In this document: positions 1-64,000 of the stretch, one piece after another | Position numbering within the stretch: the stretch's first letter is position 1 | Layout of the letters: each line of letters starts with the position of its first letter | Source: Paenibacillus sp. TCA20 | GTDB lineage: Bacteria > Bacillota > Bacilli > Paenibacillales > Paenibacillaceae | Direction of reading: 5' to 3' | Assembly (NCBI RefSeq): GCF_000732325.1 | Contig: NZ_BBIW01000013.1 | Coordinates: 62,001 to 126,000 of the forward strand | Length of the DNA stretch: 64,000 nt | Translations under genes and position numbers: made by a program | Notes under the pieces: generated by a model | What the model saw: only the letters and a program-made list of their open reading frames with translations | The model's database searches: none | What the model was told of the DNA's origin: nothing

Positions 1-84
1 GTTAATAAAAACCGCAAATCACGCGAGGAGATTGAGACCTTCCTGGATCGTGCGGTTGAAGTGTACAAGTCCATTCATAAATAA
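1..84 (+). CDS. C-terminal end of an unidentified protein (partial)
   Basis: The window opens inside a reading frame that gives 27 residues ending in ETFLDRAVEVYKSIHK before a TAA stop. The frame is open to the left edge, and a hairpin follows 13 bases after the stop, so this is a genuine 3' end. The residues form a charged helix, as at the C-terminus of many enzymes. I cannot name the family. Confidence 0.6.
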   Translation, partial: VNKNRKSREEIETFLDRAVEVYKSIHK

Positions 85-97
85 GAAACTCAAAAAT

Positions 98-133
98 ACA
101 CCGTTCTCCTTCTTCCGAAGGGAGCGGTGTTTT
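98..133 (+). terminator. Rho-independent terminator of the partial first gene
   Basis: ACACCG at 98-103 pairs with CGGTGT at 125-130, with further imperfect pairing of CTCC and GGGAG inside and a short T run after the stem. Confidence 0.65.
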
Positions 134-322
134 GCTGTGTAATGATGGATATACTGAGATGAGTGCAATGAATTGGGATTGATGTGGCAGCTCAGCGTGT
201 TATGAAATAGATTTTATGCGTTAACATTTTGTCACAATCGGTTTATGCTGTGGATTCTTTTATCCGTTATAATTGAAAAAGAGCTGATGGATAGCTTCAC
301 CATATTTCATAACAGCAGGTGA

Positions 323-1273
323 ATGAAGTTGAAACATATCAAATTGTTAAAATGGGTCAGTTTCGTGACGACCATATTCATGTTTTTTGCCACCTTTGGC
401 GGTGGAGTCGTTACCCGGACAGAGTCCGGACTCGGCTGCGGCAATGAGTGGCCGCTGTGTCATGGTGAATTTGTACCAGCACATACGCTTGCTTCACTTA
501 TTGAGTATTCCCATCGCATCGTGAGTTCAACAGCGGGGCTGCTTGCGGTTGCGACCTTTGTGCTCTTCTGGCTGTACAGCAAGAAACGCCGTGATTTACA
601 GATCTTTGCGCTATTGACGTTAATATTTGTCATTATCCAAGGAGGAATGGGTGCACTGGCTGTTGTCTTCTCCCAATCTCCACCCGTGATGGCACTGCAC
701 CTTGGGTTTGCGTTTATCTCGCTTGCAAGTGCACTTATGACAACGCTTGGGGCCAGACAGGAAGAGAAGTTTGGAGGTCTTGAACGGTTTGACAGTTTGC
801 CGCGCGTCAGCAAGGGCTTCCGTAATCTGGTATGGATTACCGCAATCTATTCCTACGTGGTTGTTTATACGGGTGCTTTTGTAAGTCATACGAGCTCTGC
901 AGGCGGCTGCTCTGGCTTCCCTCTATGTAATGGAGAGGTTGTGCCTCAGTTGTCTGGTGGAGTCGGCATAGCCTTTATGCACCGAGCAGCTGCATTTCTG
1001 CTGGTTGCTGTCGTTGCAGTGCTCAGTCACTATGCTTATCGTCACCACAAGAATAACCGGGAAATGCAGGTGCTTGGGCTGTCAGCGATCGGTCTAATTA
1101 TTCTTCAAGTGCTCTCTGGTGTTGGACTGATGCTGACAATGAATCGTCCTGAAGTCTACATGTTCGTCGTACTTGCACATATGACAATCATTGCCGTCTT
1201 GTTCGGCATGCTGTGCTATATGAGCTATGTCGTGTGGAGACTTGCCAAGCCAGTGGGCAGTAATAAGCTGTAA
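323..1273 (+). CDS. ctaA: Heme A synthase (CtaA/COX15 family)
   Basis: This 316-residue polytopic membrane protein should convert heme O to heme A for aa3-type cytochrome oxidase. About eight hydrophobic segments are visible. The first extracellular loop carries the paired cysteines C39 and C46 (GLGCGNEWPLCHG) and a Glu-His pair at EYSHR (H64). Further candidate heme-ligand histidines sit in ALHLG, FMHRA and LAHMT. A second Cys pair lies in the pseudo-repeat half (GGCSGFPLCNG). Length and motifs match Bacillus-type CtaA. The ATG follows a weak AGGTG site. A TATAAT at about 268 may belong to its promoter. No ctaB is present in the window, and a terminator follows, so it is probably monocistronic. 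Confidence 0.95.
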   Translation: MKLKHIKLLKWVSFVTTIFMFFATFGGGVVTRTESGLGCGNEWPLCHGEFVPAHTLASLIEYSHRIVSSTAGLLAVATFVLFWLYSKKRRDLQIFALLTLIFVIIQGGMGALAVVFSQSPPVMALHLGFAFISLASALMTTLGARQEEKFGGLERFDSLPRVSKGFRNLVWITAIYSYVVVYTGAFVSHTSSAGGCSGFPLCNGEVVPQLSGGVGIAFMHRAAAFLLVAVVAVLSHYAYRHHKNNREMQVLGLSAIGLIILQVLSGVGLMLTMNRPEVYMFVVLAHMTIIAVLFGMLCYMSYVVWRLAKPVGSNKL

Positions 1274-1367
1274 CAGAGCTAGCTGGTAAAAGGGAAAGCT
1301 AATCGTTTCACTCGGGCAGTGATCGCTGCCCGGGATACATAACTCAGGCGTGTGTCACGCACTTGTT

Positions 1368-1395
1368 AAGCCTTCGGAGATACTCCGCAGGCTTT
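1368..1395 (+). terminator. Rho-independent terminator after ctaA
   Basis: AAGCCT-CGGAG pairs with CTCCG-AGGCTT around a 3-base loop and is followed by TTTGTTTT. Confidence 0.85.
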
Positions 1396-1418
1396 TGTTT
1401 TCAAAATGCCTGATAACG

Positions 1419-1504
1419 GAATCAATTTCATAATACCTTTAGCTGCTTCAATCAAGGGTATATATAGATCAAAATGATTTTTTAATGAGTTATGGAATTG
1501 ATTC
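1419..1504. repeat. Miniature inverted-repeat element, copy 1 (86 bp)
   Basis: The ends are inverted copies of GAATCAATTTCATAA (one mismatch in 15), and AACG flanks both sides (1415-1418 and 1505-1508), as expected for a 4-bp target duplication. Its first 62 bases match the reverse complement of the copy at 17844-17961 at 60 positions. There is no coding capacity. It lies between the ctaA terminator and the HEPN gene. It fits a non-autonomous mobile element (MITE); no matching transposase is in the window. Confidence 0.8.
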
Positions 1505-1636
1505 AACGGGGTACATATCTTGCATGGACTCACCTCTTATCCATCATTCCATCCGTCAGGATTATCAAGTAATTATGGTTGTGAGGTGCAGAATTCGGGA
1601 ACTATAAGCTGTACAGATGCACAGGAGGACACGCAT

Positions 1637-2380
1637 ATGCTTCGAACCTTATTGGGAGAGCCCGCCCGGGTTAACACCGGAGAGTTAAAAGAAGCCATGG
1701 ATACCATGGCGAAGACACTGCAGCTGCTTGGAGCGGCTATAGATCGAGGAAACGACCCTTCACATGATTATCGCAAGCTCGATATTTGGACCCGAGGTCT
1801 GATGACCTCACTTGATGAACTGGAGCAGAGCACTTTTGCTGCCTCTTTCTTTGCCGCCAAAGTTCATTCTTCCTCAACAGAAGATATGGAACCGGATGAG
1901 AAGGCGGATTACGCTCGTTATGTTTATTTTTACAAGGATGGCTTTATTCGCATGTTTGCTATTCTCGACAAGCTTGGTAACCTGCTGGATGACTGGTATG
2001 ATCTTCATACTTCTAAGGTGAAGGTGCATTTCTCTTACTTCACGGTTCTTCGTCAATTTGAATATTTGAAGCAGCATATGCCGCTTGTTCAGGAGCTGAA
2101 CGATCTTAAAGATCGATATTCAGACTCGATGAATCGTCTGCGAAAACGAAGAAATACAGAAATTCATCATATGAATATTGAGATGGTGGATGATCTGTGG
2201 CAGAAGCATCAGACTCTTCATGGCAAAATTGAGCTGGAGGATCTGAAGTCTTTTACACAGGATCTTGAGCTTGGCCTAGAGCTTGTATCCAAGAGCGTGA
2301 CAGCGGCATTTCATTACATTAATAACAACTGGCAGAAGAGCACATCTATGGCCAAAAATGCTGTCAAAACCTCAACATAA
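1637..2380 (+). CDS. HEPN-domain protein, Cthe_2314-like
   Basis: The protein has 247 residues from the ATG at 1637, which has a strong ACAGGAGG site 8 bases upstream. The frame stays open 39 codons further up, but that stretch has no ribosome site and is low in helix-like pattern. The protein looks all-helical. It carries RNTEIH (R162, H167), the R-x4-H signature of HEPN domains, which in other families mark RNase active sites in toxin or RNA-processing roles. The overall pattern recalls the Cthe_2314 HEPN family of Firmicutes; that assignment is from memory. No MNT-type antitoxin partner is adjacent, so a toxin-antitoxin role is not supported. Confidence 0.7.
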   Translation: MLRTLLGEPARVNTGELKEAMDTMAKTLQLLGAAIDRGNDPSHDYRKLDIWTRGLMTSLDELEQSTFAASFFAAKVHSSSTEDMEPDEKADYARYVYFYKDGFIRMFAILDKLGNLLDDWYDLHTSKVKVHFSYFTVLRQFEYLKQHMPLVQELNDLKDRYSDSMNRLRKRRNTEIHHMNIEMVDDLWQKHQTLHGKIELEDLKSFTQDLELGLELVSKSVTAAFHYINNNWQKSTSMAKNAVKTST

Positions 2381-2412
2381 GAAATCCGATAAAAATAATG
2401 TAATATTTTCCT

Positions 2413-2441
2413 TTGACAAGTGGTGTGAAGTATTTTATACT
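2413..2441 (+). promoter_or_regulatory. SigA promoter of the metNIQ leader
   Basis: TTGACA at 2413-2418 and TATACT at 2436-2441 are separated by 17 bases, 65 bases before the riboswitch. Confidence 0.85.
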
Positions 2442-2506
2442 TTCACTTAGTTTCTGAAATTGCTGAAATAAGTAATAAGTGAGTTAAACACACAATCGCA
2501 TATATG

Positions 2507-2655
2507 TTCTTATCGAGAGTGGCGGAGGGACAGGCCCTATGAAGCCCGGCAACCGATTCAGTATTGCAGTCAGTAAGACTGCTGTACCCGAATGACATGG
2601 TGCTAAATCCTTCAAGACCGTGAGGTTTCTTACGATCTTGGCAGATGAGAAGGAA
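2507..2655 (+). ncRNA. SAM-I riboswitch (S-box)
   Basis: The leader holds the S-box core in order: TATCGAGAG..GG.GGAGGGA, the kink-turn and SAM-binding segment GAAGCCCGGCAACC, the variable P3/P4 arm, and the closing GATGAGAAGGAA strand. TTCTTATC at 2507-2514 can pair with GATGAGAA near 2645-2652 to form P1. When SAM binds, the downstream terminator should form and switch off the methionine importer genes. Confidence 0.95.
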
Positions 2656-2670
2656 TCGCTTAATGATAAC

Positions 2671-2706
2671 AAGCCCCTTTTTGTCTAGCAAAAAGGCGGC
2701 TTTTTC
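2671..2706 (+). terminator. Riboswitch expression-platform terminator
   Basis: AAGCC-CCTTTTTG pairs with CAAAAAGG-GGCTT around TCTAG and is followed by a T-rich tail. It lies directly after the S-box aptamer and before metN. Confidence 0.9.
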
Positions 2707-2833
2707 TTTTTATCAGATATTCTTCCACGAGGGGTTCGGGTAGAAAGCAAGGCATACGGGTAAAACAAGTGTAAAGAAATAGAAGCTCTGACATAGAGAA
2801 GAACGGATTGCAGTAAGTAAGGAGGTACCTCAT

Positions 2834-3850
2834 TTGATCGAACTAAAAAATATTAAAAAGGACTACGGCAAAGGAAAACAGGTCACGACGGCCTTATCCG
2901 GGCTTAATCTGTCCATTCAAAAGGGTGAAATCTTCGGCGTCATCGGTCATTCCGGCGCAGGGAAGAGCACGCTGATCCGCTTAATTAATTTGCTTGAGCG
3001 TCCGACAGCCGGTGAGGTATGGGTCGGAGGCATTAACATGACCAGGCTTGGCAAACAGCAGCTGCAGGCGAAGCGCCGCAAGATCGGTATGATTTTTCAG
3101 CATTTTAATCTGCTCAGTTCAGCTACTGTGTATGATAATGTTGCGTTTCCTCTACGGCTCGTGAAGACCAATCAGGCGGAAGTGGATCGTAAAGTGAAGG
3201 AGCTGCTAGAGCTGGTTGGTCTGACTGAGCATAGTAAAAAGTATCCTTCTCAGCTCTCAGGCGGTCAGAAGCAGCGCGTTGGTATCGCACGTGCGCTGGC
3301 AAGCGACCCGGAAGTGCTGCTATGTGATGAGGCCACCTCAGCACTGGACCCGCAGACGACGAATTCCATACTTAAGCTGCTGCTGGATATCAATAAACGC
3401 TTTAATTTGACCATTGTACTGATCACACATGAGATGCATGTGATTCAGTCGATCTGTGATCGTGTCGCCGTCATTCATCAGGGCGGTATTGTGGAGGAGG
3501 GGCCGGTGACGGAAGTGTTCCTCAAGCCGCAGCATCCTGTAACCCAGGACTTTATTCTACGTGAAACGGATTCGGGCGACCTGCTCGGTGAAGCCATTAT
3601 GGCGACGCATTTGGAGCATTCCCAAACGGTTAAGATTACGTTTCTCGGAAGCAAAACATATGATTCGATTCTGTCGCAGACGGCTAGAAGGCTTGGTATT
3701 GATTTTGCCATCCTGCAAGGAACCATCTCAACTATTAAGCAAGTGCCTTATGGACAGCTTACGGTAAGACTTGAAGGTCCTCCTGAGCTGATTCGCAGTA
3801 CGATAGATGAGCTTGTGTCACAAGGGCTAGAAGTGGAGGTGATGGCATGA
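2834..3850 (+). CDS. metN: Methionine ABC transporter ATP-binding protein
   Basis: A 338-residue ATPase that drives methionine import with MetI and MetQ. Walker A is GHSGAGKST near residue 40, the signature is LSGGQKQR, and Walker B is [13 protein letters not shown]. From about residue 265 the sequence changes to a NIL domain, the regulatory ferredoxin-like domain typical of MetN. The start is TTG, with AAGGAGGT placed correctly upstream. Its stop overlaps the metI start, so the two are translationally coupled. Control is by the S-box in the leader. Confidence 0.95.
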
Positions 3851-4515
3851 TGGGGCTTGATTTTTCCGTCATCAACTGGGATGAATTCCAGAAGGCCACT
3901 TTAGATACATTAAAGATGCTGGGCGCATCCGGACTATTTTCAATTCTTATCGGTCTTCCGCTGGGCATTATTTTGTTCATGACTTCCCGTTCCACATCAG
4001 GAATCAACAAGGCTGTTTACAATGTGCTGTCTGTGATTGTCAACATCTTGCGGTCCGTGCCATTCATCATTCTGATTGTGGCGATGATTCCGATTACGAA
4101 AGAAATCGTAGGGACGGCGATCGGTGTTCTCGGTACCATTCCTCCGCTTGTTGTGGGGGCAGCGCCGTTCTTTGCCAGACTTGTTGAGACTGCGCTTCGT
4201 GAAGTCGACCGGGGTGTCATTGAGGCTTCACAGGCAATGGGCGCATCGACGGGTCAGATTATCTGGAAGGTGCTGATGCCGGAATCTCTACCGGGTCTGC
4301 TTGCGGGGATGACCATGACCATTGTTACGCTCGTATCCTACACAGCCATGTCGGGAATGGTCGGTGGTGGAGGGCTGGGAGCTCTGGCCGTCAATTACGG
4401 TTACTACCGCTATGAGAATGAAGTAATGATCATTGCTGTTATTATCATGATCGTGCTCGTACAAGCACTACAGATGATTGGGGATCGCTTGGTGAAGCAT
4501 TTTACTCGGAGATAA
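3847..4515 (+). CDS. metI: Methionine ABC transporter permease
   Basis: A 222-residue permease with five or more membrane segments. The EAA-type cytoplasmic loop is visible around [19 protein letters not shown], which contacts the ATPase. The start codon overlaps the metN stop (ATGATGG). Length and order match the metNIQ operons of Bacillus relatives. Confidence 0.95.
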
Positions 4516-4623
4516 TAGAGCAACTGTAAGTTCGTATTCATTTTACTTTGGATTTAGGGCATGGACGTTGTATGGTTCATCCTTTATCACATATATCGAG
4601 ATTATATAGGAGGGTCATCTGTA

Positions 4624-5460
4624 ATGAAAAAATGGTTCTTATCTGCATTAACTCTAACTCTGGTTCTGGTACTGGCAGCTTGCGGCAACGATTCCGCTCC
4701 CGATACAACAGGAAGTGAAGGCACGGGAAGCACAGAAGAAACAGTAACCTTGAAGGTCGGTGCAACTCCGGTTCCACATGCTGAAATTCTGGAGCAGGTT
4801 AAACCAATCCTTGAAGAGCAAGGTGTTAACTTGGAAATTGTTACTTTTAACGACTATGTACAGCCAAACGTACAGCTTGATGAAGGTCAGCTCGATGCGA
4901 ACTTCTTCCAGCACAAGCCTTACCTGGATAACGAAATCGAGACACGTGGTCTTAAGCTGACTGCTCTCAATCCGGTACATGTGGAGCCGCTTGGTGCTTA
5001 CTCGAATACAATTACCTCTGCAGATGAGCTGCAGGACGGTGCGAAGATTGCCATTCCAAACGATGCAACCAACGGCGGCCGTGCCCTTATTCTTCTGGAC
5101 AAGAACGGTATCATCAAATTGACTGATAACACGAACATTGAATCCAAGATCAGCGATATTGCAGAGAATCCAAAAAACCTGGAAATTATCGAAATGGATG
5201 CGGCGATGCTTCCTCGTCAGCTGGGTGAAGTAGAGCTTGCTGTAATCAACGTTAACTATGCGCTTGAAGCAGATCTTAACCCATTGGAAGACGCTCTCTT
5301 CCTTGAAGATGCAGATTCTCCATATGCGAACCTGCTCGTATCCCGCGAGGATAACAAGGACAATGAGGCTATTCAGAAGCTGAATGATGCTCTGCAATCC
5401 GATGAGATTAAACAGTTCATTGAAGATAATTATGCTGGAGCGATCGTACCTGCATTTTAA
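4624..5460 (+). CDS. metQ: Methionine-binding lipoprotein
   Basis: The 278-residue substrate-binding protein begins at the ATG at 4624, behind AGGAGGG. The 21 extra upstream codons have no ribosome site and would hide the signal peptide. The N-terminus is a lipoprotein signal with lipobox LAAC. The mature part has the NlpA/MetQ pattern KVGATPVPHAEILE, the FNDYVQPN segment and NANFFQHKPYL-like DANFFQHKPYL. It delivers methionine, probably including D-methionine, to MetNI. A strong terminator closes the operon. Confidence 0.95.
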   Translation: MKKWFLSALTLTLVLVLAACGNDSAPDTTGSEGTGSTEETVTLKVGATPVPHAEILEQVKPILEEQGVNLEIVTFNDYVQPNVQLDEGQLDANFFQHKPYLDNEIETRGLKLTALNPVHVEPLGAYSNTITSADELQDGAKIAIPNDATNGGRALILLDKNGIIKLTDNTNIESKISDIAENPKNLEIIEMDAAMLPRQLGEVELAVINVNYALEADLNPLEDALFLEDADSPYANLLVSREDNKDNEAIQKLNDALQSDEIKQFIEDNYAGAIVPAF

Positions 5461-5479
5461 TTGATTCAAGAAGATGATA

Positions 5480-5532
5480 AACAGTCCCGTTCGGTACTTT
5501 GTTGTTAAAAAAGTGCCGGACGGGACTGTTTC
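5480..5532 (+). terminator. Terminator of metNIQ
   Basis: AACAGTCCCGT and ACGGGACTGTT flank a second paired segment (CGGTACTTT with AAAGTGCCG), giving a long stem followed by T residues. Confidence 0.9.
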
Positions 5533-5610
5533 GTATGCCGTTCCTTTCATTCTGTCCTTCCCTATATTATACTGAATTAGTAACCGCTCTTGTTAGAAGG
5601 AGGAAGGGAT

Positions 5611-6387
5611 TTGGACAATAAAGTCGCCCTTATTACGGGAAGTGCGAAGGGCCTTGGCAAGATGACAGCTCTTCGGCTGGCTGCTGAAGGCTTCGATATT
5701 GCATTAAATTATGTGCATAGCAGGAAAGAAGCGGAAGCTCTTCAAGCAGAGATCATGAAGCTTGGTGTGCGTTGTATTGCGGTACAAGCGGATGTCTGTA
5801 TAGCCGATGATACAGAGCGACTCGTCACCACGGTTGAGAAGGAACTTGGAGAAGTGGACATACTGATTAACAATGCAGGACCGTTCATTCGTGAGCGGAG
5901 GCTGTTTGCTGAATATAAGCAAGAAGAGATTATGATGCTGATGCAGGGCAATCTGGTCGGTACGATGCTCCTTGATCATCGGGTGCTGCCTTCCATGCGG
6001 CGCAAGAAATGGGGCCGCATCATTCACTTTGGATTCAGCCATGCAGGAGAGGCAAGATCCTGGCCGCAGCGTGCGGTGTATGCGGCTGCCAAGGTAGGAC
6101 TGGTTTCGTTCACGAAGACATTGGCCGTCGAGGAAGCACCTTATGGAATTACAGTGAATATGATCTGTCCGGGGGATATTAGAGGAGATCATAAAGAAAT
6201 GACGATTGAAGCGGTCAGCGGGCTCGTTGATAAGGAGACCCCTCGGGGCAGACCTGGCAGCGGGGAAGACGTTGCAAGAGTCATACATTTCTTATGTTTG
6301 GAGCAATCGGACTTTATTACCGGTAATATTATGGATATTTCCGGCGGATTGGATCCGATAAGACCGACCATCAAGGATGGGGATTGA
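5611..6387 (+). CDS. Short-chain dehydrogenase/reductase, FabG-like
   Basis: The 258-residue protein starts at the TTG at 5611, which follows GAAGGAGG by 7 bases. An in-frame TTG 21 bases earlier sits on the wrong side of that site. The Rossmann motif is TGSAKGLGK near residue 9, with NNAG near 90 and the active-site YAAAK. The catalytic serine would be in HFGFSHAG. It resembles 3-oxoacyl-ACP reductases, but substrate cannot be inferred. It is read as a single gene between two terminators. Confidence 0.85.
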   Translation: MDNKVALITGSAKGLGKMTALRLAAEGFDIALNYVHSRKEAEALQAEIMKLGVRCIAVQADVCIADDTERLVTTVEKELGEVDILINNAGPFIRERRLFAEYKQEEIMMLMQGNLVGTMLLDHRVLPSMRRKKWGRIIHFGFSHAGEARSWPQRAVYAAAKVGLVSFTKTLAVEEAPYGITVNMICPGDIRGDHKEMTIEAVSGLVDKETPRGRPGSGEDVARVIHFLCLEQSDFITGNIMDISGGLDPIRPTIKDGD

Positions 6388-6418
6388 GCGCGAGAAGTCC
6401 GAAGTGTCTCCAAAAAAA

Positions 6419-6459
6419 AGAGTCCCGGCTTCTGCACATGACAGAAGCTTCGGGACTCT
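6419..6459 (-). terminator. Terminator of yutI (can act on both strands)
   Basis: AGAGTCCCG and CGGGACTCT pair, with CTTCTG and CAGAAG inside. An eight-T run follows on the minus strand, downstream of the NifU-like gene. The plus-strand tail is weaker. Confidence 0.85.
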
Positions 6460-6480
6460 CTTATATGATGATATGGGATA

Positions 6481-6729
6481 TTAGAATACTTGAACGACTT
6501 CTTCTACGCCTTCGACTTCTTCGACTAGCGCGCGTTCGATCCCTGCTTTTAGTGTGATGGTGGAGCTTGGGCAACTACCGCAAGCACCCATCAATTTCAG
6601 TTTCACAATACCGTCTTCGACATCGACCAATTCCACGTCACCGCCATCGCGCTGCAGGAACGGACGAAGTTTATCGAGCACGTCAGAGACTTCATCATAC
6701 ATGGTGCTGCTTTGTACGTTTTCGCTCAT
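6481..6729 (-). CDS. yutI: NifU C-terminal-domain Fe-S scaffold protein (YutI type)
   Basis: An 82-residue protein consisting only of the NifU-like C-terminal domain. It has the CxxC cluster motif in [11 protein letters not shown] and the typical DGGDVEL and GIERAL segments. Such proteins hold or transfer Fe-S clusters. Neighbours yuzB and yutJ are the same as in Bacillus subtilis, where yutI, yuzB and yutJ lie close together. A good AAGGAG site precedes the ATG. Confidence 0.9.
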
Positions 6730-6810
6730 ATTATCAACTCCTTTCCTTCCCTTTATTATAGTATAAATTACGCCAAAATAAAATGGTCAAACCAAAAGCA
6801 GGTGAATAAA

Positions 6811-7062
6811 TTGAGACCGATTATTGAATTTTGTACCAATAACATGCACTTTGGTACGGATGAGCTCTTTGAAGAGCTTGAAGAGAATATGGACTATGAC
6901 GTCATCGAATACGGCTGCCTCAGCAATTGCGGACAATGCAGCATTACCCCTTTTGCACTGGTCAATGGTGAGGTTATCACCGCGGCCAGCCCTAAAGAAC
7001 TGCATGAAGCCATTTTGTCCAAAATGGCTGAAGCTGACGCATGGGATGACTTGGATATATGA
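6811..7062 (+). CDS. yuzB: DUF1450 / YuzB family protein
   Basis: The 83-residue protein starts at TTG 6811 behind AGGTGAATAA. The longer frame upstream would run through the yutI promoter region. A cysteine cluster YGCLSNCGQCS resembles a metal or Fe-S site. The protein matches YuzB of Bacillus (about 78 residues). Its function is unknown, but its position between an Fe-S scaffold and a flavoprotein dehydrogenase suggests a redox role. It runs convergent with yutJ, ending 20 bases away. Confidence 0.85.
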   Translation: MRPIIEFCTNNMHFGTDELFEELEENMDYDVIEYGCLSNCGQCSITPFALVNGEVITAASPKELHEAILSKMAEADAWDDLDI

Positions 7063-7082
7063 GTTAATTCGCTTGGCGCAAG

Positions 7083-8144
7083 CTAGCCAAGATGACGCTT
7101 AGACATCCAGAGAACACCGCTCTTCAGAATACGCGGAACACGCCCCATCATGGAGGTCTTACCCATGAGCCCAAATCCGGCCTTTTTGCCTAAAGCACCT
7201 AGTGTGCCTCTTAGGCGAAGGACCTCGATTTTGGGCTCTTCGTTTCTTAGAAGAGCAGAAATGACATGCGCAATTTGCTCACCTTGCACTTCAGCTGCTT
7301 GGGCGCTTGGGGCAAAAGGAAGGCTCGCACAGTCTCCGACAACATAGACTTCTTTGTATTCAGGAATCTGGTAGTACTCGTTCAATTTCACACGACCGCT
7401 TGGATCTTTCTCAACAGGCAGATCCTGTACCAATTGTACAGGTTGAATTCCTGCCGTCCACACGATGGCATCAGTCATAATTTCCTCATCTCGATTATAG
7501 ATTGAGCCAGGCTCAACACGGGAGACAGAAATATGATTCTTGATCTCTACCTGGTGCTCACTGAACCACTCACCCACGTAAGCAGATAGTCGCTGTGGAA
7601 ATGCAGAGAGAACACGCTCACCGCGATCCAGGATGGTTACGTTCAGGTCTGCACGGCTTTCTCTTATTTCCGCTGCCATTTCAACTCCGCTGAGTCCACC
7701 GCCCACAATATGAACATTGGCGTAAGGCTTGAGCTCGCTTAGACGCATATACGTTTCACGAGTGCTCTTGAAGCTTTGTATTGTGCAGCTATGTTCCTCG
7801 GCACCTGGAGTGCCATGGAACCGATCGGTGCAGCCAAGGCCGATGACGAGCTGATCATATTCAATCATTTCTTCATTTTGAAGGGAGATGGATTTTGCAT
7901 CCAGATCAATGCTCGTCACTTCGCCATATCGATATTCTAATTGATGGTGAACCGGGTACTGTACCCGAAGATCATAATCAGACACGGTTCCGGCTGCCAG
8001 TGCATAGTATTCTGTCTTCAGACCCTGAAAAGGCATGCGGTCGACCAGCGTGATATGGACATCCTTCGGCAATGCACCTTCAATTAAGTGTTTAACAATG
8101 GTGAGGCCGCCGTAGCCGCCTCCAAGTACAACAATATTCTTCAT
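7083..8144 (-). CDS. yutJ: NAD(P)/FAD-dependent oxidoreductase, YutJ type
   Basis: The 353-residue protein starts at the ATG at 8144 (KNIVVLGGGYGGL), behind GGAAAGGAAG. An upstream in-frame ATG has no ribosome site. It has two dinucleotide-binding folds: GGGYGG at the N-terminus for FAD, and VHIVGGGLSGVEMA near residue 150 for NAD(P)H. The FAD-closing motif EVYVVGDCAS lies near 280. It belongs to the type II NADH dehydrogenase-like group, and YutJ of B. subtilis is the nearest named match by context. It is peripheral to the membrane if it acts on quinone. Confidence 0.85.
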   Translation of the reverse strand: MKNIVVLGGGYGGLTIVKHLIEGALPKDVHITLVDRMPFQGLKTEYYALAAGTVSDYDLRVQYPVHHQLEYRYGEVTSIDLDAKSISLQNEEMIEYDQLVIGLGCTDRFHGTPGAEEHSCTIQSFKSTRETYMRLSELKPYANVHIVGGGLSGVEMAAEIRESRADLNVTILDRGERVLSAFPQRLSAYVGEWFSEHQVEIKNHISVSRVEPGSIYNRDEEIMTDAIVWTAGIQPVQLVQDLPVEKDPSGRVKLNEYYQIPEYKEVYVVGDCASLPFAPSAQAAEVQGEQIAHVISALLRNEEPKIEVLRLRGTLGALGKKAGFGLMGKTSMMGRVPRILKSGVLWMSKRHLG

Positions 8145-8292
8145 AGCGAAATAACTTCCTTTCCTGATGTGCACCCACATAAAAAGAAGCTGTCTGTTGT
8201 CTGGTTATACAAAATATAGAATCGACAGTCCAATATTATGGGTAACGTCGTCTTTGTTGTTATTGTATGGGCTGGCATTCGTGCATAAGTAA

Positions 8293-8320
8293 GGATCAGC
8301 CCCTGCTCGGGAACTGATCC
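8293..8320 (-). terminator. Weak hairpin downstream of mqnE
   Basis: GGATCAG pairs with CTGATCC, with CCC/GGG inside. It lies just past the mqnE stop on the minus strand. The T tract is poor, so termination is uncertain. The remaining intergenic sequence shows nothing else. Confidence 0.5.
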
Positions 8321-8362
8321 GTTAATAATTAAGAAGTGCAGTAATGGGAGAGTCAACTGATC

Positions 8363-9469
8363 TTATTCAAATACTTCAATCTCGTTATAGAATGTATCCC
8401 GTTCAACTGGAACACGTCCTGCTCCTTTTACGAGCCAGATCAGCTCCTTGCGGGTGAGTCCCGCTGGAGTCAGAGCACCTGCTGCGTGACTGATCTGTTC
8501 ACGGACAATTGTGCCATGAACGTCAGAGGCTCCAAAGCTTAAGGAGACCTGAGTCAGCTGAGCTCCAATATTAATAAAGTAGGCTTTGATGTGGTCGAAA
8601 TTATCAAGCATGAGTCTTGAGATCGCAATGGTCTTCAGATCCTCATAGGCGGAATTGCGGCGCATGATGCCGGCGTTCTTGCTCTTCGGCTGCATGGATA
8701 GCGGGATAAATACGAGGAATCCCTTCGTCTCATCCTGCAGCTCGCGAATTTGCAGCATATGGTTAATTCGGTCTTCATAGGATTCCACAGATCCGTACAG
8801 CATTGTGGTATGTGTCTTCATGCCAAGCTGATGGGCCGTGCGGTGAACCTCCAAGTAACGATCTACATTTGCCTTGGTAACCTTCATTTTTCTACGATAT
8901 TCATCGGAGAGGATTTCTGCCCCGCCCCCGGTAAGGGATTGGAGTCCAGCCTTCATCAGCTCCTGCAGTACTTCCTTGATGCTGAGGCCGCTGATGCGGG
9001 TGAAGAAATCAATCTCAGCAGCGGTGTAGGCTTTCAGTGTGACATTCGGATATTTCTCGTTTAAAGCAGCGAGGGAATCGACATAATATTGAAAAGGCAC
9101 ATGCTGATTATGCCCGCCGACGATATGGAATTCCCGTACTCCCGGATGAATGTGCTGCTCCACATAATCAATCATTTCTTGTCCTGACAGCGTGTAGGAG
9201 CCTTCCTCGCCCTGATCTTTGCGGAAGTTGCAGAAGGCGCAGCGCGCTTCACACACATTGGTGAAATAGAGGCTCATGTTCTCAATAAAATAAACTTTCT
9301 TTCCGTTCTTACGAAGATTTACTTCGTTAGCAAGCTGTCCGATCGTTAGCAGATCGTCGCTCTCATACAAGTAAACACCATCCTCAAGCGTTAGACGCTG
9401 ACCATTCTGTACCTTCTCAATGATGGCAGCCATCTTCGAGTCCGTATGGGGTGTAATAAGGGTGGACAT
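8363..9469 (-). CDS. mqnE: Aminofutalosine synthase (radical SAM)
   Basis: A 368-residue radical SAM enzyme of the futalosine route to menaquinone. It joins a chorismate-derived enolpyruvyl benzoate to the SAM adenosyl group. The cluster motif CEARCAFC near residue 77 gives CxxxCxxC. It is followed by the YTLSGQEMIDYV and GVREFHIVGGHNQHVP segments and the SLTGGGAEIL motif shared with CofH/MqnC. The ATG has AGGAGG placed correctly. No other mqn gene is in this window, so the remaining pathway genes must lie elsewhere. This points to futalosine rather than the classical Men pathway, in line with Paenibacillus. Confidence 0.93.
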   Translation of the reverse strand: MSTLITPHTDSKMAAIIEKVQNGQRLTLEDGVYLYESDDLLTIGQLANEVNLRKNGKKVYFIENMSLYFTNVCEARCAFCNFRKDQGEEGSYTLSGQEMIDYVEQHIHPGVREFHIVGGHNQHVPFQYYVDSLAALNEKYPNVTLKAYTAAEIDFFTRISGLSIKEVLQELMKAGLQSLTGGGAEILSDEYRRKMKVTKANVDRYLEVHRTAHQLGMKTHTTMLYGSVESYEDRINHMLQIRELQDETKGFLVFIPLSMQPKSKNAGIMRRNSAYEDLKTIAISRLMLDNFDHIKAYFINIGAQLTQVSLSFGASDVHGTIVREQISHAAGALTPAGLTRKELIWLVKGAGRVPVERDTFYNEIEVFE

Positions 9470-9819
9470 GCGTATTCCTCCTAGTCCGTACTTTTTTGGT
9501 TTGTGCCGTGACCATTAATTCATGCTCTCATATAGGTTTACCCGTAGGAGTCCCAAGATCAAACTTCAATAATGAATGGTTGTGAAAAAAGTTACAACTA
9601 CATTTATGACAGCAACTGGATACACTGTGACGAAATATCGACAGTTTGGCTTCAAATACCCTACCTATTATAAACCTCACATTTCGTAGGTTCAATATCT
9701 GGAAATAAAAAGAGTACATTCTTAATAAAAAGCATACCGAAAATGCGGATAGGTAACTCTTGAGGTACGAAAGTCACTGGAGTATAATTTAGTTATCAGG
9801 AAAGAAGGAGGTAAGACTT
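9470..9819. other. Intergenic region with the yutM promoter
   Basis: About 350 bases without a credible gene. The only signal I can support is the promoter at 9760-9788 and the ribosome site AAGGAGG just before yutM. The rest is AT-rich and unremarkable. Confidence 0.6.
9760..9788 (+). promoter_or_regulatory. Likely SigA promoter of yutM
   Basis: TTGAGG at 9760-9765 and TATAAT at 9783-9788 are spaced by 17 bases, 32 bases before the gene. Confidence 0.7.
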
Positions 9820-10179
9820 ATGATTAATATTAGCGAGACAGCGGCAGAGCATCTGAAAGATATGCTCGAACAGCAGGAAACTCCGAACATGTTTCTCCGT
9901 CTTGGTGTGACACCGGGAGGCTGCACAGGGTTCTCCTATGCGATGGGGTTTGATGATAACGAAACAGACGATGATGTATATATGACAATTCAAGATATGA
10001 AAGTAGTCGTGGAGAAGGACAGCCTTCGCTTCCTCGACGGACTTGAGATCGACTTTGAAGAATCCGGTATGACGGGTGGTTTCACCATTCATAATCCCAA
10101 CGCCATTGCGACTTGTGGCTGTGGTTCTTCCTTCCGTACAGCTACGGACGCGGGTAAACCGAACGAAGAGCCTTGCTAA
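9820..10179 (+). CDS. yutM: HesB/IscA family Fe-S assembly protein (YutM type)
   Basis: A 119-residue A-type Fe-S carrier. The three conserved cysteines are present: one in GGCTGFSY and two in TCGCGSSF. The core domain ends near residue 107 and a short tail ending EEPC follows, with one extra cysteine. A strong AAGGAGG site precedes the ATG. YutM in B. subtilis sits in the same neighbourhood as yutI, yuzB and yutJ, so the local Fe-S set is conserved. Confidence 0.9.
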   Translation: MINISETAAEHLKDMLEQQETPNMFLRLGVTPGGCTGFSYAMGFDDNETDDDVYMTIQDMKVVVEKDSLRFLDGLEIDFEESGMTGGFTIHNPNAIATCGCGSSFRTATDAGKPNEEPC

Positions 10180-10225
10180 TCGTTGGAAGTTATAGTTTCT
10201 TAAGTATTAAGACGCTGTGAATTTG

Positions 10226-10275
10226 ACCTTCTGAGCTATGTAAGCAGTATGCTTATTTAGTCCAGAAGGTTTTTC
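10226..10275 (+). terminator. Terminator after yutM
   Basis: ACCTTCTG pairs with CAGAAGGT across a long loop and is followed by TTTTCGTTT. Confidence 0.65.
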
Positions 10276-10333
10276 GTTTATCATGAAGCTTAGACAGACT
10301 TAGTTAAGTCAGCATAGAGGGGAGCTTGTCAGT

Positions 10334-10600
10334 GTGAGTTGGTTCTTTGCAGGTGTTTTTTGGCTGGTTTCTTTATCGGCCTTCATTTTTGGGTTGAATT
10401 TAACAAGAGAATTACATAAGAGCACAGACTATAACTCAAACGATTCCTCAGCAGGGTGGTTTTTTGATATCTTTTCCTCAATTACAAGGCTGATCATGGC
10501 CTTCTTTAGCATCCTTCCTTGGTGGCTTGCAAGGACTGTTCTTTTTGGAATTAGTATTATAATGTTTCTATTAGGAATTAATGTAATGAAAATAATGTAA
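10334..10600 (+). CDS. Small membrane protein of unknown function
   Basis: An 88-residue protein starting at GTG behind AGGGGAG. One hydrophobic segment spans about residues 3-22, and a second hydrophobic region (roughly 49-87) could hold two helices split by PWWLART. The loop between them is polar (STDYNSNDSSAG). I do not recognise a family. It stands alone between the yutM terminator and a broken gene. Confidence 0.6.
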   Translation: MSWFFAGVFWLVSLSAFIFGLNLTRELHKSTDYNSNDSSAGWFFDIFSSITRLIMAFFSILPWWLARTVLFGISIIMFLLGINVMKIM

Positions 10601-10616
10601 CTACGTATATCAGTTT

Positions 10617-10811
10617 CTACGTTTTCTTGGCATCCACGATAAGTGACACGAACCCGAGCTGCTCTCCTGTATTCCTATGGTCAAATTGTTTGGAGCGGTA
10701 GATGAATCCGTCCTGCGGATTCCACTCCTTTTCATGAAACTTGCCTTGCTCATCGCAATATTCCAGTAAAGAAACTATAAAGCCAGCCTCTTCAAACATG
10801 GACGTATGACT
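10617..10811 (-). pseudogene. Remnant of a SAM-dependent methyltransferase (C-terminal end only)
   Basis: A 60-codon frame on the minus strand reads like the extreme C-terminus of a Bacillus-type SAM-dependent methyltransferase: FEEAGF..SLLEYCDEQGKFHEKEWNPQDGFIYRS and ending LGFVSLIVDAKK (segments quoted separately). Continuing upstream, the frame gives only HTS before a TGA, and the SAM-binding domain is absent. There is no ribosome site before the internal ATG. I read it as a 5'-deleted gene fragment. The family match is from memory of similar C-termini. Confidence 0.6.
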
Positions 10812-10898
10812 TCATATTTCATGCCGAACTTCCGATACAAACTTTATATCATTGTTCTTTGGGAACGGTATAAAGGGGAAATCATACTGATACATAAA

Positions 10899-11744
10899 AT
10901 GATAAGGAACACGTTATTTTTACTTGTCGTGATAGCACTACTTGTTATTGTCGTGAGGAAGGTATCCGAGCCTGTCTTCTCTGAATTGATTACTCAGCCG
11001 ATTACCGATAAAATAGCGCGAGATGCACTGGAGGATCTGCCACTTCCTCCGTCGCAGAAGGAACTGATTGCATATGCTCAGCAGCTTGCCGAGGAGGGGA
11101 CAGTGCAATATTCTACAGACCTGACCCTGCAGTACGAACAGGCATCGGGTGATCGTAAGGGCATTATGACGGCTGCTTACAAGGAAACGCTGCTTGGCTT
11201 TATTGATATGGAATCTTCATCGCTGGCCGAGATTTCTAATCGTCCGATCTATGAAGAGAAGGTGATGATATCGAGCTCTCTGGCGGCGGATATAGAGGGA
11301 GAGCAATATGCACAGACCCGTGCAGATCAAGATCAGCAGGCTGGCATGGATGACATGCAGCAAGAGCAGGAGCCAGGTATGAAGCAGCAGGATAATGAAC
11401 AGAAGCAAGAAGCGCATAAGGAAGATAGTGAGGTACAAGATAAGCTTATAACGACAGACACTTTGGCTTCTGATGTTAAAGTAGGGGATGTGACGGATAG
11501 GGATGAAGGTTCCAGTTCAGGAAGCACCAATACGAGCTCCGAATCCACTGACGTCGCAGCTGACAGCGAGGTCCCGACCGCAGGCAATGAAGGAGTAGCT
11601 TTATATGTAAATGAGGTATACTTTGACCGTTATCCTAATCTTGAGGAGGCGCTTCGGCTGGCAGCACTGGTTGAAAATGCCGCATTGATTGATCTGCGTA
11701 CAGAGCAAGTCGTCTGGGACAATTATAAGCGCAGCACAGATTAG
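10899..11744 (+). CDS. Membrane-anchored protein with Gln/Glu-rich linker, unknown
   Basis: The 281-residue version starts at the ATG at 10899, giving a basic head and a hydrophobic segment (about residues 3-19) that anchors the protein in the membrane. The ribosome site is doubtful: GGGGAAA lies 17 bases from this ATG but 7 from a CTG at 10887. Residues 30-150 look folded, about 150-230 are a disordered Q/E/D/S/T-rich linker, and the last 45 residues look folded again (ALYVNEVYFDRYPNLEEALRL). The predicted topology is extracytoplasmic. No family is recognised. Confidence 0.6.
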   Translation: MIRNTLFLLVVIALLVIVVRKVSEPVFSELITQPITDKIARDALEDLPLPPSQKELIAYAQQLAEEGTVQYSTDLTLQYEQASGDRKGIMTAAYKETLLGFIDMESSSLAEISNRPIYEEKVMISSSLAADIEGEQYAQTRADQDQQAGMDDMQQEQEPGMKQQDNEQKQEAHKEDSEVQDKLITTDTLASDVKVGDVTDRDEGSSSGSTNTSSESTDVAADSEVPTAGNEGVALYVNEVYFDRYPNLEEALRLAALVENAALIDLRTEQVVWDNYKRSTD

Positions 11745-11904
11745 CCGGTGCAATAACACTATACCCCTATAAAAATTTCACTTCATAATCGCGTAAGTAT
11801 TCAATAGCATCTATGACAATTTCCCTGAACATATGTTAGCATATAGACATGGAAATTCTAAGTTGATACTACATCACGAGATCATGAAAAGTGAGGTATA
11901 CAAT

Positions 11905-12291
11905 ATGCTTGAAATGGAACGGATTCATCATGTCAGTCTTGCGGTTCGGGATATCGAGCGCGCCCATGCTTTTTATTCGGAAAAGCTGAAGTTTAAGCGG
12001 CTGGAGCGTCCGCCCTTTAACTCCACGGGAGTATGGTATGCGATCGGGGAGCATCAACAGCTGCATTTATTGGAGCATCCTGCAGGAGATACGCTGAGAG
12101 AGCGTGGAATTGACACGACGGATGGACATTTTGCAATATGGGTGAAGAGTCATAAGGCGACAATTGAATGGCTGGAGTCTCAGAACATCCCGTATGAAGC
12201 AAGACCCGACAGTGTTGCTGGATTTGCCCAAATTTTCATTCTGGACCCCGACCACAATATTATTGAATTTGGTGCCCCGTATTCTTCCTAA
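11905..12291 (+). CDS. VOC (glyoxalase/bleomycin-resistance fold) family protein
   Basis: The 128-residue protein starts at ATG 11905 behind GTGAGG; 24 upstream in-frame codons lack a ribosome site. It shows two beta-alpha-beta modules: ERIHHVSLAVRDIERAHAFYSEKL at the start and GHFAIWVKSH..IFILDPDHNIIEF later (segments quoted separately). H7, H50 or H72 and the final E are possible metal ligands. The substrate is unknown. Glyoxalase, dioxygenase and resistance proteins share this fold. Confidence 0.8.
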   Translation: MLEMERIHHVSLAVRDIERAHAFYSEKLKFKRLERPPFNSTGVWYAIGEHQQLHLLEHPAGDTLRERGIDTTDGHFAIWVKSHKATIEWLESQNIPYEARPDSVAGFAQIFILDPDHNIIEFGAPYSS

Positions 12292-12329
12292 TATGCCGGC
12301 ACTACGCCAGCTTCGATCTATATAAAAAA

Positions 12330-12400
12330 ACGACTACCTTTTATTCGTTAGGATTCGGCCCATCTAAAAATGGACTGAATTCTAAAGAATACGTAGTCGT
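12330..12400 (-). terminator. Terminator of the 75-residue minus-strand gene
   Basis: ACGACTAC pairs with GTAGTCGT, with an additional inner stem containing ATTC/GAAT. A seven-T run follows on the minus strand. Confidence 0.75.
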
Positions 12401-12409
12401 CCTCGTATA

Positions 12410-12637
12410 TTAAACTTCCGTTTGGAAAATGACCGTGTCACGGGAATAATGATGCTCTCTGCCGTCTTCACTTCTTAACCGCACTTTATCATTGGAGAAC
12501 ATTTCTACATGACCCCGGGCAATTTCGCAATAGACGCCAGCAGAATCCTCCTGCCAAACGGAAACGACGGTTTGAGATAAGGCCGCAGTAAAAAACTCGA
12601 TGTTTTTTTGCAGCGTTCTGGATTTATTGGAATTCAT
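12410..12637 (-). CDS. Hypothetical 75-residue protein
   Basis: It starts at ATG 12637 with AAGGAGG 5 bases upstream. A longer in-frame start lacks any ribosome site. The sequence is soluble. It has an N-terminal helix (KSRTLQKNIEFFTAALSQT) and then what looks like a small beta barrel (VVSVWQEDSAGVYCEIARG). Own terminator and promoter space suggest a monocistronic gene. The family is not recognised. Confidence 0.65.
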   Translation of the reverse strand: MNSNKSRTLQKNIEFFTAALSQTVVSVWQEDSAGVYCEIARGHVEMFSNDKVRLRSEDGREHHYSRDTVIFQTEV

Positions 12638-12814
12638 CGTATCCTCCTTCTTTCGTAAGGTGACAACTACGTTCACGTATAATAGCACTGACGTAAACAC
12701 TTTACCCTACTCTATTCTCTATTGTAAAGCATCCCGTCAAATTTGGTAGAAACATTCTCATATTTTTAGTAACTTGATATTCAAGAATCGCAATATGGGT
12801 CAACCTTGGGTGAT

Positions 12815-12867
12815 TTTACATTGCGTTTACACAAAGAGTTTACAATAAAAATGAATAACTATTATAG
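12815..12867 (+). promoter_or_regulatory. Pho-box-like repeats and promoter of ppk1
   Basis: TTTACA occurs three times as a direct repeat, at 12815-12820, 12826-12831 and 12839-12844, with spacers of 5 and 7 bases. This fits the PhoP box of B. subtilis (TTAACA-like hexamers about 5 bases apart). The third copy is also a plausible -35, with TTATAG at 12862-12867 17 bases later. Confidence 0.55.
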
Positions 12868-12909
12868 AAAAAGAGAGTAAGCTCAATCAAGCTTCGAACA
12901 ATACGCTTC

Positions 12910-15021
12910 ATGAGTGAGGGAAGTATGAAAAAGGAGAATTATAATCACGACATGAACCCATATCTGAATCGGGATTTAAGCTGGCTGGAATTCAACAGAA
13001 GAGTGCTTGAAGAAGCACAGAGCCCGGATACACCCCTGCTGGAACGCGTCCGCTTCCTATCCATTGTCACGACCAACCTGGATGAGTTTATGAGCGTACG
13101 TGTAGCAGAGACCAGAGAGAAGATCAAGGCTGGCTTCACGAAAAAGGACTTTACCGGATATACAGCAACAGGTCTATATCGAAGACTGATGAAACGAACG
13201 ATGAAAATGGTCAGTGAGCAGTATCGTTCATACCGTGATTTGCTGAGACAACTGAGCAAAAAGGGGATCGTATTTATGGAATATACGGACCTGAATGCAA
13301 CCCAGCAAAAAGCGATGGAGCAATATTTTCACGATATTGTATTTCCCGTGCTGACACCTATGGCTGTAGACTCCAGCAGGCCTTTTCCACTCGTACACCA
13401 TAAATATGTGTATTTGGCCGTAGTTTTGCGCAAGGAAGATAGCAAGGAAGCGAATGATCATTATTTTGCGATTGTACAGGTTCCTTCTAATATTCCGCGT
13501 GTCATCTCAGTTCCGCTGCGTTCTAATAGCAAGAAGAAATCATTCATACGAATTGAAGAACTGATAAAACATCATATTCATTCATTGTTCAGCGGGTACA
13601 TTCCAGAAGCCGTTCATGGCTTTAGACTAACGCGAAATTCGGACTTGTACATCAATGAGGAAGAAGCAGAGGATTTGCTCGAAGAGATTGAAAAAGAGCT
13701 GAGAAGACGCAGAAGAGGTGCGCCTGTACGTCTTGAAGTGGAGCAGGGAATTCATCCGTATGCACTTGAATATTTACAGGAAGAATTCTCGATAGGCTCT
13801 GATGAAATATTCGAAATTCAAGGGCCGATGGATCTTGGATTTCTAAGTGGATTTGTGGATCAGCTCGAAGGATATACCCATTTGAAATATCCCTCCATCA
13901 AGCCTGTTTATCCAGATATCTTCAATACTGAGGAGAGCATGTTCCGCATACTGCGAAGACAGGACGTATTGCTGTACCATCCATATGAGTCTTTTGATGC
14001 GGTTACGGATTTTGTAGAAGAGGCATCCGAGGATTCGCAGGTCATGGCAATCAAGATGACCTTGTATCGGGTCAATGGAGACTCCAGACTGATTGCAGCA
14101 CTTGCTCATGCGGCAGAGATGGGCAAGCAGGTGACCGTTGTTGTCGAGCTGAAGGCGAGATTTGATGAAGAGCGAAACATCGCTTGGGCGAGGAAGCTGG
14201 AGAAGGCAGGCTGCCATGTCGTATACGGCCTTGTCGGTCTGAAGACACATGCCAAGATCATTCTCGTCGTTCGAAAAGAACAAAATATGCTCAAGAGATA
14301 CGTCCATGTAGGCACAGGCAATTATAATGCGAGCACAGCACGGGTGTATACAGATATCGGACTTCTTACTTCAGATCCGCAGATCGGCGAGGATGCTTCT
14401 GAAGTATTTAACGAAATAACGGGATATTCCGCAGCCCAAGGCTTGCAGCAGCTTCATATCGCACCGGATGGACTGAAATCAAGGCTGTTCGAGTTGATAC
14501 GCAGAGAAGCAGAAAATGCAGCACAGGGTAAACCGGCTCAAATCATCGCCAAGATTAATTCCCTGTCCAACCAGGAGTTGATTGACGAGCTCTACGCTGC
14601 TTCACAGGCAGGAGTCAAGATTCAGCTGATCGTTAGAGGTGTATGCTGCCTTCGTCCCGGAATAGAAGGGCTTAGCGAGAATATCCGGGTCATCAGTATC
14701 GTTGACCGGTTCCTTGAGCATTCACGTATATTTTATTTTCAGAACCATAAAGATCCAGAGGTCTACCTATCCAGTGCGGACTGGATGACTCGTAATCTAA
14801 ATCGCCGGATTGAGCTGATGTGTCCAGTGCATGATCCACAGCTTAAGCAAACGATTGTCAATATATTGGAATTATCGTTACAAGACAATGTGAAGGCCCG
14901 GCTCCTTCTATCGAACGGGAATTATGTTCCTGTTACGAATGATGAGCCGAGCCTGAGAAGTCAATTCGAAGCACTTAAGATCAAAACGTGGAAGAAAGAG
15001 AAAGCGACCATTTCAAGCTAA
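12910..15021 (+). CDS. ppk1: Polyphosphate kinase
   Basis: A 703-residue kinase that reversibly makes polyphosphate from ATP. The N-terminal segment YLNRDLSWLEFNRRVLEEA is the family hallmark. The catalytic half has KTHAKIILV, the HVGTGNYN motif with the phosphorylated histidine, and the second HKD-like region SSADWMTRNLNRR. The start is uncertain. ATG 12910 has no clear site, ATG 12925 has GAGGGA too close, and ATG 12952 has AAGGAG 15 bases away. The 3' end overlaps the opposing ppx gene by 41 bases. Three Pho-box-like repeats upstream suggest induction under phosphate limitation. Confidence 0.95.
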   Translation: MSEGSMKKENYNHDMNPYLNRDLSWLEFNRRVLEEAQSPDTPLLERVRFLSIVTTNLDEFMSVRVAETREKIKAGFTKKDFTGYTATGLYRRLMKRTMKMVSEQYRSYRDLLRQLSKKGIVFMEYTDLNATQQKAMEQYFHDIVFPVLTPMAVDSSRPFPLVHHKYVYLAVVLRKEDSKEANDHYFAIVQVPSNIPRVISVPLRSNSKKKSFIRIEELIKHHIHSLFSGYIPEAVHGFRLTRNSDLYINEEEAEDLLEEIEKELRRRRRGAPVRLEVEQGIHPYALEYLQEEFSIGSDEIFEIQGPMDLGFLSGFVDQLEGYTHLKYPSIKPVYPDIFNTEESMFRILRRQDVLLYHPYESFDAVTDFVEEASEDSQVMAIKMTLYRVNGDSRLIAALAHAAEMGKQVTVVVELKARFDEERNIAWARKLEKAGCHVVYGLVGLKTHAKIILVVRKEQNMLKRYVHVGTGNYNASTARVYTDIGLLTSDPQIGEDASEVFNEITGYSAAQGLQQLHIAPDGLKSRLFELIRREAENAAQGKPAQIIAKINSLSNQELIDELYAASQAGVKIQLIVRGVCCLRPGIEGLSENIRVISIVDRFLEHSRIFYFQNHKDPEVYLSSADWMTRNLNRRIELMCPVHDPQLKQTIVNILELSLQDNVKARLLLSNGNYVPVTNDEPSLRSQFEALKIKTWKKEKATISS

Positions 15022-16504
15022 GCTTCCAGGCCCTCTCAACATCTTTCTTAGCCTCCGTTAGTTCAACCAGTTCCACAGACGGCTCCCTGCTGCAGCTTAA
15101 CTGCAGGTGCAGGGCGTCGTCTGTTTTTTGCATTTCCACCCTTTGGATCGCTTTTCCTCCACTGTACAAAGCACGGGCGAGCTTAAGCAGGGAGCCGATT
15201 TGGTGTATTTTCTCCACATCTGCAGGTGTCAAAATATCCAAATGATCTTGGATTTGCTTGGGCGTACGGTTCTTATGGTAATCACAGACGATAGCAGAGA
15301 TGACCGTTTCTCGATGACTGAGTCCCCACATGCCTTTGTTCATGAGCCAATACATGGAATGGGAGCTTGCCCGGTGGTGATGTACCCGCTCTCCTAATCT
15401 GTGAAGCATAGACACAGCATAAATGATGCGCTCATCCTGTGTCTGTCCTTGGCCTATAAGTGTAGTGTGAAGTCGCTTCATTAGGCTGTAGACTTGATCA
15501 AGCTCCTCCTGCGGTGCAAGTGAATCATAGGCAAGAGCATTGTGGACACTCTTGTACAAGACATCCTGATCCATAAACTGAGGGAATTGCCGATGAAGGG
15601 GCTCATAGAACAACCCGTCACGAAGTCCTGCTCCGCTCACCACATAATGGGTAGACCGTAATAGCTCGAAGATCGTCTGCAGCAGAATAATACCAGGAAT
15701 GATCAGATCGGTTCGATCCTTGGATAAGCCAGGGGTCTTCTTGCGCTGGTCATATGGAATATATGGAAGCGTGTCATAGAAGGACTGAATATCAGCCTTG
15801 CTCATCATGTACCCGTGCATAAGCGGAAGGGAATAGGCTTGTCTCTTCTGAACCATTTTTGCCAAGGCACGAACGGTGCCGCCAAGACCGACGAGTGGAA
15901 GATTCGGATGTGTCAGCAGCCAGTCCTCCTCCTTCAAGGCCGTAAGGATCGACTGTTTGAATCCTTGCACGGTTTCTGAACGCCAGTAATCGGCTGTGCC
16001 GTAACGTGCATGAGAATTAACCGCACCATATGGGATCGATAAGCTTGCTCGATACTCGCGGTTAAGGAACAGTGTGATCTCTGTACTTCCTCCTCCGATA
16101 TCAATGATATATCCGTCCTGGAGGGGGATGGATTCTCGCACGCCGAGAAACCCAAGTCGTCCTTCGTCCTCTCCGGAAATAAGCTCAATGGTAAGTCCGG
16201 TCGCCGCTCTGATCCAGCCTGTAATCTCCTCGCTGTTTGCAGCGTTTCGAATGGCTGCGGTTGCCGCTGCCCGGATATGTAAGACACGGTATGCTGAACA
16301 GATATCCTGATAGCTCAGCAGAACGGGAATGATCGTATCTATATTTTCTTTGGTGATGGTGCCGTCAGGACTCACTTTTTGACTGAGCCTGGCGGCATAC
16401 TTTTTCTCATGGAGAACCCTATGCTCTCCGGAATGTAGTACTTCGTATATTACGAGTCGGATCGAGTTCGATCCAATATCAATGATGCCAGTTCGATGAT
16501 TCAT
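14981..16504 (-). CDS. ppx: Exopolyphosphatase / GppA family with HD domain
   Basis: A 507-residue protein with an ASKHA fold. The phosphate loops are TGIIDIGSNSIRLVIYE at the N-terminus, ISGEDEGRLGFLGV near 140 and YIIDIGGGSTEITLF near 155. From about residue 320 there is a helical HD-type domain, with histidines in ISMLHRLGERVHHHR-like text. It should release phosphate from polyphosphate, or degrade pppGpp. It faces ppk1 tail to tail, so the making and breaking genes are paired. An AAGGAG site precedes the ATG. Confidence 0.93.
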   Translation of the reverse strand: MNHRTGIIDIGSNSIRLVIYEVLHSGEHRVLHEKKYAARLSQKVSPDGTITKENIDTIIPVLLSYQDICSAYRVLHIRAAATAAIRNAANSEEITGWIRAATGLTIELISGEDEGRLGFLGVRESIPLQDGYIIDIGGGSTEITLFLNREYRASLSIPYGAVNSHARYGTADYWRSETVQGFKQSILTALKEEDWLLTHPNLPLVGLGGTVRALAKMVQKRQAYSLPLMHGYMMSKADIQSFYDTLPYIPYDQRKKTPGLSKDRTDLIIPGIILLQTIFELLRSTHYVVSGAGLRDGLFYEPLHRQFPQFMDQDVLYKSVHNALAYDSLAPQEELDQVYSLMKRLHTTLIGQGQTQDERIIYAVSMLHRLGERVHHHRASSHSMYWLMNKGMWGLSHRETVISAIVCDYHKNRTPKQIQDHLDILTPADVEKIHQIGSLLKLARALYSGGKAIQRVEMQKTDDALHLQLSCSREPSVELVELTEAKKDVERAWKLSLKWSLSLSSTF

Positions 16505-16692
16505 GTCAGCAAGCCACTCCTTTTTGTGAGACTCCCAGGTGATTCCTGATTGAATATTGCATTATTACCATCCTATCGCTTGTTAGATGCAGATATACTC
16601 GAATGAAATCAGTACCAGGTTATGTATAAAGCCCATGTCTAAATATATGTACTATATTGTAACAGCTTAAACAGACAGCATAAACAAAAAAA

Positions 16693-16718
16693 CCGCCTCT
16701 CCAGATAGGAGCAAGCGG
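16693..16718 (-). terminator. Terminator of the 67-residue membrane protein gene
   Basis: CCGC-CTCC pairs with GGAG-GCGG around AGATA, and a seven-T run follows on the minus strand. Confidence 0.75.
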
Positions 16719-16745
16719 ATATTTTGCACATCACGGTTTATTGCT

Positions 16746-16949
16746 TTACGAAGTAATGAACTCAATGACACTGATAAAAATACCTGTAAAGATGAGAGAG
16801 AAGACGATACAGCCAATTCCAAAACCGATATGCTTCTTGTCACGGATAAATTTAATGCCTGTCACGAAAGTAAGAATCGTTACAGCAACAAGTACGAGAA
16901 CGATAGCAAAATAAGCGACCCCGTATAGACTTTCAATAAATTGCGCCAC
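16746..16949 (-). CDS. Small two-helix membrane protein, unknown
   Basis: A 67-residue protein starting at GTG behind GGAAGGGAG. Two membrane helices (about 11-32 and 42-62) are joined by a basic loop FIRDKKHIG. The compact hairpin shape is common in Bacillus stress or sporulation membrane peptides, but I recognise no family. It has its own terminator. Confidence 0.65.
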   Translation of the reverse strand: MAQFIESLYGVAYFAIVLVLVAVTILTFVTGIKFIRDKKHIGFGIGCIVFSLIFTGIFISVIEFITS

Positions 16950-17129
16950 TTTAGTTAGTGCTCCCTTCCAGGGTTATAATCTGCTTGCAATGTTTCTATA
17001 AGTTTAACCAAAACAGGCTCTCTACAAAGGCATACATACAAGAGAAGCAAGTCTTCCGCCAATATATATGTAGTATATACCACGCTTAAGTTCATCCTTA
17101 AATCTTATATAGAGGGGAGAAGGAAGAAA

Positions 17130-17789
17130 ATGAGCTTGACGATCGGAAGTAAGTGGTTAAAAACACAAGTGCTCCTGAGCAATGCCTCTGTTGCTAATCA
17201 TATCCCAGAAACCTGCTTGTTTACCAAGCAGCATCTGAAAAATATGTTACAAAAATACGGAATGGTATTTGTTAAGCCCGTCCATGGAGGCGGAGGAGCC
17301 GGTGTCATTCGTGTTAAGCAAGAGCAGACAGGTTATTCATACACCAAACTGTCACGCCGACTGACGTTTTCGAATTTTGATCTTATGTATGCCTCGCTTC
17401 TGAGAGCAAAGAAGAGAAGAAGCTATCTAATACAGCGTGGAATAGAGCTGGCTCAGATCGGAGGCAGACCGATCGATTATCGTGTCAAATTCGTCAAGCA
17501 GGAGGCAGGCTGGAAGATCACGGCTATGCTGGGAAGACTGGCTCGACCCGGCCTTGTGATAACCAATGTATGCAAGGGCGGAACCTTAATTAAAGGACGG
17601 CTGGCATTACAGCAGTCACTTCCCCACATCAGCGCTCGGTCGAAGCAGCAGGAGATGCGGAATTTAACACGTGTCTGTACGGCTATCTTAGAAGAAAGGT
17701 TCCCGGGACTCGGACAATTGGGCTTTGATTATGGACTTGACCATTCGGGAAAGATCTGGATTCTGGAAGTCAATACAAGACCTCAATAA
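17130..17789 (+). CDS. Short YheC/YheD-type ATP-grasp protein (coat-associated family)
   Basis: A 219-residue protein with the ATP-grasp pattern of YheC/YheD endospore coat proteins: FVKPVHGGGGAGVIRV, IDYRVKFVKQ, ITNVCKGGTL and GFDYGLDHSGKIWILEVN. It lacks the roughly 110-residue N-terminal domain of the paralogue at 57945-59060. It also stops at NTRPQ, where that paralogue continues about 45 residues. None of the following frames restores the tail, so it is either naturally short or truncated. Start ATG 17130 follows GAGGGGAGAAGG. The role in spores is inferred from the family. Confidence 0.75.
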   Translation: MSLTIGSKWLKTQVLLSNASVANHIPETCLFTKQHLKNMLQKYGMVFVKPVHGGGGAGVIRVKQEQTGYSYTKLSRRLTFSNFDLMYASLLRAKKRRSYLIQRGIELAQIGGRPIDYRVKFVKQEAGWKITAMLGRLARPGLVITNVCKGGTLIKGRLALQQSLPHISARSKQQEMRNLTRVCTAILEERFPGLGQLGFDYGLDHSGKIWILEVNTRPQ

Positions 17790-17843
17790 TGGTTCTTCAT
17801 GTAATGATGCAGTCTCCTCATTCTATCAAATTTTAATATAACT

Positions 17844-17961
17844 GAATCAATTTCATAAATCATTAAAAAGGTAGAATTGAAACTATATATAGACAAACGA
17901 AATCATTTTGATCTATATATACTCTTGATTAAAGCAGCTAAAGGTATTATGAAATTGATTC
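17844..17961. repeat. Miniature inverted-repeat element, copy 2 (118 bp)
   Basis: Perfect inverted ends GAATCAATTTCATAA (17844-17858 and 17947-17961) and matching AACT flanks at 17840-17843 and 17962-17965. Compared with copy 1 it is in reverse orientation and carries about 32 extra internal bases. It lies between the ATP-grasp gene and the DnaA-box region of sda. Confidence 0.85.
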
Positions 17962-18003
17962 AACTAGAAAAAAATTTTGAGAAGGTTTTCAGAGAAAATG
18001 ACC

Positions 18004-18078
18004 TGTGTATAAATATTATCCACATAATCCACTTGCCAAAAATATAGATTTATCATAATTATTAACATTTTATACACA
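18004..18078. promoter_or_regulatory. Cluster of three DnaA boxes upstream of sda
   Basis: Three perfect matches to TTATNCACA occur within 75 bases: TTATACACA on the minus strand at 18004-18012, TTATCCACA at 18016-18024 and TTATACACA at 18070-18078. Weaker variants (TAATCCACT, ATTTCCACA) lie between and after them. In B. subtilis, DnaA binds near sda and activates it, so this is most likely a regulatory cluster and not an origin. Confidence 0.8.
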
Positions 18079-18113
18079 GGATTTCCACAAGTGGATGTGG
18101 ATATCAAGAACGC

Positions 18114-18142
18114 TTGTTCTACTTTTTATTCTCTGATATGAT
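18114..18142 (+). promoter_or_regulatory. SigA promoter of sda
   Basis: TTGTTC at 18114-18119 and TATGAT at 18137-18142 are spaced by exactly 17 bases, just downstream of the DnaA boxes. Confidence 0.75.
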
Positions 18143-18180
18143 AGCTTTGAGGAATAAATAGGAAAGGTTGTGTCGGACAC

Positions 18181-18324
18181 ATGGCTATGCTCTCAGATGA
18201 GACGCTGCTCGATTCTTACCATATGGCAATCGAGCTTCAGCTTGATGTCGATTTCATAGCATTATTATTAGAAGAAATCCACAAGCGCAGATTGCATACC
18301 GACGTATCTTCCGTTCTGCACTAG
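18181..18324 (+). CDS. sda: Sporulation checkpoint inhibitor Sda
   Basis: A 47-residue protein, too short for most ORF callers. MAMLSDETLLDSYHMAIELQ followed by LDVDFIALLLEEIHKRRL matches the Sda helical hairpin, with LSDE.L..SY..A.EL.L..DFI as the shared pattern. Sda binds the histidine kinase KinA and blocks sporulation when DNA replication is disturbed. The GGAAAGG ribosome site is a little far from the ATG at 18181; ATG 18187 is an alternative. The DnaA-box cluster and promoter upstream reproduce the arrangement known from B. subtilis. Confidence 0.88.
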   Translation: MAMLSDETLLDSYHMAIELQLDVDFIALLLEEIHKRRLHTDVSSVLH

Positions 18325-18345
18325 AAATCCTCGATTTGTGGACGG

Positions 18346-18600
18346 TCAGATCCTTCCAGGCACATACCAGGTATCAGCTGCATAAGAGAATTCCGTCAGA
18401 CAATGGGGACAATGCATTAAGTGTATGCATTGATTGGCTGCTGCTGGTATCGTTTGAGCGTGGGAAGATGCGACATAGGGACTGTAAGGTCCTGCGTAAT
18501 CTTCCTGCAGTCCGCAATCTACGGTTTCTTGATGGCAGTTAGGACAAAGTAACACGGGTGCGGAATCTAGACCGTTACATATTGGGCATACATATGACAA
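18346..18600 (-). CDS. Small zinc-ribbon-like protein, unknown
   Basis: An 84-residue protein with three Cys pairs: YVCPICNG at 5/8, LLCPNC at 19/22 and HCPHC near 64/67, plus C29 and C58. The paired CPxC motifs imply one or two zinc sites. I recall similar uncharacterised Paenibacillus proteins that start CPICNG and contain GPYSPY. The start is TTG at 18600, with AGGAG 10 bases upstream. That ribosome site lies inside the arm of a strong hairpin (18599-18645), so translation may be limited. Confidence 0.7.
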   Translation of the reverse strand: MSYVCPICNGLDSAPVLLCPNCHQETVDCGLQEDYAGPYSPYVASSHAQTIPAAANQCIHLMHCPHCLTEFSYAADTWYVPGRI

Positions 18601-18645
18601 AGGGTATCCACTCCTGAGATTAGTTTCAGGAGTAAGATACCCTTT
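18599..18645. terminator. Strong hairpin between yumC and the zinc-ribbon gene
   Basis: AAAGGGTATC and GATACCCTTT pair, with ACTCCTGA/TCAGGAGT inside. A six-T run follows on the plus strand (sda direction). On the minus strand it sits after yumC, and its far arm contains the ribosome site of the next gene. Confidence 0.8.
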
Positions 18646-18672
18646 TTTGTTGCAATATTATGCATTTATCCC

Positions 18673-19674
18673 TTACATCTTCATGTTGCTGCTATGGCCT
18701 GGAGACAGCTTCGCGCTTGGGTCCACATAGACCTTGGCGTTATTAACTGCGGTCGGTGCTTCGCCGAATCCAACAGCAATCAGCTTCAGCTTACCTTCAT
18801 AGGTTGTAATATCACCGGCGGCAAAGATTCCCGGAATACTTGTCTCCATACGTGTATCAACCACAATGGAGTTGCTGTTAATCTCGATGCCCCACTCGGC
18901 AATCGGACCTAGAGAGGAAATGAATCCAAAGTTTACAATGACATCATCAACTTCAATCTCTTGTGTTTCTTTTATCTTGACATGAGAGAGCGTTACCTTC
19001 GTGATGCGGTCTTCACCATGAAGCTCCGTAATCTCTACTGGCGTAACTACATTCACTTTGGATGCCATAAGGTTCTCTACACTGTGCTCATGCGCACGGA
19101 ATTTATCGCGGCGGTGAATCAGGGTGACTTGCTCTGCGATTGGCTCAAGCATAAGCGCCCAGTCAACTGCAGAATCTCCTCCTCCGCTGATGAGCACCTT
19201 CTTGCCGGCAAAGCGCTGCAGGTCACTTACAAAATAGTGCAGGTTCGTTTGTTCGAACTTGCCCGCTCCTTCAAGATCCAGTCTGCGAGGCTCGAATGCG
19301 CCTACACCTGCTGTAATAATAACGGCTTTGGCATGATGAACGTCTTTATCTGTCGTTACGACAAAATGCCGCTCTTCTTTCTTTTCAACAGAAAGTACCT
19401 TCTCCTCCAGACGGATATCGGTATCGAAGCGTTTCATTTGCTCCAGCAGATTGCCGACGAGATCGCCAGCCGTAATCTTTGGAAATCCAGCAACATCATA
19501 GATGTATTTCTCCGGATACAAGGCGGCAAGCTGCCCGCCGAGCTGAGGCATGCTCTCTACGATTTTGACAGAAGCCTGACGCATCCCTCCGTAAAATGCC
19601 GCGAACATCCCAGCGGGACCGCCGCCGATGATGAGCAAATCAGTTATATCTTGTGTGGAATCTGGGGTCGTCAC
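18673..19674 (-). CDS. yumC: Ferredoxin/flavodoxin-NADP+ reductase, thioredoxin-reductase-like (YumC type)
   Basis: A 333-residue flavoenzyme that moves electrons between NADPH and ferredoxin or flavodoxin. The FAD fold opens with [18 protein letters not shown] and the NADPH fold is [17 protein letters not shown] near 165. [19 protein letters not shown] closes the FAD site. It lacks the CxxC of true thioredoxin reductases and has the C-terminal extension ([12 protein letters not shown]..) typical of YumC. The start is GTG. A 7-1-7 Fur-box-like site lies about 120 bases upstream. yumB is divergent, as neighbours in Bacillus. Confidence 0.92.
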
Positions 19675-20252
19675 CTGTAAAACACACCTTTCATGTTTTA
19701 TTCCGAATCAATATCGTCACGGATCAAATCCCACGAATTTCGATTCATAGACCAATGGGTAAACGGATGAAAATGGCCATTAGTCCTTCTATTTGATAGT
19801 CATTATCAATTATAGACACTACTCTTGCTCGTTGCAAAGAACAATATACAACTTTTCCTATAATTTTCACCCAGAAAACGATTATATTTTCTCTTGCTAT
19901 TTTCGATACGTATCGCTATCATTTTTGTTGCATGAAAAAATAACTTGATTTTTAAAGGTTTTAGGCTTATTTTATATAGTTTTGCAACCGAATGACATAA
20001 GTTGTCGTTTTAATGAATAGGAATGGAATTACACCCTCTTTTTAGCATGAGATGCGAAGGTGGATGTATACAGCTGGATTGATAAGAGCCCATGGTGAAC
20101 TTGTACGTTCAGGGGAGGATGGGCCATAAATATAGAGCGGACTAATAGGATGAAATCGATTCAGTTGTTATGAAGATTTACTTATTATAACCTGATAATA
20201 TTGACTTTGGTTCCTTCTATAGAAGTTGAAACAATATCGGAGGGGTAAGCGC
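19675..20252. other. Divergent intergenic region between yumC and yumB
   Basis: About 580 bases with no gene. It holds a Fur-box-like site at 19794-19808 and a 12-bp palindrome CGATACGTATCG near 19900. The rest is AT-rich sequence. It must contain promoters for yumC (minus) and yumB (plus), but I could not place either with certainty. Confidence 0.6.
19794..19808. promoter_or_regulatory. Fur-box-like operator upstream of yumC
   Basis: TGATAGTCATTATCA matches the B. subtilis 7-1-7 Fur consensus TGATAATNATTATCA at all but one position. It lies about 120 bases before the yumC start, which suggests induction under iron limitation. Confidence 0.65.
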
Positions 20253-21443
20253 ATGAGCAGCATTCCTAAGATTGTCATCCTTGGCGCAGGCTACGGGGGT
20301 ATATTAACCGCGCAGCGACTTCAAAAGGAACTGAATTATAACGAAGCAGACGTTACACTCGTAAATCGGCATGACTACCATTATATTACGACACATCTTC
20401 ATATGCCGGCCGCAGGGACGGACTCGATTGAGCATGCAAGAGTGCCTATTTCCAAATTGATTGATGAATTCAAGATCGATCTTGTGAAATCTGCAGTGAA
20501 AGATATTAGGCCGCATGAGAAGAAAGTGATATTGGAAGATGGTACCTTGTCGTACGATGTCTTAGTTGTTGGTCTCGGAGGTGAACCGGAAACGTTCGGA
20601 ATCCCTGGGATGAGAGAGCACGCTTTGACGATTCGCAGCATTAATTCAGTAAGGCTGATCCGGGAGCACATCGAGTATCAATTTGCATGCTACAAGAATG
20701 ACAGCAAGGCCAGCAGAATGAATTTTGTAGTGGGTGGTGCGGGCTTTAGCGGCGTAGAGTTCGTATCTGAGCTTGCTGACCGTCTTCCGCGCCTGTGCAA
20801 GGAGTTTGATGTCGATCCAGGGGTTGTACACCTCTACAATGTTGAAGCAGCTCCAACGGCCCTTCCAGGCTTTGATAAAGAACTGGTCGATTATGCGATG
20901 AAGGTGCTTAAGGACAAGGGAGTATCACTGCGTATAGGTGTTCCTATTAAAGAATGTCTGCCTGAGGGTGTTATTATCGGAGATGGGGAACACATTGAAG
21001 CCTCCACGGTCGTATGGACCGGGGGAATCAGGGGCAACAGGCTGGTGGAGCAGGCTGGCTTTGAGGTCACACGCGGACGTGTAGCCGTTGATGAATATTT
21101 GCGGGCGCCCGGCTTCGATAACATATTCATCATTGGAGACAGCTCTCTCATTATGAGTGCAGAGGGTCGTCCTTACCCGCCTACAGCGCAGATGGCGATG
21201 CAGCAAGGAGTCAATTGTGCTAAGAATATCTCTTTACTGATCCGGGGCAAATCGCTGGAAAAATTTAGATTCAATCATAAAGGGACAGTAGCGTCACTTG
21301 GCAAGGGAGAAGCGATTGCCGTTGTGAACGGGAAGAAATGGAAGGGCTGGAAGGCTGCCCAGCTCAAAAAAGCAGTAGATATCAGATACCTATATAAGAT
21401 CGGCGGAATCCCGCTCGTCATTCAAAAAGGAAGGTTCTTTTAA
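20253..21443 (+). CDS. yumB: Type II NADH dehydrogenase-like flavoprotein (YumB type)
   Basis: The 396-residue protein starts at ATG 20253 behind CGGAGGGG. The FAD motif KIVILGAGYGGI is at the N-terminus, and the NADH fold VVGGAGFSGVEFVSELADR lies near residue 165. The FAD-closing NIFIIGDSSL lies near 298, followed by PPTAQMAMQQG typical of NDH-2. Non-proton-pumping NADH:quinone oxidation at the membrane is the likely role. It is divergent from yumC and is followed 3 bases later by a small gene, so the two form an operon. Confidence 0.88.
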   Translation: MSSIPKIVILGAGYGGILTAQRLQKELNYNEADVTLVNRHDYHYITTHLHMPAAGTDSIEHARVPISKLIDEFKIDLVKSAVKDIRPHEKKVILEDGTLSYDVLVVGLGGEPETFGIPGMREHALTIRSINSVRLIREHIEYQFACYKNDSKASRMNFVVGGAGFSGVEFVSELADRLPRLCKEFDVDPGVVHLYNVEAAPTALPGFDKELVDYAMKVLKDKGVSLRIGVPIKECLPEGVIIGDGEHIEASTVVWTGGIRGNRLVEQAGFEVTRGRVAVDEYLRAPGFDNIFIIGDSSLIMSAEGRPYPPTAQMAMQQGVNCAKNISLLIRGKSLEKFRFNHKGTVASLGKGEAIAVVNGKKWKGWKAAQLKKAVDIRYLYKIGGIPLVIQKGRFF

Positions 21444-21446
21444 CTT

Positions 21447-21701
21447 ATGAGACATTGCAGTGTTCAAGTACGCGGGCTGCTCACTAGAGATGAACTTAAT
21501 CGGTATAATGCACTGATGGAAGTAGGCAGCTATTTAGAAGAACAAGACCGTTATGATCTATCTTATATTGTTCAGAAGGAAGTTGACATTCTTATTCTGC
21601 CGGCCATCGAGCGATTGAAGGAGAAGAGCAGGGACCGCGACCGTGCAACGGCAGAGTTCCTGGAATCACTGAAAAAGCTCGAAGAGGAAGATGAGGATTA
21701 G
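21447..21701 (+). CDS. Hypothetical 84-residue helical protein downstream of yumB
   Basis: It begins 3 bases after the yumB stop and ends before a terminator, so it is co-transcribed with yumB. It is highly charged. The N-terminus CSVQVRGLLTRDELNRYN is followed by a long helix rich in Glu, Lys and Arg, and an acidic tail KLEEEDED. There is no membrane segment. The function is unknown; a partner of the NADH dehydrogenase is only a guess from position. Confidence 0.65.
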   Translation: MRHCSVQVRGLLTRDELNRYNALMEVGSYLEEQDRYDLSYIVQKEVDILILPAIERLKEKSRDRDRATAEFLESLKKLEEEDED

Positions 21702-21721
21702 AGCATTGTTACCAAAAAAAG

Positions 21722-21760
21722 AGGATGTGCTGCAGGTTGATCCGCAGTACATCCTTTTTG
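21722..21760. terminator. Bidirectional terminator between the yumB operon and hemQ
   Basis: AGGATGT-CTGC pairs with GCAG-ACATCCT. An A run precedes and a T run follows, so it can serve both converging units. Confidence 0.85.
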
Positions 21761-21767
21761 TATAAGC

Positions 21768-22511
21768 TTACAGCTTCAGCATAGCTTCAAATGACTCCTG
21801 TGTCAGCAGGCTTCCTACATAGAAGGAACCAAATTCACCATAACGTGCGCTGACTTCATCAAAACGCATTTCATAGATCAGCTTCTTGAATTGAAGAGCA
21901 TCGTCTGAGAACAGCGTCACTCCCCACTCCCAGTCATCGAATCCGACAGAACCTGTAATAATTTGCTTTACTTTGCCCGCATAACTGCGGCCGATCATAC
22001 CGTGACTTCTCATCATGGTTTTGCGCTCGTCCATCGACAGCATGTACCAGTTGTCACTGAGATCGCGTTTTTTGTTCATTGGATAGAAGCAAATGTATTG
22101 ATTCTTCGGAAGTACAGGCTTCAGACGTGCAACAATCTGTGGATTCTGCATCGGATCTTCATCTTTACCGAGATAGTTGCTAAGCTCAACAACGCTGACA
22201 TATGAATAGGATTTCGTCGTAAATTGGGCAAACGTGGTTTTGTTAAATGCATTCTCGATCGCATTCAGATCCTCCAGCGTTTCACGCAGATGCATCATGA
22301 CAAAATCAGCTTTTTGACCTACTACAGTATATACCGTAGAGCTTCCTTTGCCGGATTCTTCATCCGCTGCCCAGGCATTCAGAAATTCCTGCAATTCATC
22401 TGTGGCAACCGCACGGGTCTCATCGTCAGCAGCACGCCATGCCGCCCAGTTGATCGATCTGAAATCATGAAGGGCATACCAGCCCTCGAGAGTTAAAGCC
22501 GCTTCGCTCAT
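21768..22511 (-). CDS. hemQ: Coproheme decarboxylase HemQ
   Basis: The 247-residue protein starts at ATG 22511 behind CAGGAGTGATAAACAG. The frame is open for 33 more codons but those run through a repeat element. It belongs to the chlorite-dismutase-like family and catalyses the last step of the coproporphyrin-dependent heme pathway of Gram-positives. Visible features are [15 protein letters not shown] at the start, [12 protein letters not shown] with the reactive tyrosine, and [10 protein letters not shown] with the proximal heme histidine. The end is SFYVG.LL...F. ctaA elsewhere in the window also depends on heme supply. Confidence 0.93.
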
Positions 22512-22566
22512 CTGTTTATCACTCCTGATTGGAATATTTATTGTAAAAGAATTTTTCATTGGTTGT

Positions 22567-22602
22567 GAATCCATTTCATAATACCTTTTATGAATTGGAT
22601 TC
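22567..22602. repeat. Short palindromic relative of the MITE family (36 bp)
   Basis: GAATCCATTTCATAATACC and TATGAATTGGATTC form a near-palindrome. The first 22 bases equal the left end of copy 1 except for one base, and the change in the right arm is compensatory (GGATTC). It lies 56 bases upstream of hemQ. The flanks TTGT and TGGT differ by one base. No gene is seen in the rest of 22512-22858. Confidence 0.65.
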
Positions 22603-22858
22603 TGGTGCATGCAGCTTTATTGTATCAAAGCGTGAAGCGGCTGGGCAAATGAAGATCTCATTAAGTGAGCGGTTTTAACATAATGCTCATAATTTGAGCT
22701 TTTGGGCGGAAGCCTGCTCATTTTTTGTTTTTGCAACGGCAAGACCTGTATTTTTGAAGGTGATCTCATTGCCTGTCCCTCTTATTTGAGTTAAACTAAT
22801 GATTATCTATTATGGGTTTGCATACATGAATTGGCAGAAAGAGGGGGAAGGTGAACGG

Positions 22859-23155
22859 ATGCAGATTTTACCTGTGCTTGTTCTCATGGTTTTATTTTTT
22901 GTCATGATGTTTGGGATCGGTTTCATTTTGAATATGCTGATGAAGACAACGTGGTTTCCTTCTTATTTGTTTGTCATCGTGCTGATTCCTGTCGTAATCT
23001 TCACCATGTGGAATCAGGAAAGTATGAGCCTTGGTGCGCATCTCGGTACATATCGGCTAGTGGATTACTTAACAGGTATTGCTGGACTTGTAGGAGCCGT
23101 GATGAGCGGATGGACGATTAAGAAGCTGAGGCTTGGAGGATACCGAATGTTTTAG
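22859..23155 (+). CDS. yuiB: YuiB family membrane protein
   Basis: The 98-residue protein starts at ATG 22859 after AGAGGGGGAAGGTGA. The hydrophobic pattern VLMVLFFVMMFGIGFILNMLMK, a second helix and a third near the C-terminus match YuiB of Bacillus. In B. subtilis yuiB lies beside yumB and yumC, and it is near them here too, though hemQ intervenes. The function is unknown. Confidence 0.75.
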   Translation: MQILPVLVLMVLFFVMMFGIGFILNMLMKTTWFPSYLFVIVLIPVVIFTMWNQESMSLGAHLGTYRLVDYLTGIAGLVGAVMSGWTIKKLRLGGYRMF

Positions 23156-23421
23156 TAATTAACTTGATACTTATTGCAGGACGCCTCTTTCTGGATGAAG
23201 AAGGGGGTTCTTTTGTCATATCAGGGGTTCACTTTTCATAGAGTGATAGAGTACAATAGTAAACCGTGGCTTTCAAAATAGAAGAATGGTCGATTAATGT
23301 CGTATAAGATGAAATAGCGGAAAGATTAAGCAGGGAAATTGGCTATTTTTGAAGATTTAAGCGGACGTCTTTTATGATAGAATAGAGAAACATTATTATT
23401 CGGAAGAAGGAGAAATGAGCG

Positions 23422-24951
23422 ATGCGCATGAAGAACATGCTGCACTTTACCGAGAATCATCGATACTGCGTTTTCCGTGAGTTTGGACTTAGCAGCCTGG
23501 ACGAACGGATGCTCAGCTCCGCATATCAGCCCATGGCGGGGGCCTTTGCGATCAGCTTGTACAGGCTGTTATTCCAGCATGTCAGAGCAGATCAAATCGG
23601 CTACTCCACGATGGAGCAGCAGCGCAAGCTGTTCCTGGCGCTGGGACTCGAGCCCAGTGATAAAGGACGCAAGTATTTGATGGAGCAAACCTCCAAGCTT
23701 GAAGCCGTAGGGCTGCTTCAGACTTCCCGAGTTTATATACCTGAGACAGATGAATATACCTATGAGTATGAGCTGTATCCTCCCTTGTCTCCCGGTGAAT
23801 TTTTCCGGACCCAGCATCTGACGCTGCTGCTGAGAGATAAGATCGGCAAGTTCGCAGTCCTTGCATTGAGATCGCAGATTTGGACTGAAGATGCCGAGGA
23901 GTCAGGCTCACCCTTAGCGAACAAGGAGAATATCTCTGTCCCGTTTTACGATATATTTGAGCTGAATACTCATGTCATTGACTATGAGCTTGAGCAGGCG
24001 TTATCCGAGATGTCGAGTGCTAGGTCTGAAGCAAGTACGCCGGCAGTGCCTGAGAATGATCAGCTGAACTACGCGGATATTATTTTGCGCTTCCCTCGTG
24101 AATCTGCCAATCGGCGTTATGTCGAGCAGCTCCGATTTGAACCGGATCAGCTTGGCCTCGTGAACTATGTTGTACACAAATATGACCTGGGGATTCAGGA
24201 TGTATGCCGATTGCTCGATGAGGACGACGTATTTAACACCCGTGGGGAGATTATACTGGATCGTCTGCAAGAGCTGGCCAGCAGCATGTTCAGGCAAGGG
24301 AAGAAGCGGAAGGAAGAGCGGTCCATCCACGCAGCGAAGGTGGTCAGCATGCGGCAGGCGATTGACAGTAAGCAGGCAGATGAGCCTCCAGTCGAGCATG
24401 GGGTAGAGATGGAATATTATTTGGAAGTGCCGCCTCAATTCTCTTCCAAGTGCGATATACACCAGTACAATATGATGCTTCGTAATGAACCTTATTTGCG
24501 TTTGCTGCAAACCTTTTTCCCAGGCTCTGTACCCGACAATCTCATTGACATATTTGAAAAAGTAGACCTCAGCTATAAGCTTCCGGGTGAAGTCATTAAT
24601 GTATTGATTCATTATCTGATGACTCTGCTGGTGTCTGGAAGTGAACAGCGTATTAATCGTAATTTTGTGGAAGCCATTGCTTCCAATATGCTGCTCAAGC
24701 AGGTCAATACTTATGAAAAAGCGGTACAGTATATCCGTGACCAGTCGAAGGTCAAAGGCAGCAAAGATAAAACGAATGAGAAGGCTCAAAGACCAGGCCG
24801 CGCGAGAGGTTATGCTTCACAGCAGGCCAAACTGAAGCCGGACATTCCTATTGTTCAAGATACAGGGGACGGAGCCTCGGTTACCGAAGAGGAGCTTGAA
24901 GAGATGATTCGTTTTGCCGAGGAAATGCAGGCGAAGAAGTCACTCCGTTAA
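23422..24951 (+). CDS. dnaB: Replication initiation and membrane attachment protein DnaB
   Basis: A 509-residue Firmicutes DnaB (not the hexameric helicase). The N-terminal winged-helix part (residues 1-130, YCVFREFGLSSLDERMLSSAYQPM) resembles the DnaD fold. A DDBH2 domain lies at about 340-450, with YLRLLQTFFPGSVPDNLIDIF and LPGEVINVLIHYLM. The tail is basic then acidic. It acts with DnaD and DnaI to load the replicative helicase. AAGGAG precedes the ATG, and dnaI follows after 61 bases. Confidence 0.92.
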   Translation: MRMKNMLHFTENHRYCVFREFGLSSLDERMLSSAYQPMAGAFAISLYRLLFQHVRADQIGYSTMEQQRKLFLALGLEPSDKGRKYLMEQTSKLEAVGLLQTSRVYIPETDEYTYEYELYPPLSPGEFFRTQHLTLLLRDKIGKFAVLALRSQIWTEDAEESGSPLANKENISVPFYDIFELNTHVIDYELEQALSEMSSARSEASTPAVPENDQLNYADIILRFPRESANRRYVEQLRFEPDQLGLVNYVVHKYDLGIQDVCRLLDEDDVFNTRGEIILDRLQELASSMFRQGKKRKEERSIHAAKVVSMRQAIDSKQADEPPVEHGVEMEYYLEVPPQFSSKCDIHQYNMMLRNEPYLRLLQTFFPGSVPDNLIDIFEKVDLSYKLPGEVINVLIHYLMTLLVSGSEQRINRNFVEAIASNMLLKQVNTYEKAVQYIRDQSKVKGSKDKTNEKAQRPGRARGYASQQAKLKPDIPIVQDTGDGASVTEEELEEMIRFAEEMQAKKSLR

Positions 24952-25012
24952 AACAACAATAAACTTCAACAATCATATATTTCAGTACAAGAAAGGAGGG
25001 CATTAACCAAAG

Positions 25013-25966
25013 ATGGGACCGCTAGGACAAATATTACAGCAGATGAATCCGTCGTTTCGTCAACAGTCTCATGCCATTGCGGACAAGCTGAAGGCGGATC
25101 CTTCGGTTCGCCGGTTCTTGGAAGAGAACCCTGAGGTCGATGACACCCGGTTTATGCTCTCATTATCCAAGTTTTTTCAGTATGCCAAAGACAGCAGCAA
25201 TTGTGCGAACTGCCCAGGTCTTGCGAAGTGCCCGAATGACTTCGAAGGACATTATTCGAAATTGTCAGTGGAGCATTTTAACGGTGAGCCTGAAATTATA
25301 GATAAAAAAACTCCCTGCAACCTGCAGCTTGCAGCGATGCACAAGAAAAAGGTCAAGGAGCGGATCCAGAGCTTCTATGTGGATGAACGTGCTCTGAGTG
25401 AGGGGTATAATGTTGCCGAGATTCTAAGAAAAGATCTGCAGCGTGCGCCTGCCGTGAATCAGGTGTTTCGTTACGTTAATGAAGCGAAGCAGAACGGACT
25501 TTCACCACATGGACTATATCTCGAAGGCTCTTTTGGAACAGGGAAGACGTTCCTTATGGGATATTTGCTGCATGAGCTGGCGCTTGAAGGGTTCACCGGC
25601 GTCATCGTTTATATGCCTGACTTTGTAGAGGATCTGAAATCCATGATCCAGGACGGGCAGAAGCTGAAGGAAACAACAGAGATGCTTAAGAACTGCGACC
25701 TGCTCATATTTGATGACATCGGTGCTGAGAACTTAAGCCCTTGGGTACGAGATCATGTACTGGGCTCAATTCTGAACTATCGTATGAACCGCAAGCCGAC
25801 GTTCTATACTTCAAATTATAATCTGGACAGCCTGGAGCAGCATCTGAGCTTTACGAGCAAGGACGGGGAAGAACGGCATAAGGGACAACGCTTAATGGAC
25901 CGGATTCGTCCTTTTGTAGACGTGGTTCCTGTACGTGGAGACAATCAGCGTGGAAAACATCGGTAA
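25013..25966 (+). CDS. dnaI: Primosomal helicase loader DnaI
   Basis: A 317-residue AAA+ ATPase. The N-terminal domain carries a zinc site, CANCPGLAKCPNDFEGH near residue 65. Walker A is GSFGTGKT near 175, and Walker B is LLIFDDIGAE near 235, followed by the sensor segment FYTSNY. It loads the DnaC-type helicase at the origin. AAGGAGGGC precedes the ATG. Its operon with dnaB matches other Firmicutes. Confidence 0.95.
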   Translation: MGPLGQILQQMNPSFRQQSHAIADKLKADPSVRRFLEENPEVDDTRFMLSLSKFFQYAKDSSNCANCPGLAKCPNDFEGHYSKLSVEHFNGEPEIIDKKTPCNLQLAAMHKKKVKERIQSFYVDERALSEGYNVAEILRKDLQRAPAVNQVFRYVNEAKQNGLSPHGLYLEGSFGTGKTFLMGYLLHELALEGFTGVIVYMPDFVEDLKSMIQDGQKLKETTEMLKNCDLLIFDDIGAENLSPWVRDHVLGSILNYRMNRKPTFYTSNYNLDSLEQHLSFTSKDGEERHKGQRLMDRIRPFVDVVPVRGDNQRGKHR

Positions 25967-26008
25967 CCGTATGGAGCTGATGAAATCATAAATATCGGGC
26001 ACAATAAA

Positions 26009-26050
26009 CAAAGCCTGATCATCCCGTCACAGCGGGTGAATCAGACTTTG
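26009..26050. terminator. Bidirectional hairpin terminator after dnaI
   Basis: CAAAG-CTGAT-CCCG pairs with CGGG-ATCAG-CTTTG. The minus side has TTTGTTTATT, so it probably ends both dnaI and the small minus-strand gene. Confidence 0.7.
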
Positions 26051-26081
26051 GCTTGGGTCATGGGGCTTTCTACTTGAAAGC

Positions 26082-26240
26082 CTACGCCATCAGGAACTTA
26101 ATGATAACCATTCCAAAAAAGATAACGGTCATCAGCACGAACATGCCGACGAATCCGCCAATGAGATCGAAGAGATCGTTACGCGGTTCTTCGTTCACAT
26201 GGGACCTTGGATCGTACGGTCTGACAATGTTTGGTTCCAT
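26082..26240 (-). CDS. 52-residue single-helix membrane protein (possibly YqzM-like)
   Basis: The reading frame from ATG 26240, behind GAGGAGGG, gives a soluble head (MEPNIVRPYDPRSHVNEEPR), then NDLFDLIGGF and one membrane helix ending KFLMA. The codon use, ribosome site and hairpin just downstream support a real gene. The NDx-GF-helix plan recalls the YqzM family of Bacillus (about 44 residues), but that match is tentative. The plus-strand frame over this region has no ribosome site. Confidence 0.7.
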   Translation of the reverse strand: MEPNIVRPYDPRSHVNEEPRNDLFDLIGGFVGMFVLMTVIFFGMVIIKFLMA

Positions 26241-26367
26241 GATGCTGCCCTCCTCTGTTTACGTACTAAAACAATATAAGTATACCCACTATAGGAATCA
26301 CTTGTAAAGATTTCTTGAATAGGGAAACTTTTGTAAAGAATACGCTAAATATATGCATATGCATGTA

Positions 26368-26396
26368 TTTCATTACGGAAGGCGTTGTGCTATAAT
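26368..26396 (+). promoter_or_regulatory. Likely trxA promoter
   Basis: TATAAT at 26391-26396 has TTTCAT 17 bases upstream. The -35 is weak, the -10 perfect. No Spx or other control site was identified. Confidence 0.5.
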
Positions 26397-26469
26397 GAAC
26401 TCAATCGTTTACCAGAACGATATGAAGTTTAATAATAACTACGCAGTATATATAAGGAGGACATAATTC

Positions 26470-26784
26470 ATGGCTATTGTTAATGTATCCGATCAATCCT
26501 TCAACACTGAGGTTGAAGGCACAGGTACGGTTCTTGTAGATTTCTGGGCGCCTTGGTGCGGTCCTTGTAAAATGCTTGCTCCTATTCTGGAAGAGCTTGC
26601 TGGTGAAGTAGGCGATGACGTGAAGATCGCTAAAGTAAACGTGGATGAGAACCCTGAATCGGCTTCCCGTTTTGGTGTAATGAGCATTCCTACACTGATT
26701 CTGTTCAAAGACGGTCAGCCTGTGGATAAAGTGGTTGGCTTGAACTCTAAGGAAAACCTGAAAAATCTGATTTCCAAGCACTAA
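26470..26784 (+). CDS. trxA: Thioredoxin
   Basis: A 104-residue thioredoxin with the active site FWAPWCGPCK near residue 30 and the conserved cis-proline segment SIPTLILFKDG near 73. This is the main cytoplasmic disulfide reductant. An AAGGAGG site lies 8 bases before the ATG, and a terminator follows, so it is monocistronic. Confidence 0.97.
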   Translation: MAIVNVSDQSFNTEVEGTGTVLVDFWAPWCGPCKMLAPILEELAGEVGDDVKIAKVNVDENPESASRFGVMSIPTLILFKDGQPVDKVVGLNSKENLKNLISKH

Positions 26785-26807
26785 TCGGCTTAAGAAATGA
26801 AGATGGT

Positions 26808-26841
26808 AACGCCTCCGGCATTGCAGCCTGGGGCGTTTTTT
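26808..26841 (+). terminator. Terminator of trxA
   Basis: AACGCC pairs with GGCGTT, with GGC/GCC inside, followed by six T residues. Confidence 0.85.
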
Positions 26842-27036
26842 CATGGTTTTTGCGGTTTGGATGAAGAATACAGGATAGCACTTGATCGAACGAGGAAAGA
26901 AGCTATACTATAATATAGGGAACATGCATTCGTTATTTGTTTCCTTTTACAGATTTTTTTACTTTTTAAGACTTCCATTTATCGTTTATATATAGATTTA
27001 ATTGTACAGTTTAACAGGGAGGGGGAACGAAGGAAG

Positions 27037-29019
27037 ATGGAATCACATCTTGGACATATTCAAGAACAGGAGAAGGCGCTGGAGCAGATCAGACACAAGC
27101 TGGCGCTCCTGCCCGATCTGCCTGGCTGTTATCTGATGAAGAATGATCAAGGGACGATCATCTATGTCGGGAAAGCGAAGGTGCTGAAGAATCGGGTGCG
27201 CTCCTATTTTACAGGAAGCCATAACGGGAAGACGCAGCGGCTTGTTGCGGATATTCGGGATTTTGAATACATCGTCACGGGCAGTAACAAAGAGGCGCTT
27301 CTGCTGGAGCTCAATCTGATCAAGAAGCATCAGCCGCGTTACAATGTACTGCTTAAGGATGACAAGACCTTTCCGTATTTGAAAATAACGAATGAGCGGC
27401 ATCCGAAGCTGGAAGTCACACGCCGGGTACTGAAGGACAAGGCAAAGTATTTCGGTCCATATCCGAACTCCTATGCAGCACATCAGACGAAGAAGCTGCT
27501 TGACCGAATGTATCCGCTGCGTAAATGCGGAGTTATGCCGAAGGAAGTGTGCTTGTACTACCATATGGGACAATGTCTCGCGCCTTGTGTCAAAGAGATT
27601 GGCAAGGAGACCTATGAAGGGATCAGCACTGAGATTGCTTCCTTCCTGAGTGGAGGTCACGAAGAGATTAAGAAGGATCTTCAGAAGAAAATGGAGGAGG
27701 CCGCAGAGGATCTGTACTTTGAACGGGCTAAGGAGCTGCGTGATCAGATCATTGCGATCGATGCCCTGATGGAGAAGCAGAAGATCACGACCGCCGATAC
27801 CAAGGACCGGGATGTCTTCGGCTTTGCTATAGATAAAGGCTGGATGAGTGTACAGATTCTATATATACGCCAGGGCAAAATGATTGAGCGTCATTCCACC
27901 TCGTTTCCTTTTTACGGAGATGCGTATGCGGACTTTATATCTTTTGTAACCCAGTATTACAGCGATAATCCGGCCTTGCCGAAGGAAATACTTCTTCCCT
28001 TGCTGCCAGAGGAAGAGAACAAGCTGCAGGAGACTCAGGGAGCAGACGAAGCGCATGAGCAGGCACAAGTGTATAAATTAGAGGAGAACGAGCAGGAGGA
28101 GGAGTCGGTTCCAATTCCTGAGGAGGCTGCCTCTGAGGATCAAGAGACGAGCGGAATTGATGATCCCGTCAGTGCGGCAGGGCTGCTTCAAGAATGGCTG
28201 GATATCAAGGTTCTTATTCCAAAGCGGGGATTGAAGCGCCAAATGGTCTCAATGGCTACAGAGAATGCGAAGGTATCTCTCGATGAGAAATTCCGTTTGA
28301 TTGAGCGGACAGAGGAACGCACTTCAAAAGCCGCGCAGCGTTTGGGTGAGGCGCTTGGACTCTCCTCGCTCAGTCGTATCGAAGCCTTCGATAACTCCAA
28401 TATTCAAGGAGCGAATCCGGTATCTGCAATGGTCGTGTTTATTGACGGCAAGGCGGAGAAAAAAGAGTATCGCAAATACAAGATTCGATCCGTTAAAGGC
28501 CCGGATGATTATGAAACGATGCGTGAAGTCATCCGCCGCAGGTATGAGCGTGTACTGAAGGAGAATTTGACCCAGCCCGATCTGATTATCGTCGATGGCG
28601 GTCGTGGTCAGATATCCTCAGCGCTGGATGTCCTTCACAATGAACTCGGGTTATATATTCCGGTATGCGGTCTTGTTAAGGATGCGAAGCATAAAACATC
28701 GCAGCTGATGATCGGTGATACGTTTGAAGTCATTCAGCTGCCGCGGGACAGTCAGGAGTTCTACCTGCTTCAGCGAATCCAGGAGGAGGTTCACCGCTTC
28801 GCTATCACATTCCACCGTGAGCAGCGCGGCAAATCGATGGTTGTATCCCGTCTGGATGCGATACCGGGTATTGGCGAGAAACGGCGCAAGCTGCTGCTTA
28901 AGCATTTTGGATCTCTGCGCAAAATTAAAGAGGCCAGCGTCGAAGACTTCCGGCCTCTATCGATTGGCGATAAGCTCGCCCAAACTATTATTGACTCTCT
29001 TCAGGACGAGGAGCCGTAA
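27037..29019 (+). CDS. uvrC: Excinuclease ABC subunit C
   Basis: A 660-residue nucleotide-excision nuclease. The N-terminal GIY-YIG domain is clear ([21 protein letters not shown]), with a CxxxC-type region at [21 protein letters not shown] domain lies near 210-245. The C-terminal endonuclease core has [28 protein letters not shown] and the final HhH repeats ([18 protein letters not shown]). About residues 325-380 form an acidic, low-complexity insert rich in Glu, which lengthens it compared with the usual 590-600. The 3' end overlaps the opposing protease gene by 32 bases. Confidence 0.95.
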
Positions 29020-30694
29020 ATATCGGCTTCTCTTTTTTTGTTCCCGAATGAAAACGGTAGATGACATAACCCACGATGGCAGGAAGGATCATCCAGAACA
29101 CTCCGGCAGCTACATTTATGGCATCCTGCATGGCGAGCAGGCTGATGCCCATCAGAATGCTGTTAAAGATAACATGGCTGAATACAGAAGTGATGAAGCC
29201 ATATTTGATCATAATGAAGCTGAATACAAGCCCGATAATCGTGAGTTCAATCGGTCTTGTGATGACAGGGTAGATCGGATACAGCGTATGACCGAACGCC
29301 CAGATGAGAGACGTAATCATTGCAGCCAGCACGGTGCTTCGTACCATCTTCTTGAAGATTCGAATACCGAACAAACGGTAAACGGCTTCTTCCCCAATGC
29401 CAGCCATCCAGGCAAGGATGGGCATAAGCCACGGATAGACCATGTTATAAGGGGACTGGCTGGTATCTGTTGTAGACCATACGCCGAGCCCTTTCTCAAG
29501 CACGAAGAAGATGACGGACTGCAATCCAAGCAGTATAAATGCCCATAGGTAACCCGAATACATGCTGTGAAGCACATAGCGGCCATATCCAGGCTCCTTG
29601 GCCCGTCCCCATAGATTGTAGCCGTCCTTTCGCCAGAGTCCGTTTCCAGCGACGAGAGAGAAGTATACAAGCGCGGTCATGGCCAGCGTAAACAACGCTT
29701 GGATCCCAAACAAGATGACAAGCATAAGGGTAGAATAACCTTCCGCCTGGAAAGTCGGCAGCAAGTTGATCGTACCGATCATGGAGAACAGGAAATACAG
29801 AATGGATAACCAGATTCCTCTTTTAAATGAGGTATAGGCTCTTGTCAGTACACTGTACACGATAGCGAGGACACCAAGCAGCAAGGTGAATAGACCATAG
29901 CCTGCAAGCGTCATGAGGTTGGCTCTGGACGTTTCCTTCTCTACATATGCTGTGTGATCGGCAGGTACAGAGAACTCGGGTTCAAATGAACGAATATCGC
30001 CATTCTCAAAAGTGAAATTAAGCTTCAGTGTGCTATCTCCGAGCTCCTTGCTGTGATCTGCATAGACAAGCCCGGGTTCGGATGCGGTTGTTTCCAGCTC
30101 CAGCGCATTTACGTCATAGCCTAATTCGGATAGAACAGGGACAGCAAGACTTACCTTATCCTCCAGTGAGATTCCGCCTTCGGATAACCGAAGTAGTGCG
30201 GCTCTCCCTTCTGATTCAGGCACCAGTTCATTGGTTGAATAGTCGGAATCCGGTGATTGCCGGATATAGGATACAGGCTTCGCACTATTCATATGGACAT
30301 CTACATTCAGATATCCTCCTGAAGCTTGGTCAGGAAGTCTTACCCGGTATACGTCATACGGATATTGTTCCTCATACTCTTTGTCATACTGCTCAAGCAG
30401 CTTCTGATTCGCCAGATAGCCGTATAATTCGGAGCTTGTCTGATATGTAACTAATACGTCCTCAAATAAAATCTTATCGTTTAGTCCGAGTTCACTCTCG
30501 GCATATTGAACGGCAGCTTGGTAGGCTTCTTCTTTGCTGATTACCTTCGCTGTCTGTTGCTCCGTTGACTGCATTGACGTTCCCGGCAATATCTGAAAAA
30601 TAAAAAACAAGATCAGGCCGATGGCCGCGAGCACCCCGAGCAAGCTGTAGTTCGGTTTGAGCACTAAAGGCTGCCCTGGTCGATTCAATGTCAT
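28988..30694 (-). CDS. CPBP family intramembrane metalloprotease with N-terminal PepSY-like region
   Basis: A 568-residue protein with one N-terminal helix (residues 17-37), then an extracytoplasmic part of about 200 residues resembling PepSY-type repeats. At least seven more helices follow. The CPBP/Abi motifs are GEEAVYRLF near 440, [15 protein letters not shown] near 475 and HVIFNS near 510, giving the glutamates and histidines of the metal site. It may cleave membrane peptides; the substrate is unknown. GGAGG lies only one base from the annotated ATG, so TTG at 30688 is the better start. Confidence 0.8.
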
Positions 30695-30892
30695 TCCTCC
30701 ATTCTTAATTGAGATAGTTCAGCTTACAGTAAAGATAGCATATGCCGCTGTCTCAAAGCCAATGAATAGAGAAAATGCTCGAGAAAGCGGTTTACTGGCT
30801 TGAAAATGTCCAATAATGTTTCATAATATGTTGACTTTAAAGAAGTATATTCATTTTTGCACTTTTTTAGTGAAATTAAGGTGTTTTTGATT

Positions 30893-30921
30893 TTGTCTCT
30901 CTTTCCTGAAAGTCTTATAAT
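30893..30921 (+). promoter_or_regulatory. SigA promoter of the ktrBA leader
   Basis: TTGTCT at 30893-30898 and TATAAT at 30916-30921 are spaced by 17 bases. This puts the transcript start near 30928, about 130 bases before the ktrB start codon. Confidence 0.75.
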
Positions 30922-30976
30922 CGTGGTTGAACTTCATACGAGAAGCAATAAGCCGAATTCTAAAGTGAAAACAGGG

Positions 30977-31027
30977 GAACCAATACAATATAGCCTGGAC
31001 TTTAAAGGGCTGTTTGGTTCTTTTTTT
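30977..31027 (+). terminator. Attenuator-like terminator inside the ktrB leader
   Basis: GAACCA pairs with TGGTTC and AGCC with GGGCT inside, and seven T residues follow (31021-31027). It lies between the promoter and the ribosome site of ktrB, so transcription could end early unless something prevents folding. Confidence 0.65.
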
Positions 31028-31057
31028 GATGAATGGAATATAAAACGAGGTGAACCT

Positions 31058-32404
31058 GTGCTTAACGAGCAGCACCGTATTTTCAAATTGAATCCACCAC
31101 AGATTTTGGTGCTTGGCTTTGCCGGCATTATCCTAATCGGCACCCTGCTCTTGATGTTGCCCGTTTCAAGTGCGAACGGACAAAGTGTAGGATTCGTTGA
31201 TGCGCTGTTCACAGCGACATCTGCTACATGTGTGACCGGACTTGTCATTCTGGACACCGGATATGACTTTTCTATATTTGGCCAGGTCGTCATTATGTTT
31301 CTTATCCAAATCGGCGGTCTGGGATTTATGACCATGTCCACCTTGATTGCCATCGTATTCAGACGGCGGATTTCGCTGCGGGAAAGACTGATTCTGCAGG
31401 AAGCGTTCAACCAGAGTTCGATTGAGGGCATTGTTAAGCTGGTCCGTAAAGTATTATTCTACTCCCTGACGATTGAAGCAATAGGAGCTGTCTTGTTTGC
31501 GCTTAGATGGTCTTTTGATATGAGCATAGGCAAGGCAGTATATTTTGGCGTATTCCACGCAATATCGTTGTTTAACAACGCCGGCTTTGATATCTTTGGT
31601 GACTATCGGAGTCTGACGCTGTATGTGGATGACCCGTTCATCAACATCATCGCGATGGCATTGATTGTTTCAGGGGGTCTTGGCTTCGTCGTTCTCTCCG
31701 ATGTGCTGGAGCTTCGAAAAAGAAAAAAACGGACCCTGTCACTGCATTCAAAAGTAGTATTGTCGATCACAGGCTTCCTGATTGTCTTCGGTGCTATGGT
31801 TGTATTTGTCTTAGAATTCAGTAACACGAAGACCTTAGGCGGACTGGATACAGGCGGGAAGATCATCGCTTCCTTCTTCCAATCGGTTACGGCGAGGACT
31901 GCAGGCGCGAATGCTCTTGATATTGCGGGCTTACGCCAGGCAACCCAGTTCTTTATTATCCTGCTGATGTTTATCGGGGCTTCTCCGGGGTCGACTGGGG
32001 GCGGGATCAAGACTACGACATTTGCCATACTTGTCGGTGCCGTGCTATCGATGGTGCGAGGCCGGGATGATGTCGTCATGTTCCGATATCGTTTGGCTCA
32101 GGAACGAATTATTAAGGCACTGACGATTACAATGATTTCGCTGCTCATGGTGGTTGGTGTAACGATGATTCTATCCACTACAGAAGATGCACGCTTTCTT
32201 ATGATCTTGTTTGAGACCACATCGGCATTCGCAACGGTAGGGCTGTCCATGGGGCTTACACCTGAGCTGACGACCATTGGCAAGCTGCTGATCTGCCTGA
32301 CGATGTTTGCAGGTCGTCTTGGGCCGATAACACTCGCTTATGCGCTCAATCGAAAGAGCAAGGAACTGTATAGACATCCAGAAGGCAAGATTATTATTGG
32401 TTAA
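31058..32404 (+). CDS. ktrB: Potassium transporter membrane subunit KtrB
   Basis: The 448-residue protein starts at GTG 31058 behind CGAGGTGA. The frame is open 67 codons upstream, but that region holds the promoter and leader hairpin. It is an SKT-family channel with four M1-P-M2 modules. The selectivity loops are visible as TSATCVTGL, LFNNAGF, TARTAGAN and SAFATVGLS. The gating region has GASPGSTGGGIKTTT. It imports K+ (often Na+ coupled) with KtrA as the ring-forming regulator encoded next. Confidence 0.92.
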   Translation: MLNEQHRIFKLNPPQILVLGFAGIILIGTLLLMLPVSSANGQSVGFVDALFTATSATCVTGLVILDTGYDFSIFGQVVIMFLIQIGGLGFMTMSTLIAIVFRRRISLRERLILQEAFNQSSIEGIVKLVRKVLFYSLTIEAIGAVLFALRWSFDMSIGKAVYFGVFHAISLFNNAGFDIFGDYRSLTLYVDDPFINIIAMALIVSGGLGFVVLSDVLELRKRKKRTLSLHSKVVLSITGFLIVFGAMVVFVLEFSNTKTLGGLDTGGKIIASFFQSVTARTAGANALDIAGLRQATQFFIILLMFIGASPGSTGGGIKTTTFAILVGAVLSMVRGRDDVVMFRYRLAQERIIKALTITMISLLMVVGVTMILSTTEDARFLMILFETTSAFATVGLSMGLTPELTTIGKLLICLTMFAGRLGPITLAYALNRKSKELYRHPEGKIIIG

Positions 32405-32427
32405 AGAGGAGATTTGAGACTAACGTT

Positions 32428-33093
32428 ATGAAAAATCAGCAATTTGTTGTTGTTGGGCTCGGCCGCTTCGGTTCCAGTCTGGCAATGGAACTCGTAGAGA
32501 ATGGTTATGAAGTCCTGGGTATAGACCGCAATGAGGAGATCGTTAATGATATGAGCGAGTTCCTGACTCATGCGGTCGTCGCGGATGCTTCGGATGAGGA
32601 TACGCTTCGTTCACTGGGCATCCGTAATTTTGACTGCGGTATCGTGGCGATTGGCGACGATATTCAGATGAGTATTCTGTCCGCCATCCTGCTCAAGGAG
32701 CTTGGTGTGAAGAAGGTCATTGCTAAAGCGATCTCGCTCCTGCACGGCAGGGCGCTGGAGAAGCTGGGCGTAGACCGGATTGTCTATCCGGAGAGAGACA
32801 TGGGCAAACGGGTTGCGCACCAGCTTGTTACGCCGAATCTGCTCGATTACATTGACCTGTCCGACAACTACAGTATTGTAGAAATGACGGTTCCGAGATG
32901 TCTGAATGGCAAAACGCTCTCCGAGCTGAATTCAAGAGCCAGATACAATTGCAGCATTGTCGCCCTGCAGAAGAATGAGGGCATCATTATTGCACCAACC
33001 GCACTCGATCATGTGCATACTGGAGATATCATGATTATTATAGGGACCAATGACAACATTGAGCGTTTTGACGAAGAAGTCATTAGCCAATAA
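32428..33093 (+). CDS. ktrA: Potassium uptake regulatory subunit KtrA
   Basis: A 221-residue RCK protein. The N-terminal Rossmann motif is FVVVGLGRFGSSLAMEL, which binds ATP/ADP or NAD(H), ending near 140. The C-terminal RCK_C domain (about 140-221) is the usual binding place for c-di-AMP in this family. It starts 23 bases after ktrB with AGAGGAG upstream, so it is co-transcribed. Confidence 0.93.
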   Translation: MKNQQFVVVGLGRFGSSLAMELVENGYEVLGIDRNEEIVNDMSEFLTHAVVADASDEDTLRSLGIRNFDCGIVAIGDDIQMSILSAILLKELGVKKVIAKAISLLHGRALEKLGVDRIVYPERDMGKRVAHQLVTPNLLDYIDLSDNYSIVEMTVPRCLNGKTLSELNSRARYNCSIVALQKNEGIIIAPTALDHVHTGDIMIIIGTNDNIERFDEEVISQ

Positions 33094-33107
33094 CAATATT
33101 TCCTGAG

Positions 33108-34004
33108 CTAACCGCGCTTCGCAGCGAAAAATTCACGTATTTCGTGAATCCACTGCTTGGCTGTCGCGCTTAGCTCTTCTTTTTGTCCATAGATCATGCA
33201 GGTCGTCCGTCTTGTTTGTCGAAGCTCAGGAATATGAACCGTGACCAAGTCATTGTCCGCGAGCAGCTGCGGCCTCAAATAGGATTTGGGGAGCAGAGCG
33301 GCAAGCTTGCAGGTTGGAAGCAGACGTACAATGGCTTCGAAGGAATCGATCTCCATCCGGATATCCGGCATAACTCCTGATCTGTGGAACAGATCATCCG
33401 TTAATTTGCGATACCAGGTACCCTTGGAGAAGGTGATCATCGGCATTTTTTGCAGATCATCCATTTTGGATGCTTGTCCGCTCAGAGGATGTGTGCTGGC
33501 GACAACGAGCTCCAAATGGTCGTCGAAGAGAGGGAGACAGTTTAGTCCAGGCTCGTTAATAGAAGAAGCGACGATGCCGACATCAGCCTGCTTGTCGCGC
33601 ACACTGGATACAATCTCATGAGTCTTGCCTGTAACGAGCTTGATCTCCGCATGCGGATGGTTGTCCATAAATGCGGTAATGAGCGGAGGCAGTGTCGTCT
33701 GCAGCGTCGTTAAGCTGGCACCCAGCGTAATAGCACTGTCCGTATCGTCCTTGAATTGAGCCAGCGTTTGCAGAAATTTCAGCTGCTGCTGCTGCTGTTC
33801 AATCGCAAAATCATAAGCAAGTCTACCGATAGAGGTCAGCTCGAGTCTCTTGCCAACCCGATTGAAAAGGGTAACGCCTAGTTCATCCTCCAATTTGGCG
33901 ATCTTACGGGACAGAGCAGGCTGTGACAGGTTTAACAGCTTGGAGGCTTGGTTCAGGCTGGATTGCTCAACAACAGCGGCAAATGCTTGCATTTCTTCAT
34001 ACAT
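33108..34004 (-). CDS. LysR family transcriptional regulator next to sdhCAB
   Basis: A 298-residue regulator. The N-terminal winged helix (residues 1-60) has ASKLLNLSQPALSRKIAKLEDELG, and the effector-binding domain follows from about 90. A run of five glutamines lies between the two. It is divergent from the sdh operon, which makes succinate dehydrogenase a possible target; no operator was defined. AGGAGG precedes the ATG. The effector is unknown. Confidence 0.85.
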   Translation of the reverse strand: MYEEMQAFAAVVEQSSLNQASKLLNLSQPALSRKIAKLEDELGVTLFNRVGKRLELTSIGRLAYDFAIEQQQQQLKFLQTLAQFKDDTDSAITLGASLTTLQTTLPPLITAFMDNHPHAEIKLVTGKTHEIVSSVRDKQADVGIVASSINEPGLNCLPLFDDHLELVVASTHPLSGQASKMDDLQKMPMITFSKGTWYRKLTDDLFHRSGVMPDIRMEIDSFEAIVRLLPTCKLAALLPKSYLRPQLLADNDLVTVHIPELRQTRRTTCMIYGQKEELSATAKQWIHEIREFFAAKRG

Positions 34005-34350
34005 AGATGCTTCATCCTCCTGGTCAGCGTTTATTAACGTATATACCTTATACCCTATAGTTATAACATTTAATAATTATATTGCAATTCCCTTATAAGA
34101 AAAAAAACGAGTAACATAAGAGCGACACAGGTTGTTCACAAGTTAAGCAAAAACTAGAAATTTGTCGAGCCTTAGTGAACTAGAAGGTCACTGTGTGATC
34201 CAGATAATTTGAACCGGAGACATCATGAACTTTTCATGAGCCATTCCCATACTGAATACTTTCGTTTGACGGGGAGCAGGATCTTTTGTTCATTTTATCT
34301 TCCAAATTCAAATATGAAAACGCTGTACATGGAAAGGGGAAAGTCAGTTT
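34005..34350. other. Intergenic region between the LysR gene and sdhC
   Basis: About 345 bases without a convincing gene. It should hold both divergent promoters and any LysR operator. A run of A residues lies near 34100, and TTGACG near 34267 may be a -35, but no clean -10 follows. I see nothing else. Confidence 0.5.
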
Positions 34351-35013
34351 ATGAAAGGTTACTATGCCCGAAAGATTCACTCGCTTCTAGGCCTCATCCC
34401 TCTGAGTGTGTTTTTTCTTATGCACATGTTCTCGAACTTTGCAGCTGTTGAAGGCGGGCCGGAGAGGTTTCAGTCCGCAGTAAATTTGATCAACAGCCTT
34501 CCGCTGCTGCTTTTGATGGAAATCTTCGTGATTTATGTCCCTATGCTGTATCACGGTGTTTACGGATTGTACATTGCGTATCAGGCCCAGCCGAACGTTG
34601 GCAGGTTCAACAATGAGCGCAACTGGAGATATACGTTTCAGCGTATATCCGGCGTCATTACTTTCGTATTCGTGATCTGGCACGTCTATCAGACGCGCGT
34701 TCAGGTATTCCTGGGCGAGGTGAGCCATGAAGAGCTTGGTGCGCTGATGCACAGTATTGTAACGAATCCAGTCTATTTCATTATTTATCTGATTAGCGTC
34801 GTGGCAGCTTCTTATCACTTTGCCAACGGCTTGTGGGCATTCCTTGTTAGCTGGGGAATTACGCGAGGCCCTCGTGCACAGCGAGTATCCTCATACGTAT
34901 GCATGAGCTTGTTCGCAGTCTGCTCTATTATGTTTGTTGCATCTATCTTTGCCTTCCGCTCTGTGGAATTTGATGCATCTGCTGTAATCGAAATGTTGAA
35001 AGTAACAGTCTAA
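34351..35013 (+). CDS. sdhC: Succinate dehydrogenase cytochrome b558 subunit
   Basis: A 220-residue diheme membrane anchor with five membrane segments, as in B. subtilis SdhC (about 202 residues). Histidines at KIHSLLG, LMHMF, LYHGVYG, IWHVYQ and SYHFANG provide heme ligands. It passes electrons from SdhAB to menaquinone. AAAGGGGAAAG precedes the ATG. First gene of sdhCAB. Confidence 0.93.
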   Translation: MKGYYARKIHSLLGLIPLSVFFLMHMFSNFAAVEGGPERFQSAVNLINSLPLLLLMEIFVIYVPMLYHGVYGLYIAYQAQPNVGRFNNERNWRYTFQRISGVITFVFVIWHVYQTRVQVFLGEVSHEELGALMHSIVTNPVYFIIYLISVVAASYHFANGLWAFLVSWGITRGPRAQRVSSYVCMSLFAVCSIMFVASIFAFRSVEFDASAVIEMLKVTV

Positions 35014-35038
35014 GCTGTAAGAGGAGAGTGAACTAGAA

Positions 35039-36784
35039 ATGGCTACATCCAACATTATTGTCGTGGGCGGCGGTCTTGCAGGACTTATGGCAACAACCAA
35101 AGCTGCAGAAGCAGGGGTCCACGTTCATCTATTTTCTATTGTACCTGTCAAAAGATCTCACTCCGTATGTGCCCAAGGCGGTATTAACGGCGCAGTTAAC
35201 ACCAAGGGGGAGGGCGATTCTCCATGGGTTCACTTCGACGATACCGTGTATGGCGGTGACTTCCTGGCGAATCAGCCGCCAGTTAAAGCGATGTGTGAAG
35301 CCGCACCAGGCATCATTCATCTAATGGACCGGATGGGCGTTATGTTTAACCGTACGCCGGAAGGACTGCTCGATTTCCGTCGTTTCGGAGGCACTAAGCA
35401 TCACCGTACCGCGTTTGCAGGTGCGACAACAGGCCAGCAGCTGCTGTACGCTCTGGATGAGCAGGTACGCCGCTGGGAGACAGCGGGTCTCGTTACGAAG
35501 CATGAGCACTGGGAGTTTTTGCAGGCGGTTGTGGACGATGAAGGTATATGCCGCGGGATTGTGGCTCAGGATCTGCGCAGTATGGAAGTCGCTACATTCG
35601 CAGCGGATGCAACGATTCTGGCAACTGGCGGTCCCGGCATTATCTTCGGTAAGACGACGAACTCGGTTATTAATACAGGTACAGCGGCAAGTGCGGTATA
35701 TCAGCAAGGTGTGACTTATGCGAACGGAGAATTCATTCAGATTCACCCGACAGCGATTCCGGGTGATGATAAGCTGAGACTGATGTCAGAATCGGCACGG
35801 GGTGAAGGCGGGCGTATCTGGACTTATAAGGATGGTAAGCCTTGGTATTTCCTTGAAGAGAAATACCCGGCTTACGGTAACCTTGTACCGCGGGATATTG
35901 CCACACGTGAAATTTTTGATGTGTGTGTTAACCAGAACCTCGGTGTGAATGGCGAAAATATGGTATATCTTGATCTGTCTCACAAAGATCCGAAAGAGCT
36001 CGATGTTAAGCTCGGCGGTATTATCGAGATCTATGAAAAATTCATGGGTGACGATCCGCGCAAGATTCCGATGAAGATATTCCCTGCGGTTCACTACTCT
36101 ATGGGCGGCATGTGGGTCGACTATAACCAGATGACTAACATTCCGGGATTGTTCGCTGCAGGAGAGTGTGAATACCAATACCACGGGGCCAATCGACTTG
36201 GCGCCAATTCGCTCGTATCGGCGATTTACGGAGGGATGGTTGCAGGTCCTAAGGCGGTTGAATATATCAAAGGCCTTAAGAAATCAGCACAGGATGTATC
36301 CTCTTCTGTGTTCGACAGATATCAGAAGCAGCAGACCGATAAGTACGACCGCATTACCAAAATGCAAGGCACAGAGAACGCCTATGTTATTCATAAAGAA
36401 CTTGGCGATTGGATGAAGGACAATATGACGGTTGTCCGCTACAATGACCGTCTAGAAGCGACCATCGGTAAAATTAAGGAATTAAAAGAGCGTTACAAGA
36501 ACATTAACGTGAACGATACATCCAGCTGGAACAATACGAGTGCATCCTTCACAAGACAGCTGTGGAACATGCTGGAGCTGGCTGAAGCGATGACGCTGGG
36601 CGGACTGCTTCGCAATGAAAGCCGCGGGGCGCACTACAAGCCGGAGTTCCCGGATCGTGATGATGAGAACTTCCTGAAGACGAGTCTTGCAAAATGGACG
36701 CCGGATGGACCGGAAATTTCGTATGAGCCTGTTGACGTATCTCTGATTCCGCCGCGTATCCGTGACTATTCCAAGGACAAATAA
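35039..36784 (+). CDS. sdhA: Succinate dehydrogenase flavoprotein subunit
   Basis: A 581-residue catalytic subunit. The N-terminal FAD fold is IIVVGGGLAGLMA, and the covalent-flavin region follows with SVCAQGGINGAVNTKGEGDS. The active-site text QIHPTAIPGDDKLRLMSESARGEGG and the HYSMGGMWVDY and HGANRLGANSLVSAIYGG motifs are all present. Length matches the Firmicutes type. It starts 25 bases after sdhC behind AGAGGAGAG. Confidence 0.96.
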   Translation: MATSNIIVVGGGLAGLMATTKAAEAGVHVHLFSIVPVKRSHSVCAQGGINGAVNTKGEGDSPWVHFDDTVYGGDFLANQPPVKAMCEAAPGIIHLMDRMGVMFNRTPEGLLDFRRFGGTKHHRTAFAGATTGQQLLYALDEQVRRWETAGLVTKHEHWEFLQAVVDDEGICRGIVAQDLRSMEVATFAADATILATGGPGIIFGKTTNSVINTGTAASAVYQQGVTYANGEFIQIHPTAIPGDDKLRLMSESARGEGGRIWTYKDGKPWYFLEEKYPAYGNLVPRDIATREIFDVCVNQNLGVNGENMVYLDLSHKDPKELDVKLGGIIEIYEKFMGDDPRKIPMKIFPAVHYSMGGMWVDYNQMTNIPGLFAAGECEYQYHGANRLGANSLVSAIYGGMVAGPKAVEYIKGLKKSAQDVSSSVFDRYQKQQTDKYDRITKMQGTENAYVIHKELGDWMKDNMTVVRYNDRLEATIGKIKELKERYKNINVNDTSSWNNTSASFTRQLWNMLELAEAMTLGGLLRNESRGAHYKPEFPDRDDENFLKTSLAKWTPDGPEISYEPVDVSLIPPRIRDYSKDK

Positions 36785-36826
36785 GAGCAGTAAGGAATGA
36801 ATTATAAACAGTAAGGAGGAACCATC

Positions 36827-37600
36827 ATGGCAGAAACCGCTGTAAATAAACAAACCGTGAAAAGTGTGAAGTTTGTCATTACCCGCCAGGATAAACCGGA
36901 CTCTCCTTCCTATATTGAGGAATTTGAGCTTCCGTACCGTCCCGGAATGAACGTTATCAGTGCGCTCATGGAAATTCAGCGCAACCCGGTGAATACTTCG
37001 GGCAAGCAGATTGCTCCGGTATGCTGGGACTCCAATTGCCTGGAGGAAGTCTGTGGTGCATGCTCGATGGTTATTAACGGGAAGCCGCGCCAGGCCTGTG
37101 CTGCACTCGTGGACCAGCTGGAACAGCCGATCCGGCTTGAGCCAATGAAGACCTTCCCGGTAGTACGAGATCTGGTTATTGATCGTGATCGCATGTTTAA
37201 GGCGCTCAAACGGGTCAAAGCATGGATTCCGATCGATGGAACTTATGACCTGGGGCCAGGTCCGCGGATGGCGGAAAAGAAGCGTCAGTGGGCTTACGAG
37301 CTGTCCAAGTGTATGACCTGTGGTGTCTGCCTTGAAGCATGCCCTAACGTGAATGACAAGACAGACTTTATCGGTCCAGCAGCGATCTCACAAGTCCGCT
37401 TGTTCAATGCTCATCCGACAGGTGAGATGAACAAGGAAGAAAGACTCGAATCGCTTATGGAAGATGGAGGAATTGAAGGCTGCGGTAACTCGCAGAACTG
37501 TGTAAGAGCTTGTCCAAAAGGCATTCCGCTTACAACTTCCATTGCAGAGATGAACAAGGATACGACCAAGCATATGTTTAAACGCTGGCTGGGCGCATAA
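36827..37600 (+). CDS. sdhB: Succinate dehydrogenase iron-sulfur subunit
   Basis: A 257-residue protein with three clusters. The N-terminal [2Fe-2S] site is CWDSNCLEEVCGACS with a fourth Cys in RQAC. The [4Fe-4S] site is CMTCGVCLEACPN, and the [3Fe-4S] site is CGNSQNCVRACPKGIP. It connects the flavin of SdhA to the hemes of SdhC. AAGGAGG lies 6 bases before the ATG, and a strong terminator ends the operon. Confidence 0.96.
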   Translation: MAETAVNKQTVKSVKFVITRQDKPDSPSYIEEFELPYRPGMNVISALMEIQRNPVNTSGKQIAPVCWDSNCLEEVCGACSMVINGKPRQACAALVDQLEQPIRLEPMKTFPVVRDLVIDRDRMFKALKRVKAWIPIDGTYDLGPGPRMAEKKRQWAYELSKCMTCGVCLEACPNVNDKTDFIGPAAISQVRLFNAHPTGEMNKEERLESLMEDGGIEGCGNSQNCVRACPKGIPLTTSIAEMNKDTTKHMFKRWLGA

Positions 37601-37625
37601 TGTCCCGCCTTGCAATATGAATCAC

Positions 37626-37662
37626 AAGAACTCCGTCTTGAAGCTGAAGACGGAGTTCTTTA
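37626..37662 (+). terminator. Terminator of sdhCAB
   Basis: AAGAACTCCGTCTT pairs perfectly with AAGACGGAGTTCTT around a 7-base loop and is followed by T residues. Confidence 0.93.
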
Positions 37663-37753
37663 TTATGGGCAGAGCCAGGCCTGCCTTGGCTCCATACAGA
37701 TACCCGGAGTGTGTTATAATCGGAACTAACTGAAGAAGGGATGTGCAATACAT

Positions 37754-38566
37754 TTGACGGAACCCATTATAGACCGACCCGTGACCCGGACAGAAATTAG
37801 TAAAGGGCTCTATCAGCTGGGGCTCAGACCCGGAATGACGCTGATTGTGCATTCTTCCCTGAAGAGCTTCGGCGGGTGGATTCCAGGGGGCGCACCTTCT
37901 GTAGTCCTTGCTCTGCAGGATGTGCTGGGCCCGGAAGGCACACTTGTCATGCCGACCCAGTCAATGGATTTAACGGATCCATCCACTTGGATGAACCCTC
38001 CTGCAGACCCGAAGTGGTGGGAGCTTATTCGTGCTGAAATGCCGGCATATGATCCGGAGATGACAGAGACTTCTGGAATGGGTGCCATTGTTGATGCATT
38101 CAGGCAGAGCGGTGCTTCACTACGCAGTCTGCATCCGCATGTGTCCTTTGCAGCGCGGGGACGACTTGCACCCTATATTATAGAGAAGCATGCCTATGAT
38201 TATCCGCTGGGAGAGGAATCACCACTTGCCCGGCTGTACGACGCGGATGCGCATGTCTTGTTAATTGGCTGCGGACATGATCGGAATACTTCATTGCATT
38301 TGGCAGAGTATCGGACGGAATATAAAGGCAGGAAGGAAATCCAGCAGCAGGCTCCAGTCCTTGTGCAGGGCAGGAAGCAGTGGATTACCTATCGTGATTA
38401 TAATATCAGCTCCGATGATTTTGATAAGCTGGGACATGATTACGAGCTGGCGGACAGCTCTATATTTGCCAGAGGTCATATCAGGCAGGCCTCCTGCTTC
38501 CTGGCACCGCAGCGTGCATTAGTTGATTATGCTGCGGAGTGGCTCAGGACAAAGAGGGAGCTATAG
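37754..38566 (+). CDS. Aminoglycoside N(3)-acetyltransferase family protein (YokD-like)
   Basis: A 270-residue acetyl-CoA-dependent enzyme. The family block is visible as LIVHSSLKSFGGWIPGG, EGTLVMPTQS, and DPEMTETSGMGAIVDAFR, followed by RSLHPHVSFAARG and LLIGCGHDRNTSLHLAE. These match AAC(3) and YokD. Chromosomal homologues often do not confer aminoglycoside resistance, so resistance should not be assumed. The start is TTG behind AAGAAGGG. TATAAT about 37 bases before the start marks the promoter. Confidence 0.85.
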   Translation: MTEPIIDRPVTRTEISKGLYQLGLRPGMTLIVHSSLKSFGGWIPGGAPSVVLALQDVLGPEGTLVMPTQSMDLTDPSTWMNPPADPKWWELIRAEMPAYDPEMTETSGMGAIVDAFRQSGASLRSLHPHVSFAARGRLAPYIIEKHAYDYPLGEESPLARLYDADAHVLLIGCGHDRNTSLHLAEYRTEYKGRKEIQQQAPVLVQGRKQWITYRDYNISSDDFDKLGHDYELADSSIFARGHIRQASCFLAPQRALVDYAAEWLRTKREL

Positions 38567-38593
38567 TATTTCATTAGAAGGGGGAAATTAAGC

Positions 38594-39544
38594 TTGGAAT
38601 TTACACCACGCCCGAATAGGGATCCGGAAGATAAACCTGTACGTCCCAAGGATGGAAGTGAGACGGTTCCGGCCATTTTCCCTGGCAAACCCAAGCAGCA
38701 TCATCCTTCCCGCAGAAGCTTCTTGAAGAAGATGATGAAGCTGGGACTTACCGCGGGTGCCGGTCTGTTTACGGGAGGGTATGCGTGGCTGTGGGAGCCG
38801 CGGAATCTCGAAGTGGAGCATGTGAACCTTACGCTCCCCCGACTTCCTGAGAGCTTTCAAGGGATGAGAATTGCCCATTTCAGTGATATGCATCTGGGGT
38901 TCCACATGGATAAATCGGATATGGAGCGATTGGCGAAGGCGGTCAGAGAGCAGTCTCCGGATATCATTTGTTTTACTGGAGATATGGTAGAAGCGAAGGC
39001 GGAACCTATGGCAGAGTGTGTCCCCCTGCTCCGAGCTATGCAGGCCCCACTAGGCAAGTATGCCGTGCTCGGCAATCATGATTATCGTGGACGGGAGTAT
39101 AAGAAGCTGGCAAAGCTGTATCACGATGCGGGCTTCACATTACTAGTTAATGAGCATGTTACGGTCGAAAAAAACGGGGAAGTCATTGCCGTCGCGGGCC
39201 TGGATGATGCCTTGAATGGTGTGCCTGATCCGGCAGCTGCACTTGATGGCCTGGAAGCTGATATATTTACACTCCTACTAATGCATGAGCCGGATTACGC
39301 CGACATTGCGTCTGGATACACCTATGATCTGCAATTGTCCGGACATAGTCACGGAGGACAGGTGAGAGCTCCCTTTATCGGCGCTCTGACCACACCGCGC
39401 GGCTCTCACAAGTATATTCAAGGGCTGTACTACACCGGAGAAGAAGGGGCATCCATGCCCGTCTACGTAAATCGGGGTGTCGGTATGACTCAGCTGCCGA
39501 TCCGCTTCCTATGCAAGCCCGAGCTGACGATGATTCATTTGTAA
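38594..39544 (+). CDS. Tat-exported metallophosphoesterase (YkuE-like)
   Basis: A 316-residue protein with a twin-arginine signal: PSRRSFLKKMM near residue 40, followed by a hydrophobic stretch. This suggests export in folded form. The calcineurin-like metal motifs are complete: AHFSDMHLGF, FTGDMVEA, GNHDY, MHEPDYA and SGHSHGGQ. The nearest named match is YkuE, a Tat-associated phosphoesterase of B. subtilis. The start is TTG behind GGGGGAAA, 28 bases after the previous gene. Confidence 0.87.
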   Translation: MEFTPRPNRDPEDKPVRPKDGSETVPAIFPGKPKQHHPSRRSFLKKMMKLGLTAGAGLFTGGYAWLWEPRNLEVEHVNLTLPRLPESFQGMRIAHFSDMHLGFHMDKSDMERLAKAVREQSPDIICFTGDMVEAKAEPMAECVPLLRAMQAPLGKYAVLGNHDYRGREYKKLAKLYHDAGFTLLVNEHVTVEKNGEVIAVAGLDDALNGVPDPAAALDGLEADIFTLLLMHEPDYADIASGYTYDLQLSGHSHGGQVRAPFIGALTTPRGSHKYIQGLYYTGEEGASMPVYVNRGVGMTQLPIRFLCKPELTMIHL

Positions 39545-39598
39545 TCTGCACATGAATCATCGCAGTGGGACGAACAATAATAGAAAGGAAATGATACG

Positions 39599-40366
39599 AT
39601 GGAACGAATCGCTATAGTTTCCGATATTCATGGAAATATGACCGCCTGGACAGCCGTACTGGCCGATATGCGTCATCGCGGGATTACGCGTATCTTCTGT
39701 CTTGGTGATCTGGTGGGCAAAGGACCGAATCCGGAAGCCTGCTTAGACAGTGTCCGTGCGAACTGTGAAGTGGTTGTGCGAGGGAACTGGGATGAGCTTG
39801 TGGCCAAAAGGCAGGAAGGGCTTCATTTTGAGTGGCATGCGGATCGACTTGGTCAGGAGCGTCTATCTTATTTATCCTCTTTGCCCTTCAGCTGCCATTT
39901 CAGACTTAGCGGACGTTCCATTCGCCTAGTACATGCTTCGGCTGTGAGTGTATATCATCGTGTCCAGCCATGGGACAGCATAGAGGAGAGACTCGGTATG
40001 TTCGCGCCGATTGCTGCATCCATTGAAGAGCTGGAGCAGGAAGTGCCGGATGTAGTCGGTTATGGTGATGTGCATAATGTTTATCTTCAGCATATCAGCG
40101 GCAAAGTGTTATTTAATGTGGGCAGCGTAGGCAACCCATTGGATATTCCGGAAGCTTCATACTGTATTCTCGAAGGAGCTGATCTTACGATGGAGCCATT
40201 CGGAGAGAAGACGTCCCCGTCTGATGCGGCTTTTAATATCCAGTTTATTCGTGTGCCTTATCGTATCGAGGAGGAAGTTCAAATTGCACTGAATTCAGGT
40301 GCCCCGGATATGGATCTCTATATCAATGAAATCCGCACGGGTGTTTATCGCGGTATAAAAAAATAA
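39599..40366 (+). CDS. Cytoplasmic metallophosphoesterase
   Basis: A 255-residue calcineurin-like phosphoesterase without a signal peptide. The motifs are IVSDIHGNMTAW, CLGDLVGKGPNPE, VRGNWDE, VGYGDVHNVY and FNVGSVGNPLD. These resemble YfcE-type and bis-tetraphosphatase-like proteins. The substrate is unknown. AAAGGAAAT precedes the ATG. It lies in a co-directional run with its neighbours. Confidence 0.85.
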   Translation: MERIAIVSDIHGNMTAWTAVLADMRHRGITRIFCLGDLVGKGPNPEACLDSVRANCEVVVRGNWDELVAKRQEGLHFEWHADRLGQERLSYLSSLPFSCHFRLSGRSIRLVHASAVSVYHRVQPWDSIEERLGMFAPIAASIEELEQEVPDVVGYGDVHNVYLQHISGKVLFNVGSVGNPLDIPEASYCILEGADLTMEPFGEKTSPSDAAFNIQFIRVPYRIEEEVQIALNSGAPDMDLYINEIRTGVYRGIKK

Positions 40367-40394
40367 AGAAAATGGATGATAGGAGCATACGATC

Positions 40395-40952
40395 ATGTTC
40401 ACGAAGCATGCGTTAGGACGAGGACTGCCGGTGCTGAGGACAGAGCGCTTGCTCTTCAGAGGCCTTACGCCGAGTGATGATGAGACGATATTTCGCTTTT
40501 TGAATGATGTGGAGGTCATAAAGTATTTAAATCGTGTACACTTGCCGACTAAGCTTCGGGCCAGGCGTTTGCTTAAAGAAATATGGATATCCGGCGCGAG
40601 ACTTGAATCGGTTCACTATGGTATACGTCTCCTTGAACAGGACGAGCTGATCGGGGTTATCTCATTCCAGCAATGGAAGGAAGATAAGAAGGAGGCACAG
40701 ATCGGGTACATGTTTGACCGCAGGTATTGGGGTCAGGGGTATGGAACGGAGGCTGTCGGACGAATGATCCGTTTCGGCTTTGAGGAGCTGGGGCTTCAGC
40801 GAATTGAAGGCAAATGCCATGAACATAATCAGCGCTCCCAGAAGGTTCTCATCAAGAATGGAATGAAGTATATGCGGACACATAAGCATTTTTCCCTGTT
40901 TCCCAAAAATGGGCAGGATGTGCTCGTGTATGTGAAGGAACAGACATTATAA
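40395..40952 (+). CDS. GNAT N-acetyltransferase, RimJ/RimL type
   Basis: A 185-residue acetyltransferase. The acetyl-CoA binding motif is DRRYWGQGYGTEAVGRMIRFGF near 110. It is followed by RIEGKCHEHNQRSQKVLIKNGM, the usual RimJ/RimL end. The target, whether a ribosomal protein or a small molecule, is unknown. AGGAGCATACG precedes the ATG. Confidence 0.85.
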   Translation: MFTKHALGRGLPVLRTERLLFRGLTPSDDETIFRFLNDVEVIKYLNRVHLPTKLRARRLLKEIWISGARLESVHYGIRLLEQDELIGVISFQQWKEDKKEAQIGYMFDRRYWGQGYGTEAVGRMIRFGFEELGLQRIEGKCHEHNQRSQKVLIKNGMKYMRTHKHFSLFPKNGQDVLVYVKEQTL

Positions 40953-40968
40953 TTAAAGTAGGTACACT

Positions 40969-41940
40969 ATGAAAATCGAACAATGGTTTAGACACCCCGC
41001 AGGGATTGTCGTAAGTGCAGTTGTCGCTACCATGCTGTGGGGAAGTGCGATGCCGATTATAAAGATCGGCTATGAAGATTTGGGAATTGGTGCAGCGGAT
41101 TACGGTGCCCAGTGGTTGTTTGCGGGTTATCGGTTTACACTGGCAGGTCTGCTGCTTATTATATTTCATTATTTGGTTACCCGAGGAAGAGGAAAAACGG
41201 AGCAGCGTAAGAAGCTTGGCAAAGGCAGATTGTCTCGTCTAGCCCTCATTCAAACCTTTCTTCAATATTTACTGCTGTATGTAGGACTCAGCTACAGCAC
41301 AGGGATACAGGGATCCATCATCGTCGGATCTACCTCCTTGTTTCAGATGCTCTCTGTACGCTTCGTGAATTCGGCAGAACGACTGACGGTAATGAAGATT
41401 ACCGGATTGCTGCTGGGATTCTTAGGTATTGCTGCTGTCGGCATTGGAAAAGGGGACCTCAGTCTCTCCTTTGGCTGGGGAGAATTGTTGCTGCTGGGCT
41501 CAGCCTTTTTTGGCGGTGTAGGCAATGTACTGGCGAAGCAGGAGAGCAGGCATGAGCCTGTGTTATCCTTAACGGGAAGACAGATGGCGCTTGGAGGAAT
41601 TCTGCTTATCGCCGTCTCTGTACCGATGGTCGGCGCAGCTCCTTTTGCGATTAACGGTACGCTGTTCATGTATCTGTTGTATCTGTCTGTTCTCTCGGCT
41701 GTAGGATTCGGAATCTGGAATACCATTATGAAATATAATGATGTCGGACGTGTATCGATGTATCTGTTCCTGATTCCGGTATTTGGCGTCATATTATCTT
41801 CCATTCTGCTTGGAGAGCAGATGTCCGGCTGGGTTGGAGTTTCACTGTCGCTCGTTGTCAGCGGAATACTGATTGTAAACAGGTCAGTCACGGTTAGAAC
41901 GGTGGTTTCAAGAGCCAAAGCGGACGCTCAGCAGTCGTAA
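40969..41940 (+). CDS. EamA/DMT family transporter
   Basis: A 323-residue membrane protein with ten hydrophobic helices arranged as two EamA repeats. The first begins LWGSAMPIIKIGYE and the second near residue 165 with FGWGELLLLGSAFFGGVGNVLAK. The end is the conserved SMYLFLIPVFGVILSSILLGEQ. It probably exports or imports a metabolite. It starts 16 bases after the acetyltransferase, so the two are likely co-transcribed. Confidence 0.85.
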   Translation: MKIEQWFRHPAGIVVSAVVATMLWGSAMPIIKIGYEDLGIGAADYGAQWLFAGYRFTLAGLLLIIFHYLVTRGRGKTEQRKKLGKGRLSRLALIQTFLQYLLLYVGLSYSTGIQGSIIVGSTSLFQMLSVRFVNSAERLTVMKITGLLLGFLGIAAVGIGKGDLSLSFGWGELLLLGSAFFGGVGNVLAKQESRHEPVLSLTGRQMALGGILLIAVSVPMVGAAPFAINGTLFMYLLYLSVLSAVGFGIWNTIMKYNDVGRVSMYLFLIPVFGVILSSILLGEQMSGWVGVSLSLVVSGILIVNRSVTVRTVVSRAKADAQQS

Positions 41941-42057
41941 TGTAAATTAATGTACTTTGTTACACAAATGAAATATTACTGAAACTTTACTCTAACAGTG
42001 AGCGGGTAAACTTATTGACATGACCCCCTTTTTGATAATATAAATTCAATGCTGTTG

Positions 42058-42092
42058 GGACCCGTTTATTAGAGAAGCGGGTCCATTTTTTT
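42058..42092 (+). terminator. Terminator after the EamA transporter
   Basis: GGACCCG pairs with CGGGTCC across a 13-base loop, followed by A and eight T residues. Confidence 0.88.
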
Positions 42093-42112
42093 TGCCTTTT
42101 ACACAAAAAAGA

Positions 42113-42125
42113 CCGCATTATGCGG
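42113..42125 (-). terminator. Terminator of the PHP phosphatase gene
   Basis: CCGCAT pairs with ATGCGG, and a six-T run follows on the minus strand (A run at 42105-42110). Confidence 0.75.
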
Positions 42126-42148
42126 CCTGACAGCTATTATAGCAGGTA

Positions 42149-42958
42149 TTATAGAGGAACAATCTGAATTTGCTTCTGTTTGTAATACACCCATTCCGTA
42201 AACCCGATGTCGATCAGCCTTGTGCGGACTTCCTCCCATTCATCTCCAACACGAGAGGGCTTATGCGCATCTGATCCGAACGTAACATATACTCCGTAAT
42301 AATGGGCTCTCTCCAGAATTTCGTCAGCAGGATACCAGCCTCCGCATAGTTTAGTCTTCCCTGAAGTATTGATCTCAATAGCGATCTTCTCCTCAGCAAT
42401 GACCTTTAGGGTCTCATCTATAGCCTTGCTCGCAGGAATGTCGGCAAACGCAGGGTAATTCCCCTTCATGGCATCGATATGTCCAAGGATTTGAAACATG
42501 CCGCTTCTTGCGGATTGCCGAATCAGGTCATAGTAAGCCTCTTTTACCTGAAGGCTTGCCTGATCGTCTAATCCCTTCCATCTATTTTTGTTAAAAATGC
42601 TCACACCGCCGGTGCTATGTACAGAACCGATGATATAATCGAAAGGGTATTTGCTGAGCGTCTCATGATAAATATGTGCAACTTCGGGAAAAAAGTCAGA
42701 TTCGATGCCGAGCAGGACGTCAATTTTCCCTTCATATTCCTTCTTAATGTCCAGAACTTCCTGTACATAATGACGAAGCTCTGCTTTGGCCATCGCGATC
42801 TTCGGGAAGGGTTGTTCCTCTTCGCTGCCGAAATAGGGAGTATGGTCCGATATGCCGATGGCGGCAAGTCCAGCGGAAATACCAGCTTCCACGTAATCGC
42901 GTATGTTCCCGTCGGCATGGCCGCAGCGGAAATGATGCGTATGCAGATCAAATTTCAT
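42149..42958 (-). CDS. PHP-domain histidinol-phosphatase family protein (HisK type)
   Basis: A 269-residue PHP hydrolase with the full metal set: FDLHTHHFRCGHADG, GISDHTPYF, GIESDFFPE, GSVHSTGG, GHIDAMKGN and FGSDAHKP. The family includes HisJ/HisK histidinol phosphate phosphatases and other phosphoesterases. No his gene is adjacent, so histidine synthesis is only probable. GGAGGAACAG precedes the ATG. The LysR gene 19 bases upstream is in the same direction. Confidence 0.82.
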   Translation of the reverse strand: MKFDLHTHHFRCGHADGNIRDYVEAGISAGLAAIGISDHTPYFGSEEEQPFPKIAMAKAELRHYVQEVLDIKKEYEGKIDVLLGIESDFFPEVAHIYHETLSKYPFDYIIGSVHSTGGVSIFNKNRWKGLDDQASLQVKEAYYDLIRQSARSGMFQILGHIDAMKGNYPAFADIPASKAIDETLKVIAEEKIAIEINTSGKTKLCGGWYPADEILERAHYYGVYVTFGSDAHKPSRVGDEWEEVRTRLIDIGFTEWVYYKQKQIQIVPL

Positions 42959-42977
42959 TCCTGTTCCTCCTTCTTCG

Positions 42978-43880
42978 TTATTCCGAGCTTACAAACTGAG
43001 TTTCCGGCATTCCTTTGAGGTCGCTCAAAAATTGCTGCATCGCCGAATTTAAATACCGGCTGGATTTATAAATGACGCCGACAGGATGGCTGACCTCGAG
43101 CTCACTGAGCGGGATCATGACCAGCGTCCCGAGACGAAGCTCTGCGGCAATGGCTTGCTTGGAAATAACGGCTGCGCCGAGATCCAGCTCCACCATTCTT
43201 TTGACTTCCTCACTGCTGGACAATTCCATTACGATATTGGGCTCAATCCCGTGTTTATCCAAGATATTATCTACAAACCTGCGGCCGACTGTATCCGGTG
43301 ACAGCATGATGAGCGGCGTTGTACCGAGTGCATCAATCGTAGCGTGTTTTTTCTTTGCCAGCGGATGCTTGGGGGAGACGACCAATTCAAATGTATCATA
43401 GTACAGGGTAGAGGTACTTAAATTAGGGTTCCGTTCAATAAGATAACCGATTCCGACATCTATCATCCCGTTCTCTACTTGCTCATAGATTTGTGAGGAT
43501 GGCATGGATTGTATGCTTGTCTTAATCCGTGGAAACTGATCTTGAAAATAAGACAGAATGCGGGGCAATATCTGAATGGCGATGGATGTAGTTGTGCCCA
43601 GTAATATATGTCCCTGTGGATTCTGATCAAGATCCAGGAGCTTGAGCTTCAGTTCATCCACAATCTCAAGAATCCGTTCGGCGTGGTTCAGAAATACCTT
43701 GCCGCGGTCGGTTAGGGCGACCGGCTGTGATCTGTCCACAAGCACCGTCCGAAACTCATCCTCAAGGCTTTTGATCTGAGCTGAGACGGCAGGTTGTGTC
43801 AAATTAAGAAGTTCTCCGGCTTTACGGAAGCTCATCGTTTTGGAAATCGTTATCAGTGTCTCCAATTGACTGATGTTCAT
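42978..43880 (-). CDS. LysR family transcriptional regulator (CysL/CcpC-like)
   Basis: A 300-residue regulator. The winged helix at residues 1-60 contains RKAGELLNLTQPAVSAQIKSLEDEF. The ligand domain has HILLGTTTSIAIQILPRIL near 95 and the hinge text GMIDVGIGYL. It is upstream of the PHP gene in the same direction and divergent from the UMF1 transporter at 44140. Either could be its target. CAGGAGGCT precedes the ATG. Confidence 0.85.
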   Translation of the reverse strand: MNISQLETLITISKTMSFRKAGELLNLTQPAVSAQIKSLEDEFRTVLVDRSQPVALTDRGKVFLNHAERILEIVDELKLKLLDLDQNPQGHILLGTTTSIAIQILPRILSYFQDQFPRIKTSIQSMPSSQIYEQVENGMIDVGIGYLIERNPNLSTSTLYYDTFELVVSPKHPLAKKKHATIDALGTTPLIMLSPDTVGRRFVDNILDKHGIEPNIVMELSSSEEVKRMVELDLGAAVISKQAIAAELRLGTLVMIPLSELEVSHPVGVIYKSSRYLNSAMQQFLSDLKGMPETQFVSSE

Positions 43881-44139
43881 GACTAGCCTCCTGACTTCAT
43901 AGGTTGCATAATAGTTCGCTGATCGCGTTGTCTTCTCTTCAAAGTACTCTATTAAATTATAGGCGATTGGAACCGGCAGAGCAATGTAGATCGTGGCTCA
44001 GGCTTGTTCAATAGTTTATGTAAAAAGCAAATTTAATTAACATATCTCATGTAAAGTTATCATATGAAATCTCAGATTATGCAAAAATCATGCTATATGA
44101 ATATTAAAAAAACGGAATAAATGATGGAGGGGTTTACGA

Positions 44140-45465
44140 ATGGATCCAAAGCAAGCACGTGCATGGGTCATGTATGACTGGGCGAATTCTGCCTTCGCAA
44201 CAACCATGATTGCGGCTGTACTTCCGATCTTCTATCAAAATGTCGCGGCTGCGGGACTGGATGATGCAATAGCTACCAGCTATTGGGCTTTCTCTCAGAC
44301 GATCGCCATGATTCTTGTCGCTGTTCTCTCCCCTATATTAGGCGCGGCGGCGGATGTCGGGGGACGCAAAGGAACCTATCTCATGATTGCAGCCATATTG
44401 GGGGCGGTTGCAAGCTCGGCAATGGCACTGACCGGGACAGGTGACTATATTATTGTATCCATCCTTTTTATTATTGCCACACTGGGCTTTTCCGGCGGTA
44501 ATACCTTCTATGATTCCATGCTGCGAGATATCGCCCCGCCTCAAGATCGGGATATGCTCTCTGCACGCGGCTATATGTTTGGCTACATTGGAGGAGGGCT
44601 TCTGCTGCTTGTCCATGTCGTTATGATCCAAGGCTGGGAAAGCATTGGCTTTACGTCTCAAATTCAGGCGATGCAGCTTGTGTTCCTGACCTCAGGCTTA
44701 TGGTGGCTGCTGTTTGCCATTCCTCTTCTCCGGAGATTTCCTCTGCGTGATAAGGGAGTTTCCCGATCTGCCGGCCGTTCTGTTGGACAAACGGCGCTCC
44801 ACAGTGTCAAAAGTGTGGCGAGCACACTTCTTCACGTGAAGAAGTATCCCGAATTGTTTAAATATCTCATTGCATTTTGGTTCTTCAATGATGGAATCAG
44901 CACGATTATCAGCATGGCTGCTATTTATGGTGCTGAGATCGGAATCGGTACAACCCACCTGATTACAGCTCTTCTCATTACTCAATTTGTGGGTGTGCCC
45001 TTTACATTCTTATTCGGGAAGCTGGCGGGTAAGATTGGGGCCAAGCGTTCTTTGTATCTGTCGCTTTGCTTTTATGTGGTCATTGTTATTTTCGGCTTCT
45101 TTATGGAATCGGCCCTCCATTTCTATATCCTGGCATTTATGGTGGGAATGGTTCAAGGAGGATCTCAGTCTTTGGCAAGGTCTATTTACAGCCGCCTGGT
45201 GCCTGCGCATAAGACATCGGAATTCTTTGGGTTCATGAGTCTGTCAGGTAAAGTATCTGCGGCTCTAGGCCCCGCTGTATTCGGGTTTACGGCAGCCGTC
45301 ACGGGAACGAGCAGACTGGCAATTCTATCGGTGCTTATCTTCTTTGCTCTGGGAATATGGATGCTGACTCGGGTTAATTTGGCCAAAGGGGAAGCCGAGG
45401 CTTCCGATGATTCCGAACCGCCGGTAGCAAGAAATCCAGGAAAACCTCCTGCGGCAACGGTATAG
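44140..45465 (+). CDS. MFS transporter, UMF1 family
   Basis: A 441-residue permease with about twelve helices. The start ARAWVMYDWANSAFATTM is the hallmark of the UMF1 (Atg22-like) family. The MFS loop GAAADVGGRKGTYL lies near residue 70, and a longer central loop near 200-220. The C-terminal tail is hydrophilic. The substrate is unknown. GGAGGGG lies 10 bases before the ATG. Confidence 0.88.
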   Translation: MDPKQARAWVMYDWANSAFATTMIAAVLPIFYQNVAAAGLDDAIATSYWAFSQTIAMILVAVLSPILGAAADVGGRKGTYLMIAAILGAVASSAMALTGTGDYIIVSILFIIATLGFSGGNTFYDSMLRDIAPPQDRDMLSARGYMFGYIGGGLLLLVHVVMIQGWESIGFTSQIQAMQLVFLTSGLWWLLFAIPLLRRFPLRDKGVSRSAGRSVGQTALHSVKSVASTLLHVKKYPELFKYLIAFWFFNDGISTIISMAAIYGAEIGIGTTHLITALLITQFVGVPFTFLFGKLAGKIGAKRSLYLSLCFYVVIVIFGFFMESALHFYILAFMVGMVQGGSQSLARSIYSRLVPAHKTSEFFGFMSLSGKVSAALGPAVFGFTAAVTGTSRLAILSVLIFFALGIWMLTRVNLAKGEAEASDDSEPPVARNPGKPPAATV

Positions 45466-45669
45466 TCCTATAGAACTAATGTTGGGTGCGGATCAAACAT
45501 GGATTAAATACGATTTGGTATAAATATTCACTTCTTACTTGTCGATAACAATAATTATGGGCCTTTGGCTTGAATTCGTAATGAATTTTGGTGTGGCTTC
45601 AAGTATAATATTGTTAAAATAATGGGACTTTTGATTCGTGACCATTAACCTAGTAAGGAGGCACAATCG

Positions 45670-46128
45670 TTGAAAGCCGAAGTGATTAATCCATTCTTGG
45701 AGTCCGCGCGGCTCGTATTTGAGCAATTGATTCAGATCTCACCTTCCGCCGGCAAGCTGGGTATCAAGCAAGTTGAATTTCTCGAGGACCACATCTGGAT
45801 TCTAATCGGAATGACGGGACAATTGAACGGGAAGGTCGTGTTCGGAATACAGGAGCAGGTGGCACTGCGGATTGTCTCTGCGATGATGGGCGGATATGTC
45901 ATCTCAGAGATGGATGAGATGGGGCAAAGTGCGATTTCAGAGCTTGGCAATATGATCAGCGGAAACGCAAGCACGATACTATACAATCAGGGCATTGCCG
46001 TTGATATTACGCCGCCGCAAGTAACGAAGTCCTCTCATCCAGCGATGGATGCGGTGACCCAGGCGCTAAGCATTCCGCTTGTGATGGACGGTATTGGAGA
46101 GCTTGATATTCAGGTGATGATTTCGTAA
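45670..46128 (+). CDS. CheX-type chemotaxis phosphatase family protein
   Basis: A 152-residue protein of the CheC/CheX/FliY group. The catalytic segment SAISELGNMISGNAS near residue 95 holds the Glu and Asn that dephosphorylate CheY-P. A single such segment, as in CheX, is present. The start is TTG behind AAGGAGG. No other chemotaxis gene is close. A second role in other CheY-like signalling is possible. Confidence 0.85.
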   Translation: MKAEVINPFLESARLVFEQLIQISPSAGKLGIKQVEFLEDHIWILIGMTGQLNGKVVFGIQEQVALRIVSAMMGGYVISEMDEMGQSAISELGNMISGNASTILYNQGIAVDITPPQVTKSSHPAMDAVTQALSIPLVMDGIGELDIQVMIS

Positions 46129-46256
46129 GAAGCTCAAATAGCTTGGAATCCGCTGTGAGCAGCTTATATCTTATGAGGAAACTGTAATCTTGAAACCCAT
46201 TTGCAGGTACACTATGATCAGATACATAAGTGGACTGCATTCGGGAGGTAAAAAAG

Positions 46257-47033
46257 ATGAAACTAAAGGATAAGGTAGTACTTATTACAGGTGCTTCCAG
46301 CGGTATCGGCGCAATCTGTGCGCAGAAGCTAAGTGAGCAGGGGGCCCTGCCCGTGCTGCTGGCGAGATCGGAGGATAAGCTCCAGAAGATCAGTGCCTCG
46401 ATCGCCGGAACACCGGACTGGTATCCGCTGGACGTAACTGATAATGAGCAAGTGGAAGCACTGATTACGAGGATCATCGACAGGTACGGTCGAATCGATG
46501 TTGTGCTTAATAATGCAGGGTATGGTCAATTCGAGATGACGAAGGACATGACCGTAGCGGACTTTGAACAAATGATGGACGTAAATTATATGGGTACGGT
46601 ACGAATGACAAAGGCTGTACTGCCCCATATGCTTGCATCCGGACAGGGGCATATCGTCAATGTCGCATCCATGGCAGGCAAGATTGGGACCGCAAAATCC
46701 GCCTCTTATACGGCCACCAAGCACGCTGTTCTAGGCTTCAGTAATGCACTGCGTCAGGAGCTGAGAGAAACAGGGATCAAGGTAACGACGATTAATCCGG
46801 GTCCGATTGATACCCCCTTCTTTGAGACGGCAGATCCCGGTGGTGGCTACATTAGCAACCTGAAGGGCTTTATTATGCAGCCTGAATATGTAGCGGATAA
46901 GATGGTGCAGGCGATCGTCAAACAGAAGGAAGAGGTTAATCTTCCCCATATCGCTGCAGCTGGAATAAGATTATACCAGTTGTTTCCAAGGCTGGCGGAC
47001 AAGCTTACGTATGGTTTGTTAAATCGTAAATAG
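46257..47033 (+). CDS. Short-chain dehydrogenase/reductase (YqjQ/DltE-like)
   Basis: The 258-residue protein starts at ATG 46257 behind GGGAGGTAAAAAAG; an in-frame ATG 27 bases earlier lacks a ribosome site. The NAD(P) motif is ITGASSGIG, NNAGYG is near 85, and the active site is VASMAGK...SYTATKHA. The end GPIDTPFFE and KMVQAIV match classical SDRs such as YqjQ. The substrate is unknown. Two SDR genes occur in the window, but they are not close relatives. Confidence 0.85.
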   Translation: MKLKDKVVLITGASSGIGAICAQKLSEQGALPVLLARSEDKLQKISASIAGTPDWYPLDVTDNEQVEALITRIIDRYGRIDVVLNNAGYGQFEMTKDMTVADFEQMMDVNYMGTVRMTKAVLPHMLASGQGHIVNVASMAGKIGTAKSASYTATKHAVLGFSNALRQELRETGIKVTTINPGPIDTPFFETADPGGGYISNLKGFIMQPEYVADKMVQAIVKQKEEVNLPHIAAAGIRLYQLFPRLADKLTYGLLNRK

Positions 47034-47042
47034 CAGTAGAGG

Positions 47043-47078
47043 GCTCTTGAACATGATTTGTGCTCAAGAGCTTTTTTG
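47043..47078 (+). terminator. Terminator of the second SDR gene
   Basis: GCTCTTGA pairs with TCAAGAGC around a 13-base loop, followed by six T residues. Confidence 0.88.
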
Positions 47079-47228
47079 TGTGGTTTTGATTCGTTTTGCA
47101 ATTCATTTCGGCGAGCTAGATGGATACTGCTGTACCGTTCTTTTGTTTTTTGACAACCGTAATTTGGTACGTGAACGTTTTTCGCATATAATGAACAGTA
47201 ATGAACTTATAACAAAGGATGGACTTGA

Positions 47229-48593
47229 ATGACAACAACATTTGATTCGCTCGGACTAAGCCCGGGTTTGATAGAACGACTTGACGAGCGGGGGATACAG
47301 ACGCCTTCTCCTGTACAGGAGCAGACCATTCCCGTCATTAAGGAAGGCAAGAATGTGCTTGCGCGTTCTCAGACAGGAACAGGAAAGACACTGGCTTATT
47401 TACTGCCGGTGCTGGAGACGGTTAATACCGATATCAAGGGTACGCAGAAGCTGATCCTCGCTCCAACACAGGAGCTGGCGATGCAGATTGTTCGCGAAGC
47501 CGAAACGTACGGTACCTACCGCGGCATTAAGACGCTGGGACTCATCGGCGGCGCAGCAATCAAGCGCCAAATTGAGAAGCTGAAGGAACATCCGGAGGTC
47601 GTCGTGGGGACACCGGGACGGGTACGTGAGCTTATTGAAATTCGCAAGCTGAAAATGCATCAGATCACGACAATTGTCATTGATGAAGTGGATCAAGTGT
47701 TCCAGCTCGGCGGAGCCGGAGATGTGGACCAGATTATGCATCGTTCACTGCGGGATCGTCAGCTTGTATTCTTGTCTGCAACGGTGGATAAGGAGACCGA
47801 GCAGCTTGCCAAGCGCGAAATGAAGGATATGGTCACCATAGGCATTGAACCCGAGCAGATGACCGCGAGCGGTCTGACGCATCTCTACTTTGTAGCTGAG
47901 GAACGGGAAAAGGTGGACATGCTGCGAAGAATTGTACGCCATTTTGACCCGTCCAGAGCGATCGTGTTCGCGAATACGGCAGAAACCATCGCGGCAGTAG
48001 AAGGCAAGATGAACTTTATGGGTCTATCCGCGGCGGCTTTGTATGGAGATGCCGATAAAATGACACGGAGCAGAGTCCTTGCGAATTTCAGAGAAGGCAA
48101 AATCAAGCTGCTGATAGCCAGTGACGTTGCGGCACGCGGATTGGATATTCAGGATCTTCCTCTGGTCATCAACTTTGATCCGGCCTTTGATTCTGATCAT
48201 TATGTTCACCGGGCAGGCAGAACAGGACGGATGGGCAAGACGGGAACGGTGATTTCCATTGTGGGCGAGAAGGAAACGTTCATTATGCGTAAATTCGCAA
48301 GAGAGCTCGGAATCGAGCTGATTGAACGGGTGCTGTACGGAGGAGAAGTACAGGAACGGGACGATCAAGCGAAGCGCAGTGTATTCCGTGAAGGCACAAG
48401 AGCAGGCGGTCCAAGTAAAGAGGCTGCTCCAAGAACGGCTTCTCCAAAAGCGAGCATCAGCCATACGTCAAGCCGTCCGAAGGACAAGCCGGCTCCAGCG
48501 GCAAGACGCAAGAATGAGAAGGCGCAGGACAAGAAAAATAAAGGGGCTCCGAAATGGCTCAAGAATAAACGTAGTGATAACAGCGAGTCCTAG
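47229..48593 (+). CDS. DEAD-box RNA helicase (YfmL-like)
   Basis: A 454-residue helicase. The Q motif region is FDSLGLSPGLIERL...QTPSPVQEQTIP, Walker A is SQTGTGKT, and motif II reads DEVD in place of DEAD. Motif III is SAT and motif VI is HRAGRTGR. After residue 390 the tail is basic and low complexity (Lys, Arg, Ala, Pro), which probably binds RNA. It resembles short helicases such as YfmL, involved in ribosome assembly. It is the first gene of a group with ecsA and ecsB, 17 bases ahead. Confidence 0.88.
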   Translation: MTTTFDSLGLSPGLIERLDERGIQTPSPVQEQTIPVIKEGKNVLARSQTGTGKTLAYLLPVLETVNTDIKGTQKLILAPTQELAMQIVREAETYGTYRGIKTLGLIGGAAIKRQIEKLKEHPEVVVGTPGRVRELIEIRKLKMHQITTIVIDEVDQVFQLGGAGDVDQIMHRSLRDRQLVFLSATVDKETEQLAKREMKDMVTIGIEPEQMTASGLTHLYFVAEEREKVDMLRRIVRHFDPSRAIVFANTAETIAAVEGKMNFMGLSAAALYGDADKMTRSRVLANFREGKIKLLIASDVAARGLDIQDLPLVINFDPAFDSDHYVHRAGRTGRMGKTGTVISIVGEKETFIMRKFARELGIELIERVLYGGEVQERDDQAKRSVFREGTRAGGPSKEAAPRTASPKASISHTSSRPKDKPAPAARRKNEKAQDKKNKGAPKWLKNKRSDNSES

Positions 48594-48610
48594 AAGAAAG
48601 CGGGGATTAC

Positions 48611-49357
48611 ATGGAACAGACACCTATCCTGCAAATTAACGGATTAAGCGGAGGGTACAGTGCAAAGAAGCCGGTGCTGCATGATATTGATATACGTGTT
48701 GCTCCTGGTGAAATGGTTGGCCTGATCGGTTTGAATGGTGCCGGGAAGAGTACAACAATGAAGCATATTTTGGGTCTGATGGTGCCTCATCAGGGAGAGG
48801 TGCTCATTGGAGGCAAACGCCGGGATGAGAATCCGGAAGCTTACCAGAGCGGCATGGCGTTTGTTCCGGAATCACCAGAGCTGTTCATGGAGATGACCGT
48901 GATGGAGCATTTGGAGTTTACCGCTAGGGCCTATAATGTGTCCAAGGCGGAGTTCGAAGAGCGGGCCGATCATCTCCTGGACATGTTCCGTATGCGGGAC
49001 AAAAAAGACAGCCTGTCTGCCCATTTATCCAAAGGAATGCGTCAAAAGGTCATGATCATGAGCGCTTTTGTGGCCAGACCTCCACTATACATTATTGATG
49101 AACCGTTTCTGGGCCTGGATCCACTGGGTATCAGATCACTGCTGGATTTCATGATGCAAATTCGCGCATCGGGTTCTTCGATTCTGCTCAGCTCTCATAT
49201 CCTGTCCACGATAGAGAACTATTGCGATCGTTTCATCATACTTCATGGGGGAAAGATTATATCGCAAGGGACCTTGGAGGAGCTTCGGGCCGGGTCCGGG
49301 ATGAGACAGGCTCCGCTGGAGGAAATATTCTATAAGCTCGTACAAGGCGGGGATTAG
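48611..49357 (+). CDS. ecsA: ABC transporter ATP-binding protein EcsA
   Basis: A 248-residue ATPase. Walker A is GLNGAGKST near 42, the signature is LSKGMRQK near 140, and Walker B is LYIIDEPFLGLDP. The context with an EcsB permease supports EcsA. In B. subtilis the Ecs transporter affects protein secretion, sporulation and intramembrane proteolysis by RasP. An AAGCGGGG site precedes the ATG. Confidence 0.9.
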   Translation: MEQTPILQINGLSGGYSAKKPVLHDIDIRVAPGEMVGLIGLNGAGKSTTMKHILGLMVPHQGEVLIGGKRRDENPEAYQSGMAFVPESPELFMEMTVMEHLEFTARAYNVSKAEFEERADHLLDMFRMRDKKDSLSAHLSKGMRQKVMIMSAFVARPPLYIIDEPFLGLDPLGIRSLLDFMMQIRASGSSILLSSHILSTIENYCDRFIILHGGKIISQGTLEELRAGSGMRQAPLEEIFYKLVQGGD

Positions 49358-49360
49358 AAG

Positions 49361-50578
49361 ATGGATTTGCAGCAGCTATGGAAATCAAGACGAGGGGCAT
49401 TCTGGAACCAAATTACACCCTATCTAGGTTATGTATTGCAGAGCGGGGTAGCCGTCGTACTGGGCTTTTCCCTGATCGCGTTTTCCGCATGGTACACTTC
49501 GCTTGTACAAGATGTTCCGAATGGTTTTCCGATCCGATGGGTCATGCTCCTCGTGCTCGTTGCTCCGGTCATCTTCAGCAGCTATCGGACCTACCTCCGT
49601 CAAGCCGATATTGTCTTCTTAAGACCTCAGGAATATCGGATGCATCTGTATTTGCAGAACAGCTTTATTCGGGGTATCGTCTACAAAACGGTTGGACTCA
49701 TCCTGCTATTCATCCTCTTGTGGCCGCTTTATATTCGAAGTGAGGGAGAACCTAAGCCCTTCCTGCTGTTTCTCATTCTGCTCGTGATCTTAAAATGCAT
49801 TGCCAGCTTCGGAGGCTGGTGCGAGCAGCAAATGCTGTCCAAGTCGTCACGGATGGGCTACCGGCTTCTGCGTTATGCCGTGATCACCTTGTCATTGTAT
49901 GCGTGGATATGGCATCAAGCTATACCTGGATTAATCTTTATCGCTGTACTGACTGTGCTGTATGTCGTCTCTCTTCGTCTGCCCGTACGATTGCCGGTTC
50001 ATTGGGAGCATTTGATCGAGACCGAGCAGGTCAGAGGGGCGAGAGTGATCAAGACATTAGGCTTCTTCGTCGAAGTCCCTGCACTCAAGCAGCGTGTCCA
50101 TTCCCGCCGTTTGCTTGCACCACTGGCTGAACGTATATCATGGGGGCAGGACAAGGCTTTTCAATACTTAATAGCAAAGACCTTCATCCGCAGTGATCTG
50201 CTGGGAATATGTATCAGGCTTGCCATTGTAGGCGGTCTGTTCGTGTACTGGACGGGAAGCAGCCTGTGGGGAAGCGGAGTATACTTATTCTTCTTGTTCG
50301 TACTGGGAATTCAGCTGTCCGGACTACTCCGATATCACCGTGATTCCTTCTGGATCTACATCTATCCGGTAACAGCAGAGAGCCGTAGACTACAGGTACT
50401 GAAGTTCGTATATACCTTGCAGTCGGCGTTAACCATCTTGTTATGGATTCCACTGCTTATCGGAGGGTGGGGCAGATGGGTAGAGCTGCTAATTACATTA
50501 GCTCTTGGCCTACTCATCGCCCGCATGTTCCGAAGCTCGCAACTGAAGAAATGGACTAAGGAAGAGGAATTGGAATAA
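49361..50578 (+). CDS. ecsB: ABC transporter permease EcsB
   Basis: A 405-residue membrane protein with about eight helices in pairs. The family text is ADIVFLRPQEYRMHLYLQNSFI near residue 88. A cytoplasmic region lies between residues 215 and 275. It begins 3 bases after the ecsA stop, so it is translationally close and forms one transporter with EcsA. A perfect terminator ends the unit. Confidence 0.9.
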   Translation: MDLQQLWKSRRGAFWNQITPYLGYVLQSGVAVVLGFSLIAFSAWYTSLVQDVPNGFPIRWVMLLVLVAPVIFSSYRTYLRQADIVFLRPQEYRMHLYLQNSFIRGIVYKTVGLILLFILLWPLYIRSEGEPKPFLLFLILLVILKCIASFGGWCEQQMLSKSSRMGYRLLRYAVITLSLYAWIWHQAIPGLIFIAVLTVLYVVSLRLPVRLPVHWEHLIETEQVRGARVIKTLGFFVEVPALKQRVHSRRLLAPLAERISWGQDKAFQYLIAKTFIRSDLLGICIRLAIVGGLFVYWTGSSLWGSGVYLFFLFVLGIQLSGLLRYHRDSFWIYIYPVTAESRRLQVLKFVYTLQSALTILLWIPLLIGGWGRWVELLITLALGLLIARMFRSSQLKKWTKEEELE

Positions 50579-50594
50579 GTGTAAGGTGATTAGC

Positions 50595-50632
50595 GGAAAG
50601 GGGTCTATCCATGGATAGACCCCTTTCCTTTA
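50595..50632. terminator. Terminator of the helicase-ecsAB unit
   Basis: GGAAAGGGGTCTATC and GATAGACCCCTTTCC form a perfect 15-bp stem with a 4-base loop and a T-rich tail. Confidence 0.92.
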
Positions 50633-50710
50633 TGGCCTGGTGACTTATTCGCGAGGTTAGATCAGGTATGAAATTTACCGTCCATCCACTGAGCTGTTCT
50701 TTACCTGCAA

Positions 50711-50836
50711 TTAGTAAGAGGAGAAGGATTTAGCGATGATAACAAGAAGGATGAACAATACAAGGATTGCTCCGATGCCGTATCCACCAAAACCGCCGCC
50801 GCCGTAACCGTAACTTCTTTCTTCTGTTCCAGACAT
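50711..50836 (-). CDS. YjcZ family sporulation peptide
   Basis: A 41-residue peptide from ATG 50836, behind AAAGGGG. A short polar head (MSGTEERSYGYGGGGFGGYG) leads into one membrane helix IGAILVLFILLVIIAKSF. The glycine-rich run followed by GAILVLFILL is the YjcZ pattern, which occurs in many small sporulation-related peptides of Bacillus relatives. Its exact role is unknown. It is too short for most gene callers. Confidence 0.88.
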   Translation of the reverse strand: MSGTEERSYGYGGGGFGGYGIGAILVLFILLVIIAKSFSSY

Positions 50837-50994
50837 ATTTTCATACCCCTTTCAGGTCTTATTCGTAAGCCCCTCTTGAAGAAGCGTACAACGTATCCTA
50901 TGATGCAAATACCCCTCGTGTTTGGGCTGCTGCCTTTTGATGCATAAAAAAAACTGAAACAGAAATTGGAGCCGTCTATTTTGACATACAAACA

Positions 50995-51029
50995 AGCCCC
51001 TCTGACTGCCTAGGGAGGTCAGAGGGGCT
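50995..51029 (-). terminator. Terminator of the aminotransferase gene
   Basis: AGCCCCTCTGAC pairs with GTCAGAGGGGCT. The minus-strand tail is TTGTTTGT. Confidence 0.8.
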
Positions 51030-51080
51030 AATACTTTTCTCGTGATTTGGACTTGCTTGGTTCGATACTTGAATCTGAAT

Positions 51081-52379
51081 CTAACCTTGTGTCAGATCCT
51101 GTACAGCTTGATAAATCGTATCGAACAGCTCTTCAAGCTGATTTTCCTCCAGTGAGGAGAAGGCAATACGCAAATCATGCTCGCCAAGCGCAATTGTCCC
51201 GATCTCGTATTGGTTCAGAAGATGCACACGCAGCTCTTCAGCTTGTACCTTCGTCACCTTCAGACACATGAAGTACCCTGAATTGAAAGGATAGTATTCC
51301 CATGCTCCGTCGTATTTGCCGCTGTCGAGCAGGGCTTTGACGGTATTGGCACGAGCCTTCATAATGTGGAACTTCTCTTCCTTTTGAGCTGCAAATTCAG
51401 GTGATTTCAGCGCATCAAGCACAAAGGTCTGTGAAGGATGCGGGCCGCTGGAGATGGTTGCGCGGATAATTCCCAGCGTCTTCTGTTCCAGTGCAGACAG
51501 GATGTCCTGGTTGTCATGAGCATACGTTATAAATCCGACACGGAATCCCCAGACGAACTCTTCCTTCGTTGCTCCGTCGATCTTGATCGGGAGAACTCGT
51601 GGGTGAATGCTGGTCAGGCTTCCAAACAACGATTCGTGAATGGAATCCTCGAAGAACAGACCGAAATAGGCATCATCTGTAACAACAACGACGTTAATTC
51701 CTGCCTCTGCTGCTTCTGTGACAGCGGCTACAATCTCCTTGCTTTCTTCAATGCCCGGGGTGTAGCCTGTCGGATTGTTCGGGAAATTCAAGACAACAAC
51801 GGCCTTGCCCTGATCCTTCTGTGCAAGGAGAGCCTCCTTAAGTCCGTTGCTGTTAAATTTCATCTGATCATTAAACAATGGATAATTGACCAAACGGGCA
51901 TGTCTTCGAACTCCAAAGGTGAGTTCATAGTTCTCCCAGTTTTTATCTGGATATATAACAGCATCTCCGTCATCGACGAACAGGTCTGCCACAATGCTGA
52001 GACCATGGGTCAGAGCGTTCGTTGCAATGGGATTGCCAAATATTTTACCTTGTAAGGATGGCGTCTCTTCAATCATCTTGTTCCGCCATGCTACTCGTAA
52101 ATCTGGTTTACCAGCCGGGGGTGCATAAGGATACAAATCCTGTGGTTTATAGGCAGATAGTTTCTCCTGGATGACTTGCAGATGCATCGGTTTGCCGCCT
52201 TCGGTTGCAATCCCGATCGTTGCATTGTATTTCTTCGCGCGGCTTGAAGCTTCAGCCGATTGACTAAGAATACCTTCCTTCGGATAATAAAGCTCTTTGC
52301 CGAGCCTCGAGAGCATGTCGTACACATGATCGCTGCCCGCTTGAATACTTTCGTTCAGCTGTACAGCCAGTGGGTTCAT
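51081..52379 (-). CDS. PLP-dependent aminotransferase, class I/II
   Basis: A 432-residue fold-type I enzyme. The conserved features are VVVLNFPNNPTGYTPG near 200, VVVVTDDAYFGLFFED near 235, and the PLP lysine in KIDGATKEEFVWGFRVGF near 280. The spacing GATKEEFVWG differs from the common SxSK motif and marks a subfamily that I cannot name more closely. The amino acid substrate is unknown. AAGGATG precedes the ATG. Confidence 0.83.
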   Translation of the reverse strand: MNPLAVQLNESIQAGSDHVYDMLSRLGKELYYPKEGILSQSAEASSRAKKYNATIGIATEGGKPMHLQVIQEKLSAYKPQDLYPYAPPAGKPDLRVAWRNKMIEETPSLQGKIFGNPIATNALTHGLSIVADLFVDDGDAVIYPDKNWENYELTFGVRRHARLVNYPLFNDQMKFNSNGLKEALLAQKDQGKAVVVLNFPNNPTGYTPGIEESKEIVAAVTEAAEAGINVVVVTDDAYFGLFFEDSIHESLFGSLTSIHPRVLPIKIDGATKEEFVWGFRVGFITYAHDNQDILSALEQKTLGIIRATISSGPHPSQTFVLDALKSPEFAAQKEEKFHIMKARANTVKALLDSGKYDGAWEYYPFNSGYFMCLKVTKVQAEELRVHLLNQYEIGTIALGEHDLRIAFSSLEENQLEELFDTIYQAVQDLTQG

Positions 52380-52597
52380 CGATTTTCATCCTTCCAAGTC
52401 GTTGAATAGATTAGAGACCATTTACACTGCCTCATATTATAGCATCAAGCACAGCAGTCGTCACGGAAAAACAATACAAATGACCTTTACAATGCATTAC
52501 CGCGTTACACTGCTGAGTTATGACTGATGTGCAGCAAGCATGAACAAGCTGCAGCTATAGTATGAGCGACTAGTGGAAAGAGAAAACATGGAATCAT

Positions 52598-53212
52598 TCA
52601 GGAGTGAAAAGGACAATATTTTCGCATCATTTCTACGGTTGCGGCATCCTTAGCCTCGCCTCGCTGTTCCAGCTGCTCTTGGAGCTGTTCATGCTTGTCC
52701 TGCTGCAGGTTCTGCCCGAATTTAAACTTCGCACTCAGCGTTTCGGGAATGATACGGACAACGGCAACCGCCTTTAATTGACCTGTATATCTGGGATCGT
52801 CGGCATCGATGGTCAGATAGCCTCCCTGCGGCTGGAGCTTTTCCATAAATCGGTTCAGAGCCCGGGCCTTTTCCTTCAGATCGATTACTTTTTCTGCATG
52901 ACCACTGGCGGATACACTCTTGAAGAAGGATGTAGCGGGGCAGGCCAGCAAGGGGTCCTTGAAGTAGGAAGGGATTAAAGAAAACTCTTCTGCAACGGTA
53001 AAGCTGACGGTGCTGTTCGCCTTGATATGCTTCATTTTCTCTCCGGCCAGACTGCCGTGAAAATAAAAACAACCTTCATCATAAACAAAATTGAGCGGTG
53101 TTACCCTTGGTTTGTTGTCTGGACTGACGGTACCAAGATACCCGAAGGTTTGTGTCGATAGAAATTCAGTAATCTCCTCTTCCTGCTCAATGGTGAATTC
53201 TTTTCTTCTCAT
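52598..53212 (-). CDS. Pyridoxamine 5'-phosphate oxidase-like FMN-binding protein
   Basis: A 204-residue split-barrel protein. FGYLGTVSPDNKPRVTPLNFVYDEGCFYFHGSLAGEKMKHIKANSTVSFTV-type text covers residues 23-75 (paraphrased from the translation) and matches PPOX flavoproteins, including those that resist nitroimidazoles or bind heme. It is divergent from a MocR-type regulator, which may respond to PLP. AGGAGGCA precedes the ATG. Confidence 0.82.
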   Translation of the reverse strand: MRRKEFTIEQEEEITEFLSTQTFGYLGTVSPDNKPRVTPLNFVYDEGCFYFHGSLAGEKMKHIKANSTVSFTVAEEFSLIPSYFKDPLLACPATSFFKSVSASGHAEKVIDLKEKARALNRFMEKLQPQGGYLTIDADDPRYTGQLKAVAVVRIIPETLSAKFKFGQNLQQDKHEQLQEQLEQRGEAKDAATVEMMRKYCPFHS

Positions 53213-53373
53213 AAGCGTGTGCCTCCTCGCAGCGGGCTGATTGATGTTTTTCTACATCTTAGTCCGTCTATTGTCATGAAAAAAGATCCAATATCATTAA
53301 TTTTTAATAGTCCAATTTATAAGAACCATGTATACTCAATCGGAAAGCAGCAGATAACGGAGGATCGAATAAT

Positions 53374-54867
53374 ATGGAATTTATGCTCTCTTGGGATCGA
53401 TATATCAAGGAATACCGTTATAAATACCATGCGCTGTACCACGCGATTCGGGATGCAATTCTGTCAGGAACGCTGCAGAGTGGAACTCAGCTGCCGGCAA
53501 CTCGGCAGTTAGCTGTTCAATACAGGCTGTCCCGCGGTTCTGTCGCAACCGCTTATGACATGCTGCAGGCCGATGGATATATTCACACGGAGACGGGACG
53601 AGGGACTTATGTAGCCTTTGCCGGCATACCGGGTGAACCGCCGGAGGCAGTCTATCCGGACATTCGATTATCTGCATGGGGGAAACGGGCAGCCGAACAG
53701 TATCAATCCTTGACAGCGGTCAATTCGCATCTTCTCCTGTCGGATGAGCAGTCCGCACATAAGCAGACAGAGGAAATACGCTTTGACAGATCACACAAGC
53801 CTGATGCCGATTTTCCGTATGCGGAATGGAAGAGTATTCTGTCGAGAAGCAATCAGCAGGAGAAATATGAGAGTGTGTATGACCCGGCAGGCGATATACG
53901 TTTAAGAGAAGCCATAGCGGCGCATCTGGGAGCAACTCGGGGGATTATGGTCAGCGGCAAGGAAATAGTCTTGTTTAACGGTTCGATGCAGGCAATAGCG
54001 CTTCTTACCCAAGTGATATTGGATGAGGGAGAGAAGGCGGTAGTCGAAAGTCCGGGATTCAAGGGGTTTGCCCAGGCAGTCCAGGTGTGCGGAGGCGAAG
54101 TGATTCCTTCTACCGTAGATCATCATGGAATTATTCCTGAGGATTGGGATGCGAGGCTTCTATTTGTTACGCCCAGCCGGCAGTTTCCAACAGGTGTTGT
54201 ACTCAATCTGGAGCGAAGGCTTGCTCTACTGGCTTGGGCAAGAAACAGGCAGGCGATTATTATCGAAGACAGCTATGACAGCGAATTCCGCTTTCAAGGA
54301 CGTCCAATTGAGCCGCTGAAAGTGCTCGATCAGGAGCAGAGAGTCATTCATATTGGCTCTTTCTCCAAAACGATGCCCGAAGGATTTCGCCTGGGCTATG
54401 CTGTTCTGCCTCCAGCGCTTGTCGCACCGGTCGTTGCTGCCAAGGCCTATTACGATCCGATATCTGCGGGTCTATATGAACAGCGGGCACTGGCTGTCTG
54501 GATGTCTCGCGGCGGCTATGCGAAGCATATTCGAAAGCTCACCCGCCGGTATGGGGTGAAGCATCAGAAATTTGCCGAATGGATCCAGCAGCATACAGGT
54601 CACCTATTCACCGTGTTTGTAGGGGATGCGGGGCTCGGCTTTTACGGATTATGGAAAGGGAGCGATGTAGATTATGCTTCGTTCAAGAAGGCCTGCACGC
54701 GACGGGGAGTATACTTCACTGACGGAGTCCGATTTCAGCTCGATCCATCCAGACCTTCCGCCTATTTTAAATATGCGCATCTATCCGAGGAGGAAATAAA
54801 GGAGGGCATCTTACGGATGGCGCAGGCATATGAAGACATCAAACATGAAGATGGAATTGGAAAATAA
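53374..54867 (+). CDS. MocR/PdxR-type GntR regulator with aminotransferase domain
   Basis: A 497-residue fusion. A GntR winged helix lies at about residues 12-75 (LYHAIRDAILSGTLQSGTQLP, SRGSVATAYDMLQADGYI). An aminotransferase-like PLP domain then runs from about 115 to 490, with the Schiff-base lysine in HIGSFSKTMPEGFRLGY. PdxR members use PLP as a signal to control vitamin B6 genes. GGAGGATCG precedes the ATG. The divergent neighbour is a PPOX-type flavoprotein, a likely target. Confidence 0.87.
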   Translation: MEFMLSWDRYIKEYRYKYHALYHAIRDAILSGTLQSGTQLPATRQLAVQYRLSRGSVATAYDMLQADGYIHTETGRGTYVAFAGIPGEPPEAVYPDIRLSAWGKRAAEQYQSLTAVNSHLLLSDEQSAHKQTEEIRFDRSHKPDADFPYAEWKSILSRSNQQEKYESVYDPAGDIRLREAIAAHLGATRGIMVSGKEIVLFNGSMQAIALLTQVILDEGEKAVVESPGFKGFAQAVQVCGGEVIPSTVDHHGIIPEDWDARLLFVTPSRQFPTGVVLNLERRLALLAWARNRQAIIIEDSYDSEFRFQGRPIEPLKVLDQEQRVIHIGSFSKTMPEGFRLGYAVLPPALVAPVVAAKAYYDPISAGLYEQRALAVWMSRGGYAKHIRKLTRRYGVKHQKFAEWIQQHTGHLFTVFVGDAGLGFYGLWKGSDVDYASFKKACTRRGVYFTDGVRFQLDPSRPSAYFKYAHLSEEEIKEGILRMAQAYEDIKHEDGIGK

Positions 54868-54962
54868 ATCAAGGGATTGAAACCAGTTAAGATCATTTCA
54901 CGTAATCATAGTCATTAATAAGGACTCATTTGACAAATAATTAAACTTACGGGGGAATTCAA

Positions 54963-55742
54963 ATGCCAGCACATGAAATTGATTATTCGATTCTCGGCTC
55001 AGAGATGCAGTGCGTAGAAATTCAGCTCGATCCGGGTGAAAGCGTAGTTGCTGAAGCAGGAAGCTTCATGATGATGGACCAGGATATTCGTATGGAAACG
55101 ATCTTCGGAGATGGCAGTTCAGCGGGAAGAGGCATGATGGGTAAGCTGATGGGGGCAGGCAAACGACTCATCACAGGTGAGGGCTTATTCATGACGGTAT
55201 TCACGAACGAAGGCAGGTACCGTCAAAGTGTAACCTTTGCTTCACCGTATCCAGGCAAGATCATCCCTCTCGACCTGGTCAATCTGGGAGGTAAAGTGAT
55301 CTGCCAGAAGGATGCCTTTCTGTGTGCAGCCAAGGGAGTATCGGTAGGCATTGAGTTCCGTCGTAAGCTGGGTGCAGGTTTCTTTGGCGGTGAAGGCTTC
55401 ATTATGCAAAAAATTGAAGGGGATGGCCTGGCCTTCGTTCATTCCGGCGGTTTAGTGATCGAAAGAACGCTTCAGCCAGGTGAAACGCTCCGTTTAGATA
55501 CAGGCTGCCTAGTCGCGATGACATCCACTATTGATTATGATATTGAGTTCGTCAAGGGAGTGAAGACCGCCTTATTCGGCGGTGAAGGTCTGTTCTTTGC
55601 CACTTTGCGTGGACCGGGTAAGGTCTGGGTGCAGTCTTTGCCATTCTCCAGATTGGCTGATAAAGTGCTGTCTGCAAGCATGGGGAAAAAAGAGGAAGGC
55701 AGCGTTCTTGGAGGACTCGGCAATTTACTGGATGGGCGTTAA
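54963..55742 (+). CDS. AIM24 family protein (TIGR00266 type)
   Basis: A 259-residue beta-rich protein. It shows the family text [20 protein letters not shown]-like [19 protein letters not shown], and [13 protein letters not shown]. The segment [19 protein letters not shown] lies near 140 and [25 protein letters not shown] near the end. Bacterial members have no settled function; mitochondrial Aim24 supports membrane complexes. GGGGGAATTCAA precedes the ATG. Confidence 0.85.
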
Positions 55743-55839
55743 ATGTTTAATCATATCTACATGATGTAGCGTTTTTCTTCCGCCTCGTTTCACGCTATAA
55801 TAAGGGGTAATGATCCACTTAATAAGGAGGAAGGACGAC

Positions 55840-56628
55840 ATGTTACATGCGTCACCGTCGTCTTTTGTGATTTTGCCCGCCGTCGCCAAGATTGTCTGTG
55901 AGCCAGGCTGGAAATGGCAGAAACGCGAAAAACCGATGCAAAACTACGATTTATTTTATGTGTGGAGCGGAGAAGGTACGGTCATTGTAAATGATGAGCC
56001 TTATCATGCCCAGAAGGGAAGCTGCTTCTTGTTCCGTCCTGGTGACCATACAAGTGCAACTCATAATCCGCAGAAGCCGTTTGTACTAACGTATATACAT
56101 TTTGATGTCAAGGAGCCGGTTACAGAAGTCCCGGGTACGTATAACCGGCTTCGAGAGACGATTGACTTTGAGCATATGCTTGCGAGATACGTGAGGTTAT
56201 TTTTGTCCCAAGCCTATGGACGTGAAGAAGAGAATAAGCTTATTCTGAAGCAGATGATGATTCATTTGCTGCGGCTGGAATATGAGGAGCACCCTGCGGA
56301 GAAGAAGGTCAGTAACCAGCTTGCTGAAGCGATTCAGGAGATCGCTAACTACGTGCGTCAGCATCCCGGCATTAATCATCGGGTAGAGGATCTTGCGGCG
56401 AGAGCAGGACTTTCCCCCCGTTATTTCTCCATAAAATTTAAAGAGCTGATCGGTTCATCCGTCCAGTCCTATATTATCAAGATGCGCATTGAGCGTGCAG
56501 AGCATCTGCTGGTGCATGCAGGAATGAATGTAACAGAGGTGGCGGATGCCCTCGGGTATCGCGATATCTTCTTTTTCAGCAGGCAGTTCAAGCAATATAC
56601 AGGGAGAAGTCCATCAGAGATTCGTTGA
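55840..56628 (+). CDS. AraC family transcriptional regulator
   Basis: The 262-residue protein starts at ATG 55840 with AAGGAGGAAGG upstream; an in-frame ATG 30 bases earlier lacks a site. The N-terminal cupin-like domain (about residues 20-100, YDLFYVWSGEGTVIVNDEPYHAQKG) would bind a ligand, perhaps a sugar. Two helix-turn-helix units occupy the last 100 residues, ending VTEVADALGYRDIFFFSRQFKQYTGRSPSEIR-like text (paraphrased). The target is unknown. Confidence 0.88.
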   Translation: MLHASPSSFVILPAVAKIVCEPGWKWQKREKPMQNYDLFYVWSGEGTVIVNDEPYHAQKGSCFLFRPGDHTSATHNPQKPFVLTYIHFDVKEPVTEVPGTYNRLRETIDFEHMLARYVRLFLSQAYGREEENKLILKQMMIHLLRLEYEEHPAEKKVSNQLAEAIQEIANYVRQHPGINHRVEDLAARAGLSPRYFSIKFKELIGSSVQSYIIKMRIERAEHLLVHAGMNVTEVADALGYRDIFFFSRQFKQYTGRSPSEIR

Positions 56629-56731
56629 TTCGAGATTGTAAAATGACGCAAAGCGTTAATCAAAGTTTCAAACCTAATGCTGCGGGGTATATGCTTTAAT
56701 GTATATCATGCAGGAGTAAGGAGGGTCTACT

Positions 56732-56836
56732 TTGAACGGAATTCGCAGAATTCGAAATCGCGGCTGTTTTGGCAAAGGCTGTTCTCTGTTCCGTAACCGT
56801 TTGCGCCGTAAACCGGTGGACAATGTCTGGTTCTAG
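56732..56836 (+). CDS. 34-residue arginine-rich peptide, unknown
   Basis: The frame begins at TTG 56732, 7 bases after AAGGAGGG, and ends in TAG at 56836. The product carries eight Arg, two Lys and two Cys (C12, C17) and one Asp, for a net charge of about +9. It starts MNGIRRIRNRGCFGKGC. A bidirectional terminator follows after 110 bases. Such a basic peptide could bind nucleic acid or spore structures or act on membranes; none of these is shown. It is too short for usual gene callers. Confidence 0.6.
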   Translation: MNGIRRIRNRGCFGKGCSLFRNRLRRKPVDNVWF

Positions 56837-56946
56837 AATGGATTGAAATTAGTGGAGTGAATCAAAATATGGATTCATCATATACAGAGGATTTGCATAC
56901 ATCCTAAGACCAATCATACCGAATTGTGCAAAAGCCTCAAATGATA

Positions 56947-56996
56947 AAAGCAGCAGTCTCTCTGGAAAATGCTTTTCAAAGAGACTGCTGCTTTTT
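56947..56996. terminator. Bidirectional terminator between the Arg-rich peptide gene and psd
   Basis: AAAGCAGCAGTCTCT pairs with AGAGACTGCTGCTTT around an 18-base loop with extra pairing, and T residues follow on both strands. Confidence 0.92.
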
Positions 56997-57031
56997 ACTA
57001 TTCAATCCGCACGCTATTATTCGGTGTTCTT

Positions 57032-57844
57032 CTATGATGGCCTTCTTATTGCTGCTGACTTCGAAACAATGACCCCAAGCGGATCACCCATCCGGACACT
57101 GTCTCCTTCCGCCAGGTCTTCCCTTGGTACAAAGGTGCCGTTCTCACACAGCAATACGACAGTAGAGCCGAATTCGAAGTAAGCGAGCTCATCCCCGCGC
57201 TGCCAAGCCTTCACGGTGTCATCAGCATATTGAATGCTGCTTACATTCATAGCCCCGACTTTCACAAGCGCAATCTCGCCATGCTCATGCTTGATATATG
57301 TAATAAGCCGTTCATTCCGGCTTAATACGGTTCTCATATGACGCAGACCAAAATCATTCACCGGATACACTTTACCGCGGATATGCTCGCTCTCTACCTG
57401 TTTACCCGTGACCGGAGCATGAATTCGATGATAATCTTTTGGACTCAGATACAGAATGACAGCCCACCCATTTTTATACTTCTCCATGTGAGGAGATTGG
57501 TTCAGCAGATCAGCGAGGGTATAATCGTGACCTTTGATATTAAGAATGGTGCCTTTGGTTATCGGACTCATCGCTGTAATTTTGCCGTCCACCGGACTAA
57601 GCAGAGAATCTGGATGTTCATGCAGAGGCCTCGCATGGGGCTTCAGCCTTCGTGTAAAAAAAGCATTCAGGGAAGGGTATTCGCCTGGTTCTAGTTCGGC
57701 CTCATTAGGATCTATTTCGTAGGTTCGGATAAACCACGGAATGAGCAGCCTACTCGCACTGCTCTTGGAAAAAGTGCCGGTAAGCCGGGAGATCCATTTG
57801 CGTGAAGAAAGCTCTGTCATGAGGCGCAGCAACGGTTTCGACAT
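57032..57844 (-). CDS. psd: Phosphatidylserine decarboxylase
   Basis: The 270-residue proenzyme starts at ATG 57844 behind AAGGGGGAT; the frame continues 86 codons upstream without a site. It makes phosphatidylethanolamine. The maturation site is FGSTVVLL near residue 225, where the serine becomes the pyruvoyl group. Catalytic residues are in SPVDGKI and KDYHRIHAPVTG. Length matches the short PSD-A type. The ATP-grasp gene lies 100 bases upstream in the same direction. Confidence 0.93.
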   Translation of the reverse strand: MSKPLLRLMTELSSRKWISRLTGTFSKSSASRLLIPWFIRTYEIDPNEAELEPGEYPSLNAFFTRRLKPHARPLHEHPDSLLSPVDGKITAMSPITKGTILNIKGHDYTLADLLNQSPHMEKYKNGWAVILYLSPKDYHRIHAPVTGKQVESEHIRGKVYPVNDFGLRHMRTVLSRNERLITYIKHEHGEIALVKVGAMNVSSIQYADDTVKAWQRGDELAYFEFGSTVVLLCENGTFVPREDLAEGDSVRMGDPLGVIVSKSAAIRRPS

Positions 57845-57944
57845 GTATATCCCCCTTAGGAAACGAGCGTCTAGACCGGACGTTCGTAAAGTCCGGCCAC
57901 TCTGCATAATATTGACACAGAACGGGTTCGAAATCAATATGACG

Positions 57945-59060
57945 TTATTGCAATAAGGTTGAGGTCTTTGACAGAAGCGCAGACCGTTTCTGATCAAGGA
58001 GATAACGCCCATACGCCATCGGTTCACGATAACTGCGGGCCCATTCTTCCGGCATGCCGGCTTTGCGGAAGCCATAGCGCTGATCTCTTCCATTACATTC
58101 AATCAAGTAGAGTTCACCTGCCGTAGTAATACCCAGATCAATGCCAAGATCCGCAATATGGGGCAGCTCGGCAGACAGCTGGTGCGCTGCAGTCAGAGCC
58201 AGATGATGAATGCTGCTCTGGAGTTTATCTGCCGCAACATAAGGGAACACGCTTGGGAATATGCGATCCACCGTCATGGCAGATCCGCCGCGAGCCACAT
58301 TGGTGATAAAGGCATCCTTAGAGGCTGCCAGCTTGGCGAACATCCCCGTAACTCCCCATTCCCCGGTCATTCCTCGCTGTACAGTTACACGCAGATCAAA
58401 AGGCCGGTCTTCATAAGTGGCCAAAGGTATTCTTTGCTGAATGAGGTGCTCCTTGCGGGCAATGCGTGCGGGCAGAAAAGAAGGCAGTCGTCCTGGCTTG
58501 AATCTGACTTGTCTCCATTTGCCTGCTTTCGGATGGAAGGTGAGCTGCCACAAGGCACTTTGCTGTGTTAGCCGCATCACTCCGCTCCCAATACTCCCAT
58601 TGCTGGGCTTGATAATTAAATCCGAATGCTTACCCATCATCCGTGCTATGGATTGCTTGGTGGCCGGCTCTGTCTCGGGCAAATGAGGTACAAGCTCCGG
58701 ATTTCGGGATAACAGTTTATGAATCTGAACTTTTTTATATCGATTTCTAAGGTTATAGATGAGAATTCCCCGCTGGATCAGTCCGGCCATTTTATGGTGA
58801 CTGGCTGTAGTAAAGTACATAGCCCGATTATGGATAATATAGGGAAGCTTGATGGTATCCAGCTTGTATCTGTTCTCTGAGTGGATATAGGCTCTGCATG
58901 TCCCTGCAGACACATTGATATCTTCTAGTCTCATGTAACAGGGGATGAGGTTGTAGGAAGCTGCTGCCAGTTCATATTGTGCAAGAGATTCCTGCCCTGT
59001 TCTGCCATGAGGAATTCTCCGATAGATGGAAGAGTCCAGAAGGATGCCGACATGTTCCAT
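57945..59060 (-). CDS. YheC/YheD family coat-associated ATP-grasp protein
   Basis: A 371-residue full-length member. An N-terminal domain (about 1-110) is followed by the ATP-grasp: DLIIKPSNGSIGSGVMRL, RPFDLRVTVQRG, ITNVARGGSAM and LGIDLGITTAGELYLIECNGRDQRYGF. YheC and YheD of B. subtilis are spore-coat-associated. The substrate is unknown. AAAGGAGGAATC precedes the ATG. It is divergent from the decapeptide-repeat gene. Confidence 0.85.
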   Translation of the reverse strand: MEHVGILLDSSIYRRIPHGRTGQESLAQYELAAASYNLIPCYMRLEDINVSAGTCRAYIHSENRYKLDTIKLPYIIHNRAMYFTTASHHKMAGLIQRGILIYNLRNRYKKVQIHKLLSRNPELVPHLPETEPATKQSIARMMGKHSDLIIKPSNGSIGSGVMRLTQQSALWQLTFHPKAGKWRQVRFKPGRLPSFLPARIARKEHLIQQRIPLATYEDRPFDLRVTVQRGMTGEWGVTGMFAKLAASKDAFITNVARGGSAMTVDRIFPSVFPYVAADKLQSSIHHLALTAAHQLSAELPHIADLGIDLGITTAGELYLIECNGRDQRYGFRKAGMPEEWARSYREPMAYGRYLLDQKRSALLSKTSTLLQ

Positions 59061-59285
59061 AAGCTTGATTCCTCCTTTCGGATACGTTAAAGAAAGGCTC
59101 GATTCTATTCTATGATTGCAGGGTTTGTCCCGATAGGGAGAGCAGCCCGCATCGAGCCGTTGAAATACAAGCCTAAAATTAGGGCATGGACCTTCATGAA
59201 AGTATGCCCGGGGAGTGTCACATGCCTATAGCCGTGCATAGGATGCAGGAAAAACAACTGTTTTGTTATAAAGGAGCGAGCGGTT

Positions 59286-61640
59286 TTGAAAAAAAGAGGG
59301 AAGATCAAAACGAGTCAGAATGCAGCCAAACATCGTTTTGGGATAGACCCCGATACGAGTGAGCTTGCACTGCTGGACCGGTTAAATGCAGAGAGGGAGA
59401 GAGCCAAGGCCAGGCAGCAGAGTAAATTAAAAGCTGAGGCTGAGTCCACCGTCGTAGAAGAACCTGCCTCCAAAGAGATGGCTTCTATTGCCAGTGCGGT
59501 AATTGTACCCGAGCCTGTTCAAGAAGAGGAAACAGCCCAGGCAGCCCCTATCGCCCAGGCATCACCCATTACTACGTCAGATCAAACGCTGCAGCAGGAG
59601 ACAGAGCTTAGCCCGGTAATGAATATAATACAAAATACGCCACACAGTCACAGCCAGCTGATCACTGCGAAGAAAGAGCTGCTGGCAGAGAAACAGATGC
59701 CGGGAGGAGAAGCTTTTATCTACACGGAGGATATTAGCGAGCATGCCGTAACAGGTACACAGCTGGCTCCGTATGCCATCAACAGCGGACATATTAAACG
59801 GGGGGCTATAGGCAGCGAAGCTCTTCAGGAGTATGCGGTTACTGCCATTCATATTGCGGACCGGGCTATTGTGTCCTCCAAGCTGGCCGAAGCTTCTGTA
59901 CTTGATGAGCACTTGGTCAATGGAGCGATTTCGGGAGAGAAGGTAAAGGACGCGTCGATAACAGGCGGCAAGATCAAGGACGGCAGCATCACTTCCAGAA
60001 AATTAAGTGACCAGAGTATCGATGCAGACAAGATCGCGGATGGATCCATCGGTACACGGCACCTCGCCAATCTGATCATTTCCAGTGAAATGCTTCAGGA
60101 GGAATCCATTACACAGGAGAAGATTGCAGGTAGCGCAATAGGAACAAGACAGCTGGGGAATGGAGCCGTTCATAATTCCAAGCTGGCCGATGATGCCGTA
60201 ACCTCACGCAAGATAAGAGATGGAGCTGTAACCTCTGGAAAAATCGAGGATCGTGCCGTTCTTGCACAGCACGTGGTTCAGGGAGGCATAACCTCTGAGC
60301 ATCTTGCGGAGGGAGCTGTTGGCAAGCAGCACTTGTCTGCGAAGATTATTGATGCCGATCTGCTAGCTGAAGGGGCAGTCGGAGAAGCACATATTAAAAA
60401 GCAAGCGATAACCGGGATGCATATAGCGGAAGAGAGCATTGGTGCGAAGCAGATTCTGAAAGGGGCCATCGGCAAAGAGCAAATTGGACAGTCCGAAATC
60501 TTGGGTCATCACCTGGCGGATGGGATTATAAGCACCACGAAGCTAAGTGATCAATCCGTGGGCACGGCCCAGCTAGTTGAGCAGGCCGTGACTTCTTCCA
60601 AGATTGCGGACCAGAGCATTCTCGCAGCCAAAATTGCAGACCAGGCCGTGCATACGAGACATATTGCAGGGGGAGCAGTAGGCTCTGCTCATCTGTCCGC
60701 AGGTTCTATCTATGCTTGGCATTTGACCAAGGAGGCCATTGAGTCAGCACACATCGGTAACAGTACGATTCAAGCACAGCATTTGGGACCTGAATCTGTC
60801 ATCAGCACAGCGATCTCACCACGCAGTATTCAGCACCTGCACTTGAGTGATAACGCCGTGAATACGAAGAATCTGCAAATCTCATCCGTTACTACGGATA
60901 AGCTTGCCGACAAGAGTGTAACTGAATCTAAGCTGGCAACAGGGTCGGTAGATAGTGGAATTATTGCAGACAATGCGGTTCGCAGTGAGCATCTGGCAGA
61001 GAAGTCTATTCAGAATATTCATTTGACGCCCGGCAGTGTCGGCAGAGAGGTCATTCAAGAGCAGGCCATTCATACGGGGCATATTGCTGCCGATTCCATC
61101 GACAGCATTCATCTGAAGAAAGGCTCGATCCTCTCCGCTGCAATAGCAGACAACAGCATTAACACCAGGCATCTTGCTCAGGCAAGTATAACCGATCAGC
61201 TGATTAAAAATGGGGCCGTGCTTCCGCAGCATCTGTCAGACTATGCGGTTACGTCGCTCAAGCTGTCGCCCGAAAGTGTCTCGACCGATAAGCTGGCCAA
61301 TCTGGCCGTGACCGGAGCGAAGCTCGCGGACAGCAGTGTAACCGCAACGAAGCTAGCAGCGCACAGTGTGCTGAACGGACACATATATCCAGGATCCATC
61401 ACTCATGAGTCGATCCAGGCGAATGCGATTACGTCTGACAAAATTGCCCCCCAATCCATTCTTGATACTCATCTTGCGAATGAATCCGTGTTCGGCAAGC
61501 ATGTGGCAGAGCGGAGCATCCAGGGGTATCATCTCAAGAAAAGCGCCATTACAGCCGAGCATCTGGCCAGTGATCTGCGACAAGGTAATGGATTCTTGAT
61601 GAGACGATCACAGGACGCAAGCTTGCCCGTGCGAGTATAG
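59286..61640 (+). CDS. Decapeptide-repeat surface-type protein, N-terminal part (frameshifted)
   Basis: The 784-residue frame has a basic N-terminus (MKKRGKIKTSQNAAKHR), a low-complexity Glu/Ala region to about residue 150, then 61 consecutive decapeptides (residues 154-763) of the form [SA][IV]x[ST]x[HK][IL]Axx with no gap. The last 21 residues leave the repeat because of a missing base near 61589. Restoring one T after AAT gives LRQGNWILDE, exactly one repeat, and joins the frame to the next ORF. Start is TTG 59286 behind AAGGAGCGAGCGG. There is no signal peptide, so export is unexplained. The role is unknown. Confidence 0.8.
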   Translation: MKKRGKIKTSQNAAKHRFGIDPDTSELALLDRLNAERERAKARQQSKLKAEAESTVVEEPASKEMASIASAVIVPEPVQEEETAQAAPIAQASPITTSDQTLQQETELSPVMNIIQNTPHSHSQLITAKKELLAEKQMPGGEAFIYTEDISEHAVTGTQLAPYAINSGHIKRGAIGSEALQEYAVTAIHIADRAIVSSKLAEASVLDEHLVNGAISGEKVKDASITGGKIKDGSITSRKLSDQSIDADKIADGSIGTRHLANLIISSEMLQEESITQEKIAGSAIGTRQLGNGAVHNSKLADDAVTSRKIRDGAVTSGKIEDRAVLAQHVVQGGITSEHLAEGAVGKQHLSAKIIDADLLAEGAVGEAHIKKQAITGMHIAEESIGAKQILKGAIGKEQIGQSEILGHHLADGIISTTKLSDQSVGTAQLVEQAVTSSKIADQSILAAKIADQAVHTRHIAGGAVGSAHLSAGSIYAWHLTKEAIESAHIGNSTIQAQHLGPESVISTAISPRSIQHLHLSDNAVNTKNLQISSVTTDKLADKSVTESKLATGSVDSGIIADNAVRSEHLAEKSIQNIHLTPGSVGREVIQEQAIHTGHIAADSIDSIHLKKGSILSAAIADNSINTRHLAQASITDQLIKNGAVLPQHLSDYAVTSLKLSPESVSTDKLANLAVTGAKLADSSVTATKLAAHSVLNGHIYPGSITHESIQANAITSDKIAPQSILDTHLANESVFGKHVAERSIQGYHLKKSAITAEHLASDLRQGNGFLMRRSQDASLPVRV

Positions 61641-61654
61641 GCGAGGTTCATCTG

Positions 61655-62665
61655 ATGAACGCTTCCATTAATGAGGATGCACTTCAGGAGCAGATTATCG
61701 ACCGCCATCATATAAAGGCAGCTGCCATATCCACGGAGCATTTAGAGCATAGCAGTATTCAAGGCTTGCATATTGTAGAAGCTGCGATCGGTTCAGGGCA
61801 TGTTCAGGACAGTGCTATTCGCGAGCATCACCTGGCTCCAGGTTCGATCTCTTCCTACCATATTCAGCCTGGAACGATTGAAAGAGAACATATTCAGGCG
61901 CTGTCCATCACATCTGGACTTATTGAAGAAGGTGCAATCGGCAGTGCCCATCTTGCCAGTGAAGCGGTTCAGTCCATGCATCTTACGCCGGGTCTGATTC
62001 AGCATGAGCACTATGGTATATCCTCCATCTCATGGGAGCATCTGATGCCATTATCCATTAATGGTTCACATCTGCAGGCTGAGATCATTGGCTCCAATCA
62101 TTTGCAGCAGTCGTCCATTCAATCCAGACATATATTTGAAGGTGCCATTCTTCCTTACCATATTCGGCTTCGCAGCATCAGCGGTGCTCATATCGAGGAG
62201 GGGGCAATAGGTGCCGAGCTGATTCGAGATAAGAGCATCACAGGCGATAAGCTGGCTGAAGAGAGCCTTCCGGCTACAGTTCTTGCATCACGATCGATTA
62301 CAGGCGAGCAGCTGGCGGAACGAGTGATTGAAGGTCAGCATGTTGCAAAAGGAGCACTGTGTCCGGAGCACTTGAGCTTTACTCCGGTACGTTCGGCATC
62401 GAAGCAGCCGGTTACACAGCAGTTTGGGCAGTATATTATTGCTTTTGAAGAGGAAGAAGCAGCTGAGCAAGAAGTGGTAGTCTCCTTAGAGGAAGAGTTT
62501 GAATCCGCAGGCTATGTATTCGTCGCCATGTGCAATACGACAGACTTCCAAGTCAGTGTGATTGAGCAGCGTAAAGATTCCGTATTGCTCAAAATTAGAC
62601 GTTTGAGCGGGGACAGCAGTGATTACGGCACTGTATCTTGGATAGCTCTTGGCACCCAGCCGTAA
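61655..62665 (+). CDS. Decapeptide-repeat surface-type protein, C-terminal part
   Basis: This frame continues the same repeat: 24 decapeptides at residues 4-243, preceded in frame by TITGRKLARA and SIGEVHLMNA before the ATG. A different, 93-residue C-terminal domain follows, with an acidic stretch (EEEEAAEQEVVVSLEEEFE) and an ending TVSWIALGTQP. This recalls the C-terminal domains called WIAG-tail in Paenibacillus annotations; that name is from memory. A GAGG site lies 8 bases before the ATG, so re-initiation is possible, but coincidence is more likely. With one base restored the gene would give 1126 residues (59286-62665). Confidence 0.75.
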   Translation: MNASINEDALQEQIIDRHHIKAAAISTEHLEHSSIQGLHIVEAAIGSGHVQDSAIREHHLAPGSISSYHIQPGTIEREHIQALSITSGLIEEGAIGSAHLASEAVQSMHLTPGLIQHEHYGISSISWEHLMPLSINGSHLQAEIIGSNHLQQSSIQSRHIFEGAILPYHIRLRSISGAHIEEGAIGAELIRDKSITGDKLAEESLPATVLASRSITGEQLAERVIEGQHVAKGALCPEHLSFTPVRSASKQPVTQQFGQYIIAFEEEEAAEQEVVVSLEEEFESAGYVFVAMCNTTDFQVSVIEQRKDSVLLKIRRLSGDSSDYGTVSWIALGTQP

Positions 62666-62681
62666 TCCCATTTCAGTTAAT

Positions 62682-62732
62682 AAGCAGTGCAATCCCTGAA
62701 CGCGTGTCAGCGGGAGAGCACTGCTTGTTTTT
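62682..62732 (+). terminator. Terminator after the repeat-protein gene
   Basis: AAGCAGTGC-TCCC pairs with GGGA-GCACTGCTT and is followed by GTTTTT. Confidence 0.85.
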
Positions 62733-62864
62733 ATATACTCGTGAGGATCCAGTGAAGACAGCAAGGACAGAAGCCGTTGCTCTCCTCATCTGAGTGCATA
62801 TGCTATACGTGAATACTCCTTGATAGAAGCAATGCCTGACAAGAAGGTAGAAGGAGGACATACG

Positions 62865-63860
62865 GTGGGAGATAACAATCGAAAAATGAAGCGAAGCTCA
62901 AAAGCTCCCAGCCGGTCCGGTAGCCAGAAACGGGTGCTTGACAAGGGAGGCCATATACAGCAAACCGGAAAAATAAAGCCGCTGAAGAAGCGTCGATTAA
63001 CCAAACGAACGATTAAAAATCGCCGGACAACATCCCGAAATTCGGTCGAATCAGCTCAGCTGATCGCTGAGCAATCAGATCGTAATCACCTGAAACCTGA
63101 GGGACAGGAATCTGTCATTCATGAGCCAGTAGTCTCTGTCATAATTCCTGCAATGAATGAAGAAGCATTGATTGCCCGCGTCATTCGGGAAGCAAAGAGA
63201 ATCCATTCTTCCACGGAAGTGATCGTTGTTGTCAATGGTTCTACGGATCAGACAGAAGCGAGAGCCATAGCAGCAGGAGCTCGTATTATCACTTACTCAG
63301 AAGCTCTCGGTCATGATGTCGGAAGGCAAATCGGTGCCGATGCAGCTGCAGGGCAGGTGCTGCTCTTCATTGATGGGGATATGCTGATCCCTGCTCAGGA
63401 ATTGAAGCCCTTTGTTAATGCTGTATTGTCCGGAATCGATATTGCATTGAACGATTATAATGGCCCCGTTCGTACAGTGCCGGTTCATCCGGTCGTGGAA
63501 GCAAAGCACGCACTGAATACCATGCTCGGTCGATCGGATTTGAAGGGAGCCTCCATGACGGCCGTGCCGCATGCGATCAGCAGAACTGCATTTGAAATGC
63601 TCAAGGAAGGGGCATTACAGATACCTCCGTTAGCTCAGTCCATGGCGATCAAGCAGGGACTTCTCGTCAAAGCCGTCCATCGCGTGCCTGTTGGGAGATT
63701 AAATCCGCTAAGAAGAAAGGATCAACATAACCAAGACCTATTGACCGGCATTGTTCTAAGAGATCATGAAGAAGCTGTTCGCTGGCTAACGCTGCATCAA
63801 GGAAGCCGCGGCGGATTTACGGATCTCCACAGGGCAAGGCACTTGGTAAGAGCGAGGTGA
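62865..63860 (+). CDS. Family 2 glycosyltransferase with a very basic N-terminus
   Basis: The 331-residue protein starts at GTG 62865, 8 bases after AAGGAGG. Residues 1-65 are rich in Lys and Arg with no predicted fold. The GT-A domain begins VVSVIIPAMNEEALIARVIREA, has VVVNGSTDQTE and the metal motif VLLFIDGDMLI. It belongs to the glycosyltransferase 2 family; donor and acceptor are unknown. Its place right after the repeat protein suggests that it may modify that protein or a surface glycan. Confidence 0.82.
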   Translation: MGDNNRKMKRSSKAPSRSGSQKRVLDKGGHIQQTGKIKPLKKRRLTKRTIKNRRTTSRNSVESAQLIAEQSDRNHLKPEGQESVIHEPVVSVIIPAMNEEALIARVIREAKRIHSSTEVIVVVNGSTDQTEARAIAAGARIITYSEALGHDVGRQIGADAAAGQVLLFIDGDMLIPAQELKPFVNAVLSGIDIALNDYNGPVRTVPVHPVVEAKHALNTMLGRSDLKGASMTAVPHAISRTAFEMLKEGALQIPPLAQSMAIKQGLLVKAVHRVPVGRLNPLRRKDQHNQDLLTGIVLRDHEEAVRWLTLHQGSRGGFTDLHRARHLVRAR

Positions 63861-63870
63861 GCAGAACCGG

Positions 63871-64000
63871 ATGGGGACGAGAAGGATGGCTGTACGAATG
63901 AAGAGTTCGCGCGGGCTGAAGAAGCCGGAGAGCAGGAAGTCAAAATCACCAGGCAAAAAGAGGAAGTTGTCTGCTTCAGCACCATTACATTTAACCTTGC
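63871..64000 (+). CDS. Start of a gene with a basic N-terminus (partial)
   Basis: ATG 63871, 10 bases after GAGGTGA, opens a frame that runs off the window after 43 codons. The visible part is again full of Lys, Arg and Ser (MGTRRMAVRMKSSRGLKKPE, then KSKSPGKKRKLS), like the glycosyltransferase before it. The product cannot be named from this end. It is 10 bases from the previous stop, so it is in the same operon. Confidence 0.6.
   Translation, partial: MGTRRMAVRMKSSRGLKKPESRKSKSPGKKRKLSASAPLHLTL

Follow-up and report, generated by a model that had tools for sequence, protein, structure and literature searches.

Introduction

What does a sporulating bacterium make from a giant gene that consists almost entirely of ten-residue repeats? 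We addressed this question for a locus of Paenibacillus sp. TCA20, within the 64,000-nucleotide stretch of DNA that we analysed as a whole (the window). A sequence-only reading of this locus had described one continuous protein of decapeptide repeats and had suggested a long beta-helix or fibre, plausibly a filament of the spore or cell surface. From sequence comparison and structure prediction, we propose that the giant repeat protein probably forms a fibre destined for the surface of the spore.

Results

Gene layout and frame break

The window does not encode one continuous protein, as had been thought, but two open reading frames on the plus strand. ORF A (59286..61640; TTG start; 784 aa) holds the head and repeat block 1 and runs out of frame past a break, and ORF B (61655..62665; 336 aa), in a different frame, holds most of repeat block 2 and the tail. 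The other parts of that description were upheld, with a head of 143 aa (59286..59714, plus strand) that is K/R-rich at first and acidic and of low complexity thereafter, a separate tail of 93 aa (62384..62662, plus strand), and decapeptides in runs of 61, one split, and 26. Block 1 (59715..61574, plus strand) comprises 61 decads from 59745, or 62 with the one at 59715-59744; as these ten residues ahead of the block fit the pattern too, a total of 89 is as fair as 88. The split decad lies at the frame break (61575..61603, plus strand), where 29 nt separate repeat boundaries that the period would set 30 apart, and block 2 (61604..62383, plus strand) holds 26 decads. No signal peptide was noticed on inspection by eye.

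Three near relatives have the gene as a single open frame (1153, 1157 and 1168 codons, counted from one stop to the next), and codon changes relative to the nearest relative were synonymous more often than amino-acid changing in both blocks (103:24 in one, 53:26 in the other), which indicates coding constraint. As sequenced, with a break that may be real or may be a sequencing error, the window gene would yield a subunit without its tip. Repeats in more than one frame were also seen in relatives, both at loci free of N (L116, L130 and L167) and at loci containing N (L100, L106, L136 and L152). We do not claim phase variation by frame shift, since multiple switches inside one gene look like sequencing error. 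In a comparison of head, decads and tail with 18 hand-picked loci, 3 of 12 blocks (decads 21-25, 46-50 and 56-60) stood hardly above shifted controls. In many relatives the head carries a K/R-rich stretch and, after it, a short motif resembling YVDNPxxxELxxLE.

The decapeptide array

The repeat pattern is strict. Position 2 is I, V or L and position 7 is L, I, V or Y in every one of the 87 whole decads, so that hydrophobic residues occupy 174 of 174 such places, compared to a mean of 54 and a maximum of 68 in 2,000 residue shuffles read in their best register. The preferences described for the other two positions were also found, with S or A at position 1 in 75/87 decads and H or K at position 6 in 67/87 (46 H, 21 K). 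Mean pairwise identity between decads was 25% and no two were identical, suggesting that the array has diverged under a strict pattern, rather than expanded freshly at the DNA level. Counted from the decad ahead of block 1, 31 decads could be aligned without a gap across all 30 of the hand-chosen sequences. The array ranged between species from roughly 50 decads to more than 200 (up to 202, gap-free, in relatives), although these totals come from purpose-made counters that disagree by some decads.

Modelling of 31 decads as a single chain gave a poor model, unsuited to a structure search (mean pLDDT 50.6, pTM 0.35), in which the majority of decads held a brief helical turn and the anticipated beta-helix did not emerge as a confident solenoid. 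ORF A had no Pfam match at E 1, and ORF B matched only DUF3039, below threshold. We rejected a pentapeptide-repeat protein, as the match to NCBIfam HetL (E 0.0069) reached 15.8 bits where the cut-off is 260, and matches of the repeats to solved structures were weak, the best (E 0.0018) being to designed PPR proteins over many short, low-scoring stretches. The repeats did match PHROG tail-fibre families, down to E 6e-87, and 81 phage records at E 1e-5; in four phage proteins chosen by hand from these records, the longest gap-free decad runs were 10, 16, 30 and 18.

The WIAG-tail domain and its predicted fold

The tail scored 79.8 bits for NCBIfam NF012201 WIAG-tail (cut-off 33; ORF B residues 254-334, window positions 62414-62656). 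WIAG-tail is thus a catalogued domain, whose NCBIfam entry gives a name and no function. It was predicted to form a six-strand beta sandwich, in a model with pLDDT of at least 90 for 58 of its 153 residues, nearly all of them within the tail. As modelled, the tip has the six-strand fold of tail-fibre tips and H-type lectins: it resembled the LKA1 gp49 tailspike (4ru4, Z 9.9), the R1 pyocin fibre (6cl5, Z 9.8, rmsd 1.7 over 78 aligned residues), Helix pomatia agglutinin (Z 9.3) and AP22 gp53 (4mtm, Z 7.1), and several of the top matches are receptor-binding ends of fibres. The top match in a viral library carries an H-type lectin domain annotation (E 1.1e-5), and the best E-value of a Foldseek search against the PDB was 0.0032.

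By sequence, the tail profile matched no solved structure better than E 0.54, and the window tail matched no Pfam family at E 10, Gp53-like_C (PF21882) included. Among 37 tails, 18 matched PF21882 at some level, and 2 of 13 tails scanned singly passed its gathering score of 24.9 bits (27.4 and 26.0 bits). The H-type lectin family PF09458 was absent from the 12 families that the 37 members matched at E 10, a search in which HMMER filters may hide weak matches. The sequence-only reading had asked whether this might be a phage tail or coat protein that has been characterised before, and the answer is divided: the predicted fold of the tip is that of phage tail-fibre tips and the domain has its NCBIfam name, but the papers listed by a literature search included no study of WIAG-tail proteins, as far as titles and the starts of abstracts show. 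Among the papers searched, the sole one bearing the WIAG-tail name concerns an algal virus.

Gene neighborhood

The neighbors described earlier were confirmed as a divergent YheC/YheD-type (YheCD) ATP-grasp gene (57945..59060, minus strand; PF14398, 219 bits) and a family 2 glycosyltransferase with a K/R-rich head (62865..63860, plus strand; PF00535, 64.5 bits). The start of a second family 2 glycosyltransferase, also with a K/R-rich head, follows (63871..64000, plus strand; 291 aa, continuing beyond the window), and further glycosyltransferases and a sugar nucleotidyltransferase lie downstream, outside the window. When this arrangement was sought in relatives, it was widely kept: among the 66 of 80 named loci with more than 20 kb of sequence, YheCD and each of three family 2 glycosyltransferases were present at 53 and the nucleotidyltransferase at 51, while 13 lacked the YheCD and glycosyltransferase neighbors.

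These data bear on whether the gene encodes a tail fibre of a phage, prophage or tailocin, either phage-borne or phage-directed. Both the repeats and the tip fold resemble phage tail fibres. However, in 53/66 loci the gene keeps its place in the chromosome among metabolic genes and glycosyltransferases, and no phage structural family was found among the neighbors scanned (phosphatidylserine decarboxylase, YheCD, glycosyltransferases, nucleotidyltransferase and a VTT-domain protein). Furthermore, no WIAG-tail relative was confirmed in viral contigs with search patterns drawn from Paenibacillaceae tails, and a tail search of phage records returned a single phage (two records) at E 0.6, covering 53% of a relative's tail. 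We thus disfavor a prophage or tailocin remnant, and regard a phage-related fibre of any of these kinds as highly improbable.

Distribution and co-occurrence with spoIVA

Of 198 genomes sampled from the order, 179 carried the WIAG-tail. Across a class-level sample, the core spore-coat gene spoIVA was present in 67/67 WIAG-tail carriers and in 111/182 non-carriers, with the family's own cut-off passed by 66 of the 67 carriers and by 176 of 178 spoIVA matches. In one genus (g7), all 11 genomes tested lacked both. The co-occurrence of WIAG-tail and spoIVA is clumped by descent, however, and g7 counts as one loss. Of the order's WIAG-negative genomes, 29 were tested for spoIVA, 16 further negatives lying outside that test, and 18 of the 29 had it, so sporulation does not require the WIAG-tail protein.

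Long and strict repeats would suit a vegetative surface filament or a structural protein inside the cell as well as any other fibre, and an intracellular protein would need no signal peptide. The same absence of a visible export signal argues against a vegetative surface role, and the presence of spoIVA in every carrier of the class sample, together with the g7 genomes tested that lack both, argues against either version, which we therefore hold to be improbable. The filament suggested from the sequence has gained from the spoIVA co-occurrence, the neighborhood and the tail-fibre type of tip, whereas its location on the spore is something that we infer.

A conserved element upstream

Alignment of upstream regions revealed a conserved promoter-like element, GTGnCA-N3-GCCYA-N7-GCATAnGATG, at 59215..59245 (plus strand). 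The alignment comprised the window and 58 of the 80 named loci, leaving out loci in which no tail frame was found, those running off the end of a contig, and those shorter than 900 codons or with unknown residues. GTGnCA and GCC stood at fixed spacing ahead of a CATAnnnT-type core in these 59 regions. The core GCATAnRAT was present in 56 of them (absent in L116, L142 and L155), but as the rows had been aligned on this core, independent evidence comes from the flanking positions alone. GCCYAWW may be a GerE box and GCATAnnAT a sigma-K/E -10 element, by their likeness to the consensus sequences. Four patterns were tried: a sigma-E-like pattern occurred in 31/59 regions (shuffle mean 5.6), AC-N14..18-CATAnnnT in 22/59 (2.0), CATAnnnTA in 8/59 (2.8), and CATACA, which we take to be the sigma-E -10 element, in 0/59 (3.0). 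The genome holds one exact copy of the element, and two more matches at three mismatches, compared to five for a reversed control pattern; no regulon was visible in the genome, and the gene cluster had no second site above chance. Its conservation suggests that the element may act as a promoter.

Discussion

The reading that we favor, with reasonable though qualified confidence, is that the gene product is the building block of a long, trimeric fibre. Laid out like a phage tail fibre, this structure would be produced as the cell sporulates and would be borne by the spore. The N-terminal head, with its basic stretch, may anchor the fibre to the spore's outer layers, and the many decapeptides would form its shaft, the residues at positions 2 and 7 packing the core. 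At the C-terminus, the six-strand WIAG-tail sandwich would close the trimer as its tip and may bind a glycan, while the products of the adjoining ATP-grasp and glycosyltransferase genes may modify or decorate the fibre.

The link to spores and the gene neighborhood would equally fit a scaffold of the coat or crust lying inside the outer layers, or a polysaccharide carrier, that does not project and whose tip fold serves trimerisation only. Some distant relatives (among 18 hand-chosen distant regions) have an acidic or low-complexity extension past the tip, which is therefore not always terminal, and in two short paralogues located next to YheCD the WIAG tail persists with a single decad-like stretch; both observations suit such a buried protein. 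However, arrays that vary so widely in decad number between species would be expected of a projecting fibre more readily than of a buried one, several of the best tip matches are receptor-binding ends of fibres, and we consider a buried scaffold or carrier rather unlikely. To return to the projecting spore fibre, a wider and speculative view, to which we lend limited credence, is that a phage-type tail fibre was domesticated by sporulating Bacilli to serve as an appendage of the spore, with the conserved base of the shaft as its anchor, a length set by decads added lineage by lineage (about 50 to more than 200) and a lectin-fold tip that recognises a surface glycan. The ladder of histidines at position 6 (46/87 decads) could then bind metal and stiffen the shaft.

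Comparison with known systems

Among NF012201 WIAG-tail proteins, relatives share head, decads and tail with the window protein, whose gene differs in being frame-broken. Phage and R-pyocin fibres and tailspikes (6cl5, 4ru4, 4mtm) are alike in predicted tip fold, and similar decads occur in phage tail fibres. However, the window gene is chromosomal and its scanned neighbors include no tail genes, and the gap-free arrays of its relatives reach 202 decads, compared to runs of 10-30 in the four phage proteins. The predicted tip fold is also that of H-type lectins (Helix pomatia agglutinin, discoidin; Z about 9), and PF09458 did not appear among the E 10 matches of the 37 WIAG-tail members.

Among spore structures, the BclA-type exosporium fibres would have the same role as proposed here, that of a trimeric fibre of the spore surface. 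The tip of BclA differs from the WIAG-tail tip, and the window protein has no collagen match and no GXX, its repeat instead having a period of 10 that opens with S/A at position 1 and I/V at position 2. BclA is reported to form trimers (PMC10470788). The F-ENA are described (PMC11952670) as endospore appendages of Paenibacillaceae with trimer-based C3 symmetry and DUF4183 subunits. Pfam finds no DUF4183 in ORF A or ORF B, although the window protein would, as proposed, likewise form a spore fibre in the same bacterial family. If this proposal is correct, most of the order (179/198 sampled) and some other spore formers would possess a spore fibre that shares no sequence relationship with BclA or ENA, and would offer an example of a resting cell that uses a phage-style recognition fibre.

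The decapeptide array and its frame break

The gene at 59286-62665 would encode a repeat protein with a head, an array of decapeptides (decads) forming the shaft, and a 93-residue tail, or tip. It is spread over two adjoining open reading frames, ORF A (59286-61640; 784 aa) and ORF B (61655-62665; 336 aa). A sequence-only reading had counted 88 gap-free decapeptides here, and the array is real: with each block read in its own frame, we found 61 decapeptides followed, after 29 nt, by another 26, and positions 2 and 7 were hydrophobic in all 87 whole decads, as compared to at most 68 of 174 such positions in the best of 2,000 shuffles. Mean identity among the decads was just 25%, and therefore it is the pattern, not the sequence, that has been kept. 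Histidine occupied position 6 in 46 of the 87 decads; these residues would make a ladder along a fibre, and metal binding by it is conceivable.

The nearest relatives have single-frame versions of the gene (L092, Paenibacillus sp. FSL H7-0326, 1153 codons; L093, Paenibacillus sp. 453mf, 1157; L094, from a record titled Neobacillus mesonae, 1168), relative to which the array length was unchanged except at the break. Codon changes were mostly synonymous on either side of it, with 103 synonymous and 24 amino-acid-changing differences from L092 before the break and 53 and 26 after; relative to L094 they were near even (242 and 163 before, 121 and 126 after). Because array length did not change and changes were mainly synonymous on both sides, the break is probably a recent event or an error. 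Repeat genes in L116, L130 and L167 likewise occupied more than one frame, as did those in L100, L106, L136 and L152, which contain N; sequencing error is the likely cause in these relatives. In the genome set, the L094 record (genome G048, titled Neobacillus mesonae MER 107) falls within the same genus as the window; it has the same gene order and is probably mislabelled.

Conservation of the shaft

The longest uninterrupted runs among 80 named loci, by a stricter counter, were 202 (L149), 193 (L156) and 155 decads (L133), and a more distant genome (L183) reached 212 by a looser counter; the smallest repeat gene with its head in place (L150) had about 50. The first 31 decads aligned without gaps across 30 sequences picked by hand, Fontibacillus and Brevibacillus among them. 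When the window was compared with 18 distant loci, in-place identity exceeded that in shifted registers in 9 of 12 five-decad blocks (0.59 versus 0.24 for decads 26-30), and blocks 21-25, 46-50 and 56-60 were only barely above the shifted registers. This alignment and the excess of in-place identity indicate an old proximal shaft whose decads are largely specific to their positions, with length differences further along.

The decads were strongly matched by PHROG tail-fibre families, and a similar stretch occurred in 81 phage records at E 1e-5, with longest strict runs of 10, 16, 30 and 18 decads in four phage proteins. Searching solved structures by sequence gave no convincing match to the decads, and a single-chain model of 31 decads was unreliable (mean pLDDT 50.6, pTM 0.35).

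The tail and its predicted fold

The last 93 residues contain the NCBIfam WIAG-tail domain (NF012201; 79.8 bits, cut-off 33), and residues Q, G, Y, A, R, W and G were invariant across 37 aligned tails. The Pfam phage domain Gp53-like_C matched 18 of the 37 members at some level, and its gathering score was passed by 2 of 13 tails scanned singly; the window's own tail did not match it. In L175, L177, L180 and L190, from more distant Bacilli, the WIAG frame continued past the domain as a long C-terminal extension, acidic or of low complexity.

A model of the window's tail (46 sequences) had six strands, with a pLDDT of at least 90 at 58 residues. Its nearest solved structures in Foldseek were the lectin SLL-2, the R1 and R2 pyocin fibres, phage tailspikes and Helix pomatia agglutinin (best E-value 0.0032), and realignment, limited to Foldseek's own candidates, gave Z scores of 9.9 (LKA1 gp49), 9.8 (R1 pyocin fibre) and ~9.3 (Helix pomatia agglutinin). 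A viral library yielded 15 matches at E <0.001, the best of which (E 1.1e-5) carries an H-type lectin domain annotation. Because the structural families matching the tip (pyocin fibres, tailspikes and lectins) are generally trimeric or assembled from trimers, it is natural to infer that the repeat protein would also be a trimer.

Distribution and association with sporulation

WIAG-tail was carried by 69 of the 75 genomes in the genus, by 259 of 295 in the family (18 of the 19 genera, the exception being g7), by 179 of 198 in the order and by 67 of 249 in the class. In the phylum sample the count was 4 of 299, all four from the window's own family. It was found in none of 14 control genomes, and none was confirmed in viral contigs scanned with patterns from Paenibacillaceae tails. 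When a phage collection was searched with the tail of a relative, the one phage matched (two records) had E 0.6 over 53% of the domain.

The core coat gene spoIVA (TIGR02836) was positive in 178 of the 249 class genomes, including all 67 WIAG-tail carriers; 111 genomes had spoIVA alone and 71 neither (Fisher P 2e-12, uncorrected for shared descent). Of the 29 WIAG-negative genomes listed for the order, 18 had spoIVA, and in 17 of these the repeat protein was not found; the exception, G099, has a repeat protein (G099:C63:34309-38007, open frame of 1416 aa) and no recognised WIAG tail. The other 11, all g7, had no spoIVA, and the repeat protein was not found in them. The spore link consists of one co-loss plus the broad distribution, and is strong, short of proof.

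Upstream element and gene neighbourhood

Aligned upstream regions of the family share a conserved promoter-like element, at 59215-59245 in the window. GCATAnRAT occurred in 56 of 59 upstream regions, and in 34 non-redundant regions aligned on it GTGnCA and GCC were found at fixed spacing with almost no exceptions. A looser sigma-K-like pattern was present in 22 of the 59 (shuffle mean 2.0, maximum 6), and CATACA in none. The genome held a single exact copy of the full element, and a search of it revealed no visible regulon. Going by consensus sequences, the element resembles a sporulation promoter accompanied by an activator site, and it could serve as a model of late mother-cell promoters.

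The repeat gene and a YheC/YheD-type ATP-grasp gene (YheCD) are divergently oriented, and glycosyltransferases and a sugar nucleotidyltransferase lie downstream of the repeat gene. The ATP-grasp and glycosyltransferase surroundings described from sequence recurred in 53 of 66 named loci with full flanks: YheCD was present in 53, as was each of three family 2 glycosyltransferases, and the nucleotidyltransferase in 51; 13 had neither YheCD nor these glycosyltransferases. Among 18 hand-picked regions of distant Bacilli, a YheCD relative was nearby in 7 and the nucleotidyltransferase in 5. Short paralogues adjoining YheCD (L083:8160-9005, L084:8054-8842, minus strand; 281 and 262 aa) retain the basic head, one decad-like stretch and the WIAG tail, and the long repeat gene sits elsewhere in those genomes.

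Several neighbour enzymes have K/R-rich N-terminal heads, as does the repeat protein; such heads may be a common feature that targets proteins to the spore coat. Glycosyltransferases with such heads lie at 62865-64000 and downstream. Beyond the window, two genes combine PF13524 and DUF3880, a pairing that occurs in CgeB-type spore maturation proteins; an NCBIfam search gave them no CgeB-type name.

Interpretation and comparison with known fibres

The repeat feature is genuine; its family is already catalogued, and we found no study of it. The spore or cell surface filament that the sequence-only reading considered plausible is partly supported: we favour, with moderate confidence, a trimeric spore-surface fibre laid out like a phage tail fibre and bearing a lectin-fold tip. 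Titles and abstract openings on Paenibacillus spore fibres, spore proteomes and tail fibres contained no study of the protein, and in the text available 'WIAG-tail' was named in one paper, concerning an algal virus. A preprint (PMC11952670) describes the F-ENA fibres on Paenibacillus spores as DUF4183-based; their protein differs from the repeat protein.
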